Shown here: positions 1 to 64,000 of the stretch, in pieces | Layout of the letters: the number at the start of each line of letters is the position of its first letter | Position numbering within the stretch: position 1 is the first letter of the stretch | Notes under the pieces: model-generated | What the model was told of the DNA's origin: nothing | The model's database searches: none | What the model saw: the letters and a program-made list of their open reading frames with translations, nothing else | Made by a program: the position numbers and the translations under genes | Assembly (NCBI RefSeq): GCF_000014745.1 | Contig: NC_008347.1 | Span: 2,620,001 to 2,684,000 of the forward strand | Reading direction: 5' to 3' | From: Maricaulis maris MCS10 | Lineage (GTDB): Bacteria > Pseudomonadota > Alphaproteobacteria > Caulobacterales > Maricaulaceae | Length of the DNA: 64,000 nucleotides

Positions 1-1
1 T

Positions 2-1102
2 CTCACCGAGCGCCTCGACGGGCTGCGCGAGCGCATGAAGGCCGCCGGACTGGATGCGGCCTGGCTCAATGCCGGCACCAATCTGACCTATTATACCGGC
101 CTTCGCTGGCGCGCCTCGGAACGGCTGGTCGGCGCCCTTGTCACAGCCGATGGCGGTCTGACCTATCTCGGCCCGGCCTTCGAGACCGGTACGCTGGAAG
201 CCTTCATGCACCTGCCCGCCCCGCTGGCTGTCTGGGAAGAGCATGAAAGCCCGTTTGCCCTGTTGGCCGGTCTCGACGGCGCGAGCGGCCGGCTTGGCCT
301 CGATCCGACCACGCCGCTGGTCACTGCCAACGCCATTGCCGCCGCCTGTCGGGGCGAAATCGGGGATGCCAGCGACCTCATCCTGTCCGGCCGCATGATC
401 AAGGATGCCGAAGAGATATCCCTGATGCAGGCGACCAAGACGGCAACGCTGGACGTGCATGCCGCCGTCGCGCGCATCCTCCGCCCCGGTATTTCCACTG
501 GCGAGGTCACCGAGTTCATCCACGCCGCCCACAAGGCCGTCGGCGCGCCGGGCGGATCGACCTTCTGCATTGTCCTGTTCGGACCGGACACGGCCTTCCC
601 GCATGGCGTCGCCAATCCCAAGACGCTGGATGAGGGCGACATGGTGCTGATCGATACCGGCTGCGCCATCCATGGCTATCAATCCGATATCACGCGCAGC
701 TATGTGTTCGGTGAGCCGACCGACCATCAGCGCGAGATTTGGGAGGCCGAGAAGGCCTGTCAGCTGGCAGCCTTCCAGGCCGCACAGATTGGGGTCGCCT
801 GCAGCGCCGTTGACGCCGCCGCGCGCACCGAGGCCGAACGACGCGGACTGGGTCCCGACTATACCTTGCCCGGCATTCCGCACCGGACCGGTCACGGCAT
901 CGGCCTCGACATCCATGAAGGACCCTATCTGGTCGGTGGTGACGACACGCCGCTGCAGGCCGGCATGTGCTTTTCCAACGAGCCGATGATCTGCGTGCCG
1001 GGTGAATTCGGCATCCGGCTGGAGGACCATTTCTACATGACGCCGACCGGTCCGCGCTGGTTCACCGAGCCGTCGCACGCGATCGATGACCCGTTCGGCT
1101 AG
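2..1102 (+). CDS. M24 family Xaa-Pro peptidase (5' end outside window)
   Basis: Predicted cytoplasmic metallopeptidase of the pita-bread (M24, Xaa-Pro dipeptidase/aminopeptidase) fold, which removes or cleaves next to proline. The open frame runs back to base 2 with no stop, so the true start lies left of the window; the first in-window ATG is at 35. The C-terminal catalytic half is complete. It shows the two metal-binding aspartates in DTGCAIHGYQSDITRS, the histidine in HRTGHGIGLDIHEGP, and the two glutamates in NEPMICVPGEFGIRLEDHF. The N-terminal portion is the usual creatinase-like domain. It converges on the SMR gene and the stops overlap by 4 bp. Substrate (dipeptides or longer peptides) cannot be read from sequence. 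Confidence 0.88.
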   Translation, partial: LTERLDGLRERMKAAGLDAAWLNAGTNLTYYTGLRWRASERLVGALVTADGGLTYLGPAFETGTLEAFMHLPAPLAVWEEHESPFALLAGLDGASGRLGLDPTTPLVTANAIAAACRGEIGDASDLILSGRMIKDAEEISLMQATKTATLDVHAAVARILRPGISTGEVTEFIHAAHKAVGAPGGSTFCIVLFGPDTAFPHGVANPKTLDEGDMVLIDTGCAIHGYQSDITRSYVFGEPTDHQREIWEAEKACQLAAFQAAQIGVACSAVDAAARTEAERRGLGPDYTLPGIPHRTGHGIGLDIHEGPYLVGGDDTPLQAGMCFSNEPMICVPGEFGIRLEDHFYMTPTGPRWFTEPSHAIDDPFG

Positions 1103-1437
1103 GTCTCGCCGCTGACCGCCTTCAGACCGATGATCCCGACCAGGATCAGGGCCAGGAAGAAGAGCCGCATATGTGTGGCCGGCTCATTGAAGACGAGAAT
1201 GCCCAACGTGGCCACACCGAGCGCTCCGATCCCGGTCCACACAGCATAGGCAGTCCCGGCGGGCAATGACTTCATCGCCATCCACAAAAGCGCCATCGAG
1301 GCCGCGAGAACGGCCAACACCGCCGCATGCTGCCACCAGGGCGCGTCGCTGCGGACATATTTGAACCCCAGCGCCCAGCCCATCTCGCAAATGCCGCCCA
1401 AGACGAGCAAGGTCCAGGGATTGGTGAGAAACGCCAT
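1099..1437 (-). CDS. SMR-family small multidrug/guanidinium exporter (SugE/Gdx-like)
   Basis: Inner-membrane small multidrug resistance protein of 112 residues with four hydrophobic helices, the normal length for the family. The conserved coupling glutamate in helix 1 is present in GGICEMGWALGFK (about residue 18). The signature LPAGTAYAVWTGIGALG in the middle resembles the SugE/Gdx subgroup, whose characterised members export guanidinium and some quaternary ammonium compounds, more than EmrE. The gene starts 5 bp downstream of the GST gene on the same strand, so the two are probably co-transcribed. The subgroup call is inference from motif resemblance. Confidence 0.85.
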   Translation of the reverse strand: MAFLTNPWTLLVLGGICEMGWALGFKYVRSDAPWWQHAAVLAVLAASMALLWMAMKSLPAGTAYAVWTGIGALGVATLGILVFNEPATHMRLFFLALILVGIIGLKAVSGET

Positions 1438-1442
1438 GCCGG

Positions 1443-2084
1443 TCAGGCCTCAGACTGGAAATTGCGGGCCCAGACCTCGGCAATGACCGGATCGGCCTCT
1501 GTTGCCTCGACCGCCGAGCAGAGGGCTGGTGCGGCCGACGCGAAAGCCGCCCGACCCGGATCCCAGCGGCTCATCATGGCGACATAGACATCCAGAAGGC
1601 TCAAGCGTTCACCAAGCAGGAAGGGCCCCGGCATGCCGTCAAAGGCATCATTCATCAGGGTCCACAGATCGGTCCGTCGCGTGTTGGCATTCGCCAGCAG
1701 GGTGTCATGCGTCCGACTGTCGGGATGGAAGCGGTCGGGACCATCGGTCAGGGTGAAAGTCGAATAGATCGACGAGGCGCAGAACAGAAGCCAGCGCAGA
1801 TATTCCGAGCGCTCGGCCGCGTCCGGAGCCGGCGCCACATCCGCTTGCGGGTAGCGGTCCCCCAGCCAGATCAGGATGGCGGCGCTTTCGGTCATGATAC
1901 GGTCGTCAGGCAGGATCAGGGCCGGTACCTGCCCGGCCGGATTGATCGCTTTCAGGCGGCGCTGGTCTGCCGCATCACCCAGCGGATCAGCCTCGACGAA
2001 CTCATAGTCCGCCCCAACCAGCTCGAGCGCTGCTTCGATGCAGACCGAGCCGAACCCCGCCTTGCCGTAAAGCGTATAGCCCAT
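1443..2084 (-). CDS. Glutathione S-transferase family protein
   Basis: Soluble 213-residue glutathione S-transferase-like protein. The N-terminal thioredoxin-fold domain (about residues 1-80) contains the cis-proline region NPAGQVPALIL and the glutathione-contacting ESAAILIWLG stretch. The remainder is an all-helical C-terminal domain. The start ATG directly abuts the stop codon of the upstream folP, and the stop lies 5 bp from the SMR gene, giving a compact folP-GST-SMR unit. Substrate is unknown; pairing with an efflux gene would fit a detoxification role, but that is inference. Confidence 0.83.
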   Translation of the reverse strand: MGYTLYGKAGFGSVCIEAALELVGADYEFVEADPLGDAADQRRLKAINPAGQVPALILPDDRIMTESAAILIWLGDRYPQADVAPAPDAAERSEYLRWLLFCASSIYSTFTLTDGPDRFHPDSRTHDTLLANANTRRTDLWTLMNDAFDGMPGPFLLGERLSLLDVYVAMMSRWDPGRAAFASAAPALCSAVEATEADPVIAEVWARNFQSEA

Positions 2085-2915
2085 TCAGGCACGCCCCTTT
2101 CGGATTGCCGCCTGGACCTTGAGGGCCTGCACCGTCATGCGGACATCATGCACGCGAACCATCGCCGCTCCGACTGCGGCCGCCCGCAGGGCCGCCGCCA
2201 GCGAGCCGCCCAGGCGCTCCATCTCGGCCGCTCCATCATCAATGGCGGCGATGAAGCGCTTGCGCGAGGCGCCGAACAGGACCGGATAGCCCAGCCCGAT
2301 GACCTGATCGAGATCGTGCATGAGCGCCAGGTTGTGATCCAGCGACTTGCCGAAACCGATACCCGGATCGAGCCAGATACTGTCGGCGCTGACCCCCTTT
2401 GCCATGGCGATGTCGGCGCGCTCGGTCAGGAAGTCACAGACCTCCGACACCACGTCATCATATTGCGGATTGGCCTGCATGGTCTGTGGCGTCCCGGACA
2501 TGTGCATCATGATCACCGGCACGCCCAGCTCGGCGGCTGTTTCGACCGCGCCGTCAGCACGCAAGGCCATGACATCATTCCAGATGTCCGCGCCGGCATC
2601 GACGGCGGCGCGGGCCACGACCGGCTTGAATGTGTCGATGGAAATGCGCGCTGCAGTACGCTCGCGTAGCGCCTTGATCACCGGCAGGACGCGGCGCATC
2701 TCTTCCTTGTCGGTGACCGGTGACGCGCCCGGCCGGGTCGACTCACCGCCGACATCGATGACGTCAGCACCATTTGCCAGCATTTCGAGGCCGCGCGCGA
2801 CCGCCGCTTCCTGGTCGATGAAATCGCCACCATCTGAAAAACTGTCCGGCGTGACATTGAGCACGCCCATCACGAAGGGCAGACCGGTTTGGCGACGGGA
2901 GCGAAATTTGGCCAT
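2085..2915 (-). CDS. folP: Dihydropteroate synthase
   Basis: Condenses 6-hydroxymethyl-7,8-dihydropterin pyrophosphate with p-aminobenzoate to give dihydropteroate in folate synthesis; target of sulfonamides. The TIM-barrel signatures are all visible: MGVLNVTPDSFSDGG near the N terminus, DVGGESTRPGA, the DPGIGFGKSLDHN loop and GASRKRFI. The frame stays open to a GTG at 2978, but the ATG at 2915 gives 276 residues, the usual family length, and starts just before the conserved core, so it is preferred. Its stop abuts the GST start. Confidence 0.93.
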   Translation of the reverse strand: MAKFRSRRQTGLPFVMGVLNVTPDSFSDGGDFIDQEAAVARGLEMLANGADVIDVGGESTRPGASPVTDKEEMRRVLPVIKALRERTAARISIDTFKPVVARAAVDAGADIWNDVMALRADGAVETAAELGVPVIMMHMSGTPQTMQANPQYDDVVSEVCDFLTERADIAMAKGVSADSIWLDPGIGFGKSLDHNLALMHDLDQVIGLGYPVLFGASRKRFIAAIDDGAAEMERLGGSLAAALRAAAVGAAMVRVHDVRMTVQALKVQAAIRKGRA

Positions 2916-3034
2916 ATCGTAGTGTTTCTCGGCGACAGCGGGGCTACTGCCTGCCCCTGATATACGCTGCGCCGCCACACAGCGACAATTGAAAAGCCAG
3001 CCTGCAGGCCCGGTCCGGCCCGGTCTGGATGGCG

Positions 3035-3538
3035 CTAGTCCGCAGCGTCGACCGGGTTGAGGTCAAGCGTGAAGCGGGAATAGACCTCGCCGGCCTCCTG
3101 GGCCAGATGGACCACTGCAGTATCGCCGCTGGCAATGGACAGCCCCGGATTTTCCGTCAGGCCGAACGGTTGCGGGGTCGAGGCATCGGCATGGACGATC
3201 ATGACCTCGTAGAAGATCACGCCACCATCCAACCGGCTTGGCCGGACGCTGACCTCCAGGTCCTGTCTTTCCCCGCTGCCGGCACTGGACAGGTCGGTCA
3301 CCCAGGCAGGCAGTGCCTCGAAATGGATTGTGTGCACGTCATCGCCATCGGCAAGACTGGTAAAGCTGGATGTCTGTACGAACGCGACCTGCTGATCATC
3401 CAGGGCGGCCTCGATGGCGACACGATAATGCGTGACGAGCCCGGACGACGCCCGGCCGGTGCCATCCATCCCACCCGTCGGATGGTGGGCGCAAGATGTC
3501 ACGAAAACCAGCCCGAGCATTCCCAATAGTGCACGCAT
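3035..3538 (-). CDS. Predicted lipoprotein of unknown function
   Basis: Protein of 167 residues not recognised as any family. It opens with a short hydrophobic signal ending in a lipobox-like VTSC with the lipidation cysteine at residue 16, so an outer-membrane or periplasmic lipoprotein is likely. The rest alternates polar and beta-prone segments without a catalytic signature. The ATG at 3538 is chosen because GGAGG sits 6 bp upstream; an ATG 15 bp further out lacks a good site. It lies between the ftsH terminator and folP on the same strand. Function cannot be assigned. Confidence 0.7.
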   Translation of the reverse strand: MRALLGMLGLVFVTSCAHHPTGGMDGTGRASSGLVTHYRVAIEAALDDQQVAFVQTSSFTSLADGDDVHTIHFEALPAWVTDLSSAGSGERQDLEVSVRPSRLDGGVIFYEVMIVHADASTPQPFGLTENPGLSIASGDTAVVHLAQEAGEVYSRFTLDLNPVDAAD

Positions 3539-3613
3539 CCGCCCCTCCAGCATCCCTGGGTTATCGGGCCAGTAGCCGATGATTTGAATCTCCGGTCAAC
3601 GAGGACCGGGCCA

Positions 3614-3645
3614 AGAAAAACCCCGGACCTTGGCAGGTCCGGGGT
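3614..3645 (-). terminator. Rho-independent terminator after ftsH
   Basis: On the minus strand a 9-bp perfect stem (CCCCGGACC paired with GGTCCGGGG, 6-base loop) is followed by a T run read from 3620 to 3616. It lies about 25 bp past the ftsH stop and closes the long tol-pal/tilS/ftsH block. Confidence 0.9.
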
Positions 3646-3669
3646 CTGGTCTTGGCAAATGTCCGCCGA

Positions 3670-5556
3670 TCAGGCGCCTTGCGGTTCCGGACCGGTGTCC
3701 GGTTCCTCGTCCGTGCTGGGCACGGCGCTGCTCGGCGTGTCGCTCGGCGGCGGCGTGGTCTCGTCCGGACGTTCCGGCCGCTTGCCGTTCAGCAGGTCCT
3801 TGACCTCCTGACCGGACAGGATCTCGAATTCCAGCAGGCCTTCAGCCAGCGTATCGAGATCGGCCCGGCGCTCGGTCAGGATGCGGCGCGCCGTGGTCTC
3901 GGCATCTTCGATCAGGGAGCGAACTTCCTTGTCGATCAGCTCGGACGTGTCCGGTGAGATCGCCGGCGCTTCGTAGGAGCGGTTTTCATAGCGCACCCGG
4001 CCCAGCGTCTCGGACATGCCCCATTCCATCACCATGGCGCGTGCCATGCCGGTGGCCTGCTGGATGTCACTGGTCGCACCATTGGTCACATTCTCCGGAC
4101 CCAGCGCGATGATCTCGGCTTCGCGGCCACCAAACAGGGAAGCCAGTCGCGACACGCAATACTGGCGCGAATAGCTGAGGCGGTCAGCCTCGGGCAGGTT
4201 GAACGTCACGCCGAGGGCGCGTCCACGCGGAATGATGGTGACTTTGTGCAGCGGGTCATGCTGCGGCATGTTCAGGCCGACAATCGCGTGGCCGGCTTCG
4301 TGATAAGCCGTCAGCTTCTTTTCGGCATCGGTCATGACCATGGACCGACGCTCCGGCCCCATCATCACCTTGTCCTTGGCATCCTCGAATTCCTGCATGG
4401 CAACGCGGCGCTTGTTGCGACGGGCGGCGAGCAGGGCGGCCTCATTGACCAGATTGGCCAGGTCGGCGCCAGAGAAACCGGGCGTGCCACGTGCGATGAT
4501 CTTGACGTCGACATCCTCGCTCAGCGGAACTTCGCGCATGTGGACCTTGAGGATTTTCTCACGGCCCAGAATATCCGGATTGCCGACCACGACTTCGCGG
4601 TCGAAACGGCCCGGACGGCGCAGGGCCGGGTCGAGCACATCGGGACGGTTGGTCGCGGCGATCAGGATGATGCCTTCATTGGTCTCGAAACCGTCCATCT
4701 CGACGAGGAGCTGGTTGAGCGTCTGTTCGCGCTCGTCATTGCCGCCACCGATACCGGCGCCGCGCGAACGACCGACAGCATCGATTTCGTCGATGAAGAT
4801 AATGCAGGGCGCGTTCTTCTTGGCCTGCTCGAACATGTCGCGGACACGGCTGGCGCCGACGCCGACAAACATCTCGACAAAATCAGAACCGGAGATCGAG
4901 AAGAAGGGCACATTGGCTTCGCCGGCCACCGCACGGGCGAGCAGGGTCTTACCGGTACCCGGAGGACCGACCAGCAGGGCGCCCTTGGGGATCTTGCCGC
5001 CTAGACGCTGGAACTTTGACGGGTCTTTCAGAAACTCGACGACTTCCTGCAGTTCTTCCTTGGCTTCATCGACACCGGCAACATCGTCAAAAGTCTTGCG
5101 GCCATGATGCTCGGTCAGCAGACGGGCCTTGGACTTGCCGAAACCCATCGCCCCGCCGCGTCCACCGCCCTGCATCTGGCGCATGAAGAAGATCCAGACA
5201 CCGATCAGCAGCAGAAGCGGGAACCAGTTGAACAGCATGGACAGGAAGATATTGCCCTCTTCCGACGGTTCCTCGACGCGGATATTCACATCGGCTTCGC
5301 GCAGGATGCCGACAGTCTCGGTATCGGACGGCGGCAGTACCACTTCGAAACGCTCGCCAGACGCGGTCACGGCGAAAAGTGTATCGCCCTGAATGGTCGC
5401 GCTTTCGATTTCATTGCGCTCCACCCGGTCCAGAAAATCCGAGTAGGACGGCCCACGCTGGGTCGTCGCCGGATCAGCCGAGCGGCCGACCATCTGAACC
5501 AGGACCATCACCAGGACGAGGACCACGGCCCAGATCGCAATATTTCTCATAGGCAT
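3670..5556 (-). CDS. ftsH: ATP-dependent zinc metalloprotease FtsH
   Basis: Membrane-anchored AAA+ protease that degrades misfolded membrane proteins and regulatory substrates. Of 628 residues, hydrophobic helices lie at about 5-24 and 104-126, flanking a small periplasmic domain. The AAA module follows, with Walker A GPPGTGKT (197-204), Walker B IIFIDEID and the second region of homology ending in RRPGRFD. The zinc-protease motif HEAGH sits near residue 425. The C-terminal tail is rich in proline, threonine and glutamate. It lies downstream of tilS, as in many alphaproteobacteria, and is followed by a strong terminator. Confidence 0.97.
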
Positions 5557-5659
5557 GCGTTTATCCGTTCAATCATTCGGTCATTCACGACCAGATATGG
5601 GCACTCCGACGCCCCGGCGCCAGTCGGGCTAGCAGCCCGGCGGCAACTTGCCGCGTCTG

Positions 5660-7012
5660 TCAGGCCATTTCAGGCTCATCAAACCATCTGACCGCCGGTT
5701 GCGGAAGCAGACGCCTGCAAAATCTGTGCGCGACCAGCGAGCGGACATGCGCGGCCTCCGCGGTCAGACTGCCTGCGACCGGCCCCAGTCCTGCCAATAC
5801 CACAACCAGCCCCGCTTCGCGCGCGACAAGCAGGCCGGCCCGCGCCGCACCGGGCACCGCGTCCAATATAGCGCGGGAAGTGAGCCCGTCATATGTCTCG
5901 CCCAAAACTCCCCATTCAAGTTTGCGTGCGCTGGTGGCAATTTCAAAGCGGCCGTCAAAGACACGGCAAACATCGCTCTGGTCCGTCCATGGGTCGATGC
6001 CGTCATGATCGACCCGTCCCAGAACCGCTCCGCGGTCGCGGATCAACCAGACAGTCACGGCAGTCCCTGCCAGCACCTGGACGCCGCAACCGGTGACCGA
6101 TGTGCTTGCCAGAATGGCGGCGTCGAGCGGCACCAGCCGGCCCCGTGACGGACTCACCGACTGACCGGACACCGCCATGACCAGGGCGTCCAGCAAGGTA
6201 AGCCGTACCGCCGGGACAATCCGTGACCAGGCCGCCCTGTCGATGCTCACACCGCCCCAGGCGTGAACCACCAGCGCAGCTTGACCGCAGTGCCAGGCCG
6301 CACGCCGTTCCGCTGCATGGACCGGACGCAACAGCGCTCCCAGCTCTGCGAACCGATCCGGCTGGAAGCCAGCCTCGCTTAATAGCCCGAGATCTCCGCG
6401 TGCCCGGACCCGCGCATAGCGATCATCCTCATTGGACGGGTCATCGACCCAGTCGATCCCGGCATCGGACAGGACGCGGCGCAATTCGGCACGGGTCACA
6501 TCCAGGCACGGCCGAAGCAAATCGAGATCGCGTCCTTCCGGCCAGACAGGCGATGGCGCCCTGTCAGACATCACCGCCGCACTGCGCCAGCTGCCACCCG
6601 CTGCCAGTCGGAGCCAGACGGTTTCGGACTGGTCGTCGCGGGTGTGCGCAAGCGCCAATTCCGTCAAACCCAAATCCCGACAGGCCCGGGCCAGCAGCCG
6701 GTGGCGGGCGTCACGGGCCCGCGCCTGCAATCCTGCGCCAGGGCGCGCATCATCCCAGGTGAGGCAGGTGCAGGGCCAGCCCAGACGGTCAGCCATGGCG
6801 GCGACATGGTTCGCCTCATCGGCACTGGATTTGCGCAAGCCATGATCAACCGTCAGGACTTGCAGGGAACGGCCATTCGCCCGGGCCCAATCCGACGCGA
6901 TCACCAGCAGGGCGAGACTGTCTCCGCCGCCGGAACAGGCGATCCCCAGCGGGCCCTCCCCGGCAAGCCGGCCGAGAGCTGACCTGACGGTTTGGACAGC
7001 CCGCGCGACCAC
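5660..7012 (-). CDS. tilS: tRNA(Ile)-lysidine synthetase TilS
   Basis: Uses ATP to attach lysine to C34 of the CAU-anticodon tRNA-Ile, allowing it to read AUA codons. The N-type ATP pyrophosphatase loop SGGGDSLAL lies close to the N terminus, followed by VDHGLR and the RARDARHRLL region typical of TilS. The frame could start at 7114, inside cpoB, but a GTG at 7012 lies 2 bp after the cpoB stop. It gives 450 residues and places the PP-loop at the normal position, so it is preferred. Translational coupling to cpoB is likely. Confidence 0.9.
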   Translation of the reverse strand: MVARAVQTVRSALGRLAGEGPLGIACSGGGDSLALLVIASDWARANGRSLQVLTVDHGLRKSSADEANHVAAMADRLGWPCTCLTWDDARPGAGLQARARDARHRLLARACRDLGLTELALAHTRDDQSETVWLRLAAGGSWRSAAVMSDRAPSPVWPEGRDLDLLRPCLDVTRAELRRVLSDAGIDWVDDPSNEDDRYARVRARGDLGLLSEAGFQPDRFAELGALLRPVHAAERRAAWHCGQAALVVHAWGGVSIDRAAWSRIVPAVRLTLLDALVMAVSGQSVSPSRGRLVPLDAAILASTSVTGCGVQVLAGTAVTVWLIRDRGAVLGRVDHDGIDPWTDQSDVCRVFDGRFEIATSARKLEWGVLGETYDGLTSRAILDAVPGAARAGLLVAREAGLVVVLAGLGPVAGSLTAEAAHVRSLVAHRFCRRLLPQPAVRWFDEPEMA

Positions 7013-7014
7013 GC

Positions 7015-7890
7015 CTAGCGGCAGTTGGCGCGCACCGACTCCCGGGCCGCCCGCGCTTGCGAAGCCGGAGCGGCGTTGGGGAATTGGCGCCCGAAGCGGG
7101 CCAGGGTCGAACACGCATCCTCGGTCCGGCCCATGCCATGAAGCGAGGCGGCCAGGCGTACCAGGGCATCCGGTGCCTTCTCGCCTGACGGTTGCAGGCG
7201 CAAGGAGGCAATGAAGGCGTCCGCTGCCTGCGTGAAGTCACTGCGCACATAGAAGGTTTCGCCCAACCAGTATTGGGCCTGAGCTGTCAGGGCATGATCG
7301 GGATTGTCGGCGATAAAGCCTTCGAACCCGGCCTGGGCGCCGATAAAGTCGCTGTCGACCAATCGTGCCCGCGCCGCTTCGAAAATGACGGCCGGGTCGA
7401 CCGGCGCCATCTCGGTCACAGACGATGCACCGCCGCCACCGAGCACGCCGGTTGCCGCCGCCCGGGCCTCGGCATGGGGGTCATCCGGATCGACGATCGC
7501 AATCGCGGAACCATCGACTTCCGGTGCGGCCCCATCAAGGCCTTCATTCATCCACGCGACCGCTGCATCATCCATTATGGGTTCCGCTGGCCGCTGGTTG
7601 GCCTCCACTTCCGCTTCAAGCGCTTCGACCTGTTGCCGCAATTGACGATTTTCGAAATTGAGGCGCTCGGTTTCACCGGTCAGGGACTGGACCTGGTATT
7701 CAAGCTCATCCATCCGCCGGATCAGGGCTTCGGCGACCGGGTCACCGGCCATGAATTCCGACTCCAGATTGCCGAGGCGCACTTCCGTTGCGTCGATGCG
7801 TTCGGCGAGTTCCCGGCGGGACTGGGCCTGGGAGGGAGCGCTGAGGGCAATGGCCGCCGTGAGCGCGAAAAGGCAAACAAATCTGATCAT
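7015..7890 (-). CDS. cpoB: Tol-Pal accessory protein CpoB (YbgF)
   Basis: Periplasmic coordinator of Tol-Pal activity with septal peptidoglycan synthesis. The 291-residue product has a signal peptide (hydrophobic 4-18, cleavage near SQAQ). A heptad-rich coiled coil over about residues 25-105 follows, then an acidic/Ala linker. The C-terminal half carries three tetratricopeptide-type units (for example ALTAQAQYWLGETFYVRSDF). It follows pal on the same strand after a terminator-like hairpin and is immediately followed by tilS. Confidence 0.9.
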   Translation of the reverse strand: MIRFVCLFALTAAIALSAPSQAQSRRELAERIDATEVRLGNLESEFMAGDPVAEALIRRMDELEYQVQSLTGETERLNFENRQLRQQVEALEAEVEANQRPAEPIMDDAAVAWMNEGLDGAAPEVDGSAIAIVDPDDPHAEARAAATGVLGGGGASSVTEMAPVDPAVIFEAARARLVDSDFIGAQAGFEGFIADNPDHALTAQAQYWLGETFYVRSDFTQAADAFIASLRLQPSGEKAPDALVRLAASLHGMGRTEDACSTLARFGRQFPNAAPASQARAARESVRANCR

Positions 7891-7944
7891 GAGAACGCAC
7901 CTAACGGAAGAGGACGGCGAAATTGCGGCCCGGCGCCGGAATTG

Positions 7945-7977
7945 AAAACGCCCGCGACGGACCAGTCACGGGCGTTT
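7945..7977 (-). terminator. Terminator/attenuator hairpin between pal and cpoB
   Basis: A 9-bp inverted repeat, AAACGCCCG paired with CGGGCGTTT across a 14-base loop, is followed on the minus strand by a short T run. It lies just past the pal stop. It may end the tol-pal transcript or reduce read-through into cpoB. Confidence 0.75.
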
Positions 7978-7998
7978 CCTGTTTCATGCGGCGGCAGT

Positions 7999-8520
7999 CT
8001 AGTTGGTATAACCGCTCAGCAAGGTCGTGGTGGCGTTGCGGTTGACCGCCCAGCAGGTTTCCGAGGACTGCGAGCAGCTCGGCCGTTCCTTGCCATAGGA
8101 GGTCGTGGAAATCCGCGACGGGTCGACGCCCTGGCTGATCAGATAGGTACGCGCCGCGCTGGCACGACGGGCACCAAGCGCCAGGTTGTATTCACGCGTG
8201 CCGCGCTCGTCGCAATTGCCGGCGACAAGGATGCGGGTGCCCGGATAGGAGGCGAGCCAAGCGGCCTGGCGGCGCAGCGTGGCACGCGCTTCATCCGAGA
8301 GATCGTGGCGGTCGAGACCGTAGAAGACACGGTCACCGGCTGTTGCGACAAAATGATCCGGCGAGCCAGCCATCGGGCCGGTTTCGATCGGACGGGTATC
8401 CTCGATAGGCGGATCAACAGGGCGCGTGTCCCGTACCGGTGCGGTATCTTCGACCGGTGTAGACGCACAAGCGGTCGCAAACGCCCCAAGCGCCGCAATA
8501 GCAAACAGTTTGATTTTCAT
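7999..8520 (-). CDS. pal: Peptidoglycan-associated lipoprotein Pal
   Basis: Outer-membrane lipoprotein that binds peptidoglycan and TolB/TolA. The 173-residue product has a signal ending in the lipobox ATAC (Cys18) and a Pro/Thr-rich linker. An OmpA-like domain (about 60-165) shows the diaminopimelate-binding segment NCDERGTREYNLALGARRA. It sits between tolB and cpoB, as is standard for the Tol-Pal cluster. About 130 bp separate it from tolB, so it may have its own promoter. Confidence 0.96.
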   Translation of the reverse strand: MKIKLFAIAALGAFATACASTPVEDTAPVRDTRPVDPPIEDTRPIETGPMAGSPDHFVATAGDRVFYGLDRHDLSDEARATLRRQAAWLASYPGTRILVAGNCDERGTREYNLALGARRASAARTYLISQGVDPSRISTTSYGKERPSCSQSSETCWAVNRNATTTLLSGYTN

Positions 8521-8653
8521 AATGTTACACCCTCATCCAGCCCAAGCAAACAAAGCCTGTGACTTACTCCCAATCACGCATGGCGTGATATCGAACCGAC
8601 GACGGCCCCCCCAATGGTGCCGTTTACCGGATAAAACGTTACGCAGAAATCCT

Positions 8654-10015
8654 TCACTCAATCAAGGGCGACCATGCCGGGTCGGACGCCATTCCGCCTG
8701 TTGCCAGCCGCCGCAGGTTGAAACCGGCAAGGTCCACGCTCCAGATTTCATATCGGGTACCATTGGCGCGTTGCTCGCCCCGAGTGAACAACAAAACGCG
8801 TCCATTCGGCGACCAGGCGGGGGTATCAACGAAGTAGCCTTCAAAAAGGATGCGTTCGATACCAGAGCCATCCGCACGGACCACGCCCAGCGAAAACTGG
8901 CCGCCAACCTGTTTGGTGAAGGCAATCAGATCGCCGCGCGGCGACCAGACGGGTGTCGTATAGCGGCCGGATCCGAAGGTAATGCGCTGAACGTCGCTGC
9001 CATCGCGGTTCATCACATAGAGTTGCGAGCCACCGCCGCGGGCCGAGGAAAAGACAATCCGCTCGCCATCCGGTGCGAAGGACGGCTCGACATCATCAGC
9101 CGGGTGCTGGGTCAGGCGCTGGAGATTGCGGGTCTGCAGGTCGAACAAGTGAATGTCGTGTCCTGACCGTGTCTCGATCGACACCGCCAGTTCCGAGCCA
9201 TCCGGCGAGAAACGCGCTGACAGGCTCTGCCCGTCCGGATCGACCTGGCTGGCAGCGCCGGCACCACCAGAGGCGAACAGGGCCTCCTGTCGACCGGTCT
9301 CGAGATTGTAGAGATAGGTCGTCGCCTGGCCGTCGAGGAAGGACACATAGGTGATTTCCTGGGCGCTGGGCGAATAGTTCGGCAACAGGGCCATGTAGGA
9401 ACGGTCGGTGAGGAAGGACGGGTTGGCACCGTCCTGGTCCATCAAAGCGAGCTGGCGGATCGGCTCGCCCTCGATGCCGCGACCTTCCGAGACATAGACG
9501 ATGCGGGTGTTGAAATAGCCGGTCTCGCCGGTCAGGCGTTCATAGACGGCATCGGCCAGGCGATGGGCCACCCGGCGCCAGTTTTCCGGCGCGGTGCGGT
9601 ATTGCAGGCCCAGAAGCTGTTCCTCGAGGCGGGTGTCCCAAAGGCGGAAACCGACGACCAGACGGCCATCCTCCTGGATGGTGACGCTGCCGACCAGAAG
9701 CGCATCGGCATTGATCACCCGCCAATCCGAAAAGCGCGGACGCAGGTCGATATTGGCGATGTCCTCGATGAAGGCGTCCTGGTCGACCGGCGCGAACAGG
9801 CCGGAGCTGGCCAGGTCATTGGCGACCACGCGGGTGATGTCGGCGCCGCGGCGCAGGGCCTCGTCCGACGCGCCCACAAAATCAGGCACGGCGATCGGCA
9901 TCGGATCGAGATTGCCCTGGGTCACATCGACCCGCAGCGGTTCCTGGGCATCGGAGGCGGCGGACCAGCCAATCAGGGCGAGGAGCGCAGCGAACAGGAC
10001 AAAAATTCGGGTCAT
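8654..10015 (-). CDS. tolB: Tol-Pal periplasmic protein TolB
   Basis: Periplasmic beta-propeller that shuttles between Pal and TolA. It has 453 residues with a clear N-terminal signal (hydrophobic 5-20, cleavage near SDAQ), an N-terminal alpha/beta domain and a propeller of PD40-type repeats. Repeats such as FSPDGSELAVS, FAPDGERIVFSSARGG and WSPRGDLIAFT each carry the SPDG-type turn. The gene lies 28 bp from tolA on the same strand, within the tolQ-R-A-B-pal order. Confidence 0.96.
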   Translation of the reverse strand: MTRIFVLFAALLALIGWSAASDAQEPLRVDVTQGNLDPMPIAVPDFVGASDEALRRGADITRVVANDLASSGLFAPVDQDAFIEDIANIDLRPRFSDWRVINADALLVGSVTIQEDGRLVVGFRLWDTRLEEQLLGLQYRTAPENWRRVAHRLADAVYERLTGETGYFNTRIVYVSEGRGIEGEPIRQLALMDQDGANPSFLTDRSYMALLPNYSPSAQEITYVSFLDGQATTYLYNLETGRQEALFASGGAGAASQVDPDGQSLSARFSPDGSELAVSIETRSGHDIHLFDLQTRNLQRLTQHPADDVEPSFAPDGERIVFSSARGGGSQLYVMNRDGSDVQRITFGSGRYTTPVWSPRGDLIAFTKQVGGQFSLGVVRADGSGIERILFEGYFVDTPAWSPNGRVLLFTRGEQRANGTRYEIWSVDLAGFNLRRLATGGMASDPAWSPLIE

Positions 10016-10042
10016 GGGACAGGGTCTCCGGAACGAATGTGA

Positions 10043-10858
10043 CTAGCCACCGTATAAGGACGGCGAAAAATTGACCTCAATTTGACGCCACTCGGAATAG
10101 GCTTCCGGCGGCAGCGGATAAGGCTGGCACTGGACGGCCGCGCGCAAGGCCCGCTCGCCGGCCACGCGCAAATAGGGATTGGGCGAATTGAGGATGCGGG
10201 CCTGGTCGGTCAGGCGCGGTGGCCCGGTCAGCTCGCCGGACCGGTCCAGATTGAGCACAAGCTGGACCGCCAGCTCATTGGGCTCGGGCGCATCCAGCGA
10301 TGCGCGCCAGCAGCGCGACAGGTGAGAGCGTATCATGGCCTGCAGGGTCGCCGTCATCTGTTCACCATCACCGACCGCCGCACGCAACGGGCCTTCGTCA
10401 ACGGCCTGGGCATCGCGCGTTTCCGCGACACTTCTGGACAGATCACCCAGCATGTCATTCAGGGACGGCTCAGCCGGGCGGCGTTCCGGTGCGGGGCGTT
10501 CCGGTGCGGGTTCCGGGGCCTCTTCCACGGGATCCGGCTCCGGTTCCGGTTCGGGCTCAGTCGGCGCTTCCGGGGTCTCGTCAATGATTTCGGGTTCAGC
10601 CTCGACCGGCTCGGGCTCCGGAGCGGGCTCAGGTTCCGGCTCGTCGATCACATCATCGATCGTCTCGGCCGGTTCCTCCTCCACGACCGGTTCCGGGTCC
10701 GGACGCGCGGCGCGGATATTGGTTGTCTCACCCAGGGTCACCAGCTCGATCGGGACAATCGGCGTTGCCTCGAACACGCTGGTCATGCGGGGCAGATAGA
10801 TCAACCCCGCAGCGATGACACCGCCGTGTACGAAAAGGGAGAGAACAAGACCACGCAC
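10043..10858 (-). CDS. tolA: Tol-Pal inner-membrane linker protein TolA (TonB-like)
   Basis: Spans the periplasm and couples TolQR proton-motive energy to TolB/Pal. It has 271 residues: one N-terminal membrane helix (about 5-22), then a low-complexity Glu/Pro linker over about residues 55-135 built from EPEP-type repeats, then a C-terminal domain typical of alphaproteobacterial TolA/TonB proteins (about 155-265). The acidic Pro/Glu linker replaces the Ala/Lys-rich helical linker of E. coli TolA, so identification relies strongly on position between tolR and tolB. Confidence 0.88.
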   Translation of the reverse strand: MRGLVLSLFVHGGVIAAGLIYLPRMTSVFEATPIVPIELVTLGETTNIRAARPDPEPVVEEEPAETIDDVIDEPEPEPAPEPEPVEAEPEIIDETPEAPTEPEPEPEPDPVEEAPEPAPERPAPERRPAEPSLNDMLGDLSRSVAETRDAQAVDEGPLRAAVGDGEQMTATLQAMIRSHLSRCWRASLDAPEPNELAVQLVLNLDRSGELTGPPRLTDQARILNSPNPYLRVAGERALRAAVQCQPYPLPPEAYSEWRQIEVNFSPSLYGG

Positions 10859-10871
10859 CAGATTGTCGCCG

Positions 10872-11306
10872 TTACTGCTGCACCGGGTCCGTCACCAGGC
10901 CCAGATTGGAGAAACCGGCCGCGTTGATACGCGCCATCACGCGCGCCACGTCACCATAAGCGGCACCATCATCGGCGCGAATATAGATGCGAGCGTCAAA
11001 ACCCGTTCCGGCGATGGCCCGCAGGCGCGGCACCAGCTCGGTTAGCGGGATTTCGGTTTCCTGGAGATAGATCAGCCCGTCCGCATTGACGGTCACTGTC
11101 AGCGGCTCCTCACCAGCTGGCAGGTTGCGAGCCTCGGTTTCCGGCAGATTGACCGGAACGCCCACCGTGAGAAGAGGCGCGGTGATCATGAAGACGATCA
11201 GCAGGACCAGCATCACATCCACGAAGGGCGTGACATTGATTTCCGCCTTCGGCTTCCAGCGGGCACGTCCGCGACCGGATCCGCCACTGTCGAGCGACAC
11301 AGCCAT
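10872..11306 (-). CDS. tolR: Tol-Pal proton-channel subunit TolR (ExbD family)
   Basis: Inner-membrane ExbD/TolR protein of 144 residues. A basic cytoplasmic N terminus (KPKAEINVTPFVDVMLVLLIVF) leads into the single membrane helix, which carries the family's essential aspartate (FVD). A periplasmic domain with the PETEA and VNADG segments follows. Together with TolQ it forms the proton channel. It starts 4 bp from the tolQ stop, indicating translational coupling. Confidence 0.95.
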   Translation of the reverse strand: MAVSLDSGGSGRGRARWKPKAEINVTPFVDVMLVLLIVFMITAPLLTVGVPVNLPETEARNLPAGEEPLTVTVNADGLIYLQETEIPLTELVPRLRAIAGTGFDARIYIRADDGAAYGDVARVMARINAAGFSNLGLVTDPVQQ

Positions 11307-11310
11307 CGGC

Positions 11311-11988
11311 CTACACCCCGTCGCGGTCGGCGAGGGCCGACAGCTCGTCGACGAAACCGTCCAAACGGGACCCGTATTTGGCGAGGTTGGCGGACAGGGC
11401 GTTGAAGAAGATCACCGCCGGGATAGCCGCCAGGAGACCCAGTGCCGTGGCAAAAAGCGCTTCGGCGATACCCGGTGCGACCACTGCCAGATTGGTATCC
11501 TGGGATGCGGCGATCGAGCGGAAGGCATTCATGATGCCCCAGACCGTGCCAAACAGACCCACGAACGGCGCGGCCGACGCGATCGTCGCGAGAATACCCA
11601 GCCCGCCTTCGGACTCGGTCATCTGACGACCGGCTTCGGCGCCGGCAGCCTTGGCCACACGCCCACCCGGGTTGTCGCCTTTCCATTCACGCAAACCTGC
11701 CGCGAAAACACGAGAGAAGGGCTCACGGGCATTCTTGGCGAACTGGTCAGACAGGGCATCGAGTGACCTGCCGGACCAGAACTCGCGTTCAAACTGCCGG
11801 CCCTTCGCGTGCAGACCGCGCAATTGCAGCGACTTGTCGATGGCAATGGCCCAGGACCAGATCGACATGAAGGCGAGAATGCCCATCACACCTTTTACCA
11901 CCCAGTCGGCGCGCATGAACAAGGCATAGAAGGAGAAACCCTCCACGACCTGCGCGATTTCGACGACAGAAGACTCCATGACGCTCAC
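11311..11988 (-). CDS. tolQ: Tol-Pal proton-channel subunit TolQ (MotA/ExbB family)
   Basis: Inner-membrane protein of 225 residues with three hydrophobic helices (about 20-42, 130-155 and 170-192). The MotA/ExbB core GLLAAIPAVIFFNAL and the APFVGLFGTVWGIMNAF segment are present. It forms the Tol proton channel with TolR and is the first gene of tolQRAB. A 160-bp gap to the upstream NTF2-like gene may carry its promoter. Confidence 0.95.
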   Translation of the reverse strand: MSVMESSVVEIAQVVEGFSFYALFMRADWVVKGVMGILAFMSIWSWAIAIDKSLQLRGLHAKGRQFEREFWSGRSLDALSDQFAKNAREPFSRVFAAGLREWKGDNPGGRVAKAAGAEAGRQMTESEGGLGILATIASAAPFVGLFGTVWGIMNAFRSIAASQDTNLAVVAPGIAEALFATALGLLAAIPAVIFFNALSANLAKYGSRLDGFVDELSALADRDGV

Positions 11989-12149
11989 CCTTGCGCTTCG
12001 GATCCACGCACGCGGTTCCGATACCGTTTTTCACAAACCGTCCGGCGCCTTGCAGACTCCATGCCTGCGCTGACGCATTCCGCCCGGAACGGTTCCTGCC
12101 TATCGAATACGGCAAATTTCAGGAGGTGATAACCGCAAATACTGCGCGA

Positions 12150-12818
12150 TCACGTCTCGTCGTTGTGCGCAACCGAGTGCGCGGCGACGGCTTCGACCAC
12201 ATCCCAGTGCTCGACGATGCGTCCGGCTTCCAGGCGCATAAGGTCGCAGGCCCTAAAGGATTCACCATCCAGGTCAAAGCAGGAGAAGACGGCGACATAG
12301 GCGCCTTCGCCGACAATATCGTCAACGCCATGATAGACTAATCCCGGTCGCGGCCGGCGTCGTGCGACCAGCGCGTCCAGCCCTTCAGGGCGACAACAGC
12401 TGCCAGGCGTGTGACTGACAAAACGTCCCCGATCGATGAAGGCATCACGATGCTCGGCCCCGCCTTCACGCACGACCATCTGGATGAAGGCACTCACCTG
12501 CGCCTTGTTGAGCGAGGCCTCGTCCTTCAGGCTTGGGTCGCGCTCAGCCGCGCCGGAAACGGCACAATAGTCTCCGTCAGGAGAAAAACGGGCCGACACC
12601 TGGCGTTTGACGGTCATCAATCCGGCCGACGACCGCCGAACAAGGCTCATCGTCACCCAGACTTCACCTCCAGCGACCGGTTCATGCACAGAATGCATGA
12701 ACATGTCGGCGCCATCCTGAAGCACGCGGGCAATATTGAATTCGAAATTGGGAGGGGGAGCCGGCGAACAGGAGGAACCCGGCCCGGTACGTTGCGGTGT
12801 TTTCCAGATTTCAGCCAA
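12150..12818 (-). CDS. SnoaL/NTF2-like protein of unknown role
   Basis: Protein of 222 residues whose C-terminal half (about 105-210) resembles the SnoaL-like/NTF2 fold. The segments QVSAFIQMVVREGG, YHGVDDIVGEGAYVAVFS and LMRLEAGRIVEHWDVV match the pattern of that family. The N-terminal 90 residues are not recognised and may form a second, diverged NTF2-like domain. The frame begins at a TTG preceded by AAGGGG at 6 bp; no ATG gives the full frame. It sits between ybgC and tolQ, where this gene is not part of the usual cluster. Function is unknown. Confidence 0.62.
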   Translation of the reverse strand: MAEIWKTPQRTGPGSSCSPAPPPNFEFNIARVLQDGADMFMHSVHEPVAGGEVWVTMSLVRRSSAGLMTVKRQVSARFSPDGDYCAVSGAAERDPSLKDEASLNKAQVSAFIQMVVREGGAEHRDAFIDRGRFVSHTPGSCCRPEGLDALVARRRPRPGLVYHGVDDIVGEGAYVAVFSCFDLDGESFRACDLMRLEAGRIVEHWDVVEAVAAHSVAHNDET

Positions 12819-12931
12819 GAACTACCCCTTTACTTCCTACAGGGGTAATCGTCACGGAGCGCTCGGGCAAGTCATCTCGCCTGTAAAGATTCCGCGATCA
12901 TTGCTTTTGCGAGTTAGTAACACTGCCGTGT

Positions 12932-13378
12932 TCAAACATAGCTGAGCCACTTGTTGCGCATCCATGCCGGCGGACGCTTTGCACGCCCCGCACCATCGAT
13001 GCATACAGCCTCAACACAAGCCGACGCGACCAATTCATCTGCCCGGTGAATTGTCTGCTCCATCATCAGGCGAGCCCCGACCTGCGGCCGGAAACCGGTC
13101 CCGACGACCAGAACATCATCAACACGGGCAGCGCGGACAAATTCGACCGACATGCGGCGTACGGCAAAGGCCAGGGCCGGTTCCATCGCGGCCAGCTCTG
13201 AATGATGGATACCGCAGGCCCGCAGGCTCTCGGTACGTCCCCGTTCGAAGAAATGGAGATAGCGTGCATGATAGACCACACCGGAAAAATCCGTGTCCTC
13301 GTAATAGACTCGGACCGGAAGCCTGTGGGTGTGATCGTCGCCGAAGGCGCCCGACGCCGGCTGCATCATATCGGTCAT
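12932..13378 (-). CDS. ybgC: Tol-Pal cluster acyl-CoA thioesterase YbgC
   Basis: Hotdog-fold 4-hydroxybenzoyl-CoA-type thioesterase of 148 residues, associated with phospholipid/acyl carrier metabolism near the Tol-Pal machine. The catalytic-region signature [20 protein letters not shown] is present, with the aspartate and histidine expected for the family. The start ATG overlaps the ruvB stop by 4 bp. The NTF2-like gene separates it from tolQ. Confidence 0.93.
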
Positions 13379-14436
13379 TTCCCGAACAAGCCTCCAGGCG
13401 CAGCAGGCTGACCGCTTTGGGGCGGTACCAGTCCCAGATGTTCCCAGGCCCGGCCCGTGGCAAGGCGGCCACGCGGCGTGCGCTGGATGAAGCCTTGCTG
13501 GATCAGGAAAGGCTCGACGACATCTTCCAGAGCGTCCCGGGCCTCGGCCAGCGCCGCGGCGAGGGTTTCAACGCCGACCGGCCCTCCGCCGAAACTTTCT
13601 GTGAGGGCCCGCAGGTATCGCCGGTCGAGGCTATCGAGGCCGATCGCATCCACCTCCAGCCGTTTCAACGCCCGATCCGCCACTGCCTCGGAGATATGAT
13701 CGGCATCCTCCGCTTCGGCGAAATCACGCACGCGTCGCAACAGACGCCCGGCCACTCGCGGAGTCCCGCGGGCGCGGCGGGCGATCTCCCGGGCTCCGTC
13801 CGGCGTCGCCCCGATACCGAGCTTGTCCGCGGCTCGCGTCACGATAAAGCCGAGCTCGGCCTCGTCATAGAATTCCAGTCGAACGGGAACCCCGAACCGG
13901 TCCCTGAGGGGAGTTGCCAACAGGCCCGCGCGCGTCGTCGCACCGACCAGGGTGAAAGGTGGCAACTCGATCCGGACCGTGCGGGCCGAAGGCCCCTCCC
14001 CGATCACCAGGTCGAGGCAGAAATCTTCCATGGCCGGATAGAGAATTTCCTCAACCGCAGGTGCCAGGCGATGGATTTCATCAATGAACAGGACATCGCG
14101 CGGCTCGAGATTTGTGAGGATGGCGGCCAGATCGCCGGCCTTTGCGATCACCGGGCCTGACGTGGCGCGAAACCCGACACCCATCTCTCGCGCCACGATC
14201 TGGGCAAGGGTCGTTTTGCCCAGGCCGGGAGGGCCGGACAGCAGGACATGATCCAGGGCTTCCTCGCGCCGACGCGCCGCGTCAACGAAGACCTTCAGAT
14301 TGGCAATGGCCGCTTTCTGGCCGACGAAATCCGAAAAAGAGAGCGGGCGCAGGGCGCGGTCCCGCCCGTCGCCCGGCTGCATGTCCCGGTCCACCAGGCG
14401 CTCCGCCTCGGTCTGGTCGAATTCCTCAGTCATCAC
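13375..14436 (-). CDS. ruvB: Holliday junction branch-migration ATPase RuvB
   Basis: AAA+ motor of the RuvAB complex, driving branch migration at Holliday junctions. It has 353 residues with Walker [13 protein letters not shown], Walker [16 protein letters not shown], the sensor region and a C-terminal winged-helix domain (GVETLAAAL onward). It is part of ruvC-ruvA-ruvB, with ruvA ending 52 bp upstream. The stop overlaps the ybgC start. Confidence 0.97.
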
Positions 14437-14487
14437 GGTTCGGGTCTAGCGCGATCCCAACGCCCGCGTCCACGCGATTGCGACCGG

Positions 14488-15129
14488 TCACGCTGCGAGT
14501 TCCTTCAGCGACAGACGAATCACATCGCCAAGCGGCGCTTCGGAGTCGGCATCCCTCAGGATTTTCGCGACGGCCTGTCGGGCTTGGCTTTCGTTGTATC
14601 CGAGATTGACCAAGGCCGAGACCGCATCTTCGCGAGCCAGGCTGTCTCCCCCGGCCGGGGCGACCGGTGCTCCTCCAGTGGTTCCGTCATCGGAGTGAAC
14701 GGGCAGGCCGATAGAGAAGCTGCGACCGGTTGGCGGCGCCTTGTCCTTCAGCTCGGTAGCGATGCGGGTTGCCAGTTTCGGCCCGACACCCTTGGCGCGG
14801 GCAAAGGTCGACTTGTCGCCCAGCGCGGCAGCATTGGCGATCTCGCTGACCGGAACCGTATCCAGGATCGCAAAGGCCGCCTTCGCCCCGACGCCCTGGA
14901 TGTTCTGCAAATGGACGAACCAGGCGCGGTCGATGTCGTCGAGAAATCCATACAGCTTGAAGGCGTCCTCACGGACATGGGTTTCGATATGCAGGACAAT
15001 GTCCTGGTCGGGCTCAAGACGCGACAGCGTCCGCGCCCCAGCCCCGACCAGATAGCCCACACCCGAAACATCCAGCACAAGTTCATCGGCGCCCAGTGCC
15101 GCAACGCGCCCCGTCAACATCCCGATCAT
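14488..15129 (-). CDS. ruvA: Holliday junction DNA-binding protein RuvA
   Basis: Tetrameric junction-recognition subunit of RuvAB, 213 residues. It starts with the OB-fold MIGMLTGRVAALGADELVL. A helix-hairpin-helix region follows (LQNIQGVGAKAAFAILDTV and AKGVGPKLATRIATEL), then a flexible linker and the RuvB-binding C-terminal helices (VNLGYNESQARQAV). It overlaps the ruvC stop by 4 bp. Confidence 0.96.
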   Translation of the reverse strand: MIGMLTGRVAALGADELVLDVSGVGYLVGAGARTLSRLEPDQDIVLHIETHVREDAFKLYGFLDDIDRAWFVHLQNIQGVGAKAAFAILDTVPVSEIANAAALGDKSTFARAKGVGPKLATRIATELKDKAPPTGRSFSIGLPVHSDDGTTGGAPVAPAGGDSLAREDAVSALVNLGYNESQARQAVAKILRDADSEAPLGDVIRLSLKELAA

Positions 15130-15626
15130 GCTGCGCTCCCCAGGCTGGTCGCCCGGCGGTGGTGGGCGTGACAGATGGCAATTGCGAGTGCATCCGCCGC
15201 ATCCGCCGTCGCCTTGGTGCCCGGCAACAGGATGCCGACCATTGCGGCGACCTGTGCCTTGTCGGCCGCGCCGGTTCCGACGACTGACTTCTTGACCAGC
15301 CGGGCCGCGTATTCCGCAACCGGCAATCCGGCGCGCGCCGGCGCCAGCATTGCGGCCGCCCGGGCATGTCCGAGCTTGAGCGCCGATGCGGCATTGGCAG
15401 CCATGAAGGCTTCCTCGATCGCGGCTTCGTCCGGGCCGTGTTGCCGGACCAGATCACCAACAGAATTGAACAAATGCATGAGCCTTTCTGACAGCGGCGC
15501 TGCGGTCGGCGGCGTCACGACGCCATGGGCAATTGCGCTCAGTCGCGATCCTTCGACGCGTATCACCCCCCAGCCCATTCGCCTCAAGCCCGGGTCAATT
15601 CCCAGAATTCGCACGGATAATGCCAT
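15126..15626 (-). CDS. ruvC: Crossover junction endodeoxyribonuclease RuvC
   Basis: Resolves Holliday junctions by symmetric nicking. From the ATG at 15626 it is 166 residues, with GIDPGLRRMGWG carrying the first catalytic aspartate and IEEAFMA the glutamate, plus acidic residues near the C terminus (ADAADALAIAICH). This start has GGAGGAG 4-5 bp upstream; the frame extends 30 bp further without a better site. It heads the minus-strand ruvCAB-ybgC-tol block. Confidence 0.95.
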   Translation of the reverse strand: MALSVRILGIDPGLRRMGWGVIRVEGSRLSAIAHGVVTPPTAAPLSERLMHLFNSVGDLVRQHGPDEAAIEEAFMAANAASALKLGHARAAAMLAPARAGLPVAEYAARLVKKSVVGTGAADKAQVAAMVGILLPGTKATADAADALAIAICHAHHRRATSLGSAA

Positions 15627-15954
15627 TGGCTCCTCCCGACGCGGTCCAGCTAACACCAGTCCGGCACACGGAACAAGACAAGAACGACAGCCCCCGCGGT
15701 ACTCAACGTCCTGATCAGCCTATTCTTGCAAGCTAATCGCATTCGCAATGAAAAATCAGTGCAAACCATTCTCATAGTCATTTTTATTGCGGATCATTAT
15801 CATGAATACTCATATGCCATTGTTATTTCACGTTTTAATTTATTCACCTTTTGTTTGATCCGTGCCATTCGCACGCCTAGACTCAGACAGGCTTTACAAC
15901 AGGTTCCGGAAGTTCGGAGCCAACGCACATATAGATCCAGGGGGATTTTGAAAC
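15627..15954. other. 328-bp AT-rich intergenic region, shared upstream region of ruvC and the repeat-protein genes
   Basis: No gene seen. From about 15720 to 15880 the sequence is far more AT-rich than the rest of the window, with several TTGNNN/TATNNT-like stretches. It probably contains promoters for the divergent ruvC and Tat-repeat genes. Candidate iron-box sequences are listed separately. Confidence 0.6.
15761..15810 (+). promoter_or_regulatory. Two candidate Fur-type boxes upstream of the Tat-repeat genes
   Basis: Read on the minus strand, 15787-15802 contains TGATAATGATCCGCA and 15761-15775 contains TGAGAATGGTTTGCA. Both match the first half of the Fur 7-1-7 consensus (TGATAATnATTATCA) well and the second half only partly. 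Two such sites 26 bp apart in an AT-rich leader suggest iron-responsive control of the downstream genes, but the match is by eye only. Confidence 0.35.
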
Positions 15955-16290
15955 ATGGCCAAAAAAGGCAAATTGAGCCGTCGTTCGTTCCTGACGCGCG
16001 TCGCTGGCGGGACCATTGCCACGGGCGCCATCGCCACCGTTGCGGGCGCCGCAGTCGTGCAGCGCTACTCAGACGCCGATCCGGTTGATGGGGTTGCCCG
16101 CACCGGGATCACTGACTCGGATCCGAATGACTATGCCAACCACGGCACCAGCCGCACCGGTCGCACCGACAGCGACAGCGGCTCCTGTGCCGACCAGGCC
16201 GGTTTTGGTCGCGGCAACACTGGCTATACAGACACAGACAGCTCCGGCTGCTCCGACCCGGGCGGCCGCGGCCGCGGCCCGAGCCTGTAA
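15955..16290 (+). CDS. Tat-exported TDSD-repeat protein 1 (short)
   Basis: Not a family I recognise. The 111-residue product opens with a twin-arginine signal: KKGKLSRRSFLTRVAG then an Ala/Gly-rich hydrophobic stretch to about residue 35. Three recognisable units follow from residue 52, each TDSD/TDTD then a Gly/Asn-rich turn; they are the least regular of the three paralogues and include Cys78 and Cys99. A ribosome site GGGGG lies about 12 bp before the ATG. It shares its first 18 residues with the next two proteins while codon use differs, so the copies are old and selected at protein level. Probable exported, possibly metal-binding, structural protein; function unknown. Confidence 0.8.
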   Translation: MAKKGKLSRRSFLTRVAGGTIATGAIATVAGAAVVQRYSDADPVDGVARTGITDSDPNDYANHGTSRTGRTDSDSGSCADQAGFGRGNTGYTDTDSSGCSDPGGRGRGPSL

Positions 16291-16298
16291 GACACATG

Positions 16299-16322
16299 CA
16301 ACGGCGCCTTCAGGCGCCGTTG
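16299..16322 (+). terminator. Hairpin between repeat genes 1 and 2
   Basis: A perfect 10-bp stem (CAACGGCGCC and its complement, TTCA loop) lies 9 bp past the stop of repeat gene 1. It is followed only by a weak T-containing stretch (TCATATTCT). It could be a partial terminator or a 3'-end-stabilising hairpin that lets the three genes be expressed at different levels. Confidence 0.5.
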
Positions 16323-16392
16323 TCATATTCTGATCGTGAGGGACGCCAGGCAATTCGTGGGGGATTGCCGGACACGATAAAGAGGTATCTTC

Positions 16393-17016
16393 ATGGCCAA
16401 AAAAGGTAAGCTCAGCCGCCGCTCGTTCTTGACGAGAGTGGCCGGCACAGCCCTTGCCACCGGCGCAGCAGGTGCCGTGACCGGCACAGCAAGCGCTCAA
16501 AACCGCACCGGCCGCACCGACAGTGACACCGGCAGCTATGCCGACCGGGCCGGTTATGGCCGCACCGGAGCCACGGACAGCGACGGCGGCGCCAATGCTG
16601 ACCGGGCCGGCTACGGGCGCGGCAGCTCCGGCATTACCGACAGCGATAGCGGTGCCTATGCTGACCCCGCTGGCAATGGACGGGGAAGCTCCGGCATCAC
16701 GGACAGCGATAGCGGTGCTTATGCCGACCCGGCTGGCAATGGTCGCGGACGTTCCGGCATCACGGACAGCGACACAGGCTCGTATGCCGATCCCGCCGGC
16801 AATGGCCGCGGACGGCGCTCATCCGGGGTCACTGACAGCGATACGGGCACATACGCTGACCCTGTCGGCAATGGTCGTGGACGCTCAGGGGTCACCGACA
16901 GTGACAGCGGAGCCTATGCCGACCCAGCCGGAAACGGGCGCGGTCGCCGTTCCTGCTCCGACAGCGATTCAGGCACATACGCCGACCCCGGCGGCCGCGG
17001 TCGACGCTGCCGTTAA
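16393..17016 (+). CDS. Tat-exported TDSD-repeat protein 2 (8 repeats)
   Basis: The 207-residue product has the same twin-arginine signal as its neighbours, with a likely cleavage site TASA-QN after residue 35. Eight near-regular units from about residue 41 to the C terminus follow the pattern T-D-S-D-S/T-G-x-Y-A-D-P-A/V-G-N-G-R-G plus a 2-5 residue Arg/Ser/Gly spacer. Aspartates at positions 1, 3 and 9 of each unit have the spacing of small calcium loops. The last unit is bracketed by cysteines (RRSC before, RRCR after). No enzyme signature is seen. Ribosome site AGAGG lies upstream of the ATG. The protein is repetitive, Asp/Arg/Gly-rich and probably unstructured or solenoid-like when metal-free. 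Confidence 0.83.
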   Translation: MAKKGKLSRRSFLTRVAGTALATGAAGAVTGTASAQNRTGRTDSDTGSYADRAGYGRTGATDSDGGANADRAGYGRGSSGITDSDSGAYADPAGNGRGSSGITDSDSGAYADPAGNGRGRSGITDSDTGSYADPAGNGRGRRSSGVTDSDTGTYADPVGNGRGRSGVTDSDSGAYADPAGNGRGRRSCSDSDSGTYADPGGRGRRCR

Positions 17017-17073
17017 TCGAGACGTGAGCCGGGCTCGATCTGGTCGGGCCCGGAACCACACAGGGAGGCATAA

Positions 17074-17631
17074 ATGGCCAAACGTGGAAAACTTTCCCGC
17101 CGTTCGTTTCTGACCCGGGTCGCCGGAGCGGCCGTCGTGACCGGCGCCGCCGGAACCGTGGCGGGCTGCGCGACGACCGGCTACACTGACAGTGACAGCG
17201 GAGCCTATGCTGACCCGGCCGGAGCCGGGCGCGGCGGACGCCGCACAACCGGCGTTACGGATAGTGACACCGGCCGCTATGCCGATCCGGTCGGCAATGG
17301 CCGCGGCGGCGGCGTGACCGACAGCGACACAGGCCGCTATGCCGACCCTGTTGGCGGCGGGCGCGGCGGTGGCATCACCGATGCTGACAGCGGCAACTAT
17401 GCTGATCCGGCCGGTCGCGGACGCGGTAGCTCGGGAATCACCGACAATGACAGCGGCAGCTATGCTGACCCCGCCGGACGTGGACGCGGCGGCAACTACC
17501 GCGGCACCACCGACAGCGATACCGGTCGCTATGCCGACCCGGTTGGCGGAGGACGCGGCGGCAGCCGGTCCTGCACCGACAATGACTCCGGCAATTACGC
17601 TGATCCCGCCGGTGGGGGCCGACGCTGCTAG
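17074..17631 (+). CDS. Tat-exported TDSD-repeat protein 3, predicted lipoprotein (7 repeats)
   Basis: The 185-residue paralogue carries the same twin-arginine signal, but the hydrophobic region ends in VAGC (Cys32), a credible lipobox, so this copy may be a Tat-exported lipoprotein. Seven units from residue 37 to the end follow TDSD-S/T-G-x-YADP-A/V-G-x-GRG, with some TDAD and TDND variants. The final unit is again enclosed by cysteines (SRSC and terminal RRC), as in protein 2. AGGGAGG lies 6 bp upstream of the ATG. A strong terminator follows the stop. Function unknown. Confidence 0.83.
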   Translation: MAKRGKLSRRSFLTRVAGAAVVTGAAGTVAGCATTGYTDSDSGAYADPAGAGRGGRRTTGVTDSDTGRYADPVGNGRGGGVTDSDTGRYADPVGGGRGGGITDADSGNYADPAGRGRGSSGITDNDSGSYADPAGRGRGGNYRGTTDSDTGRYADPVGGGRGGSRSCTDNDSGNYADPAGGGRRC

Positions 17632-17650
17632 GCAATAATCGCTGACGAAG

Positions 17651-17682
17651 AACCCCTCCCGCTCCGGCGCGAGGGGTTTTTC
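17651..17682 (+). terminator. Rho-independent terminator after the Tat-repeat genes
   Basis: An AACCCCTC/GAGGGGTT stem with a GC-rich 12-base loop is followed by a TTTT(T) run, about 20 bp past the stop of repeat gene 3. It separates these genes transcriptionally from the dioxygenase gene that follows. Confidence 0.88.
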
Positions 17683-17774
17683 ATGCCTGCGACACTATTG
17701 ATCACACCCAGACAGGCGACAACGGCACCGGCCGCCGCTAACATTTTTTCGAACATTCGGGGGAGACCGACCAC

Positions 17775-18959
17775 ATGACTGCACCGCTCTGGCTGACCGA
17801 TCCGTTTCGCGCCATGATCGATCCAATTGATCGTGAAACCTTTTTTCGGGACTACCACGAAAAGAAGCCGTTGATCGTTCACCGTGAGGACCCGGGCCGG
17901 TATGCCGGCCTGCTGTCAATTGCCCGCATTGACGACATCGTCTCCAGCATCGACCTGCGTGAAGGGGCCCTGGACATGGCCCGCTCCGAACCCCCGGTGC
18001 AGCGCGAAGACTACATGTTCGATACCGGCTATGTGGACCGCGGCGGCGTCGCCAACCAGTATCGCCAAGGCGCGACGATCATCCTGCCCCAACTGCATAT
18101 GATGGATGCCGTGCTCGGCGAGTTCTGCCGCGCCGTTGAGTCGCTTTTGAGCTGCCATGTGCAGACCAATATCTATCTGACCCCGCCTGACAATCAGGGC
18201 TTCAACACCCATTACGACGATCACGACGTGTTCGTGATGCAGATCGAAGGTGAGAAGCTGTGGCGTTTCTACGAGACGCCGGTTGAAAACCCCTATCGCG
18301 GTGAAGGCTTCCGGCCGGATGCCCACAAGGCTGGAGAACCCGTTGCCGAATTCGTGCTCAAGGCGGGTGAGTGCATTTACGTTCCTCGCGGATTGATGCA
18401 CGACGCGCAAACGCATGGTGACACGGCGTCGCTCCACATCACGCTCGGCCTGATCGTGAAAACCTGGGCCGACCTGATGCTCGAAGCGGTCTCGGAAGTT
18501 GCCTTGCGCACGCCCGCCATGCGCCACTCACTCCCGCCTGGTTTTGCTCGCCCTGACTTTGATCGTACCGATGCGGAAGTCCAATTCAGGGACATGGCAG
18601 AGATGCTGGCCCGAGAGATGAGCGTTGACGGTGCAATGGACTTCTTTGTCGATAGCTTCATCCGGTCACGCGTGCCCAATACCCGTGGCGCCATCAGCAA
18701 TTATCTCGCACCCAATTCAGCCAGCCAGACCTTCAAACTGCGCCCGTTCGTGCCGTGGCGCTTTGCCGGTGATGAAACGGAGAACGTCATCATCACTGCT
18801 GGCGGCGAAGTCCGGTTTCCAGCCGAGGCCGAACAAGGTCTGCACACCCTGCTCGATGGCGGCACTGTGACTGCGGCGAGTTTCGTTGGTCAGGACGATA
18901 GCGCGGCGATTGAAACACTTGGCAAGCTCCATGCGTTTGGTCTGATCATTCCTGTTTGA
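17775..18959 (+). CDS. JmjC/cupin Fe(II)-2-oxoglutarate dioxygenase, ribosomal-oxygenase-like
   Basis: The 394-residue protein has the iron triad of the JmjC ribosomal oxygenase (YcfD/MINA53/NO66) type: His146-x-Asp148 in NTHYDDHDVF and a distal His209 in YVPRGLMHD. FVMQIEGEKLWRFYE between them matches the family's core strand. A C-terminal winged-helix-like region fits the same family. Characterised relatives hydroxylate an arginine or histidine of ribosomal proteins. The natural guess is a ribosomal-protein hydroxylase, but the gene directly follows three repeat proteins carrying a Gly-Arg-Gly in nearly every unit. GGGGGAG lies about 9 bp upstream of the ATG. A terminator separates it from the repeat genes. 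Confidence 0.85.
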   Translation: MTAPLWLTDPFRAMIDPIDRETFFRDYHEKKPLIVHREDPGRYAGLLSIARIDDIVSSIDLREGALDMARSEPPVQREDYMFDTGYVDRGGVANQYRQGATIILPQLHMMDAVLGEFCRAVESLLSCHVQTNIYLTPPDNQGFNTHYDDHDVFVMQIEGEKLWRFYETPVENPYRGEGFRPDAHKAGEPVAEFVLKAGECIYVPRGLMHDAQTHGDTASLHITLGLIVKTWADLMLEAVSEVALRTPAMRHSLPPGFARPDFDRTDAEVQFRDMAEMLAREMSVDGAMDFFVDSFIRSRVPNTRGAISNYLAPNSASQTFKLRPFVPWRFAGDETENVIITAGGEVRFPAEAEQGLHTLLDGGTVTAASFVGQDDSAAIETLGKLHAFGLIIPV

Positions 18960-19091
18960 TCTGCCCCTCACGTACGCCTTGTTATAATTCAAAACCTCTG
19001 CCTGCCTTGTCCGGGACATGGTTAAAACAGTAGATGCGCCCCTTTGTGGTGGCCCGACCTGTTCGGGCCACCGAATTTTTCGCGGGTTGGC

Positions 19092-20234
19092 ATGCGTTTT
19101 CGGTCTGGAACCATAACTGTTTCCCTTGCAGCAGTCTTTGCTGTCCTTTGGCTGATGTGGCCGTCGACCATCAATCCGGTCTACTGGGACGAGCCGGAAG
19201 CTCCTGCCATGACAGGTCCGCTCGCCCCCAATACCGCCTTGGGGTCGGCCCAGTTCTACGATCTCGGCGCAAGCGGAACGGCCCACAGCGTCGCGCTGGG
19301 CGAGAATGGTGAGATCTATTCCGGCAATGCTTCCGGCAAAATCGTCAGGATCGAATCGCCCGGCATGACGCCGACAGTGATCGCTGAACTCGATGACCTG
19401 CCGATTTCTGGTCTGGCCTGGATTGGTTCCAGCACGCTTGGTGCGACGACGTCAGACGGGTTGTTCGCGGTCAACGTCATCTCCGGCGACGCGACCCGCG
19501 TAAGTGTCGGCGTGCCGGGTTACCCATTCGGCTTTGCCAATGACCTTGCCATCACCAGACAAGGCGAGATCTACTTCACCGACTCGTCAGTATTGCACGA
19601 TGAAGGCACCCCTGACGGGGATCACGTGCTGGACATGCTCGAGAACCGCCCACACGGCGCGCTATATGTCTGGGATCCGCGCACGCACCAGACCCGGCTT
19701 GCGGCTGACCGCCTCTACTATCCTAACGGAATCGCCCTCGCCTCTGACGGCCTCTCGATCTATGTCTCGGAAACCTTCCGTTATCGGATACTGCGGCACT
19801 GGATCGATGGCCCGCGACGCGGTGAGACTGAAGTTTTTGCCGGCAATCTGCCCGGCCTGCCCGACGGGCTGGCGACCGATAATTCCGGCCACCTGTTCGT
19901 CGCCCTTCCCGCCGGACGCAGCTCGGCCTTGCGGACAATCAGGACACGCCCGTGGCTCGCACGGATCGTTTCGCGACTGCCAGCCTGGGCACGGCCTGAT
20001 GGCGGCTCGGCGAGGCCATTCATCGCCGTTCTTGACGAGCAAAACGCCGAAATCATCGCGTCGTTCCATGATCCCGAGAACCGGCTTTGCCATGTCTCGA
20101 ACATGGTCCTGACCGAGGACCAGGACCTCTGGTTCGGGTCATCCGATTGCAGCTATATCGCCTGGCTTCCACAGGCCGCCGTACAGGCTGGGTTGCAAGC
20201 CCCCGGCACGACGGGTTTCGTCGCCGGCGACTGA
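19092..20234 (+). CDS. Membrane-anchored SMP-30/strictosidine-synthase-like beta-propeller
   Basis: The 380-residue product has one N-terminal hydrophobic helix (about 9-24), probably a signal anchor, followed by a six-bladed propeller of the SMP-30/gluconolactonase/strictosidine-synthase-like superfamily. Evidence includes FANDLAITRQGEIYFTDSS, LYYPNGIALASDGLSIYVSE and LPGLPDGLATDNSGHLFVA. Known relatives are calcium-dependent lactonases or esterases. The ATG at 19092 is preferred over an upstream frame start at 19044 because it begins the signal-like segment. Substrate is unknown. Confidence 0.78.
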   Translation: MRFRSGTITVSLAAVFAVLWLMWPSTINPVYWDEPEAPAMTGPLAPNTALGSAQFYDLGASGTAHSVALGENGEIYSGNASGKIVRIESPGMTPTVIAELDDLPISGLAWIGSSTLGATTSDGLFAVNVISGDATRVSVGVPGYPFGFANDLAITRQGEIYFTDSSVLHDEGTPDGDHVLDMLENRPHGALYVWDPRTHQTRLAADRLYYPNGIALASDGLSIYVSETFRYRILRHWIDGPRRGETEVFAGNLPGLPDGLATDNSGHLFVALPAGRSSALRTIRTRPWLARIVSRLPAWARPDGGSARPFIAVLDEQNAEIIASFHDPENRLCHVSNMVLTEDQDLWFGSSDCSYIAWLPQAAVQAGLQAPGTTGFVAGD

Positions 20235-20283
20235 CCTGGCCATCGGGGACGGGTCAGGGCGAAGGTCCGCAAACCTGATCGGA

Positions 20284-22266
20284 TCAGGCCAGCAACGCCT
20301 CGGCCTGCTCGACAATCGCCGCTGAGGTGATCCCGAAATGTGCGTACAGGTCCTCGGCCGGCGCGCTTGCACCGAAACCCGTCATTCCGACAAATCCGCC
20401 CTTGCGGCCGATCACCTGATCCCAGCCAAAGCGCAGCGCCGCCTCACAGGCAACCACTGGAATGCCGGCGGGGAAAAGCTCATCGAGATAGGCGTCGCCC
20501 TGCTCAAGCAGGAGATCCAGGCACGGGGCTGACACCACACGCACTTTGCGGCCCTGGGCGCGCAAGGTCCGGGCCGCCTCGACAGCCAGACAGACTTCCG
20601 ATCCGGTTGCGACCAGGACAATGTCCGGCGAACCGACATCATCGGACAGAGTATAGGCGCCGCTGGCAGACAGGTTGGTGCTGCCGTCATCACTGCGCAG
20701 GAACGGCAGTTTCTGGCGCGACAGGGCGAGCACGGAGGGGCCGTCGATCCGGCGCAGTGCCAAGTCCCATGCCTCGGCCGTCTCGAGCGCATCAGCCGGA
20801 CGGAAGACATGCATGTTCGGGATGGCCCGCAGCGAGGCCAGTGTTTCAACCGGCTGATGGGTCGGGCCGTCTTCACCCAGACCGATCGAGTCATGCGTCA
20901 TCACGTAGACTACCGGTTGATGCATCAGGGAGGACAGGCGCATCGACGGACGGCAATAATCGGCGAAAACGAGGAATGTCGCGACATGCGGCCGGAAGCC
21001 ACCATGCAGGGACATGCCATTGGCGCACGCCGCCATGCCATGTTCACGAACGCCGAAATGGATGTACTGGCCGGCATAGTCGCCTGCCTTCACGATGCCT
21101 ACGTCCGGCGTCTTGGTGAGATTGGAGCCGGCGAGATCGGCGGATCCACCGGCCAGGCTGGGCCAGTCACCAATGATCGCGGCCAGCGTCTGACCGGATG
21201 CGGCGCGGGAGGCCAGGACAGGCTTTTCGGCCGCGACTTTCTGGCGCCAAGCGTCCAGGGCGGCGATCTCGGTTTCACCCGGTTCACCGGAAATCTGGGC
21301 GACGAAATCGTCGGCCCGGTCCGCTCCGGCCAACCGCTCCTGCCAGGCCTGATGGGCATCCGCCGAGCCAGTCGCCCGCCAAGCATCCAAAATTTCTTCG
21401 GGAATTTCAAACGGAGCGGCTGTCCAGCCGAGCGCCTCACGCGCGCCGGCGATCTCGTCAGCACCGAGCGGGGCACCATGGCTGCCAGCCGTGCCGGCCT
21501 TGGTCGGTGCGCCATAGCCGATTGTTGTGCGGCAGGCGATAAGGACCGGTTTGTCGGATGATCGGGCTTTCTGCAGGGCGGCATCGATGGCGGCGTGGTC
21601 ATGGCCGTCAATGCGCGAGACCGACCAACCAGCCGCCTCGAAACGTTTGAGCACATCCGTGCTTTCCGAAAGGTCCGTCGGGCCATCAATCGAGATCTCA
21701 TTATCGTCCCACAGGACACAGAAACGATTGAGGCCCAGATGCCCGGCCAGGGAAATGGCCTCGTGGGAAATACCTTCCTGCAGGTCGCCATCAGACGCGA
21801 TGACCCAGGTACGGTGATCGACGAGATCATCACCATAGCGCGCATTCATCATGCGCTCGGCGAGTGCCATGCCGACCGACATCGAAATCCCCTGCCCCAG
21901 CGGGCCGGTCGTCGCCTCGACACCTGGCGTGTGACCGTATTCCGGGTGGCCGGCGGTCAGGCTGTCCAGCTGGCGGAACTTCTTCAGCTCATCCATGCTG
22001 ATGTCCTCAAACCCGGCCAGATGCAGGATCGAGTAGAGCAACATGGAACCGTGACCGGCTGACAGGACGAAGCGGTCCCGATCAGCCCAGGCTGGCGCTG
22101 CCGGATCGAATTTCATGTGTTTCGACCACAAGACGGCGGCAACATCCGCCATGCCCATCGGCATGCCCGGATGGCCTGAATTGGCTTGCTGGACCGCGTC
22201 CATCGACAGCGCCCGGATGGCATTGGCCATATCGGACATCGAAACTGGGTTGGAAGGCGTGGTCAT
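20284..22266 (-). CDS. tkt: Transketolase
   Basis: Thiamine-diphosphate enzyme of the pentose phosphate pathway transferring two-carbon ketol units. It has 660 residues, full length, with an N-terminal ThDP-binding domain (GHPGMPMGMADVA, GDGDLQEG-type SDGDLQEGISHEA), a central pyrimidine-binding domain (REHGMAACANGM, HDSIGLGEDGPTHQP) and a C-terminal domain. It is convergent with the SMP-30-like gene and lies 27 bp after pgi, suggesting a pgi-tkt operon. In related bacteria tkt often sits beside zapA; here it does not. Confidence 0.97.
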   Translation of the reverse strand: MTTPSNPVSMSDMANAIRALSMDAVQQANSGHPGMPMGMADVAAVLWSKHMKFDPAAPAWADRDRFVLSAGHGSMLLYSILHLAGFEDISMDELKKFRQLDSLTAGHPEYGHTPGVEATTGPLGQGISMSVGMALAERMMNARYGDDLVDHRTWVIASDGDLQEGISHEAISLAGHLGLNRFCVLWDDNEISIDGPTDLSESTDVLKRFEAAGWSVSRIDGHDHAAIDAALQKARSSDKPVLIACRTTIGYGAPTKAGTAGSHGAPLGADEIAGAREALGWTAAPFEIPEEILDAWRATGSADAHQAWQERLAGADRADDFVAQISGEPGETEIAALDAWRQKVAAEKPVLASRAASGQTLAAIIGDWPSLAGGSADLAGSNLTKTPDVGIVKAGDYAGQYIHFGVREHGMAACANGMSLHGGFRPHVATFLVFADYCRPSMRLSSLMHQPVVYVMTHDSIGLGEDGPTHQPVETLASLRAIPNMHVFRPADALETAEAWDLALRRIDGPSVLALSRQKLPFLRSDDGSTNLSASGAYTLSDDVGSPDIVLVATGSEVCLAVEAARTLRAQGRKVRVVSAPCLDLLLEQGDAYLDELFPAGIPVVACEAALRFGWDQVIGRKGGFVGMTGFGASAPAEDLYAHFGITSAAIVEQAEALLA

Positions 22267-22293
22267 GAAGCGTCTCCTGCGCCGGGCCGGTGG

Positions 22294-23847
22294 CTAGCCG
22301 GATATCAGGCCTGTCCTTGCAAGCAAGGCTTTTGTGGACGCGTCATAGCTGGATATATCGCCATCCAAAATCCCCTTGGTCAGCACTTTTCCCAGCTCGA
22401 CACCCCATTGGTCAAAAGGGTTGATGTCGTAGAGGACGCTTTCGACAAAAACCTTGTGTTCATGCAAGGCGATGAGGGCGCCGAAAGTCGCCGGGGTCAG
22501 GTCGTCGAGCAACAAGGTCGCTGACGGCCTATTGCCAGGCATCGACTTGTGGCTTGCCAGATCGGGTTCGGTCGCCGGATCGACCTTGCGCCCGTCCAAA
22601 AGAGCCGCGCCCTGGGCAGCCATGTTGGCAGCCAGCGCCCGCTCACGCGGATCAGAACTGGAGAAGTGGCGGGCGACACCGATGAAGTCGACCGGTACCA
22701 CGTCACCGCCCTGATGCAGCCACTGGAAGAATGAGTGCTGTATTTCGGTTCCATTGCCGCCCCAGACCAGAGCCCCGCCGGGCGTCGATCCCGGCTGACC
22801 GTCAACCGTCACCGATTTACCGAGCGACTCCATTTCCAGCTGCTGGAAATAGTCGGCCAGTTTGCCGAGGCGGGCCGAATAGGCAGCGACGCAACGGGCC
22901 GGATAGCCCATTCCGATCCGGTTCCAGACATCGATCAACCCCTTGAGGACCGGCATGTTGCGCTCGAGCGGGGCTGTTGCGAAATGCTTGTCCATTTCCC
23001 GTGCCCCCTCGCGAAAGGCCTGGAATACCGACGGACCGAGTCCGATTTCAAGCGCCAGCCCGACGGCGCTCCAGACCGAATAGCGACCGCCCACCCAATC
23101 GGGGAAGTCGAATACCATCGATGGATCGATACCGAAGGCCTTCGCCTTTTCCGGGGCGGCAGAGGCGGCAGCGAAATGGGCCCCGGCACGCGTCGCGCCG
23201 ACATGGCCGGCCAGCCAGTCCCGCGCCGCTTCGCCGGACATCAGGGTTTCCTGGGTCGAGAAGGATTTCGAGGCCACGATGAACAGGATGGCCGCCGGGT
23301 CTGCCCCGGCCACGGCGTGTTTCAGATCGCTCGGATCGAGACTGGCAACAAAGCGCAGTTCCGGGCCGCCGTCTGCGTGATCTGCCAGCGCATCGGCCAC
23401 CAGACGCGGACCCAGATCCGACCCGCCAATTCCGATATTGACCACCCGGGAGATCGGCACACCGGATGGCGCATAGTCACCGGACCGGACACGCTCGGCA
23501 AACTCGCGTGTTTCGGCCTGCGTGCGCGCCACCAAAGCCGCCGCGTCACTTCCTACCAGGTCGCCGCCCTCCCGATAGGCCATGTGCAAGGCCGGACGGT
23601 TTTCGGTAGCGTTCACAATTTCACCCGAAAGCAGCGCGTCCCGCTTGCTTTCAAGTCCGCTCGCGCGGGCACGGGCAAACAGGGCTTCAAGCGCTGCTTC
23701 GTCCAGACATTGCTTGGTGGCATCGAATTCGAGACCCGCAACACTGAGGATCAAAGCTTGCGAGCGATCATCGCCGGTTTCAGCCAGCGTGCGGAGGGAG
23801 GTGCCGGACAGACGTACGGCATGAGCGTTCAATTCGGTATCGGACAC
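22294..23847 (-). CDS. pgi: Glucose-6-phosphate isomerase
   Basis: Interconverts glucose-6-phosphate and fructose-6-phosphate. It carries the family signatures FIVASKSFSTQETLMSG, DWVGGRYSVWSAVGL and NPFDQWGVELGK. The open frame begins with a TTG at 23880, but a GTG at 23847 with AGGAA just upstream gives 517 residues and starts at the conserved VSDTELNAHAVRL, so it is preferred. Likely co-transcribed with tkt downstream. Confidence 0.95.
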   Translation of the reverse strand: MSDTELNAHAVRLSGTSLRTLAETGDDRSQALILSVAGLEFDATKQCLDEAALEALFARARASGLESKRDALLSGEIVNATENRPALHMAYREGGDLVGSDAAALVARTQAETREFAERVRSGDYAPSGVPISRVVNIGIGGSDLGPRLVADALADHADGGPELRFVASLDPSDLKHAVAGADPAAILFIVASKSFSTQETLMSGEAARDWLAGHVGATRAGAHFAAASAAPEKAKAFGIDPSMVFDFPDWVGGRYSVWSAVGLALEIGLGPSVFQAFREGAREMDKHFATAPLERNMPVLKGLIDVWNRIGMGYPARCVAAYSARLGKLADYFQQLEMESLGKSVTVDGQPGSTPGGALVWGGNGTEIQHSFFQWLHQGGDVVPVDFIGVARHFSSSDPRERALAANMAAQGAALLDGRKVDPATEPDLASHKSMPGNRPSATLLLDDLTPATFGALIALHEHKVFVESVLYDINPFDQWGVELGKVLTKGILDGDISSYDASTKALLARTGLISG

Positions 23848-23934
23848 GGGATTTCCTGCACTCTCAATAGGAGAGGACAACCTATTGATGGCTCGCCGGC
23901 TTCACAAGGCGTCCGGGCAAGGTTCGCGCTGGTT

Positions 23935-25059
23935 TCAGCCGGTTTTTTCCACGTCCAGCACAACGCCAAGCAAATGATAGAATGTGCTTGCCGGGATACG
24001 ATCAGCCGTTTGACTACCGCGAGCGTCGACGCTGTCGATCCACCCCCCCCGGATCGCCGGGTCGATATGCCATTTCAACAATTGCGTCGCTGCGACTTCA
24101 GCTTGGGCGAGCGCGCCTGACGCACCACAACGATGGCGCGCCAGAGCGCCGCGCAACCACTCGGTCTGAACCCAGGTGCGGCTACCACCTTCAATCGGCC
24201 GCCCGGCGCTCGTCGATGCGCTCATCATGAATCCCGTATGACGATTGAGGCCGAATTCATGGGCATGCTGAAACAGCCGCGTCGCCATTTCGTCGGAAAC
24301 AGAGCGACCGGTCCGTTGGTATGCATCAAGTAACCAGACCCACTCCAACTCGTGCCCAGGTTCGACAACTATGCCATCGTCGGACTCATCAGGTCGCCAG
24401 GTCCTATCGAAAAACTCAACCAGGTAACCGCCAGCCTGATCAATAAAATACGAGCCAAGCAACTCCAAGACAGCTTCGGCTCGATCGAGATAGGATTGAT
24501 CGCCGCTGACTTCATGCCAGGCCAGCATGCACTCAAAGAAATGCATGTGCGGGTTCTGCCTTCGAGGCAGTTGTGGGCCGCCCAAACTCTCGGCGTAACC
24601 CCCTGCCGGATCAGCGAACTCCCGATCCAGATATGCGAGCAGGGAATCGGCCTCGTGCCGATAACGGGCGTCGCCAGTCAAGCGGAACAGCCACGCTTGG
24701 GCCAAAAGGATGAATGTATGGTCGTAAAGATCGCGGATCGGGCTCTCGACGGCACCGGTATCGGTCAACCGATGCACCCAACCATCCTGACCGTCAGGCG
24801 CTTTCGCTCGTTGCTCCAGCAGGGCATATCCATCGACCGCCAGGTCATGCCCATTGCACCACCCGGCCAAGTGGGAACGGGCGAAGACATAGACTTGCCG
24901 AGCCTGCGTTCGCACGCGCCTAGAATCCCCGAAAACCGGACTGCCATCCAAGTTCACCGATTCCAAGAAACCGCCTGATTGCGGATCCCAAGCGCGCTGC
25001 TGCCAGAATGGGAGTGCCGTGGCCTTGAACCATTCGGCGTACCGGTCAATTGCGATCAC
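23935..25059 (-). CDS. AGE-family isomerase, probable mannose-6-phosphate isomerase
   Basis: The 374-residue protein has the (alpha/alpha)6-barrel family of N-acylglucosamine 2-epimerases. Conserved blocks include RVRTQARQVYVFA, DLYDHTFILLAQAW, NPHMHFFECMLAW, VEPGHELEWVWLL and VQTEWLRGAL, which carry the catalytic histidines. Family members act on free sugars or on mannose-6-phosphate. Its place between pgi and manC makes fructose-6-P/mannose-6-P isomerisation feeding GDP-mannose the likeliest role, but this is inference. No cupin-type phosphomannose isomerase was seen in the window. Confidence 0.82.
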   Translation of the reverse strand: MIAIDRYAEWFKATALPFWQQRAWDPQSGGFLESVNLDGSPVFGDSRRVRTQARQVYVFARSHLAGWCNGHDLAVDGYALLEQRAKAPDGQDGWVHRLTDTGAVESPIRDLYDHTFILLAQAWLFRLTGDARYRHEADSLLAYLDREFADPAGGYAESLGGPQLPRRQNPHMHFFECMLAWHEVSGDQSYLDRAEAVLELLGSYFIDQAGGYLVEFFDRTWRPDESDDGIVVEPGHELEWVWLLDAYQRTGRSVSDEMATRLFQHAHEFGLNRHTGFMMSASTSAGRPIEGGSRTWVQTEWLRGALARHRCGASGALAQAEVAATQLLKWHIDPAIRGGWIDSVDARGSQTADRIPASTFYHLLGVVLDVEKTG

Positions 25060-25084
25060 CGCTCCCCCCGAAGCTGCCTGTCAC

Positions 25085-25846
25085 TCAGTCCAATTGCGCC
25101 ATATCCTCATCGGAAATGTCGAAATTGGCGTAAACATTCTGCACGTCGTCGCTGTCTTCCAGCATTTCCATCATCTTCATCAGAGTTGCGACCTTGTCGC
25201 CGGTCACCTCGATCAGGTTCTGCGGACGCCAGATGAGTTTGGCCGAGGACGGATCTTCGAAGGTCGCCGACAGGCCCCCGACGACCTCCATCAGGTCTTC
25301 ACGGGCGGTGTAGATGACGTGCTCGCCCTCATTGTCCTCGTCGCCGGGCTCGGACGCGACATCTTCGGCACCCGCCTCGATCGCCGCTTCCATCATGGTG
25401 TCTTCATCGGCCTTGGAGAGCGGGTATCGGATCTCTCCGACATTATCGAACATGAAGGCAACCGAACCGGTCTCGCCAAGATTGCCGCCATTCTTGGCAA
25501 AGGCGGTGCGGACTTCAGCGGCGGCCCGGTTCTTGTTGTCTGTCGAGACTTCGACGATCACACCAATTCCGGCCGGTCCGAAACCCTCATAGCGGATGTC
25601 TTCAAAGGACTCGTCATCACCACCCGACGCCTTGTCGATCGCGCGCTGGATATTGTCCTTGGGCATCGACTGGCCCTTGGCGTTGGAGACGGCGAGACGA
25701 AGGCGCGGATTGGCATCAACGTCCGGTCCACCCAGCTTGGCAGCGATAGAGATTTCTTTGGACAGGCGTGAGAACAGCTTTGAACGCAGCTTGTCCTGAC
25801 GCCCCTTGCGGTGCTGGATATTGGCCCATTTGGAGTGTCCGGCCAT
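25085..25846 (-). CDS. yebC: YebC/PmpR family protein
   Basis: The 253-residue protein begins with the invariant [18 protein letters not shown] and keeps the family pattern ([26 protein letters not shown]). Members have been described as transcriptional regulators and, more recently, as translation factors helping ribosomes at proline-rich stalls. It lies between manC and the AGE-type isomerase on the same strand, 25 bp before the latter; linkage to sugar metabolism is probably incidental. Confidence 0.95.
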
Positions 25847-25938
25847 GATCGGGATCCCTGTTCCTGCGGATTCAAGGCGCCCTGCTTACCCAGAATGTCA
25901 GGCAAATGCCACACCTTGCGCCACATTGGCCCGCCGCG

Positions 25939-27024
25939 TCAGAGGAGTTCTGAGCGCCCTTCGTCCTGCAATGCAGTCACAAGCGCCTTGACGTCCTGTG
26001 TTCTCGACCCGTCGCTGACCAGTACGGCATCATCGGTGACCACCACGACAACATTGTCCATGCCGACAACACCCACACGACGACCATTCGTCATGACGTA
26101 GGAGTTCTGCGTATCGACGAAGTGTACATCACCGCGCGCCACATTCCCCTCAGGCGTCTTGTCCTCGGCGATATCCCAAAGGGCACTCCAGGCCCCGACG
26201 TCGGACCATCCGATATCGGCCGGCACAACAGTCGCCTTGCTGGTCTTCTCCATGATCGCATAGTCGAACGAATTCGAGGGGCACTCTCCAAAACGCTTGG
26301 CACACAGCACGACCAGATCATCGACCACACTTGCGTCTGCCAACGCAGCGCGACTCGATGAGGAAATATCTGGGCAATGCCCATCCATCTCGGCCAGCAC
26401 CGTGCCGGACCCGAACATGAAAATGCCGGCATTCCAGTAGTAATCACCGGTAGCGATGAAACGTTGCGCCGTGGCGACATCGGGCTTTTCAGTGAAACGT
26501 TTGACACGATAACCCGGATCCAGGCGGTTGCCGCGCTCGATATACCCGTACCCCGTCTCAGGAGCGGAGGGCTGGATGCCGAATGTGACGATGCAACCGG
26601 ATTCGGCAAGCGATGATGCGGCCGTTATGGCGGCATGGAACGCATCTCCATCGCGAATATGGTGGTCAGCCGGCAAGAGCAGGACCAACGCCTCCTCACC
26701 ATATTCCCGGGCAACCAGAGCGGCAGCCACGGCTGCCACCGCCGCCGTGTTCCGGGCCACCGGCTCGACAACATAGTGTGACGGGGCGACACCAAGCTCG
26801 GTCAGTTGCAACCGTGCCAACTCATGCTGACGTTCATTGAGGACAATGATTGGAGGCGCGATGTCGAAATCTTCCCGTGTCGCCGAAACGCGCATGACGG
26901 TTTCCTGCACCATCGACATTTCGGATACGAGCGCATGAAGCTGTTTCGGGTGCGAGGCCCGCGAGAGCGGCCAAAGGCGCGTCCCCGATCCACCTGACAT
27001 GATTACAGGCACAACCACTGACAC
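25939..27024 (-). CDS. manC: Mannose-1-phosphate guanylyltransferase
   Basis: Makes GDP-mannose from mannose-1-phosphate and GTP. The nucleotidyltransferase loop GGSGTRLWPLSRASHPKQ is near the N terminus, with the family's VLLLPADHHI metal-binding aspartate and the FTEKPD motif. At 361 residues it is the single-domain form without the C-terminal cupin isomerase domain. The frame runs open to 27126, but a GTG at 27024 preceded by GGGAGA and immediately before the core is preferred. Confidence 0.93.
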   Translation of the reverse strand: MSVVVPVIMSGGSGTRLWPLSRASHPKQLHALVSEMSMVQETVMRVSATREDFDIAPPIIVLNERQHELARLQLTELGVAPSHYVVEPVARNTAAVAAVAAALVAREYGEEALVLLLPADHHIRDGDAFHAAITAASSLAESGCIVTFGIQPSAPETGYGYIERGNRLDPGYRVKRFTEKPDVATAQRFIATGDYYWNAGIFMFGSGTVLAEMDGHCPDISSSSRAALADASVVDDLVVLCAKRFGECPSNSFDYAIMEKTSKATVVPADIGWSDVGAWSALWDIAEDKTPEGNVARGDVHFVDTQNSYVMTNGRRVGVVGMDNVVVVVTDDAVLVSDGSRTQDVKALVTALQDEGRSELL

Positions 27025-27136
27025 AGCACTATCTCCCGAAGCTGGACTAACCACATGAATGACCAAACCAACGTGACCACGCAACCTCGCGGTACTGTGG
27101 AAGGACCGCGCAAAGACCAGCGTCACTCTTCAGATG

Positions 27137-27406
27137 TTAATGCGTTACTTCCATCGGCCGTGATGTCGGGACAGTTGAGGGCGGGAAGTCGTGCGCTGAC
27201 AAATATTTCAAAAGCCTGCCAAGGACCGTCGCGCAATCGGTCTGGATGATGCGGATCTGGGCAACGCCGTCCAACTGACTTGCGGTAAAGACACAAGCGT
27301 CTTCCTCACCCTCGCCATCATCCAGTGATCGCAGGAATGTGGCCAGATGCTGGTCAAACTCGTGCGCGGATTGTGCGTCCTCGAACCTGATGACTTGCTT
27401 GAACAT
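27137..27406 (-). CDS. Small hypothetical protein (89 residues)
   Basis: Not recognised. A small soluble, acidic protein starting MFKQVIRFED, with no signal, membrane helix or cysteine motif beyond two isolated cysteines. A very strong ribosome site (GAGGGGGG) lies 5-8 bp before the ATG, and codon use matches its neighbours, so it is probably real. It lies upstream of manC on the same strand. Confidence 0.6.
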   Translation of the reverse strand: MFKQVIRFEDAQSAHEFDQHLATFLRSLDDGEGEEDACVFTASQLDGVAQIRIIQTDCATVLGRLLKYLSAHDFPPSTVPTSRPMEVTH

Positions 27407-27616
27407 GCTCGCCCCCCTCTAACCGCTGCTCCATCGCTCGTTGGCGCGACGGCTCTCCCCGAACCGGCAACCAATCAAGTATACCCACCTGCAGCACAAG
27501 TCTGCGTGACCGAAATCACGGGCAGGAACGAACACGCTAGCGATCTGACGGGCGCGATCAACCGGTTGCAGCGGCGAACCGCACGCTTTGTGTTGCGCCG
27601 CAGCAAAATTGTCACA
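27407..27616. other. Intergenic, nothing recognised
   Basis: About 210 bp between the YmdB-like gene and the 89-residue gene. No conserved frame or strong terminator was seen; it presumably holds the promoter for the small gene. Confidence 0.4.
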
Positions 27617-28432
27617 TCAAGAGGGAAGGCATTCCGAGAGCTGTCCGCCCAGGCGGATTGGCTCACAGCGCAGGGCCAAGCCGGTCGCGTCATCGGTCTC
27701 AACAAAGACACCGCACAAGGTCGCATCACCGGTTGCCGGCTCGAAGCGGCCCGAGCGCATACGGGTCGTGAAGCGCCGCAGCGGCTCTTCCTTGTCCATG
27801 CCGATCACACTGTCATAGTCGCCACACATGCCTGCATCGGTCTGATAAGCGGTGCCGCCCGGAAGGACACGCGCATCGGCTGTCGGGACATGGGTGTGCG
27901 TGCCCACAACCAGACTGGCTCTGCCATCGCAAAAAGCCCCCATCGCCATTTTTTCGCTCGTCGCCTCACCATGAAAATCGATGATGACCGCGTCAGCGAC
28001 CATGCCCAGCGGCGCGGCTGCGAGTTCCCGCTCGACCGCAGTGAACGGATCGTCCAGCGACTCCATGAACAGATTACCCATCACATTCATCACAAAGACG
28101 CGGCGCCCGTCGGGCAGATCATAGAGATTGGCCCCGGCACCGGGGGTTGAACCGACCGGATAATTAGCCGGACGCAACAGGCGCGGCTCGCGGTCGATGA
28201 AGCTCAGGGTCTCGCGCTGGTCCCAGGCATGATTGCCCAGGGTCAGGACATCGGCACCCAGCTCGAACAGCTGGTTGCAGATCTTTTCCGTTACCCCGAA
28301 CCCGGCGGCCGCATTTTCGGCATTGATCACTACAAAATCAGGCTTCAGCGCTTCGCGCACGCGCGGCAGATGGTCCTCGATTGCGCGGCGGCCGGTCTTG
28401 CCGACAATGTCTCCGAAAAAGGCCAGGCGCAT
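27617..28432 (-). CDS. YmdB-family metallophosphoesterase
   Basis: The 271-residue calcineurin-like phosphoesterase of the TIGR00282/YmdB family opens with RLAFFGDIVGKTGRRAIEDHLP. It carries the metal ligands in NAENAAAGFGVT, GNHAWDQRE and the VVGTHTHVPTAD block. Characterised Bacillus YmdB hydrolyses 2',3'-cyclic nucleotides and affects RNA turnover; the alphaproteobacterial role is not defined. The gene follows the metH block on the same strand with an 82-bp gap. Confidence 0.9.
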   Translation of the reverse strand: MRLAFFGDIVGKTGRRAIEDHLPRVREALKPDFVVINAENAAAGFGVTEKICNQLFELGADVLTLGNHAWDQRETLSFIDREPRLLRPANYPVGSTPGAGANLYDLPDGRRVFVMNVMGNLFMESLDDPFTAVERELAAAPLGMVADAVIIDFHGEATSEKMAMGAFCDGRASLVVGTHTHVPTADARVLPGGTAYQTDAGMCGDYDSVIGMDKEEPLRRFTTRMRSGRFEPATGDATLCGVFVETDDATGLALRCEPIRLGGQLSECLPS

Positions 28433-28514
28433 GAGATGGGCTCCGTCAGCGGTTGGGTCGACGGATATGGCGCATCATCGCCCGAAAGTCCAAGTCATGA
28501 CTGATGCAAACGTT

Positions 28515-31172
28515 TCAGGGAGCCCTCCCGGCGCCGGGCACATAGTCCAGGATTGGCGCCAGACAGCGCTCCGCCTCGTCAAGCGTCCAGCCCTTGCGGT
28601 TCGCGTAGTCCTCGACCTGGTCCTTTAGAATACGGCCGACCGCGAAATAATGGCTGTCGGGATGCGACAAATATAAACCGGAGACCGACGACGCTGGTGT
28701 CATGGCGAATGAATTGGTCAAGCCGATCCCGGCATTACCTGTTGCATCAAGCAGTGAGAAAAGCGTGCGCTTTTCGGAATGGTCGGGTTGGGACGGGTAG
28801 CCCGGCGCCGGCCGGATTCCGTCATAAGCCTCTTCTATCAACTCACGATTGGAGAACGCCTCATCGGGGGCATAGCCCCAATGCTTCTGACGCACCTGCT
28901 TGTGCAACCACTCAGCCGCGGCCTCGGCAAGCCGGTCTGACAAGGCCTTGAACAGGATCGAATTGTAATCGTCCTTCTCGGCTTCGAAGCGGGCAAGCAA
29001 GTCCGGATTGTCGCCGGCGGTCACGGCAAATCCGCCGATCCAGTCATCATGCCCCGCCGGCGCAAGGAAATCATACTGGCTGAGATGGGGGCGATCATTG
29101 TCCTTGGCTGCCTGCTGACGCAGGCCATAGAAGCGCGCAAGGGTCTCCTTGCGGGCGTTATCTGCATAAAGCACGGCATCATCGCCGTCGCGATTGGCCG
29201 GCCAGAAGCCTACTACTGCGCGCGGTTCCAGGAGGTTCTCGTCAACAATTCGGGCAAGCATGGCCTGGGCGTCGGCAAACAACGCCTTGGCCGCATCACC
29301 GCGGCGCGGATCATCGAAGATCGCCGGATAGCTGCCTTTGAGCTCCCATGTGAAAAAGAAGGGGGTCCAGTCGATAAAGTCGACCAGCTCCGCCGCCGTC
29401 GGCTTAAGAAGCGAGACGCCCGGCTTTGCCGGAACCGGCGGAGTGTAAGCCTCCCAGTCACACTTCCAGGAGTTTTCACGCGCGCGACCGATTGGCAATC
29501 GAGCCTTGCTTGACCGCGCCGCCAAACGACGCTCGCGGATCTTGGCAAGGTCGGCCTTGACCTCCACCGCATACTTGTCGCGCTGGTCGGAGAGGAGCTT
29601 GGAAACCACCCCGACGGCGCGGCTCGCATCGAGGACATGAACCACCGGCGCAACATTGATCGCCGGATCGATCTTTACCGCCGTGTGTGCCGGGCTGGTC
29701 GTGGCGCCACCGATCAAAAGTGGAATGTCGACCTTGAGTCTTTCCATCTCGGAGGCCACGAAAACCATCTCGTCCAGGGAAGGCGTGATCAGTCCAGAAA
29801 GGCCGATGATGTCAGCGCCTTCGTCCCGCGCCGTTGCCAGGATTTTCTCGCAGGGCACCATCACGCCGAGATCGATGACATCATAGCCGTTACACTGCAG
29901 CACAACACCGACAATATTCTTGCCAATGTCATGGACGTCGCCCTTCACCGTGGCCATCACGATCTTGCCGTTCGACTTGCCCTGATCGCCGGTCAGCGCT
30001 TTTTCCTCTTCCATGAATGGTATGAGGTGGGCCACCGCCTGCTTCATGACCCGCGCCGACATTACGACCTGTGGCAGGAACATCCTGCCATCGCCAAACA
30101 GGTCGCCGACGACATTCATGCCGTCCATCAGGGGCCCCTCGATGACGTGCAGTGGCCGATCGAAAGACTGGCGGGCCTCTTCGGTATCGTCGACGATGAA
30201 TTCATTGATGCCATGAACGAGTGCATGGCGAATCCGATCTGAAACCGGCGCATCGCGCCATTTCAGGTCACGGACCTTGGCCGGGCCGGCGCCCTGGCCA
30301 CGATAGCGCTCGGCCGCTTCAAGGAGCCGATCAGTCCCGTCATCCCGCCGATTGAGGATGACATCCTCGACCAGCTCACGCAGCTCCGGCTCGATATCAT
30401 CGTAAATGTCGAGCTGGCCGGCATTGACGATCCCCATGTCCATACCCGCCTTGATGGCGTGATAGAGAAAGACCGAATGCATGGCCCGACGCACGGTTTC
30501 GTTTCCGCGGAAGGAAAAAGAGATGTTCGAGAGCCCGCCGGAAACGTGGCAATGGGGAAGATTTTCGCGGATACGCCGCGTCGCCTCGATGAAGTCGACC
30601 GCGTAATTATTGTGCTCCTCGATCCCAGTTGCGACCGCGAAGATATTGGGGTCGAAAATGATGTCTTCCGCCGGAAAACCGATCTCGTTGACGAGAATCC
30701 GATAGGCCCGCTCGCAGATCTCATACTTTCTGGCAGCGGTATCGGCCTGGCCTGTCTCATCGAACGCCATGACAACAACCGCCGCGCCGTAGGCCAGACA
30801 TTTGCCGGCCTGTTCGCGAAACTGGGCCTCGCCCTCCTTGAGGCTGATCGAATTGACGATCGCCTTGCCCTGCGTGTTCTGCAGGCCCGCCTCGATCACC
30901 TCCCATTTCGAACTGTCGACCATGACGGGCACCCGGGCGACATCCGGCTCGCCTGCGATCAGACGCATGAAGCGGGTCATCGCCTCGACGCTGTCGAGCA
31001 GACCTTCATCCATGTTCACGTCGATTATCTGCGCACCATTCTCGACCTGCTGCCGGGCGACCGATACGGCGGCCATGTAATCGCCCTCGGTGATCAGTTT
31101 GCGAAACCGGGCCGAGCCGGTGACATTGGTGCGCTCGCCGACATTGACGAAGCTTGGAACAGATACGGACAT
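28515..31172 (-). CDS. metH: Methionine synthase, folate/cobalamin/reactivation part of split MetH
   Basis: C-terminal portion of cobalamin-dependent methionine synthase as an independent 885-residue protein. In order it has the methyl-THF-binding pterin domain ([16 protein letters not shown] to about 280), the helical cap and the B12-binding domain. The last carries the cobalt-ligating motif [14 protein letters not shown]. The S-adenosylmethionine-dependent reactivation domain ([15 protein letters not shown]) ends the protein. The homocysteine domain is supplied by the gene 11 bp upstream. Splitting at this domain boundary occurs in several alphaproteobacteria. Confidence 0.95.
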
Positions 31173-31183
31173 GGTATTGAGCC

Positions 31184-32242
31184 TCAGGACGCCAGCTCGA
31201 ACGGTTCAAGACCGGAAAGCATCATGGCTTTTCTGCTTGGGACCGGCTGGCGCGGAGCGGCCGGTTTCGCGGCTGCCGCGATGGCTCGGATATGGTCAGG
31301 CGTGGTGCCGCAGCAACCACCGAGAATATTGACCAGGCCGGACGACGCCCACTCGCCCAGATGCCGGGCAGTCTGGTCCGGCGTCTCGTCATACTCGCCC
31401 ATATCGTTGGGCAGGCCCGCATTGGGATAGGCGATGATGCGGGTATCGGCGATACGGGCCAGCTCGCTGACATAGGGCCGCATCTCGTCAGCCCCCAGCG
31501 CGCAGTTCAATCCGATGGCCCAGGGACGGGCATGGCGGACCGAGCTCCAGAAGGCCGACGCCGTCTGGCCAGACAGTGTCCGCCCCGAACGGTCGGTGAT
31601 CGTGCCGGAAATGATGATCGGGATCTCCTCGCCGGTCTCCGCGCGCAGGTCCAGAAGCGCCTTGATCGCCGCCTTAGCATTCAGCGTGTCGAAGATGGTC
31701 TCGATCAGGAAGAAATCGATGAAGGGTGCCATGGCGCCCGCCTGTTCGAAATAGGCCTGTCGGACCGTTTCAAAATCAACATCGCGATGGCCAGGGTCGT
31801 TGACCTGGGGCGAGATCGACAGGGTCTTGTTGGTCGGACCGATGGCGCCGGCCACGCCTCGCACAGTACCGGTCCGGGCTGCGACCTCGTCGGCCGCTTC
31901 ACGGGCCAGTCGCGCCCCTTCGCGGGCGATGTCGCCGGCAACAGCCTGCATGTCATAATCAGCTTGGGCAATGGTCGTCGCGGAGAATGTATTGGTCTCG
32001 ACGATATCGGCTCCCGCGTCGAAATAGGCTTGGTGGATTGCCTTCACCGCCTCCGGAGCTGACAGGTTGAGGATGTCGTTATTGCCCTGGACCGGAACGT
32101 GCCAGCCGGCAAAACGTGCGCCCCGATAGCCGGACTCGTCCAGCTTCAGATCCTGGATCTGTGTGCCCATTGCCCCGTCAAGAATGAGAATTTCGGTACG
32201 GGCCTTGGCGTCCAGTGCGGCAATGCGGGCGGCACGCGTCAT
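31184..32242 (-). CDS. Homocysteine-binding methyltransferase part of split MetH
   Basis: The 352-residue TIM-barrel homocysteine S-methyltransferase domain starts with [13 protein letters not shown]. It has the zinc-ligand cysteines, one in GLNCALGA and two in [12 protein letters not shown]. By itself it lacks folate and cobalamin domains and must act with the 885-residue partner downstream. The ATG overlaps the metF stop by 4 bp, so metF and both metH parts form one operon under the metF promoter. Confidence 0.93.
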
Positions 32243-33147
32243 GATGCGACGGCCTGGAGCTCACGGTCGCCCGCCTTCACGCCCAGCAACTGGCAGGTCG
32301 ACAGCGCCAGCTCGGCCCGGTTGAGCGTGTAGAAGTGGAAACCATCCACGCCGCCATTGCGCAGCTTGCCGCACAGCTTTGCCGCGACGTGAGCCGTCAC
32401 CAGCTGGCGGGTGCCGGCATCCTCATCGAGACCTTCATAGGCTTCATGCAGCCATTTCGGCAGGCTGGCACCACACAGGCCGGCGATCCGCTTGAGACCC
32501 TTGAAATTGGGTTGCAGCATGATGCCCGGCACGATCGGAATGGTGATGCCGGCGGCCCGGGCCCGGTCGCGAAAGCGGAAATAGACATCGGCATCAAAGA
32601 AAAATTGCGTAATCGCCCGTGTCGCGCCCGCATCGATCTTGGCCTTCAACAAATCAATGTCGAAACCGGCATTCGGGCTCTCCGGATGGGTCTCGGGATA
32701 GCAACCGACCGAAATCTCGAAATCACCAATGTCGGAAATGCCCCGCGCGAGCTCGGCGGCATTGGCATAGCCGCCAGCTGGCGGGACATAGCTCCCCCCG
32801 ATCGCGTCAGGCGGATCACCGCGTAGCGCCACAATGTGGCGTACGCCGGACTTCCAATAATCACGGATGACGCCATCCACCTCGGCCTTGCTGGCATTGA
32901 CACAGGTCAGGTGGGCCGCGGGAGGAATAGAGGTTTCCTCGACAATCCGGTGCACGGTGCGATGGGTCCTGTCGCGGGTCGATCCACCGGCGCCATAGGT
33001 CACGGATACGAAATCCGGACGCAGCGGCTCGAGGCGCGAGATTGACTCCCAAAGCGTGGATTCCATCGCATCGGTCTTCGGCGGAAAGAATTCGAACGAA
33101 ACCGACAACCCGTCCGGTTTCCGCGCTGCCTGCCCGTGCTCACCCAT
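32239..33147 (-). CDS. metF: 5,10-methylenetetrahydrofolate reductase
   Basis: Flavoprotein reducing methylene-THF to methyl-THF for methionine synthase. The SVSFEFFPPKTDAME N-terminal signature, VTYGAGGSTRDRT, the ALRGDPP segment and QFFFDADVYFRF are all present. The ATG at 33147 is chosen because GGAAGGG lies 6 bp upstream; the longer frame to 33201 has no such site. It gives 302 residues, the normal length. First gene of the metF-metH operon, divergent from metK. Confidence 0.95.
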   Translation of the reverse strand: MGEHGQAARKPDGLSVSFEFFPPKTDAMESTLWESISRLEPLRPDFVSVTYGAGGSTRDRTHRTVHRIVEETSIPPAAHLTCVNASKAEVDGVIRDYWKSGVRHIVALRGDPPDAIGGSYVPPAGGYANAAELARGISDIGDFEISVGCYPETHPESPNAGFDIDLLKAKIDAGATRAITQFFFDADVYFRFRDRARAAGITIPIVPGIMLQPNFKGLKRIAGLCGASLPKWLHEAYEGLDEDAGTRQLVTAHVAAKLCGKLRNGGVDGFHFYTLNRAELALSTCQLLGVKAGDRELQAVAS

Positions 33148-33226
33148 GGGACACCCTTCCACTGCTGCGGCTCTGGCAGCCCCGCCCGGGGCGTGCCGCA
33201 CCGCCGCATCATTACCACATCAGGAC

Positions 33227-33242
33227 ATAAAGATATCTTTAT
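33227..33242. promoter_or_regulatory. Palindromic operator upstream of metF (SahR/ArsR-type)
   Basis: A perfect 16-bp palindrome ATAAAGATATCTTTAT lies 80 bp upstream of the chosen metF start, in the divergent metF-metK interval. Its ATAAAGAT half-site recurs before metK. It resembles the operators of ArsR-family methionine-cycle repressors (SahR type) known from proteobacteria; no regulator gene is present in the window. Confidence 0.7.
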
Positions 33243-33362
33243 ATGCTTGGATTGGCTAGGGGCAATCTGGTTGTTTGGGCAGCGCCGCCTATATGGGCTG
33301 GTGAAATCTTCCGCAAAGCGGAGGAGACTTGCATCCGCTCGTCACATCTGGTCTACCCGACG

Positions 33363-33382
33363 ATATAAAGATTTCCTTATAT
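33363..33382. promoter_or_regulatory. Second palindromic operator, just before the metK ribosome site
   Basis: ATATAAAGATTTCCTTATAT is a 20-bp near-palindrome (8 of 10 base pairs match). It shares the ATAAAGAT half-site with the element at 33227. It ends 12 bp before the metK GTG and abuts the GAGG ribosome site, a position where a bound repressor would block transcription. Confidence 0.65.
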
Positions 33383-33394
33383 GAGGATTCCACA

Positions 33395-34561
33395 GTGAGC
33401 CGTTCTTCTTACATCTTCACGTCCGAAAGCGTTTCCGAAGGCCATCCGGACAAGGTGTGCGACCGCATATCCGACACGATTGTCGACCTGTTCCTGGGCA
33501 AGGACCCGGAAGCCCGTGTCGCCTGCGAAACCCTGACAACAACCAACCAGATCGTCCTGGCCGGTGAAGTCCGCTGCGCGGCACCGATCGACGATGCAGA
33601 GATCGAAGCCGCCGCTCGTGAAGCGGTCCGCGACATCGGCTACGAGCAGGACGGCTTTCACTGGGAGACGGCGACGTTACAGAACTTCCTGCACGAGCAA
33701 TCCGTTCACATCGCCCAGGGCGTCGATGCCAGCGGCGACAAGGATGAGGGAGCGGGCGACCAGGGGATCATGTTCGGCTATGCCTCCGACGAGACGCCGC
33801 AACTCATGCCGGCCCCGATCACCTATTCGCACCAGATCCTCAAGCGCATGGCGGAGCTGCGCAAATCCGGCGCACGTCCGGAATTCGAGCCGGATGCGAA
33901 GTCGCAGGTCACCATGCGCTACGAAAATGGCGTCCCGGCCGGCGTGACCTCGGTCGTTGTTTCGACGCAGCACAAGGACGGGCTGACCCAGGACGACATC
34001 CGTGAGCTGGTGCGCCCGGTCGTGCAGGATGTCCTGCCGGAAGGCTGGTTCCCACCGGAAGAAGAATTTTACGTCAATCCCACCGGCACTTTCGTAATCG
34101 GCGGCCCGGACGGCGATGCCGGCCTGACCGGCCGCAAGATCATTGTCGACACCTATGGTGGCGCCGCGCCGCATGGTGGCGGCGCCTTTTCCGGCAAGGA
34201 CCCGACCAAGGTCGACCGGTCGGCTGCCTATGCCTGCCGCTGGCTGGCCAAAAATGTTGTGGCGGCCGAACTGGCCAAGCGTTGCACGATCCAGGTTTCC
34301 TACGCGATCGGCGTGTCCAAGCCGCTCTCGCTCTATGTTGACCTGCACGGCACTGGCCGCGTTGACGAGGCCAAGCTGGAGGACGCACTGCGCCAGCTGG
34401 CCGACCTGTCTCCGCGTGGCATCCGCACCCGGCTGCAATTGAACAAGCCGATCTATGCCCGCACCGCCGCCTACGGACATTTCGGCCGCACACCGACCGA
34501 AGATGGCGGCTTCTCCTGGGAGCGGACCGATCTGGCCGACGAGCTTCGCTCCCTCCTCTGA
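33395..34561 (+). CDS. metK: S-adenosylmethionine synthetase
   Basis: Makes S-adenosylmethionine from methionine and ATP. The 388 residues include [18 protein letters not shown] near the N terminus, [12 protein letters not shown], and the [19 protein letters not shown] loop. The GTG at 33395, preceded by GAGG at 9 bp, begins right before the conserved core. An upstream TTG at 33329 would run through the operator and is rejected. ahcY follows after 73 bp with no terminator, so the two are probably co-transcribed. Confidence 0.95.
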
Positions 34562-34634
34562 TCCTGATAAGCACGGGGCGCAATCGCTTCGCCCTGCCAC
34601 TTTACGAACGCCGAACAAGAAGGACCTTTTGGTC

Positions 34635-36044
<1,410 letters not shown>

Positions 36045-36067
36045 GGCGGCTAACCCGAACAAGAAAG

Positions 36068-36100
36068 GGGCGCCTTGCCAGCCGGCAAGGCGCCCTTTTT
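36068..36100 (+). terminator. Rho-independent terminator after ahcY
   Basis: A 12-bp perfect stem GGGCGCCTTGCC/GGCAAGGCGCCC with a 4-base loop is followed by TTTTT, about 20 bp past the ahcY stop. Confidence 0.93.
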
Positions 36101-36156
36101 GTATCGCCCGTGACGCAGAGCATGGAATCGTCCAGTCTCGCAGCGGGGGAGCAATC

Positions 36157-36639
36157 ATGACATTGAATGATGCCTATTTGATTTCGCAGATCGTCGCGGT
36201 CGTCCTGGTCGGGCCGACCCTGCTATACTTGGCCCTGCAAGTCCGCCAGAACACCAAGCAATTGCAGGCCGCTGCGCGCTACCAGTTTGTCGAAGCGACA
36301 GGGCAGATGCATTCGCTGACTGTGGGCAGCAAGCCGACCGCTTCAATGTTCAGACGCGGCATCGAGTCCTACGCCCAGCTCGACCCGGACGAGCGGCTGC
36401 AGTTTGGCATCCTCATCGGGCATTTTTTACAGATCTACAGCGTCATGTTCGAGCTGCACGCCGACGGCCTGTTGCCAAAGAGCCAATGGCATGCCGTCCT
36501 CAAGGACCTCGAATTCATCCTCGACTGCGATGGCGGCAGAGAGATATGGGAATCATTTGGCAAGGTAGGCTTGGCGCCGGACTTCGTCGCCTTCGCGGAC
36601 GCCATCTTTCGCGAAAAACCCGGCTCCTACAAACTCTAG
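36157..36639 (+). CDS. Hypothetical protein with N-terminal membrane helix
   Basis: The 160-residue protein has one hydrophobic helix at about residues 8-28, ending in LALQVRQNTKQLQAAARYQ, a pattern seen in many small uncharacterised marine bacterial proteins. The rest is a soluble helical region without catalytic motif. GGGGGA precedes the ATG at a suitable distance; an earlier frame start inside ahcY is rejected. It lies just after the ahcY terminator. Function unknown. Confidence 0.65.
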   Translation: MTLNDAYLISQIVAVVLVGPTLLYLALQVRQNTKQLQAAARYQFVEATGQMHSLTVGSKPTASMFRRGIESYAQLDPDERLQFGILIGHFLQIYSVMFELHADGLLPKSQWHAVLKDLEFILDCDGGREIWESFGKVGLAPDFVAFADAIFREKPGSYKL

Positions 36640-37027
36640 CACCAACAGCGCCTCACAGGGGCCGCCCGTGCCGCCATCCCCATTGGCAGGTCGGCGAGCT
36701 CTGTGCGCCGTTGCGGCGTTGGCCGCAGGCTGCGGCAATCAGGATTGCAGGCCACGCCCAGCCATAAACCTTGGTCTGCGCACGCGATTGCGCCGAAGGG
36801 AGGAAGGGGGAAGGAAAAGTTTGGCTGATTTTTGGGTCGAGTTGCGTTCCCTCCCCCCTGGGAGCGGGTCAGGGTGAGGGGTGAAGCCCGGTGATTGACG
36901 GGAGAATCCCCCTCATCCGGCTTCCGGCCACCTTCTCCCAGGAGAGAAACAAGGTGATGCACAACGGGGATGACCGGTCAGTAGGCCCGGCCGAACCTGG
37001 CCGGTCGTCACAGCGCCAAGCCGCGGC
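36640..37027. other. 388-bp intergenic region with dispersed repeat
   Basis: No gene seen. The left part has no recognisable structure; the right part contains the repeat listed separately. Confidence 0.5.
36846..36948. repeat. Intergenic imperfect inverted repeat of the dispersed GAGAAGGTGGCCGGA type
   Basis: Contains CCCCCTGGGAGCGGG-TCAGGGTGAGGGG facing CCCCCTCATCCGGC-TTCCGGCCACCTTCTCCC. The same word pattern (CCCCCTCATCCGGC then CCACCTTCTCCC) is a common REP-like intergenic repeat of high-GC proteobacteria, recognised here from memory; only one copy is in the window. Confidence 0.6.
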
Positions 37028-37438
37028 CTAGTTGGCAATCGGGACAAAACCGGCCGCAACCGCCGCGTCCCAATCCAGCCGGATCCAGCCCAGGGCTTTC
37101 TCGAGCTCGTGGAATTGTCCAACCTTTCGGCCCGAGGAATGGGCAACGGTTGCGACAATCATGGACACAGTCTCCTGATCCGCGGCCTTGCTGACAAAAG
37201 CCAGTTTCGTACCCGGAGCAAGCTCATCAACGAGGCCCTGCACATTGTCGATGATCTGAACCGGTTCGGCGGTGATGGTCGCATCACTGATATTGATCAA
37301 TACCCCACGCACAGACCGGCTGACGGCCACCTCCCGGAGTTCCTGCCGAGACGCGAGGATTTCCTCCGCATCCACCGGCCCGACATGAGTCAGGCAGGCC
37401 GCGAAATTGGCAGGATCATGCGTGACGGTGAAGGTCAT
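37028..37438 (-). CDS. Hypothetical protein, possibly STAS/SpoIIAA-like
   Basis: The 136-residue soluble protein alternates beta and helical segments (MTFTVTHDPANFAACLTHV; VRGVLINISDAT; KLAFVSKAA), resembling in outline the STAS/SpoIIAA-like fold. I cannot assign the family with certainty. It lies 9 bp downstream of fau on the same strand and is probably co-transcribed. No signal peptide or catalytic motif. Confidence 0.6.
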   Translation of the reverse strand: MTFTVTHDPANFAACLTHVGPVDAEEILASRQELREVAVSRSVRGVLINISDATITAEPVQIIDNVQGLVDELAPGTKLAFVSKAADQETVSMIVATVAHSSGRKVGQFHELEKALGWIRLDWDAAVAAGFVPIAN

Positions 37439-37447
37439 GGAAAAACC

Positions 37448-38047
37448 TCAAGCATCCAGCGTCCCGGACAGGCGGGCCGAAAACGACATGAATCCGCTCT
37501 GGGTAACCACCCCGTCCAAGGCCTGATCATGCCGCTCTGCGGGAATTGTCGCAAGCACCTGGCAGTCAAAGGCCAAACCCACCGCCCGGACTTGCCCGGC
37601 CGCGCGCAATGCCGCCAGCGTATAGTCGTAATACCCCTTGCCGAAGCCGAGCCGGTTGCCGGAGCGATCGCAGGCGAGAAGCGGCACCAGCACAAGCCCG
37701 GGACGAAACGCGGGCCGGTCGTCGCGAGGCTCCATCACGCCCATGGCCCGGCATTCCAGCGCATCACCGTCAGCCCAGCCGCGAAAAACCAATGGCAGGC
37801 CGTGGCCCTGCACAACCGGCAGACACAATGAATGCCCAAGGTCGTTCAGGCGCTTCATGAGAGGACGCGGATCCAGTTCGCTGTCCAACGGCCAATACCC
37901 GGCGACGGGTTCTCCGGCAGCCGGCAGCCAGGCTTCGGGAAATGCCCGGGCCAGCTCATCACCAGCCGCAGGCAGCCTTACGGCCGCCATGCGGCGAAGT
38001 TCGATCATCCGTGACCGCAGGGCCGGCTTGTCTGCGGGAGAAGTCAT
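37448..38047 (-). CDS. fau: 5-formyltetrahydrofolate cyclo-ligase
   Basis: Converts 5-formyl-THF to methenyl-THF using ATP. The 199-residue product carries the family signature VPLLACDRSGNRLGFGKGYYD and an N-terminal basic ALRSRMIELRR helix. It lies directly downstream of a 6S RNA and zapA, the arrangement widespread in proteobacteria, where the 6S and fau transcripts are often linked. Confidence 0.94.
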   Translation of the reverse strand: MTSPADKPALRSRMIELRRMAAVRLPAAGDELARAFPEAWLPAAGEPVAGYWPLDSELDPRPLMKRLNDLGHSLCLPVVQGHGLPLVFRGWADGDALECRAMGVMEPRDDRPAFRPGLVLVPLLACDRSGNRLGFGKGYYDYTLAALRAAGQVRAVGLAFDCQVLATIPAERHDQALDGVVTQSGFMSFSARLSGTLDA

Positions 38048-38067
38048 GTGGCGGCTCCACTTGCGCC

Positions 38068-38225
38068 GTCAGAGCGTGTTTATCCCCACAAACCCGACAG
38101 TGCAGGTGGGCACCACATGAACGGGACCAGGGTCCCAGACAGAGGCAGTTCCCTCGTGGAGGTGTACGGTCCGCAGGATAGACGCTCCAGTCGTACGCAG
38201 CAGATAACCGCCACCCCTTATGTGG
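38068..38225 (-). ncRNA. ssrS: 6S RNA (ssrS), approximate ends
   Basis: The 196-bp gap between zapA and fau on their coding strand matches the conserved position of 6S RNA, which mimics an open promoter and sequesters sigma-70 RNA polymerase. The minus-strand sequence folds into a long hairpin with a perfect apical stem GGGACC-CT-GGTCCC and flanking CCTCCACGAGGG and GGTGCCCACC elements. The distal arms (GGTTATC near the 5' end, GATAAAC near the 3' end) can pair to close it. Ends are estimates. Identification rests on context and fold by eye. Confidence 0.8.
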
Positions 38226-38243
38226 AGGTGAAACGCGCCAAGC

Positions 38244-38669
38244 TCAAGCACCAGCTTCCGCGAGCGAGGCATCAGGCGCAGATGTCCGGTCACCGCCCTG
38301 AGGGTCGGCATCATCTGCCTCAAGCGTCGCGGCGAAGTTTTCCATTCTGTCGGCCAGCCGGGCGAGATGCTCAGTCAGCTGCCCCCTCGCCTCGGCCTGC
38401 AAGCTTGCGGCGCCGTGGTTCTCGTGACGCAAACGCTGCACCTGGCCTTCCAGTTCCGCGATCTTGCGATCAGATTCCTTGAGATCATCCACCAGGATCA
38501 GCGAGGCCATCAGCAACAGTCTCAGATCGCCAATTTGCCCGACCTGGCCGGATATCTCGCTGACACGCTTGTCGAGACTGCCGGCGAGCTCCCGCAGATA
38601 GGCTTCCTGCCCTTCTTCACAGCCAATGGTGAAATCGCGACCATTGAGTTTGACCGTCACGCGAGACAT
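38244..38669 (-). CDS. zapA: Cell division protein ZapA
   Basis: Stabilises FtsZ bundles at the division ring. The 141-residue product has the N-terminal ZapA domain (VTVKLNGRDFTIGCEEGQE, then LRELAGSLDKRV) followed by a coiled coil and a long polar tail. Four bp separate it from the small coiled-coil gene upstream; the 6S RNA lies immediately downstream. Confidence 0.92.
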   Translation of the reverse strand: MSRVTVKLNGRDFTIGCEEGQEAYLRELAGSLDKRVSEISGQVGQIGDLRLLLMASLILVDDLKESDRKIAELEGQVQRLRHENHGAASLQAEARGQLTEHLARLADRMENFAATLEADDADPQGGDRTSAPDASLAEAGA

Positions 38670-38673
38670 GAGC

Positions 38674-38967
38674 TCACCCTTCCTCGGTCAGGAAGTCGCG
38701 CAAATCAGTGATCGCGGTATCCAGCGCGTCGGACGCCGCCTGCGCCGCATCCTGCAACACGGCCTCCCGGCCGCGCGCCTGGTCCAACGCGTCTGCCAGA
38801 TTGGCGCGATCGACATCCGCGTCCCTTGCCTCGATTGCGGCGGTCTCGGCCCGACGGACCCGTTCGCGCATGGACCGCGCCACACCCTCGACCCGGCTCA
38901 TCGCTGTATCGAGGCGGGCGACCACGGCCTCAAGGGCATCTTCGGGCATGTCGGCGCGCACGTTCAT
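38674..38967 (-). CDS. Small coiled-coil protein, DUF4164-like
   Basis: The 97-residue product is almost entirely helical with heptads (DALEAVVARLDTAMSRVEGV and ANLADALDQARGREAVLQDA). Small proteins of this type (DUF4164) sit next to zapA in many alphaproteobacteria and may take part in division; the family match is from context and composition. Overlaps nothing; 4 bp before zapA. Confidence 0.75.
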   Translation of the reverse strand: MNVRADMPEDALEAVVARLDTAMSRVEGVARSMRERVRRAETAAIEARDADVDRANLADALDQARGREAVLQDAAQAASDALDTAITDLRDFLTEEG

Positions 38968-39182
38968 ACGCCCAAAATCGGCTGCGTTGCGCCAAAGTTC
39001 AAGTTATTCGTCAACTTCATCCCCTGTGACATTGACTCCAGTGTGATTCATGGCAGTGAAAATGGGCAAAATCGAGATGGTCGCCGACGCCTCGTCTCCG
39101 GCGGGACCGATTGACGCCCGGAGCCGCTCGGTCCAAACATTGACCCAGCTCCGACCTCCAACGCACGCAGGCGCGAAACGGC

Positions 39183-39767
39183 ATGTTTTCCTTACCCGAT
39201 TGGGCATTCTATCCGCTCGCTGCCGCGGTCACTGCCGGCATGGTTGCCGGCGCGATGAGTTTCGGCGACGTCAATCACCGGACAGCGGAAGAAATCCGTG
39301 CAGAGGGTACTGTGATCAGCGGTGCTGCATTGTCCGGACTCACCACGGGGAACGGCCTGACAGCTAGTTTTCTGGGAGCCCCCGATACTGATTTCGCCCA
39401 AATTAGTGCGGCAAGGGGCCCGCTGGACGGCCTACAGTCGGCCGGTGCGTTTTTTGCGCTTTCCGAGCCAGAATTACGGGCTTTTGAAGGCCATCGCTTG
39501 CGTATTACATACCAACTTCGATCAAGCTCTCACCAAGGTGCTCGAAGAGCGCTTCTGAACTTCTTCACGCCGGATCGCGGCCAAGCCTCGTGGGTGGAGG
39601 TCGAATTGTCCAGCCACCTCACCGCCGTAGAGTTGGAGATTTACTCTGGCGTTTGCACGTGGCCACAGGCCTACCTAGCTGTATGGCCGGGCTGGGACAC
39701 CGATGCCAATGCGATCGACCTTGTCTCTGTCCAGATCACGGCGCTGGAGGAGATGGCTTGTGAATAG
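39183..39767 (+). CDS. Hypothetical membrane-anchored or exported protein
   Basis: The 194-residue protein has an N-terminal hydrophobic stretch (residues about 8-27) that could be an uncleaved anchor or signal. A mainly beta domain follows, with no motif I recognise; segments such as LRITYQLRSSSHQGARRALLN and VELEIYSG look like a carbohydrate-binding or jelly-roll type fold, but this is impression only. The last 32 bp overlap the convergent glycosyltransferase gene. Confidence 0.6.
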   Translation: MFSLPDWAFYPLAAAVTAGMVAGAMSFGDVNHRTAEEIRAEGTVISGAALSGLTTGNGLTASFLGAPDTDFAQISAARGPLDGLQSAGAFFALSEPELRAFEGHRLRITYQLRSSSHQGARRALLNFFTPDRGQASWVEVELSSHLTAVELEIYSGVCTWPQAYLAVWPGWDTDANAIDLVSVQITALEEMACE

Positions 39768-40767
39768 TCTCGTCTGGGTAGGGGCGCACATCCGGCATCC
39801 GAGCAAGAAGGCCATATGAGCTCCACGACATCATCCGCGCGATTGCTCCGGTGGTCACTTTACGTGTGTTTTGAATATTTTTGCGGGCCGCGAGCGTATT
39901 CGGCAAGCGACGCATGGCGTCAAATATGGCATGCCAGAACAATCGGAACTGACGGTTTTTGATCGCCCCGAGGGACAGCACCGCTGTCGCGGTCACATGG
40001 AAAGGGAGCGTTACCGGCAAGAGCCATCCCGGCATGTTTTTCAGGTAGATGGTCAATCGATTGCGGACGCCATAGTAGGTTGCAAATTCCGACCGGCGAC
40101 CCGATGAAGCATACCCTACATGGTCGACCGCGGCTCGACGGAGTTGGATCGCGCGTTCACCAAGCAGACGCGCACGAAAAGCTAGATCAACATCCTCGCT
40201 ATAACAGAATAGGCTTTCATCAAACCCATCGAGCGTTTCGAAGAGCGACCTTCTGATCATTGCAGCCGCGCCACAAGGGCCAAAAACTTCGCCCTCATTA
40301 GGTAAAAGCGCGATCGGTCGCAGAAAACCGGATCGGTAGGCCAAACCCGTGGCATGGAAAACATCCCCCACCCCATCGAGCAGATCTGAACTGTCGGAAC
40401 TATACTGGGTCGATCCGAACAAGCTCACAGCCGGATATCGTTGTATCGCGACTTCTAGCTCAGCCACCCATTCCGGGCGGGCAAACGCATCTGGGTTAAG
40501 GAAGGCGAACCAGCCAGATGACGCCAATTTTGCAAGCAGGTTATTACCCGCCGCGAAGCCGAGATTTTCGTCTCGCATGACCAATTTCACACCGTCGGGA
40601 AGATCACTTGACAAAATGCGCTCGCCAACCGGAGAACCATTCTCAAGGACAAGGATTTCGCGAGGTTTGCGGCTTTGCGCCTCGAGCGCTCGCATGCAGT
40701 TTTCTATCGTCGCGCGGCTTTTGTACGCGACAACTAGAATGGAAATATCGGCAGTTTCGGTCAACAA
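39736..40767 (-). CDS. GT2-family glycosyltransferase
   Basis: The 343-residue protein has a GT-A fold (WbbL/rhamnosyltransferase-like). ISILVVAYKSRATIENCMRAL begins the nucleotide-sugar domain, DENLGFAAGNNLL and WFAFLNPDAFARPEW carry the DxD-type metal site, and GFDESLFCYSEDVDLAFRARL is the acceptor-loop signature. The C terminus is less conserved, with a possible membrane-associated segment near 240-265. With the nearby rfb genes it may transfer rhamnose, which is inference. Confidence 0.88.
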   Translation of the reverse strand: MLTETADISILVVAYKSRATIENCMRALEAQSRKPREILVLENGSPVGERILSSDLPDGVKLVMRDENLGFAAGNNLLAKLASSGWFAFLNPDAFARPEWVAELEVAIQRYPAVSLFGSTQYSSDSSDLLDGVGDVFHATGLAYRSGFLRPIALLPNEGEVFGPCGAAAMIRRSLFETLDGFDESLFCYSEDVDLAFRARLLGERAIQLRRAAVDHVGYASSGRRSEFATYYGVRNRLTIYLKNMPGWLLPVTLPFHVTATAVLSLGAIKNRQFRLFWHAIFDAMRRLPNTLAARKNIQNTRKVTTGAIARMMSWSSYGLLARMPDVRPYPDETIHKPSPPAP

Positions 40768-40923
40768 AGCACCCGGTCAACTTGCTGCACCGCAGCGACT
40801 TTCAATTCGCCTCAGAGCGGGTAGCATGGTTTTTCACGGCAGCGAACTTATCTCGCGGAACCTCAACAGATACTGAAATTGGGCGGTTCGCCAATACATG
40901 TTGACAGGCTGGAGGCGAAACGC

Positions 40924-42651
40924 GTGATCGTAATCCTGATTGATGCTATCCTGATTGTGGGACTAGGAACCGTACTTTTCTCGGGGCTCATGTCGACGGC
41001 CCGCGCCTTTGCCCTGTTCACAGCGGCGGTCATCATCACCGGCCGCATCCCATTCAATGACGCGCTTGACCGCCTAACCACACCTGCGATCCTGGCCGTA
41101 ACCAGCTTGGTCATCATCGCCTCCGCCCTGGCTCGTTTACCCGGCTTGAGTCGCGCGGTGTTTGGACGAGCTGGACGCGGCCCGAGACTCACTCTTGCCC
41201 GCTTCCTTGGCTCGGCCGCGCTGGCCTCGTCAGTCATTCCCAACACCGCGGTCGTTGCAGCACTGTTGGGGCCGGCAGCGAGACGACCAGATGTTTCTCC
41301 GCACCTGTTGCTGCTGCCGCTTTCTTATATGGCGTTGGCTGGCGGCATGTTGACACCCTTCGGAACGTCGGCCAGCCTGATGGTGACTGGTGAAGCCGCC
41401 CGTCTCGGCGTCGACTTATCAGTATTCGACTTCGCCCTTCCCGGAGCGACTGTCGCGCTTGTGGTCTTTGCCGCTCTGGTGCTCGCAGCCCCGATCGTGC
41501 TCAAGGAGCGCAAAGCTCCGGAGGCCGACACCAGTGGGATTTTCCACATCGAGGCCCGGATCGAGGAAGGCTCTGCCCTGATCAACCAAAGCGTCGCCGC
41601 CGCCAGCCTGCGCAAGTTGCACAGTTTCTACCTGGCGGAAATCATTCGGGACAAGCGCGTGATCCGGCCGGTCCACCCGGCCTTTGTGTTGAACCCGGGC
41701 GACCGCCTCATTCTGGTCGGCGACGTCTCCCATTTCGATGAGTTGCACGGGATCAACGGCCTGACGCTTGATGCCGCTCCGAAGCGGCAGAATACGGAAG
41801 AATTCTTCCACGCCGTGATCAGCGGTCAGAGCCTGCTCGACGGCAAGACACTCAGGGAGGCCGATTTCCGGGCCCGCTTCAACGCATCGGTGATGGCTGT
41901 GAGACGTGGTGAAGAACGCCTTTCCGGCAAGCTTGGTGACATCCGACTACGAACTGGCGACGTTCTGATCCTGTCGGCTGGCCCTGACTTCGGTAGTCGT
42001 GACAATGTCCGACCGAATCTGCACATCCTTGATATCGAGTCCCCTGGTCAGACCCCGATGCCGACACGGACGGCATGGGCGCTCGGCTTGAGTTTCGTGA
42101 CCTTTCTCGGCGTTGCCCTGACCCAGGTCATTCCCTTCCACCACGCAGCCCTTGCACTGGCGGCACTGGTGGTTGGATTGAACTGGACCTCTGCACGAGA
42201 AGTGCGACGAAATTTCCCCTTCGATCTCGTCATCATCCTGTGGGGAGCCGTCCTGCTTAGCCTGCTTATTACCCAATCAGGCGCGGCCGCCGCGGCGGCC
42301 GCCTTCATCGCGGCGCTGACCGGCAACCTTCCGCCCTATGCGGCGTTGGCGATGATCTTTTTTTTCGCGTGGGCGATGACCGAATTATTCTCGAATGCCA
42401 GCGCTGCACTGACAGCTCTTCCTGTCGCGCTCGCCACCGCAAGCCAACTCGGCTTGCCACCCGAAGCCTTCGCCTTGGCCACAGCCTTTGGCGCCAGTGC
42501 CAGCTTTTTCATGCCCTTCGGCTATCAGACCCATTTGATGGTGATGACGCCAGGGCGCTATCGTCTCAGCGACTTCCTTGGCTTGGGTGGCATCGTGTTT
42601 GTCGCTTATGCAACCGGAACCCTGACTGTACTCACCTTCCTCTATCTGTGA
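40924..42651 (+). CDS. SLC13/DASS-type permease with RCK_C domains, probable sulfate uptake
   Basis: The 575-residue membrane protein has the SLC13 pattern: hydrophobic helices in both halves, with the paired signature loops TPFGTSASLMVTGEA (about 155) and MPFGYQTHLMVMTPG (near 540). A soluble insert of two TrkA-C/RCK_C-like domains lies between (about 205-375; VLNPGDRLILVGDV and LRTGDVLILSAG). The GTG at 40924 has GGAGG at 9 bp; a TTG 45 bp earlier is less likely. Next to cysQ, cysNC and cysD, sulfate is the likely substrate. Confidence 0.85.
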   Translation: MIVILIDAILIVGLGTVLFSGLMSTARAFALFTAAVIITGRIPFNDALDRLTTPAILAVTSLVIIASALARLPGLSRAVFGRAGRGPRLTLARFLGSAALASSVIPNTAVVAALLGPAARRPDVSPHLLLLPLSYMALAGGMLTPFGTSASLMVTGEAARLGVDLSVFDFALPGATVALVVFAALVLAAPIVLKERKAPEADTSGIFHIEARIEEGSALINQSVAAASLRKLHSFYLAEIIRDKRVIRPVHPAFVLNPGDRLILVGDVSHFDELHGINGLTLDAAPKRQNTEEFFHAVISGQSLLDGKTLREADFRARFNASVMAVRRGEERLSGKLGDIRLRTGDVLILSAGPDFGSRDNVRPNLHILDIESPGQTPMPTRTAWALGLSFVTFLGVALTQVIPFHHAALALAALVVGLNWTSAREVRRNFPFDLVIILWGAVLLSLLITQSGAAAAAAAFIAALTGNLPPYAALAMIFFFAWAMTELFSNASAALTALPVALATASQLGLPPEAFALATAFGASASFFMPFGYQTHLMVMTPGRYRLSDFLGLGGIVFVAYATGTLTVLTFLYL

Positions 42652-42665
42652 CCTGGACCCGACCT

Positions 42666-43463
42666 ATGCCCAATCTGGACAACAAAAACGCCATCGCATT
42701 CGAGTTCGCCCGCATCTGCTCGCTGGCCTCCGTAAAAATCATGGAGATCTATGAGAGCGACTTCGAGTTCCGGGGGAAGGACGACAAATCGCCCGTAACG
42801 GACGCGGACGAGCTGGCTGAAGAAATCATCCTCGCAGAGCTGCAAAAGTCGCTGCCAGGCGTGCCGGTATTGGCCGAGGAAAGCTTCGCCGCGGGTTTGC
42901 GCCCCAAGACTGATGGCGCCTTCATCCTCGTCGACCCGGTTGATGGAACAAAGGAGTTCATCAACAAGAATGGCGAGTTCACCGTCAACATTGCTTTGAT
43001 CGAGAACCGCGCGCCCACCGCCGGGTGTGTCTACGCACCCGCTCGCGAGCAGATATTCGTCGGCGGAACAACCGCATGGGCTGGCCCTCTGAAAGCCGGC
43101 CAGTCGGTCGACGCCGACGCGCTGCAGGCCATCACAACGCGTGACCGGCCTGCCGGTGGTATGACGGCCGTTATGAGCCGCTCGCATGCCGACGACAAGA
43201 CACTCGCATTTGCCGACGCACAGGGCGTGACAGAGAAGGTTTCCGCCGGGTCATCGTTGAAATTCTGCCTTGTGGCGGAAGGCACGGCAGATGTTTACCC
43301 GCGCTTCGGCCCTACCAAGGAGTGGGATACGGGCGCCGGTCATGCGGTGCTCAATGCTGCCGGTGGCGCTGTTCTGACACCCGAAGGGACACCCTTCACA
43401 TATGCCAAGGAAGAGGTTGAATACCTCAACGGGGCATTTGTGGCCTGGGGTCGACGCGGCTGA
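42666..43463 (+). CDS. cysQ: 3'(2'),5'-bisphosphate nucleotidase CysQ
   Basis: Hydrolyses 3'-phosphoadenosine-5'-phosphate produced by sulfate assimilation. The 265-residue inositol-monophosphatase-fold protein carries the metal ligands in PVLAEES and LVDPVDGTKEFI, and the downstream WDTGAGHAVLNAAGG. The ATG at 42666 lies 14 bp after the permease stop; the longer frame inside the permease gene is rejected. Co-transcribed with the permease. Confidence 0.93.
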   Translation: MPNLDNKNAIAFEFARICSLASVKIMEIYESDFEFRGKDDKSPVTDADELAEEIILAELQKSLPGVPVLAEESFAAGLRPKTDGAFILVDPVDGTKEFINKNGEFTVNIALIENRAPTAGCVYAPAREQIFVGGTTAWAGPLKAGQSVDADALQAITTRDRPAGGMTAVMSRSHADDKTLAFADAQGVTEKVSAGSSLKFCLVAEGTADVYPRFGPTKEWDTGAGHAVLNAAGGAVLTPEGTPFTYAKEEVEYLNGAFVAWGRRG

Positions 43464-43476
43464 GCAAGACGTCTGG

Positions 43477-43503
43477 ACCGGGCGGGCGCAATGCCCACCC
43501 GGT
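43477..43503. terminator. Candidate bidirectional terminator hairpin between cysQ and cysNC
   Basis: ACCGGGCGGGC and GCCCACCCGGT form an 11-bp, one-mismatch stem with a 5-base loop in the 49-bp convergent gap. No T run on either strand, so rho-independent activity is uncertain. Confidence 0.45.
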
Positions 43504-43512
43504 TCCGATACT

Positions 43513-45408
43513 CTAACCGAGGCGACCCATTCGCTTGATTTCGGCTATGACCTGGTCGGCCGCTTCTTCGGCGCTGAGATCAGCGGTCTGAATATGCAGC
43601 TCCGGTGCCTCAGGAACCTCATAAGGGCTGTCAAATCCGGTAAAATTCTTGATCTCACCCGCTTGGGCTTTCTTGTAGAGCCCCTTCGGATCCCGCTCTA
43701 TGCAAACTTCGAGCGGTGCATCGATGAAGACTTCGATGAACTCGCCATCATCAACCAGCTCGCGAACCATCTGCCGCTCCGAACGGAAAGGCGAGATGAA
43801 GGAGCAAGTCACGATCAATCCTGAGTCCACAAACAGCTTACCGACCTCGCCGATGCGGCGGACATTTTCCACTCGATCCTCGTCGGTGAACCCGAGGTCT
43901 CGGTTGAGACCGTGGCGGATATTGTCGCCATCCAGCGAATAGGTGTGGTGGCCCGCCTGGGACAGCTTGCGCTCGACCAGGTTGGCAACGGTGGACTTGC
44001 CAGCGCCAGACAGACCTGTGAACCAAAGGATCGCCGGCTTCTGCCCCTTGATCTGGGCTCGGGCCTCCTTCGTCACATCCATCGCGTGGTGATGGATGTT
44101 CGAAGCCCGGCGCAGACCGAACTCGATCATGCCGGCCCCGACCGTCTGGTTGGTGAAACGGTCGACCAGGATGAAGGCACCCATGTCACGAATTTTGTGA
44201 TAGGGATCAAACGCAATCGGGCGTGCCGTCGACAGGTTACAGAAACCGATCCCGTTCATTTCAAGCTTGCGGCTCGGCTTCTTCTCATAGGTGTTCACAT
44301 CGACCCGGTGCTTCAGCGCCGACACGGTGGCCGGTGTCGTCGCAGTACCGATCTTGAGCAGATAAGAGCGCCCCGGAAGCAAATCATCCTCCGACATCCA
44401 CAGCAATTCGGCTGCGAACTGGTCGGTCACTTCCGGCCGACCTTCCGCCGACGCGATGACATCGCCGCGAGAGATATCGATTTCATGATTGAGCACGAGT
44501 GTCACCGCATCGCCGGCAACAGCCTCGTCGAGATCACCGTCAGCTGTAACGATTCGCTCGACATTGGCAGCCTGGCCTGACTGCGCAACCACAATCGCGT
44601 CACCCGGCTGGATGGTTCCGGCGACAATGGTGCCGGAGTAGCCGCGGAAGTTGAGATTGGGCCGATTGACCCACTGGACCGGCATGCGGAATGGCTCGTT
44701 CTGGATATCGCTGTCGATATCCAGGCCTTCCAGGTGCTCGATCAGCGTCGGCCCGGTGTACCAGGACATGTCGTCACTGCGCTTGGTGACGTTGTCGCCA
44801 TAGCGCGCCGACATCGGGATCGGCGTGATCGATTCAAAACCCAACTCGTCGGCGCTCTTGAGATATTCGGCCACAATTTCATGGAAACGGCCGCGCGAGT
44901 GCTCGACCAGGTCCATCTTATTGACCGCCAATACGATGTGACGGATGCCCATCATGCGCGCGATATAGGTATGGCGCAGCGTCTGGATGAGCACACCCTT
45001 GCGGGCATCAATCATCATGACGGCTACGTCGGCGGTCGAGGCCCCAGTCGCCATGTTGCGCGTGTACTGCTCGTGCCCAGGCGTATCGGCAACAACGAAT
45101 TTGCGCTTCTCGGTCGAGAAAAAACGATAGGCGACATCAATGGTGATGCCCTGTTCGCGCTCGGCCTCAAGACCGTCGAGAAGCAGGGCGAAATCGATCT
45201 CGTCGCCGGCGGTGCCGTGCTTGCGACTGTCACGCTCAAGCACATTGATCTGATCTTCGAACAACAGCTTGCTGTCATAGAGAAGGCGGCCGATCAGCGT
45301 CGACTTGCCATCATCAACAGAGCCACAAGTCAGGAAGCGAAGGACGCCCTGACCACCGGACTGGGTGAGACGTTCCATCACGTCCGCGCGGGTGCGTTCG
45401 ATATTCAT
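43513..45408 (-). CDS. cysNC: Bifunctional sulfate adenylyltransferase GTPase subunit / APS kinase
   Basis: A 631-residue fusion: the CysN GTPase subunit of ATP sulfurylase in the first ~430 residues (G1 [18 protein letters not shown]3 [13 protein letters not shown]4 NKMD) and an APS kinase in the last ~195 (P-loop [46 protein letters not shown]). It turns APS into PAPS. It overlaps the cysD stop by 1 bp and is co-transcribed with it. Confidence 0.97.
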
Positions 45409-46376
45409 CAGAAATAGCCCTCGCGCTTCTTCTTCTCCATCGATCCGGATTCATCGTGATCGATCAGGCGCCCAGACCGCTCGGATGTTCGCGCGGTCAG
45501 CATTTCAAGAACGATCTCCTCGAGCGTCTGCGCGCTCGACTCGATGGCGCCAGTCAGCGGGTAGCAGCCCAGCGTCCTGAAACGAACGAGTTTGAGATCG
45601 GGTTTTTCGCCATCTTTCATGGGCAGACGCTCATCGTCGACCATGATCAATTGACCGTCGCGCTCCACCACCGGGCGGTGGGCTGCGTAATAGAGGGGCA
45701 CAATCGGAATGTCCTCCTCCAGGATGTATTGCCAGATATCAAGCTCCGTCCAATTGGACAACGGGAAGACGCGGATCGACTCGCCCTGCTTGATCTTGGT
45801 GTTGTAGTTGCTCCACAGCTCGGGCCGCTGGTTCTTCGGGTCCCAGCCGTGATTTGTGTCGCGGAAGGAGAAGATGCGCTCTTTGGCCCGGGACTTTTCC
45901 TCATCCCGTCGTGCGCCGCCAAAAGCCGCGTCATACTTGTGCCGCGTCATGGCGCTCCGCAGCGCTTCGGTCTTCATGACCTGGGTATGCAGCTGCGAGC
46001 CATGATCGAATGGATTGATGCCCCGGGCGCGCCCATCTTCGTTGATTTCGACCCGGATTTCGAGGCCCAATTCCTCGGCAATCGCATCGCGGAAGGTGAT
46101 CATTTCCTTGAACTTGAACGTCGAGTCGACGTGCTGCAACGGAAATGGCGGCCGCGACGGGTAGAAGGCTTTCAGCGCCAGATGCAGCATCACGGCCGAG
46201 TCTTTGCCGATCGAGTAAAGCATCACCGGATTGTCAAACTCGGCCGCCACCTCCCGCATGATATGCATGCTCTCGGCTTCCAGCGCCTTCAGGTGGGCTG
46301 ACAACGGGCGCGCTCGCATCTTAGCAGACTTGAAGCGCTCAGCATACTTCGCGACTGTTTCGTTGATCGATGTCAT
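45408..46376 (-). CDS. cysD: Sulfate adenylyltransferase small subunit CysD
   Basis: Catalytic PP-loop ATPase of ATP sulfurylase, forming APS from sulfate. From the ATG at 46376 it is 322 residues. The PP-loop [18 protein letters not shown], the [15 protein letters not shown] segment and [15 protein letters not shown] are typical. GGAAAG lies just before this ATG; the frame extends 45 bp further without a better site. Operon with cysNC. Confidence 0.96.
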
Positions 46377-46749
46377 GGCTTTCCAATCGGTAGGCAGGCT
46401 AGGCCAAATCCTAGTATTCACTGGCCCAAGCAGAACCGCGTTCTGGGCCGAACTCTGAACAGTACCATTGGAACGTTTTCATCCCGATAGGTCTTCAACC
46501 GGTCAACAAGACGAACGTCAGCCTCAGCGCGTCCGCTTCGGCCACAATTGTCAACCCGGTGCGTAGGAAACAGGAGAATCCCACTAGGATACTGTCGTCA
46601 AGGCATTCTCATTCTTCGTCCTATGGGAGATCAGTTTAGGCGCCCTGATAAGATATGCGTCGGATAGGCGCAACACCTCTTTGGCGGCGAATGCTTGACG
46701 CACGAGGCTCGCCAGCCACTCGTGGCCGCAACCTAAACAATAAAGAGAC
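46377..46749. other. 373-bp intergenic region
   Basis: No convincing gene on either strand; open frames here have no start/ribosome site combination and no recognisable product. It should contain the cysD promoter near 46380-46450. No terminator with a clear T run was found for either neighbour. Confidence 0.5.
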
Positions 46750-47877
46750 CTACGCCTTCCAACTGGTAACCGCTGCAATAACCTGATCGATATCGGAATC
46801 GGACATATCAGGGTGCATCGGCAACGAAACAACACGGTGGGCAACCGCTTCGGTGACCGGCAATCCGGGCGGGGCGAGCGGATAACCGGCATAGGGCTCA
46901 TGTAGGTGAAGCGGGATCGGATAGTAGATCGCGCTCGGGACGCCCTGTTCGGCTAGGTGCGCGCGGAATTCGTCGCGATCATCGACCTCGATCGTATATT
47001 GCGCCCAGGTCGATTGCGCACCGGCAAGTACATGCGGCGTCTTCACCACATTTCCGAATCCGACCTTGTAGCGGTCCGCAACGCGCTGCCGCATATGGAT
47101 TTCATCGGCAAAGACAGAGAGCTTAGCCAGCAGGATCGCAGCCTGTAGCGTGTCGAGGCGCGAATTGAGGCCAATACGGGCATACTCATAGCGCTCTGCC
47201 CCTTCACCATGCACCCGGACCGACTTCATGATCGCGAAAAGCGTCTCATCTTTGCAAAGGACAGCGCCACCATCACCATATCCGCCAAGCGGCTTGGCCG
47301 GATAGAAGCTGACAGTGAGCGCGTCGGCCCAGTTCAGCGACGCCTTGCCGTCCAGCGTGCTGCCATAGGCCTGCGCGCAATCAGAAAGGAGCTTCAGCCC
47401 GGCATTGCGGGCGATCGGTGCCAGGGCCGGATAGTTCGCCGGCTGGCCAAACAGGTCGACGGCGATGACGGCTTTCGGCGTCAGCTCACCGGCTTCGCTC
47501 ACGCTGGCAATCGCTGCGGCAAGGCTGTCCGGGGACATGTTATACGTATCCGGGTCGATATCGACGAAGATCGGCGAGGCCCCGGCGAGCACGACAACTT
47601 CCGCCGTCGAGGCGAAGGTGAAGGCGGGCACGAAAACAGCATCGCCCGGACCGATGCCCCAAGCCATCAGCGGTATGAGGATGGCGTCAGTGCCATTGGC
47701 GCAGCTCAGGGCGCGCCCCATGCCGGCGAACTCCGCCAGCCGGGTCTCCAGTTCGGTCACTTCCGGCCCGAGAATATAGCGCCCTTCCTCGAGCACTTTC
47801 ATCACCGCAGTGTCGATCTGGTCCTTCAGGCGTGCGCGCTGGGCTTTCAGGTCGATGAAGGAAATCATGTCAGGCAT
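46750..47877 (-). CDS. DegT/DnrJ/EryC1/StrS-family sugar aminotransferase
   Basis: The 375-residue PLP enzyme aminates a nucleotide-linked keto-sugar. ALSCANGTDAILIPLMA at the cofactor pocket, VIAVDLFGQPANY, the LLSDCAQAYGS aspartate and the Schiff-base lysine in SFYPAKPLGGYGDGGA identify it. Relatives with this N terminus (MISFIDLKAQ) make 3-amino sugars for O-antigen or capsule. It precedes the glmS/rfb region on the same strand, so surface-glycan synthesis is likely. Confidence 0.9.
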   Translation of the reverse strand: MPDMISFIDLKAQRARLKDQIDTAVMKVLEEGRYILGPEVTELETRLAEFAGMGRALSCANGTDAILIPLMAWGIGPGDAVFVPAFTFASTAEVVVLAGASPIFVDIDPDTYNMSPDSLAAAIASVSEAGELTPKAVIAVDLFGQPANYPALAPIARNAGLKLLSDCAQAYGSTLDGKASLNWADALTVSFYPAKPLGGYGDGGAVLCKDETLFAIMKSVRVHGEGAERYEYARIGLNSRLDTLQAAILLAKLSVFADEIHMRQRVADRYKVGFGNVVKTPHVLAGAQSTWAQYTIEVDDRDEFRAHLAEQGVPSAIYYPIPLHLHEPYAGYPLAPPGLPVTEAVAHRVVSLPMHPDMSDSDIDQVIAAVTSWKA

Positions 47878-47983
47878 GGCGTATTCCAGCTGGCTGTGAC
47901 AGGAGCGCGACCGCGAACACGGATCGCCAGTTGAAGCCGCTATAGACGCGCGCCCGGATCAGACAAAGTCACGAAACATTTCG

Positions 47984-49804
<1,821 letters not shown>

Positions 49805-49856
49805 GATATCTCCAGTCTGGATTGGTTCTCGCCGATCAGCTCGGTCCGGTCGTTTC

Positions 49857-51008
49857 TCACAGTAATGTATGGGCTTTGAAACGCGCGCTCAATCGCTGCC
49901 CCCAACCGTCTGGAGAGAATCGGGTCGCCGCGATTTCGGCAATGCTGGCACGGCGTTGCGCATCACGCGGCGCCGCCAGCAACGCTTTCAGCGTTCTTCC
50001 GGCCATGGCGATGTTAGGTTCGGCCCAACGGCCACGGCGGCCATAAACCCCCGACGCGTCATGCACCGGAACGAGATGGCTGTCGATCACGTGCGTGCCA
50101 GGCAGGTCGCAAAAATCTGCATTCCCCGACCAGCCGGTCATCATGACATCGACTCCCGCCAGCAGGGACTTCACCAGCATGAAGCCGAACCCTTCACTGC
50201 GATGCGGCGAGAGATAGACATCAGCCGCCGCGATCAAGCTGTTCATTTCCGCGCCGTCGAGCGTGCCGGTCAGGAGACGGATGCGGGAGTCGCCGCCGAT
50301 CCGTGCCATCAACTCATGGCGACTGGCACCATCCCAGCTTGAGTTGGAGACCTTCAGAACGAGGCACGCATCAGTGCACTCACCGAGGGCAGTTCTAAAA
50401 ATTTCAATGGCTGCAGCCGGGTTCTTGCGAGACATGGATGATCGCGCGTCGAAGGCACAGAACACGATCCGCTCACCATTGGGAGCCAGCTGGCGCCGCC
50501 AGCGACCGCCATCGGCGGCGGCGAACGGCTCGGCTTCGAGCGCATAAGGAACGCACCATACATCCGCACCCGGCGCGCCGGCCCGTATGGCATCGGCCGT
50601 GAAATTGCTCGGCGCCCATATTTCGTTGAAGTAGCTGACCTCGCGTTGCCAGTCTGACGGCATGCGCTCCAGCTCCCACGCCCACATGCCGACCCGATAG
50701 CGATGCCGCAACCGTTCAGCTCCGAGCATAGATAGCGCGAAAGGCACTTCGGGCGGATTCAGGTGGAGGATAACCGGTCCCCGACCGTCATCATCGGGAA
50801 GCGCACCGCCTGGCGACCAATCGAAGTGCGGCTGGTCCGGTGCCAGACGGTCGGTCAGGTCTATTAGTGCAGGGCTATAACCATTGGCACGCAAGGCGCG
50901 GAATATCACACGGGCACCGCTGCCGATCCCACTCGCAGCCCGAAATATTCCGACGACCGTGGGCTGGCCGGTCCGGGTCGCGGCAACCTTTCGGATCGAG
51001 GCAAGCAT
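49857..51008 (-). CDS. GT4-like glycosyltransferase
   Basis: The 383-residue protein of the GT-B/GT4 type has FRAASGIGSGARVIFRALR near the N terminus and VGMWAWELERMPSDWQ with NEIWAPSNFTADAIR at the domain junction. The nucleotide-sugar site is DVYLSPHRSEGFGFMLVKSLLAG. Start at ATG 51008 (GGAAA at about 8 bp) is preferred. The frame runs open to 51107 but the sequence ahead of it (to 51174) shows coding-like text in other frames, so the real N terminus is uncertain. Probable surface-polysaccharide role from neighbours. Confidence 0.8.
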   Translation of the reverse strand: MLASIRKVAATRTGQPTVVGIFRAASGIGSGARVIFRALRANGYSPALIDLTDRLAPDQPHFDWSPGGALPDDDGRGPVILHLNPPEVPFALSMLGAERLRHRYRVGMWAWELERMPSDWQREVSYFNEIWAPSNFTADAIRAGAPGADVWCVPYALEAEPFAAADGGRWRRQLAPNGERIVFCAFDARSSMSRKNPAAAIEIFRTALGECTDACLVLKVSNSSWDGASRHELMARIGGDSRIRLLTGTLDGAEMNSLIAAADVYLSPHRSEGFGFMLVKSLLAGVDVMMTGWSGNADFCDLPGTHVIDSHLVPVHDASGVYGRRGRWAEPNIAMAGRTLKALLAAPRDAQRRASIAEIAATRFSPDGWGQRLSARFKAHTLL

Positions 51009-51174
51009 GTGACGTTTCCAGAGCCGCGACGTATGCCGTATCGCCGAGTTCAGTGGTGAATTGTTCAAACTCCATCCCCAAGCGACACATCGTCGCCAGC
51101 ACGCCACGCCCGACCGGCGGATGCCGGCGACGTGATCGCAATATAGTCACGCAAATCGGATGCCATGTTCGGGC

Positions 51175-52053
51175 TCAGGGCGCCAGCTGCTCGACGACCG
51201 TCTGAACACTTTCGGTCCAGGTCGGCGCAGTGAAACCAAAAGCTGAACTGAACCGGTCGGAACACAACATCGAGTTCGCGGGCCTTTTTGCCGGCGTCGG
51301 ATAATCCGCGCTAGTCACCCGATTGACGTCTGGACGGCGACCCCAACGGTCCGACTGCACCGCAAAGATGTGGTCGGCAAAATCAGCCCAGCTGGCGCCA
51401 CCCCGACCGCAAAAGTGATACAGGCCGAAGCGGACGTCATCGGGTCTCAACTGATCGACCAGCGTAATCAGGGCCGTTGCAATATCGGCTGCGTGCGTCG
51501 GACACCCCCGCTGATCATCAACCACACCCAGCGAGTCGCGGTCCGCGCCTAGGCGCAACATCGTCTTGAGGAAGTTCTTGCCGTAGCGCGAGTAAACCCA
51601 GGCAGTTCGCAGGATCACCCATTTGTCGTGAACCTCGCGGACGCCCGCCTCACCTTCCAGCTTGGTAGTGCCATAGACACCCTGCGGATTGGTGGGGTCA
51701 CCCTCGAAGTAAGGAGTCGCCTTGCTGCCATCGAACACATAGTCGGTCGAGATATGCAGGAAAATGAACCCACGCTTGTGACAGGCTTCAGCCATCACTG
51801 TCGGCGCGACGGCATTGATGGCCCGACAAGAAGCCTCGTCGCTTTCAGCCTGGTCTACGGCGGTATAGGCTGCGGCGTTGACAACCACGCTGCCTTCCGG
51901 TGCCGCCATGATGGCGGCCCGGATCGCATCCTGATCCGCCAGATCAACATTCACACGCGACAGGGCCGTCACATCCAAGCCCGCATTGCCCGCACTGTCG
52001 AGCACGCAGCGTGCCACCTGACCGGTAGTGCCGAACATCAGGACGGGTTTCAC
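51175..52053 (-). CDS. rfbD: dTDP-4-dehydrorhamnose reductase
   Basis: Last step of dTDP-L-rhamnose synthesis. Short-chain reductase of 292 residues with the NAD(P) loop MFGTTGQVARCVLD, NAAAYTAVDQAESDE, and the YGTTK catalytic motif. The GTG start at 52053 overlaps the rfbB stop by 4 bp (GTGA), giving translational coupling; the longer frame is rejected. Confidence 0.94.
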   Translation of the reverse strand: MKPVLMFGTTGQVARCVLDSAGNAGLDVTALSRVNVDLADQDAIRAAIMAAPEGSVVVNAAAYTAVDQAESDEASCRAINAVAPTVMAEACHKRGFIFLHISTDYVFDGSKATPYFEGDPTNPQGVYGTTKLEGEAGVREVHDKWVILRTAWVYSRYGKNFLKTMLRLGADRDSLGVVDDQRGCPTHAADIATALITLVDQLRPDDVRFGLYHFCGRGGASWADFADHIFAVQSDRWGRRPDVNRVTSADYPTPAKRPANSMLCSDRFSSAFGFTAPTWTESVQTVVEQLAP

Positions 52054-53111
52054 GCCTTCACACCCACGGCCAACCCGATCCGATCCTGTTTGTGGCCGCG
52101 CGCCTGGATCGCCTGCCACCACTCGCGGTTCTCAAGATACCACCGTACGGTCTCGGCGATGCCTTCTTCCACGGTCACCGACGGGGTCCAGCCAAGCTCC
52201 GACTTGATTTTGGCCGAATCGATGGCATAGCGAAAATCATGACCTGGCCGGTCAGTGACGAATTTGATCAGGCTGTCGCTTGGCGTGCTGCGATCAAGCT
52301 CCTTGTCGATGATGGCGCAGATCTGCTTGACCAGATCGAGGTTGGAGACTTCAGCATCGCCGCCGACATTGTAGATCTCGCCCAATTTGCCTCGCTCCAA
52401 AATGGTGAGCAGAGCTTCGGCGTGATCATCAACGTACAGCCAATCGCGCACGTTTGAGCCATCACCATAGACCGGTATGGCCTCACCGGCCAAGGCCTTG
52501 AGGATGACGACCGGAATCAATTTTTCCGGGAATTGGAAGGGGCCGTAATTATTCGAGCAATTGGAGATCACAACCGGAAGCTTGAAAGTCTTGCCCCAGG
52601 CGCGCACCAACATGTCCGAAGACGCTTTGCTGGATGCGTAAGGCGAATTGGGCGCATAGCGCGTGGTTTCGGTGAAGAAACCGGACGGACCAAGAGCGCC
52701 ATAGACTTCATCGGTCGAGATATGGTGGAAACGGAAGGCGTCTCGGCGTGCGTCGGACAGGCCTTCCCAGTGGGTACGCGCAGCCTGCAGCATGTTCGCG
52801 GTGCCCATCACATTGGTTTCCACGAAGGCGATCGGTCCTTCGATCGAGCGATCAACATGGGATTCCGCAGCGAGGTGCATTACCGCATCGGGATCGGTTT
52901 CGGCAAACACCTTCACGAGCGCGTCCAGATCGCGGATGTCGGCCCGGTGGAAACTATAATCCGGGTTGTCTGCGATTGAATCGAGATTGGCCTGGTTAGC
53001 TGCGTAGGTCAGGGCATCCAGATTCGCGATCGTGTAACCGCGCTGCGTAATGGCGCGCCGAACAACCGCAGAACCGATAAATCCGGCGCCACCTGTAACA
53101 AGAATTTTCAA
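52050..53111 (-). CDS. rfbB: dTDP-glucose 4,6-dehydratase
   Basis: Second step of the dTDP-rhamnose pathway. The 353-residue extended SDR protein has Rossmann loop VTGGAGFIGSAVVRRA, the HLAAESHVDRSI block, the SPYASSKASSDMLVRAW catalytic YxxxK, and NCSNNYGPFQFPEKLIP. It lies 29 bp after rfbC in rfbC-rfbB-rfbD. Confidence 0.97.
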   Translation of the reverse strand: MKILVTGGAGFIGSAVVRRAITQRGYTIANLDALTYAANQANLDSIADNPDYSFHRADIRDLDALVKVFAETDPDAVMHLAAESHVDRSIEGPIAFVETNVMGTANMLQAARTHWEGLSDARRDAFRFHHISTDEVYGALGPSGFFTETTRYAPNSPYASSKASSDMLVRAWGKTFKLPVVISNCSNNYGPFQFPEKLIPVVILKALAGEAIPVYGDGSNVRDWLYVDDHAEALLTILERGKLGEIYNVGGDAEVSNLDLVKQICAIIDKELDRSTPSDSLIKFVTDRPGHDFRYAIDSAKIKSELGWTPSVTVEEGIAETVRWYLENREWWQAIQARGHKQDRIGLAVGVKA

Positions 53112-53140
53112 GGTCTTACTCCCGAGGAATTAAGGCCGCA

Positions 53141-53707
53141 TCAAGCAGGCGGGTATAAAAATGGCGAACTGAATTCCTGCCAAGACTGGGCCTCGGCATC
53201 TTTATCTGACAAAATCGCGTCCGACTGGCCAATTCCCCAATCAATACCCAGTGCCGGATCCGACCACAAGACCGAGCCGTCGCAGCCGGCATCGTAAAAG
53301 TCAGTGACCTTGTAAGTGACATGGGTGTTGGGCTGCAAGGTTATGAAACCGTGTAGGAACCCGGCCGGCACCCAGATCTGGCTGCCCTTCTCGGCCGATA
53401 TTTCCGCTTTCACGTGCTGCCCGAAATGGGGGCTTCCGCGGCGCACATCGACAACAACATCGATAATCGCTCCGCTTGTCACACGAACCAGCTTGCCTTG
53501 TGCATGCGGCAGCGACTGGTAGTGCAGTCCTCGAACCGTACCGGCCTGGAGTGAGCAGGAATGATTGTCCTGGACAAAACGGGCGCCAATCCCTGCCTCG
53601 GCGAAAACCGTTTCATTATAGGTCTCGGAAAAATAACCCCGATCATCTTCAAAGCGACGGGGCGTGACGACAATGACGTCCGGAATATCGAGGCGCTGAA
53701 GTTCCAT
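53141..53707 (-). CDS. rfbC: dTDP-4-dehydrorhamnose 3,5-epimerase
   Basis: The 188-residue cupin epimerase converts dTDP-4-keto-6-deoxyglucose to dTDP-4-keto-rhamnose. The catalytic-histidine segment TVRGLHYQS, the [13 protein letters not shown] core and YKVTDFYD are present. It is divergent from rfbA with a 142-bp shared promoter region (53708-53849). Confidence 0.96.
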
Positions 53708-53849
53708 GATCTCTCCCTGGGCAAGCCCGCGCTCTTACACTACCCGCGCCGCACTTGAAACCACCTGTCGAAATTGTCTGCTGAGCGCTCGACACATCCC
53801 CGCATGGAAGCTAACAGTCAAGCTAAATGAAGCTTCAGGGGATGATCGA

Positions 53850-54725
53850 ATGAAAGGGATAATTCTGGCGGGCGGGAGCGGAACCCGGCTACACCCGATC
53901 ACGGTGTCCGTGTCTAAGCAATTACTTCCAATATACGATAAACCAATGATCTATTATCCGTTGTCCGTCCTCATGATGGCGGGCATTCGCGAGATCCTGA
54001 TCATCACCACTCCCGATGACCAAGCAGCGTTCAAGAAACTGCTTGGCAATGGCTCGCAATGGGGGGTTGAGCTTCACTACCAGATCCAGCCATCACCGGA
54101 CGGACTCGCCCAAGCCTTCATCCTCGGTGAGGATTTCATTGGCGGCGATTCGGTATGTTTAGTTTTAGGCGACAACATTTTTCATGGTCACAACTTGGCT
54201 TCTGTTTTAAAGAATGCCGCCGACCGCAGGACAGGAGCAACTGTATTCGGTTACCACGTTCAAGATCCCGAACGGTATGGCGTCGTAGAGTTTAACCCTG
54301 ATGGTCTTGTTGTTTCGCTAGAAGAGAAGCCCTCTCAACCCAAGTCCAACTTCGCAGTTACAGGTTTGTATTTCTACGACAACAGCGTCGTCGACATCGC
54401 CAAGAGTGTGAAGCCTTCGGAGCGAGGCGAGCTAGAAATAACCAGCGTGAATCAAGCATACCTTGATCGCGGCAACTTACGTGTCGAGCTTCTTGGACGC
54501 GGCTACGCTTGGCTGGACACAGGCACCCCCGCCTCGTTGGTCGAAGCTGCAGAGTTTGTACGCTCTCTTGAACAACGCCAGGGTCTTCTAATCTCGTGTC
54601 TCGAAGAAATCGCGTATCGAGAAAACTGGATCGATGCCGACCAGCTCCTCGCTCAGGGAGAGCGCTACGAAAAATCAGTGTACGGTCAATACATTCTAGA
54701 TTTGCAACAGAAGGGTGGCCGTTGA
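53850..54725 (+). CDS. rfbA: Glucose-1-phosphate thymidylyltransferase
   Basis: First step of dTDP-rhamnose synthesis. The 291-residue product has the nucleotidyltransferase loop [31 protein letters not shown], and the [11 protein letters not shown] metal site. The central part is less GC-rich than its neighbours. The ATG at 53850 is preferred over the frame start at 53706. Its TGA stop is the first three bases of an IS3-family terminal repeat, so the last residues may have been altered by the insertion, but length is normal. Confidence 0.94.
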
Positions 54726-54748
54726 CCCAGTCCCGTGATCCGGGCCAA
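54723..54748 (+). repeat. Left terminal inverted repeat of the IS3-family element
   Basis: TGACCCAGTCCCGTGATC... Its first triplet serves as the rfbA stop codon. Confidence 0.85.
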
Positions 54749-54751
54749 TCG

Positions 54752-55927
54752 TTAGTAGAGTCTGTTCGCCTTTCTCTCTGGTTTGGGTTTTGGGTTCAAG
54801 GCCCGGTGAGCGGAGCCCATGCGTAACTCAGGCGAACCGGGCCTGTGGTGGCGGGTTTTCGCGGCGTAGATAGCAGGCGCCAGTCCGCCCAGCGAGGTGT
54901 GCGACCGGCAGTTATTGTAGTCGATCCGCGAGGCCTCGATCAGGCTTCGTGCCTCGCTCAACGATGTGAACAGGTGCTCGTTGAGGCATTCGTCCCGCAG
55001 GCGGCCATTAAAGCTTTCCACGAAGCCGTTCTACTGGGGTTTGCCTGACGCGATATAGTGCCACTCGACGCCGCGCGCCCTCTGCCAGCGCAGGATGGCG
55101 TGGCTCCTCAGTTCGGTGCCATTGTCCAAGACGATCATCGCAGGCCTGCCGCGCCAGGCGATAATCCGGTCCAGCTCGCGGCCGACCCGCACGCCTGAGA
55201 GCGAGGTATCCACCACGATCGCCAGCGCCTCGCGGGTGAAGTCGTCGACCACGCACAGGGTGCGGAAGCGGCGCCCGTCGGCGAGCGCATCCGACACGAA
55301 GTCCAGGCTCCAGCGCTGGCTGGGGCCGCTCGGCAGTACCACCGGTCGGCGCGTTCCCGTGGCCCGTTTGCGGCCGCGCCTGCGGCGCACCGCCAGACCT
55401 ACTTCCCGATTGATCCGATAGAGCTTCTTGTGGTTCACATTCAGCCCCTCCCGGGCCAGAAGGATGCCCAGACGGCGATAACCTAAGCGGCGACGCTCAC
55501 CGGCCAGATCAAGTAGACGTTCGCGCAGCACCTCATCGCCCGCATCGCGCTTGCGATACTGGAAGGTCGACCGGTCCAGCCGGACCAACCGGCATGCCCG
55601 ACGTTCGCTCAGCCCGTGCGCCTCCACAAGGTGGCGCGCGGCCCGCCGCTTCACATCGGGCGTCAGAAGTTTTGGGGCGAGATCATTCGGCGCCGCATTG
55701 CCCTGTATCTGTTCGGCCAGAAGCCGCTTCAGCTTGGCATTCTCCGACTCCAGTGTCCGCAGCCGCTGGGCGTCCGACACCGTCATCCCGCCGAATTTTA
55801 CCTTGTATTTGTGGAGGGTCGCATCCGAGATGCCGTACTTGCGGCATAGCTCCTTCGTCGTGACGCCCGCCTCGTGCTCGCGGAACATCCCGATAATCTG
55901 TTCTTCCGAATAACGGCTCTTGCGCAT
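54752..55927 (-). pseudogene. IS3-family transposase interrupted by one in-frame amber codon
   Basis: A single frame encodes an OrfA-like HTH/leucine-zipper region (RYSEEQIIGMFREHEAGVTT; ESENAKLKRLLAEQ) fused to an OrfB-like integrase core of the rve type. The DDE residues lie in WSLDFVSDAL, IVLDNGTELRSHA and FVESFNGRLRDE. At 55031-55033 a TAG sits between GKPQ and NGFVES, where family members read straight through, usually with Gln. One C-to-T change explains it. Without suppression the product lacks the catalytic glutamate and is inactive. Confidence 0.88.
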
Positions 55928-55961
55928 CGTCCATCCTCTCTTCGATGGCCTCTATTATCTC

Positions 55962-55988
55962 TTGGCCCGAAATCAGGGGGCTGGGTCA
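55962..55988 (-). repeat. Right terminal inverted repeat of the IS3-family element
   Basis: Read on the minus strand it begins TGACCCAGCCCCCTGATTTC. Its first triplet ends the frame of the truncated IS481-family gene entering from the right. Confidence 0.85.
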
Positions 55989-56210
55989 CCACCACTCACC
56001 GATTCGCCGGGGTGGCCGGTGCGGCGCTCTTGACGCGGTGTCCAGACCCGCATCGCCACCCATGCGGTATCGCGCCAGCCATTTGTAGACAGTCCGGATC
56101 GAGATCCCGAAGGCGCCTGCAATGGTCGCGACCGTCACACCTGCAGCATGGCGCTGTAGAATCAAGGCTCGCGAATAGGGCGTGGTTCTGGCATTCCTGT
56201 GCCTGTTCAT
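55989..56210 (-). pseudogene. 5' fragment of an IS481-family transposase
   Basis: The first ~74 codons (MNRHRNARTTPYSRALILQ, then the HTH segment TIAGAFGISIRTVYKWLARY) match the N terminus of IS481-family transposases. The gene is cut at 55989 by the IS3-family element, whose terminal repeat supplies a TGA. Upstream sequence near 56255-56285 (GGTGAACAACC) may be the remaining end of this older element. Confidence 0.75.
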
Positions 56211-56384
56211 CTGGGCGTTCCTTTCCTCTGGTCGTGTCGCAACAACCAGCCTCAAGGCTTCAGCCCGGGTGAACAACCTTATGAGAACTCACAACAAGGG
56301 ACCGTGGACATACTGCAGTCCCATTTCATCTGATTTCCGATGCACCCTTCCTCAACGGAGGTGTAGTTGAACGGGTGTTGGTTT

Positions 56385-56670
56385 GTGGTGCCGGTCAGTG
56401 TCGGACGGCTTGTGGCAACGCCTCGGGCCGCATCTTTTGGGCAAGGCGGGCGATGCCGGCGGCCATGGCGAAGAATAATCGCCTGTTTCCGGAAGCGGTT
56501 TTCTGGCGGGTGCGCACCGGGTTACCTTGGCGCGATCTGCCGCCTGCGTTCAGCAACTGGTCCAGTCAGGTCCGGCAGTTTCGTGGGTGGGTCAGGTCCG
56601 GAGTATTCAAGGGACTTTATCATGGCCAAGAGCGATGATCCCGACCTCGAACATGTGCTCATCCCCTGTC
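56385..56670 (+). pseudogene. Frameshifted fragment of an IS5-family transposase
   Basis: Pieces of the IS5/IS427-type N-terminal domain occur in successive frames: SDGLWQRLGPHLLGKAGDAG (from 56401), then NRLFPEAVFWRVRTGLPWRD and LPPAFSNWSSQVRQFRGWV (56470-56620), then SDDPDLEHVLI (to about 56670). At least two frameshifts separate them and the DDE core is missing, so it is a dead relic. Confidence 0.72.
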
Positions 56671-57065
56671 AGCAGATCATTGTGTGATCGCCTACCGGGT
56701 AGTGTGAGTTCACATGCCTGAGGGGGAACGTTCACCCGGCAGGTTGACGACGAAAATCGCGGCGTCGGTGCCCTCTCGGTAAATGTTTCATTCCCCTGCC
56801 CGGTAATAGATGCGCGCGGCAATCCGGTGCGCTTCCTGTTATTGCCAGGACAAGGGCATGACATGAAAGGTGTCGCGCCGTTGATGAAAGACGCTGAGAA
56901 ATAGACAGTCTGCCCCCCCTGAGGCCGGCTGGTCACCGGACCCGTGCAAGTGGGGAGCTATTCTTTGGCGCCCATTGGGGAAAGGTCAAACGACGTTGAC
57001 AAGCTCGACCTTATCAGGAGAAGACGGTAGCAAGCGTTGGACTCGAAATGCCAGGTGAAAGTGAA
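56671..57065. other. 395-bp intergenic region before the nucleotidyltransferase operon
   Basis: No gene or clear repeat recognised. It joins the IS5 relic to the GDPD-like gene and should contain that operon's promoter; no confident -35/-10 pair was picked out. Confidence 0.45.
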
Positions 57066-57713
57066 ATGAAGCACGCGAATATTCTGGCGCACCGTGGCTG
57101 GTGGTCCAAAGTTGAAGAGAAAAATAGCTTTGAAGCCCTGAAGCGCGCTTTGGATGCGGGTTTCGGGATCGAGACCGACTTTCGCGACCTGAATGGTACT
57201 ATTGTTGTCTCGCACGATCCGCCCGAGGGCGCAGTGCTGGAGGCCATGGCTTTCTTTACGCTCTATGTTGAACTCGGCGCCTCCAGCCGCTTAGCGCTGA
57301 ACATCAAGGCTGACGGACTGCAAAAGCCACTGCTGGCGCTGACTGCCGTGACCGGAACGGCGCTGGAAAACTGTTATGCCTTCGACATGGCGGTGCCCGA
57401 TGCGCTTGGGTACCTCGTCCATGACTTTCCCGCCTACACCCGGCTGAGCGAATACGAGGCAGAGCCCTCGTTTCTGGATCGTGCGGCCGGGGTCTGGGTG
57501 GATAATTTCACCGGAGCTTTCCCTCAGGTCGCCGAGGCGCGGAAGTTGATGGCGGCAGGCCATCGCGCCTGTATAGTCTCGTCGGAGCTGCACCGGCGTG
57601 AACACCGCGCACTCTGGGACGAGATCGCCGTTGCAGGGTTGCACGAGAACCCGCTTTTCGAACTCTGCACAGACCTGCCACACGATGCCTACGACTTTTT
57701 GGGAACTGAATGA
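57066..57713 (+). CDS. GDPD-like phosphodiesterase, first gene of accessory operon
   Basis: The 215-residue TIM-barrel protein resembles glycerophosphodiester phosphodiesterases. It has ILAHRGWW (catalytic His and Arg), ETDFRDLNGTIVVSHDPP (metal Glu/Asp and second His) and a shortened C-terminal half ending with FELCTDLPHDAY. Expected activity is hydrolysis of a glycerophospho- or related phosphodiester, but substrates of such glycan-cluster versions are uncertain. ATG at 57066 rather than 57048. Its stop overlaps the next start by 4 bp (ATGA). Confidence 0.78.
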   Translation: MKHANILAHRGWWSKVEEKNSFEALKRALDAGFGIETDFRDLNGTIVVSHDPPEGAVLEAMAFFTLYVELGASSRLALNIKADGLQKPLLALTAVTGTALENCYAFDMAVPDALGYLVHDFPAYTRLSEYEAEPSFLDRAAGVWVDNFTGAFPQVAEARKLMAAGHRACIVSSELHRREHRALWDEIAVAGLHENPLFELCTDLPHDAYDFLGTE

Positions 57714-58339
57714 CCATGATTAAAGCGATTTTATGTGACATGGACGGGGTGCTGATCGAGGCCAAGGATTGGCATTACGAGGCGCTCAACCGTGCTTTGG
57801 GGCACTTCGGCTATACCATCAGCCGCGAAAGCCATTTATCAACCTTCGACGGCCTGCCCACGCGGCAGAAGCTAAAGATGCTTTCCAAGGCGCGCGGCTT
57901 GCCCGAACAGCTGCACGAGTTCCTCAATGCCCTGAAGCAGGCGTATACGCTGGAAATCAGCCACCAGCGTTGCAAGCCAGTGTTCAACCATCAATACGCG
58001 CTTTCAAAGCTCAAAGCCGAAGGGTACATGATAGCCGTCTGTTCCAACTCGGTACGCAAGTCAGTAGAGGCGATGATGAGGCTCTCCGCGCTGGAGCCCT
58101 ATCTTGATTACATGGTCTCGAACGAGGATGTCTCCAAGGGCAAGCCTGATCCGGAGATGTATCTCAAGGCCATGGATCACTTTGGCCTCAGACCCGAGGA
58201 ATGCCTGATCCTTGAAGACAATGATCATGGTATCCAAGCAGCCATCGCCAGTGGCGGACATTTGCTGAAGATCGGTGTGCCGGACGATGTGACCTATCAG
58301 GCCATCAAGGCCCGCGCCGCCGAAATCGAAGCCGTATAA
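57710..58339 (+). CDS. HAD-family phosphatase/phosphoglucomutase-like protein
   Basis: The 209-residue HAD superfamily subclass IA protein has motif I LCDMDGVLIEAKDWHYEAL, motif II VCSNS, motif III lysine in SKGKPDPEMY and motif IV LEDNDHG. The cap follows motif I, as in beta-phosphoglucomutase and related sugar-phosphate phosphatases. It likely dephosphorylates the sugar or polyol phosphate handled by this operon. Coupled by overlap to the GDPD-like gene; the next gene starts 19 bp later. Confidence 0.85.
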   Translation: MTMIKAILCDMDGVLIEAKDWHYEALNRALGHFGYTISRESHLSTFDGLPTRQKLKMLSKARGLPEQLHEFLNALKQAYTLEISHQRCKPVFNHQYALSKLKAEGYMIAVCSNSVRKSVEAMMRLSALEPYLDYMVSNEDVSKGKPDPEMYLKAMDHFGLRPEECLILEDNDHGIQAAIASGGHLLKIGVPDDVTYQAIKARAAEIEAV

Positions 58340-58358
58340 GCGAAAAGGCCCCAGTCAC

Positions 58359-59873
58359 ATGCAAGTGCTTATCCCGATTTCTGCCCGTTCGCCGTTTTTT
58401 CCCGAAGAAGATTATTTCTTCCCCAAGCCCCTGATCGAAGTGGCTGGTCGTCCGATGATTGAACTGGTCATCACCCTTCTGAGCAATCAGCTCAAGGATG
58501 CGTCCTTCACCTTCGTCATTGATCGCGACGATGCCCGCGCTTTCTCCATTGATCGCACCGTGGAGCTTGCTGCAGGGAACGGAACCAGCGTGATCGAGCG
58601 TATGGGCGAGACCTCCGGTGCGCTCTGTTCCTGCTTGCTGGCCATCGACGCGCTCGATCCCGAAGTACCGCTGTTGATCTCCAATTCGGACCAGATCATC
58701 ACCGCGGATCTTGGCGCCCATATCGCGCGGTTCGAAAAATCCGGCGTGGACGCCGGTGTGGTGACCTTCGACTCTATCCACCCTCGCTGGTCCTATGTGG
58801 TGGAGGCCGAGGGCAACCGTGTCGCCCAGACCTTCGAAAAGAAGGTGGTTTCGCGCAAGGCCATCGCGGGCCTCTACTATTTTCGCAAGGCGAGCCAGTT
58901 CCTTGATGCCGCGCAGAAGACTATCCTCAACGATATGAATGTCGATGGTGCGTTCTTCATCTCCTCCGCGATCAATCAGACCATCCTTGATGGCAATGAC
59001 GTGATGTATTCGACAATCGACAGGCGAGAATATCACAGCTTCTACGCCCCTTCGAGGATCGCCGAGTTTGAGCATAGTGATGTTGCAGCTGTGCTGCGCT
59101 CCGGGCCGAAGGCCGCCGAAAGCGTCAATGTGATCATCCCTGCTGCGGGTGAAGGCAGCCGTTTTGCCAAGGCCGGCTGGAAGAAGCCAAAGCCCTTTAT
59201 CGATGTTGAGGGCCGCCCCATGCTCGATCACGTGATCGAAAATGTTGCGCCTGCAGGGGCCAGCGTCACCATGCTGCTGCGCGCCGACCACATGGAGGCG
59301 CAACCCGCGATCGTTCATCGCTTCGAGAAGGCGGGCGTGGATATCCTGCCGGTGGACAAGCTGACCGAAGGCACCGCGTGCACCGTGCTGTTGGCGCGCA
59401 AGGTTTTTGACAACGACCGCCCGATGATGGTGGCCAACTCCGACCAGCTCGTCGATTTCGATGTCACGGACTATGTACAGGACTGCCTTGATCGCAACCT
59501 TGACGGTTCGATCCTTGTCTTTCGTGACCCTTCGAAGAACCCGAAATGGTCCTTTGCCCGGACTGACAAAATGGGCCTCGTGACCGAAGTCGCCGAGAAA
59601 AAGCCGATCTCCGAACTCGCCACCGTCGGCATCTACCTTTTCGCCCGGGGCCGCGATTTCGTTTCGGCCACTGCTGATATGGTCGCAGCCAATGAGCGGG
59701 TAAACGGCGAATTCTACACCTGCCCGGTCTACAACTACATGATTGCCAACGGAGCGCGTATTGGCGTCTACGAAGTGCCGATGGGCGCCATGTCCGGTCT
59801 TGGCACGCCTGATGACCTGATTGGTTTTCTGGATGCGCGCGGCGCACCGGCTTCCCAGGACGCGCCGGACTGA
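58359..59873 (+). CDS. Fused tandem nucleotidyltransferase (two NTP_transferase-like domains)
   Basis: The 504-residue protein has two homologous nucleotidyltransferase-fold halves. The second (about 255-495) has the normal loop VIIPAAGEGSRFAKAG, the lysine in KKPKPFIDV and the metal aspartate in ANSDQLV. The first (1-245) keeps PKPLIEVAGRPM and SNSDQII but reads VLIPISARSPFF where the glycine-rich loop should be, so its catalysis is doubtful; it may be a regulatory or substrate-binding half. Product is probably an activated sugar or polyol for a surface polymer. Operon with flanking genes. Confidence 0.85.
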   Translation: MQVLIPISARSPFFPEEDYFFPKPLIEVAGRPMIELVITLLSNQLKDASFTFVIDRDDARAFSIDRTVELAAGNGTSVIERMGETSGALCSCLLAIDALDPEVPLLISNSDQIITADLGAHIARFEKSGVDAGVVTFDSIHPRWSYVVEAEGNRVAQTFEKKVVSRKAIAGLYYFRKASQFLDAAQKTILNDMNVDGAFFISSAINQTILDGNDVMYSTIDRREYHSFYAPSRIAEFEHSDVAAVLRSGPKAAESVNVIIPAAGEGSRFAKAGWKKPKPFIDVEGRPMLDHVIENVAPAGASVTMLLRADHMEAQPAIVHRFEKAGVDILPVDKLTEGTACTVLLARKVFDNDRPMMVANSDQLVDFDVTDYVQDCLDRNLDGSILVFRDPSKNPKWSFARTDKMGLVTEVAEKKPISELATVGIYLFARGRDFVSATADMVAANERVNGEFYTCPVYNYMIANGARIGVYEVPMGAMSGLGTPDDLIGFLDARGAPASQDAPD

Positions 59874-59877
59874 TCCG

Positions 59878-60576
59878 ATGCGCGTAATTGTCCCCCTCGC
59901 AGGACCGGATTTCATCCGGGATGACGGCACACTCAAAGCCCAGATCAATCTCGGCGGTGAGCCGCTCTTGCGGCGCGTACTCACCTCCCGGCCCTGGGCC
60001 GAGGCGGTGGCAGCCGAAAATCATTCGTTTATCTTGTTGGATGCACCGGAAACCCGCGCCTTTGCCACAGGCCCGTTAGACAAATGGTATCCCGGGGCTT
60101 CGGTCACCTTCCTGTCCTGCTACACCCGGGGCGCGGCACTTTCTGCGTTGGCCGGGATAGCGACTGGGGCGGATACGGCCGGGCCAATCATCGTCGATCT
60201 GGCTGATATCATGTACTCCAGTACACTGGACCCGGCGACGGTCTTTGCCGCCAACCCTGATTGCGGTGGCATTGCGCTCACCTTCAAGGATGACAATCCG
60301 GCCTATAGCTACCTGAGACTCGACGCCTTTGGTGTCTTTTCCGAAGCTGCCGAAAAAAGGGTGATCTCGGAGCATGCCTCGGCAGGCACCTACATGTTCC
60401 GCAATCTGCCAATCTACCTGCGCGCACTGGCGCATGGGCTGGAAAACGAAGAGACCCAGACCTTCCGGAATCTCTTTTTCGTATGCCCGCTGTTCAACGG
60501 GGTGAAGGACCAGGGCAAGGGCGTACTGCTTGAGTCGGTGACTGACGTGACCGACATAAAAGTCGAGACAAGCTGA
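59878..60576 (+). CDS. Stand-alone nucleotidyltransferase-like protein lacking the glycine-rich loop
   Basis: The 232-residue protein is the size of one domain of the preceding protein and has the same layout: VIVPLAGPDFIRDDGTLKAQ in place of the nucleotide loop, INLGGEPLLRRVL and IIVDLADIMY with the metal-aspartate position. The canonical G-x-G-x-R signature is absent, so it may be a pseudo-enzyme or bind a different substrate. It starts 4 bp after the tandem protein's stop; the longer frame to 59821 is rejected. Confidence 0.75.
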   Translation: MRVIVPLAGPDFIRDDGTLKAQINLGGEPLLRRVLTSRPWAEAVAAENHSFILLDAPETRAFATGPLDKWYPGASVTFLSCYTRGAALSALAGIATGADTAGPIIVDLADIMYSSTLDPATVFAANPDCGGIALTFKDDNPAYSYLRLDAFGVFSEAAEKRVISEHASAGTYMFRNLPIYLRALAHGLENEETQTFRNLFFVCPLFNGVKDQGKGVLLESVTDVTDIKVETS

Positions 60577-60914
60577 TGGCTGATATTCGTGACATAACCG
60601 CTGCCTATGTGGCAGCCTTCGACGCCCGCGATTTGGACAAGGTCTCTCGATTCTTCGCCGAGGATTTTGAGCTGACCGATCCAAAGGTAAGCGCGCTCTC
60701 ACCAAAACGGGATGTAATCGCCTATATCAAAGAGCTCTTTGACGCAAACGACAACCTCAGCTTCGTTGCTCACCGAATTCTAGCCGACAGCAATGCCTCG
60801 GTGATCCACTTCACCCTGACCCTTGGCGAGACCGTACTTGACGGTGTCGACCTGATTACCTGGGATGGAGAGCAGATGACGAGTATGCATGCCTACCTTG
60901 TGCCGCGCAGCTGA
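60576..60914 (+). CDS. SnoaL/NTF2-like small protein
   Basis: The 112-residue protein has an NTF2/SnoaL cone fold: DITAAYVAAFDARDLDKVSRFF at the N terminus, then FELTDPKVSALSPKRDVI and later VIHFTLTLGETVLDGVD. No catalytic residues can be asserted. It overlaps the upstream stop by 1 bp (TGATG) and closes the five-gene operon. Sugar-processing isomerases and binding proteins are known in this fold, but the role here is unknown. Confidence 0.78.
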   Translation: MADIRDITAAYVAAFDARDLDKVSRFFAEDFELTDPKVSALSPKRDVIAYIKELFDANDNLSFVAHRILADSNASVIHFTLTLGETVLDGVDLITWDGEQMTSMHAYLVPRS

Positions 60915-60929
60915 TTTTTTCGGAAGGAC

Positions 60930-61345
60930 GACTTAAAGAGGCGTTGTTCCAAGAGCAACCAACCTCCAGACAGCAACGCCGAAAACAAAGAAAGATCGCT
61001 TTTTGATTTTGGTGGGATCTGGTTGAAAAGCTGCGATGAGTTCCAAAGCCCCGGTGTGGGCATCGATTTGAGCAATGCCCGAAAGGTGGTGACGGCATGA
61101 TTGGGCGGCTGTTTGCAATTGTTTGATCCCGTCTCTGAATGTACGATCTCCGGACGACGGATTGCGCCGTCCAGTTTCCGCCATTTCAGCTGGGCTGACA
61201 TCATCAGCCCGAAGGCCCTGGCGAGGCCGGTCTTCCGGTTCAGGCAGTCTTTGGTTTTTCCGTCCGATGGCGGACGGTTGCGAACATGCTCTCGATCGGG
61301 TTCGAGGTCCGGATGTGCTTCCAATGTTCAGCAGTGTCCCAACAG
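60930..61345 (-). pseudogene. C-terminal remnant of an IS256-family transposase
   Basis: On the minus strand the sequence gives EHWKHIRTSNPIESMFATVR, then after a one-base frameshift LNRKTGLARAFGLMMSAQLK and WRKLDG, the C-terminal signature of IS256-family transposases. The 5' part is missing because another IS256-type element (61346) interrupts it. The remaining text to about 60930 is flanking sequence without a gene. Confidence 0.75.
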
Positions 61346-62739
61346 ATGGTGTAACTCCCACTGGTAGCGCCGGCTGAGCGGAGCCTTCGCATAGCGAAGC
61401 GAGACCCATGCGGGTGGCTTGGCGGCCATGGTTGTTCTTCGGCTAAGGTTTGGTTTGCAGACCTAACTTTGACCGAGGAGAACTACCATAACCAAGAACC
61501 GGCTATCAGATACCGCCGTGCTGCGTGCGCTTTAATCAGAGATATCTGACAGCAACCTGCTTGCCGAGATGCTCGGGTTCGTCGCCGACCGCCTCATGGC
61601 GCCGGGCGTCGATCAGCTCTGCGGCGCCGCGGCGCAGGAACGCAGCGGCGACCGTGTGAACCACCGCAACGGATACCGGTGCCGAGCTTGGGAAACGCGT
61701 GCAGGAAGGGTCGACGTGAAGATCCCGAAGCTGCGCAAGGGCAGCTACCTGCCCGAGTTCCTTGAGCCTCGCCGGGTGGCGGAGAATGCTATAACGGCTG
61801 TCATTCAAGAGGCCTATGTTCGGGGCCTGTCGACGCGCTCCCTCGATAATCTGGTCAAGGCGATGGGAATGACTGGCTGATCGAAGAGACAGGCCTGGCG
61901 GCTCTGCGGCGAGATTGATGAACGCGTCGATGCATTCCTGAACCGTCCGCTGGAAGGCGAGTTGCCCTATCTCCGGCTTGACGCGACTTACATCAAGGTC
62001 CGCCGTGGCGGTTGGATCGTGAGCGTCGCTGCCATAGTGGCCGTGGCGGTCAACCTGGACGGACGCCGCGAGGTTCTGGGCATCGCTGTCCAGCCAGGTG
62101 AAATCGAAGTCTTCTGGGACGAGTTTCTGCGTTCTCTGGCCGATCGCGGACTGTGCGGCACCCGCCTGATCATCGCCGACGATCATAAGGGGCTGAAGGC
62201 CGCCGCGGCAAAGGTGCTCGGTGCGACCGTCCAGCGCTGCCGCGTCCACTTCATGCGCAACGCACTTGCTTGCGTCGGCAAGAAGGACAATCCAATCGTC
62301 ACCGCGACGCTCAGAACCACCTTCGGCCAGGACACGCTGGCCGCGTCGAAAAAGCATTGGGCCAGGCTGATCGACGCGTTTGAGCCGCGCCATCCTAAGC
62401 TCGCGGATTTGATGCGCCGGGCCGAGGATGACGTGCTGGCCTGCAAGAGCTTCCCCCGCGAGCATTGGGTCAAAGTCCACAGCACAAACCCACTTGAACG
62501 CCTCAACAAGGAGATTTAGCGCCGGACCAACGTTGTTGGCATCTTTCCAAACGAGGCTGCAATCACACGACTGGTCGGAGCCCTGATTCTGGAGCAAAAT
62601 GATGAATGGGCAATCACGCGGCGCTACATGACGCTGGAAACCATAGCCGCCATTTGCGACACTACCCCTATTGACCCGGCAACAATCGCCGCCCTGTAAC
62701 TGCGGCCAAGCCGAGGCCGAAGAACAAAGTTACACCATT
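61346..62739 (+). mobile_element. IS256-family insertion sequence (decayed)
   Basis: Bounded by short inverted ends ATGGTGTAACT (61346-61356) and AGTTACACCAT (62729-62739). It holds one decayed transposase frame and is inserted within an older IS256-type remnant on its left. No 8-9 bp target duplication was evident (flanks CCCAACAG and TCCCAGGC). Confidence 0.75.
61488..62699 (+). pseudogene. IS256-family transposase with three in-frame stops
   Basis: A single frame from 61488 to the TAA at 62697 encodes a mutator-type transposase. Segments include NRLSDTAVLRAL, VPKLRKGSYLPEF-type VDVKIPKLRKGSYLPEFLEP and GLSTRSLDNLVKAMGMTG. The catalytic core is LPYLRLDATYIKVR, DDHKGLKAA, and HSTNPLERLNKEI. 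The start codon reads ATA after a good GAGGAG site, and stops occur at about 61533 (TAA), 61878 (TGA) and 62517 (TAG). There are no frameshifts, so decay is by point mutation. Inactive. Confidence 0.85.
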
Positions 62740-62742
62740 CCC

Positions 62743-63035
62743 AGGCACTCTTTCGGCGAGCGTGGTCGCTTCCTGCCAGCCGGGACGGAGATTGCCCGTA
62801 TCCAGACCGTGCACCGCGACGGTTTCGAGTTGACCCTGTCGCCGTCGGACGCGGGTCTGGTCGAGGCCGGTCAGACCGGGGCACTGATTTTGCGTGGTCA
62901 GCTCGACCAAGTCTATGCCATCCGCGTCCTTTCCTCGCAGTCTCCGGATCCGCAGTCTGACCAGGCTAATGGCTTGCCCAGCCTTGTTGCAACGGCCCTT
63001 GTCGAGGTTGAATCTGAAACGGACATGGGGCCGGG
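62743..63035 (+). pseudogene. Fragment of a HlyD-like membrane-fusion protein
   Basis: The frame after the IS256-type element reads ERGRFLPAGTEIARIQTVHR, then FELTLSPSDAGLVEAGQTGA and LATALVEVESETD-like text, similar to the beta-barrel region of HlyD/RND adaptor proteins. The start of the gene is missing (cut by the element) and the frame is lost after about 63035. The identification is from pattern, not a search. Confidence 0.5.
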
Positions 63036-63159
63036 TCAGTCCCGGCTTCGAAGATCTATACCGGCCGTCGGTTGCGGATCCTGGTTTGGACCCGGCACAT
63101 TGTGGAATTTGTCAGGATGGAGGCATCGACACTCCTGAACTGGCGAATCTGAACCAGAT

Positions 63160-64000
63160 CTAGCTGGATGGTCCGCTGGATCAGCCCGAAAAAGGTGTTC
63201 TGGCCCGCGATCTCGCGACCGGCTCGATTCTTGTCGTGCCGAGAGCGATTGCTCGTGTGCTTTTGCGGATCAAACACGGTCGTTGGCAGCGATTGGGGAC
63301 GGCCCAGAACAGGTGAAGCAGGACAGGGTCGGTATCGCCAGCCTCCTTCACTCGGTGCAGCACCTGCGCCAAGTCAACAGGGGTGGTCCGGGACCTTTCA
63401 ACCCGCTTTTCGTACGCCTCTCGCTGGTCAGCGTCGCGCCCTTTTCAGTGCCACCTGACCGGCCTCGCGGTAGCCCTTGTCGGGCCCGTGTCTCTGTGGC
63501 TCATGGCAGCTCTATTTCTGGTCGCCGCCTGGCTGGGCATTCAGAGCGACTGGGCGATCGCCGGCGCATTCCAGGGTATATTCTCACCGGAAGCATTGTT
63601 GAGGTTCAGAATAGCCGCGGCCCTGCTCAAAGTGTTTCATGAGCTTGGGCATGTTCTCGCTGCGACACGTTTTGGAACTCGGGTAGCGCAGGCGGGGTCT
63701 TGTTCATTGCCCTTTTCCAATCCCCTTTGTGGATTGTTCCGATGCGGACGTTTCGGCCAACCGCAAACAGCGGGGCATTATCAGTCTGGCCGGCCTCTTC
63801 ACCGACCTGTTGCTCGGTGTGGTCATCTTCACTGCCTGGCATTTCACGACCGGCGACTTCCTGCGCGCGCTTATTGGCAACCTGTTTGTCTATCTGACCA
63901 TGAATTCCGTGCTCTTCAACGCCAATCCCCTTGTCAAGCTCGACGGTTATTTCGCCCTGATCGATCTGGTTCGGTATCGCAACCTCTCGCAAGACGGCGG
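63160..64000 (+). pseudogene. M50-type membrane zinc peptidase gene, frameshifted, continues past right edge
   Basis: Peptidase text appears in successive frames: GVLARDLATGSILVVPRAIA (about 63190), NPLFVRLSLVSVAPF (63403-63447), then FHELGHVLAATRFGTRV with the zinc-binding HELGH (63630-63690), and NANPLVKLDGYFALIDLVRY near 63920-63975. Single-base losses near 63695 (GCGGGG-TC) and 63720 (TTCC-AATC), plus another near 63450, break the frame. Relatives (peptide zinc metalloproteases paired with HlyD adaptors) handle exported peptides. It is a pseudogene unless these are read errors. Confidence 0.65.

Follow-up and report, generated by a model that had tools for sequence, protein, structure and literature searches.

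The ribosomal oxygenases NO66 and MINA53 (JmjC_2, PF08007) have the same fold and iron-binding residues as the enzyme described here, but by their entry titles they are histidine hydroxylases of ribosomal proteins, whereas gene order links our enzyme to exported Asp repeats. FIH, a JmjC oxygenase, resembles the arrangement proposed below in acting on repeat proteins, here ankyrin repeats, with Asp among its substrates (PDB titles). It is structurally far from the locus enzyme, however (TM about 0.37). FIH acts on intracellular substrates that are not known to be dedicated to it, and for YxbC of Bacillus subtilis, likewise a bacterial JmjC_2-type protein, we know of no substrate. YxbC carries the entry title putative asparaginyl hydroxylase and is shorter, with 341-342 residues in the PDB. 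In the biphenomycin RiPP pathway, a JmjC oxygenase, BipG, hydroxylates ornithine within a ribosomal precursor that is likewise encoded nearby (PMC12707348), but several enzymes take part there and the core is released by proteolysis, while our locus has repeats in tandem, export through Tat and, as it appears, a single enzyme. Co-expression of the JmjC-related PbsQ left its RiPP precursors without additional modification, so genetic linkage of a JmjC-type protein need not show as activity (PMC12257519).

In the window analyzed here, a stretch of 64,000 nucleotides from Maricaulis maris MCS10 (NC_008347.1, positions 2,620,001 to 2,684,000), three repeat genes are followed by a JmjC_2 oxygenase gene. 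We propose that they form a dedicated enzyme-substrate pair, in which the oxygenase would hydroxylate the repeats before their export by Tat, a reading that we regard as probable. It draws on the repeats, the leaders, the catalytic residues, the adjacency and co-occurrence of the genes, the distinct clade formed by the enzymes, and a leader motif tracking one enzyme subclade, all of which are read from sequence. In the literature, we found no description of these repeat proteins with their oxygenase.

Repeat gene 1 (15955..16290, plus strand, 111 aa) encodes a Tat leader with one strict and two or three degenerate units, and repeat genes 2 (16393..17016, plus strand, 207 aa) and 3 (17074..17631, plus strand, 185 aa) encode Tat leaders with 8 and 7 units, respectively, and a C-unit-C end. 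All three proteins begin with MAK[KR]GKLSRRSFLTRVAG, which bears out the initial annotation in its description of three consecutive repeat genes with a twin-arginine leader. The copy numbers given there, 3, 8, and 7, hold for genes 2 and 3, with 8 and 7 strict cores (D.D.G...D..G.G), but gene 1 has one strict core and arrives at three units only when degenerate ones (TDSDPNDYANHG, TDTDSSGCSDPGGRG) are included. In 2000 shuffles of the part of each protein after residue 35, the mean core count was 0.001, 0.002, and 0.007 for genes 1, 2, and 3, with a maximum of 1; the counts of genes 2 and 3 lie far above this maximum and are therefore far beyond chance, while the single core of gene 1 is no higher than it. 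The repeat region of gene 1 is nonetheless conserved among its orthologues. Comparison with orthologues in L007, L009, and L010 (dS 0.8-1.7, partly near saturation) gave dN/dS values of 0.017-0.052, 0.048-0.066, and 0.067-0.090 for genes 1, 2, and 3, indicating purifying selection, as had been read from silent codon differences. Glu and Lys are absent after residue 35 in these proteins.

The earlier statement that the repeats belong to no recognized family also stands, with no Pfam match for the three proteins at E<=1, no PDB match for a two-unit repeat profile at E<=10, and no profile match to known Ca-binding repeat families (Pfam; PDB E<=10). NCBIfam returned only sub-cut-off matches starting in the leader (TIGR02811 and TIGR01409; TIGR04465 for gene 3). 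An AlphaFold2 prediction for the gene 3 product, a kind of analysis that the initial annotation had suggested, gave a mean pLDDT of 42.9 and no confident fold.

The gene overlooked in that annotation, at 17775..18959 (plus strand), encodes a 394-aa JmjC_2 2-oxoglutarate/Fe(II) oxygenase (PF08007, E 3.8e-28, 98 bits, cut-off 22), the proposed modifier of the repeats. H146, D148, H209, and K161 are invariant in 18 aligned members; we take the first three to be the HxD...H iron triad and K161 to be the 2OG-binding Lys. With these catalytic residues intact, oxygenase activity is predicted. The enzyme is under purifying selection in the same comparison (dN/dS 0.047-0.053), and its structural model has a pLDDT of 92.0. 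NO66 is the best match both by PDB sequence (E 1.4e-49) and by Foldseek (4ccn, TM 0.76 by query length, about 23% identity), and MINA is with it among the nearest PDB relatives; YxbC (1vrb, 7zcc) matches at E 3.2e-22 and YcfD-type proteins at E 3.7e-8 to 0.0024. NCBIfam has no name for the enzyme, with three weak matches among the 18 members and none for the locus enzyme. A second, sub-cut-off PF08007 match in the genome, L045, is a 134-aa cupin. The enzyme gene follows gene 3 after 143 bp, in which a weak terminator-like hairpin (17661..17677, plus strand) may separate transcription; between 15650 and 20400, five terminator-like sites were found against a mean of 3.3 in shuffles.

The pairing of repeats and enzyme extends well beyond this locus. 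Of 37 fetched loci, 32 have the JmjC_2 gene next to repeat genes, in 31 cases downstream with the same orientation and in L041 divergently, and in L026, L027, L040, L041, and L043 no other neighbor is common with the M. maris locus. Where the two are not adjacent, the genomes of L035, L036, L039, and L042 were searched, and in all four the enzyme lies at another site next to a different repeat gene, of which only the end is present for L036, at a contig edge; the fifth such locus, L038, has the same assembly prefix as L035. Among 79 genomes of the family, 24 have repeats. The enzyme, at the threshold of at least 467 bits, is present in these 24 and in G392, where the match starts at base 3 of the contig (24/25 enzyme genomes with repeats). 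In the class sample (385 genomes; threshold at least 337 bits, next best 175), the profile search found repeats in 10 genomes and the enzyme in these 10 as well as G284 and G208. G284 encodes a diverged Tat repeat protein directly upstream of the enzyme, below the profile threshold, which raises the count to 11 of 12, whereas in G208 (92% complete), whose clade enzyme sits on a contig of 5,968 bases, the search yielded no repeat protein. No genome in either sample has repeats without the enzyme, and the 40 class-sample genomes with only lower-scoring JmjC_2 matches have no repeats. Eight of 398 genomes in a phylum sample have the enzyme, and in each of the four new to the survey the fetched 4.2 kb contain Tat repeat genes. 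As tests, the samples are only partly independent, since they share some genomes with the profile sources (at least G000 and G154) and the thresholds were set after the gap had been seen. G009 and G237 each have one enzyme match but repeats on several contigs, so that extra repeat loci there have no enzyme next to them. The pairing suggests a chemical modification of the repeats by the enzyme, made ahead of export.

In two trees, a branch (100/100 and 100/99) separates the repeat-linked enzymes from the other rows, which in the first tree are the 18 best-scoring other JmjC_2 proteins of the class sample, those with loci returned; NO66 and MINA are not among the rows, nor are the enzymes of L170 and L171, which the extraction pattern missed. 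The second tree omits the long-branch rows L101, L107, and L110, with which the first gave the same split, although long branches may meet between the two sides. One enzyme subclade of 11 rows (100/99) has partners with an L-x-[DP]-x-x-I motif ahead of the Tat signal; this was seen directly for nine of the 11 rows, two of which, L050 and L084, come from the same genome. The partner of L049 lacks its N-terminus on the contig, and the motif is present in L036 of the same genome. L050, L084, L123, and L171 were missed by the pattern script but show the motif in their sequences, while matches in L026 (an unrelated ORF) and L028 (before the start codon) were discounted. The 21 other repeat-linked rows, all outside the subclade, lack the motif, and it is absent from the three M. 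maris locus proteins.

Together, these data place the locus proteins in a real, mainly alphaproteobacterial family, and the expectation, put forward as a check, of a family found throughout the clade that keeps the leader while copy number varies was borne out in the sampled genomes. M. maris MCS10 has two further family members elsewhere in its genome, and its extra repeat loci L003 and L004 have no adjacent enzyme. We surveyed 433 units from 85 proteins of variable copy number, selected by T/S/N/R/D at position 1, D/N at 2 and 4, G/N at 13, and G at 15, so that conservation of these columns is partly by construction; the third Asp, outside the selection criteria, is 99.5% conserved. Arg, in a Gly-rich setting, is present in 91.5% of the units but is gone from nearly all L043 units among the matches listed (one GYGRG is present) and from the L089 partner and the Streptomyces clavuligerus core, all of which have a clade enzyme and keep the aspartates. 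A short unit, TDSDPSDPVGNG, was counted 57 times, its D-x-D-P-x-D spacing altered relative to the long unit. One relative, L035, has a peptidoglycan-binding domain. The L088 repeat stretch matched a suprabasin repeat just under the cut-off (30.5 bits against 31), which we took as composition.

The S. clavuligerus enzyme falls inside the repeat-linked clade, its exact place being unsure because the row is long, and a 48-residue peptide encoded upstream contains ADNDPSDPP and ADPDPFDPV, a D-x-D-P-x-D-P core like the family short unit. Close to the pair are genes for an S9 peptidase (opposite strand) and an ABC transporter. The other plasmid JmjC_2 proteins that were fetched (two from Streptomyces, one each from Nocardia and E. 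coli) reach 89-158 bits and group outside the clade; no D-x-D core occurs in the small ORFs next to the two other Streptomyces genes, and a plasmid search with gene 3 found nothing.

With respect to export, SRRSFLTRVAG is present in all three leaders, by eye an S-R-R-x-F-L-type Tat motif with a hydrophobic stretch, but TIGR01409 scores only 11.0-13.3 bits (cut-off 16.7). A match to the formate dehydrogenase region TAT target TIGR02811 was set aside, covering the signal region alone at 14.5-21.1 bits against a cut-off of 48.45. The gene 2 leader has, by eye, a signal peptidase I-like site (TASA|QN), and that of gene 3 ends in a lipobox (TVAGC, Cys32), so its product is predicted to be a Tat-dependent lipoprotein. 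The initial annotation held that Tat export implies folding, cofactor binding, or modification in the cytosol, which does not strictly follow: according to a review, Tat tolerates unstructured hydrophilic FG-repeat segments of 100-120 residues, although efficiency drops with length and an scFv with an unstructured tail is rejected (PMC6708511). The mature parts of genes 2 (~172 residues) and 3 (~154) are longer than these accepted segments. Among the three options, cytosolic modification before export is the best supported.

Upstream of gene 1, by 167 bp, lies a Fur-type 7-1-7 palindrome-like site, TGCGGATCATTATCA (15788..15802, 13 of 14 defined positions), a tentative operator under a pattern drawn after the hits had been viewed. 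Across the 37 loci (701,097 bases), 15 of 18 sites with at least 13 matches fall within 350 bp before the first repeat gene; 10 loci have such a site and 27 have none, and an exact TGATAATGATTATCA occurs in the related loci L013, L015, and L016. As the loci are related, the binomial P of 8e-24 for this placement is not a true probability. With one mismatch allowed, the genome has nine sites against one for the reversed pattern, the neighbors of the remaining eight are not linkable to iron (by eye, from translations), and 12/14-position matches occur in 2 of 27 TonB-receptor upstream regions. The signal is strong in space but weak in meaning, and hints only weakly at a metal role.

From these features, we infer that the enzyme probably modifies the repeat proteins. 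In the cytosol, it would use Fe(II), 2-oxoglutarate, and O2 to hydroxylate tandem T-D-x-D-x-G-x-x-x-D-P-x-G-x-G units, recognizing the N-terminal leader and/or the repeat motif. One of the three near-invariant aspartates is the most likely position and Asp the target that we favor, if with less assurance than modification as such. Asp is not implied by homology, since the closest folds hydroxylate His (NO66, MINA) and the more distant YcfD Arg. Counting against the enzyme-substrate pair itself are G208, where repeats were looked for in vain, the repeat loci that have no enzyme beside them, and the hairpin and 143 bp ahead of the enzyme gene. The modified chains would then be exported by Tat, the gene 2 product becoming soluble in the periplasm and that of gene 3 a lipoprotein, to yield a modified Asp-rich polymer. 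Such a polymer could plausibly bind a metal, e.g., Fe(III) or Ca, although metal binding as the purpose of the modification is a tentative idea that we hold to be rather doubtful. The system works in a manner analogous to RiPP tailoring, with a precursor gene beside a putative modifying enzyme (adjacent in 32 of 37 loci) and, in the family, a leader motif covarying with an enzyme subclade though lacking in the M. maris proteins; no protease gene for core release is recognized directly beside the locus genes (neighbors named by Pfam), and RiPP membership is putative.

The proposal overlaps with one in which the JmjC_2 enzyme hydroxylates the Arg of GRG or another non-Asp residue in a YcfD-like manner, so that the odds of the two are not exclusive. 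The prevalence of Arg in its Gly-rich setting and the arginyl hydroxylases among JmjC_2 relatives speak for it, but the enzyme is far more distant from YcfD-type proteins than from NO66, and Arg-poor partners that keep their aspartates beside clade enzymes disfavor Arg as the target, which makes this variant improbable. We consider it unlikely, too, that the repeats are unmodified Ca2+-binding loops of the EF-hand, dockerin, or thrombospondin type that fold extracellularly and serve envelope structure, the oxygenase having another target. The D-x-D-x-G-x-x-x-D spacing is reminiscent of metal-binding loops, and the peptidoglycan-binding domain of L035 fits an envelope role, but the repeats match nothing in Pfam or the PDB, the short unit breaks the loop spacing, and the tight enzyme link and Tat export would be left unexplained.

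Adjacency could also reflect shared regulation rather than an enzyme and its substrate, the genes being co-regulated neighbors with a common iron-responsive region and the enzyme a ribosomal oxygenase. This agrees with the placement of Fur-type sites and with the nearest folds. It is nevertheless quite improbable: apart from G392, with its cut contig, the enzyme clade is missing from sampled repeat-less relatives, unlike a housekeeping ribosome modifier, the pairing persists where gene neighborhoods differ and extends to the S. clavuligerus peptide, and the leader motif tracks the enzyme subclade. That the repeats are functionless low-complexity sequence spread by gene conversion is barely credible. 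Tandem repeats are prone to slippage and copy number does vary, but chance and low complexity are ruled out by the shuffles (genes 2 and 3) and by dN/dS (all three genes; 0.02-0.09 at dS 0.8-1.7), Asp and Gly are near-invariant, and repeat presence is coupled to the enzyme, in keeping with the original impression of a dedicated system rather than noise.

If the enzyme-substrate reading is correct, these proteins would follow a route in which O2- and iron-dependent modification in the cytosol precedes Tat export, and they may constitute a genetically encoded hydroxyaspartate polymer. A wider generalization, to a new class of envelope polymers that are ribosomally encoded and matured by an oxygenase, with hydroxyaspartate from a dedicated NO66-like JmjC enzyme, under Fur control, exported by Tat in soluble and lipoprotein form as chelators of iron or another metal, and with a short-peptide version in Streptomyces, is speculative and in its entirety unlikely; the S. 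clavuligerus peptide by itself suggests a related natural product. For the bacterial JmjC_2 subfamily, the repeats offer a concrete, testable substrate, in a one-enzyme, many-repeat system whose product would be readable from mass shifts in multiples of 16 Da, one for each modified unit.

Three consecutive forward-strand genes at 15955-16290, 16393-17016 and 17074-17631 encode products of 111, 207 and 185 residues, respectively, and the leader MAK[KR]GKLSRRSFLTRVAG was read in all three ORFs, as the initial annotation had claimed. We count 1, 8 and 7 strict units (D.D.G...D..G.G) in genes 1, 2 and 3, whereas 2,000 shuffles per protein of the part after residue 35 give a mean of 0.001 to 0.007 units and a maximum of 1. 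Of the 3, 8 and 7 copies first reported, those of genes 2 and 3 stand; gene 1 reaches three only with degenerate units included, and by strict-unit count alone would not be convincing. After residue 35, all three products contain 14 to 16% Asp, zero Glu and zero Lys. A lipobox (TVAGC) is present in the gene 3 product and, by eye, a signal peptidase I-like site in the gene 2 product; both end with one unit between two Cys, as do 31 of 85 family proteins. The proposed selection on the peptide pattern is borne out by dN/dS values of 0.017 to 0.090 at dS 0.8 to 1.7 (orthologues in loci L007, L009 and L010), with the JmjC_2 gene at 17775-18959 giving 0.047 to 0.053 against the same loci.

Homologues exist outside the MCS10 genome, the outcome that the initial annotation had named as support. 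One scan of genome_contigs yielded 37 repeat loci, chiefly from Maricaulis (the nearest relatives) and its relatives, and also from Parasphingopyxis, Pararhodobacter and MAGs with other labels; with the window, these give a family set of 85 repeat proteins, which together contain 433 full units. The MCS10 genome itself, one contig of 3,368,780 bases, has two further repeat genes, at 1877221 (L003) and 666831 (L004). Across the 433 units, Asp is conserved at positions 2 (99.8%), 4 (100%) and 10 (99.5%), Gly at position 6 (98.2%) and Arg at position 16 (91.5%). The Arg seems dispensable, since it is missing from nearly all units of locus L043, from the repeat protein of L089 and from the Streptomyces clavuligerus core described below. 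A shorter unit, TDSDPSDPVGNGR, occurs 57 times in the set, variants included. One repeat protein (L035:3308-4117) has a peptidoglycan-binding domain at its C-terminus (PF01471, E 1.6e-18), which points to a cell-wall location.

The gene at 17775-18959 (+) encodes a JmjC_2 protein (PF08007, 98 bits), the only product in the MCS10 genome above the PF08007 cut-off. H146, D148, H209 and K161 are invariant across 18 aligned members, and the AlphaFold2 model is confident (pLDDT 92.0), its closest folds being NO66 and MINA53, then YcfD and YxbC, with FIH distant; sequence comparison also points to NO66, MINA, YxbC and YcfD. The enzyme gene adjoins the repeat genes in 32 of the 37 loci, downstream on the same strand in 31 and divergently in one (L041). 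Genomes were searched for four of the other five loci, and all four encode the enzyme elsewhere, three times beside a whole repeat gene and once (L049) beside a repeat-gene end at a contig edge; the fifth, L038, has the assembly prefix of L035. Among the remaining neighbors, ruvC recurs in 25/37 loci, and in L026, L027, L040, L041 and L043 the repeat and enzyme genes are the only neighbors in common with the window. A strictosidine synthase-like/SMP-30 gene downstream of the enzyme gene (19044-20234) is present in 17 of 37 loci and is therefore a companion in close relatives only. Repeat and enzyme genes on the L036 and L049 contigs, which are assigned to an Anaerolineae MAG, are near-identical to the ones in an alphaproteobacterial MAG (L038, L050); the two contigs are probably misbinned.

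With respect to co-occurrence, the counts below are not fully independent tests, because some sampled genomes also gave profile rows and the enzyme bit thresholds were read off the score gap. In the family sample, repeats occur in 24 of 79 genomes and the enzyme (>=467 bits) in 25, namely the same 24 and G392, whose match starts at base 3 of its contig; no other JmjC_2 match exceeds 133 bits. Genera g281, g290 and g291 are each mixed, with repeats and enzyme always present or absent together. In the class sample, repeats were found in 10 of 385 genomes and the enzyme (>=337 bits; next best match, 175 bits) in 12, and no repeats were found in the 40 genomes with weaker JmjC_2 matches only. One of the two additional genomes, G284, has a diverged member of the Tat repeat genes immediately upstream of the enzyme gene; for the other, G208, a genome search found no repeat protein, and its enzyme possibly has an undiscovered partner type. 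The G208 enzyme gene lies beside an M48 peptidase gene (L118; HtpX-like, by eye). In the phylum sample, the enzyme occurs in 8 of 398 genomes, all of one same class, and in each of the four that were new to the analysis, Tat repeat genes accompany it.

In a first tree, a branch with 100/100 support separates the repeat-linked enzymes, including the nested G208 enzyme, from 18 further JmjC_2 proteins of the class sample; in a second tree the separation is from 19 others, at 100/99. An L-x-[DP]-x-x-I motif precedes the Tat signal in partners of one 11-row enzyme subclade (100/99), directly for nine rows and, for L049, in a different protein that its genome encodes, G208 being the eleventh; it is absent from partners of all 21 repeat-linked rows outside the subclade. 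It thus looks like leader and enzyme co-evolved. A JmjC_2 protein of S. clavuligerus plasmids (35.8% identity to the window enzyme over 94% of length; 296 bits with the enzyme profile) falls within the clade, although its branch is long. The ORF directly upstream encodes a 48-residue peptide, MDDKKTSLEPDEIEVIPPVSTPDFVIADNDPSDPPIAIADPDPFDPVI, which has the leader motif, here before the core rather than a Tat signal, and two D-x-D-P-x-D-P cores; as it was found via the enzyme alone, it points independently to D-x-D-P-x-D as the target. Genes for an S9 peptidase (on the opposite strand) and an ABC transporter lie downstream.

This S. clavuligerus pair (L164:5784-7179; one record examined), with the peptidase and transporter genes nearby, is a candidate RiPP cluster. 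On a 7,947-base mobilizable Escherichia coli plasmid (L165:429-3636; one examined of 25 matching Escherichia records), an ORF with a Cys/Gly-rich tail, an ABC transporter gene and a JmjC_2 (cupin) gene from outside the repeat-linked clade are consecutive. Two Streptomyces plasmids (L166:2562-4808 and L167:2554-4797) have consecutive small ORF, JmjC_2 and aldo/keto reductase genes, the small product ending in RGRNAIPSDGGGTGKSDGND.

Fur boxes have a 7-1-7 architecture (PMC11353095). With a pattern drawn post hoc, we observe 18 Fur-type boxes with at least 13/14 matches across 37 loci totalling 701,097 bases (38 before L036 was set aside as too short). Of these boxes, 15 fall no more than 350 bp upstream of the first repeat gene, spread over 10 loci; 27 loci have none there. 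The exact TGATAATGATTATCA occurs in three related loci, and the window site has 13/14 matches. None of the other eight sites in the MCS10 genome could be tied to iron genes.

We propose that the JmjC_2 enzyme would hydroxylate the repeat units in the cytosol, probably on Asp, and that the modified proteins would then be exported via Tat, a route that fits because a cytosolic Fe/2OG enzyme has to act ahead of export. According to PMC6708511, Tat tolerates 100 to 120 residues of FG repeats with falling efficiency (the chains here would span some 150 to 170 residues if disordered) and refuses an scFv with an unstructured tail. BipG is a precedent for a JmjC enzyme acting on a ribosomal precursor (PMC12707348), and the related PbsQ showed no activity in co-expression (PMC12257519). 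No paper on these repeats or their JmjC pairing was found among the open-access papers listed by literature searches. A bolder reading would be a Fur-controlled hydroxyaspartate polymer. The enzyme-repeat pair is a real and previously unrecognized system among putative oxygenase-modified ribosomal products.
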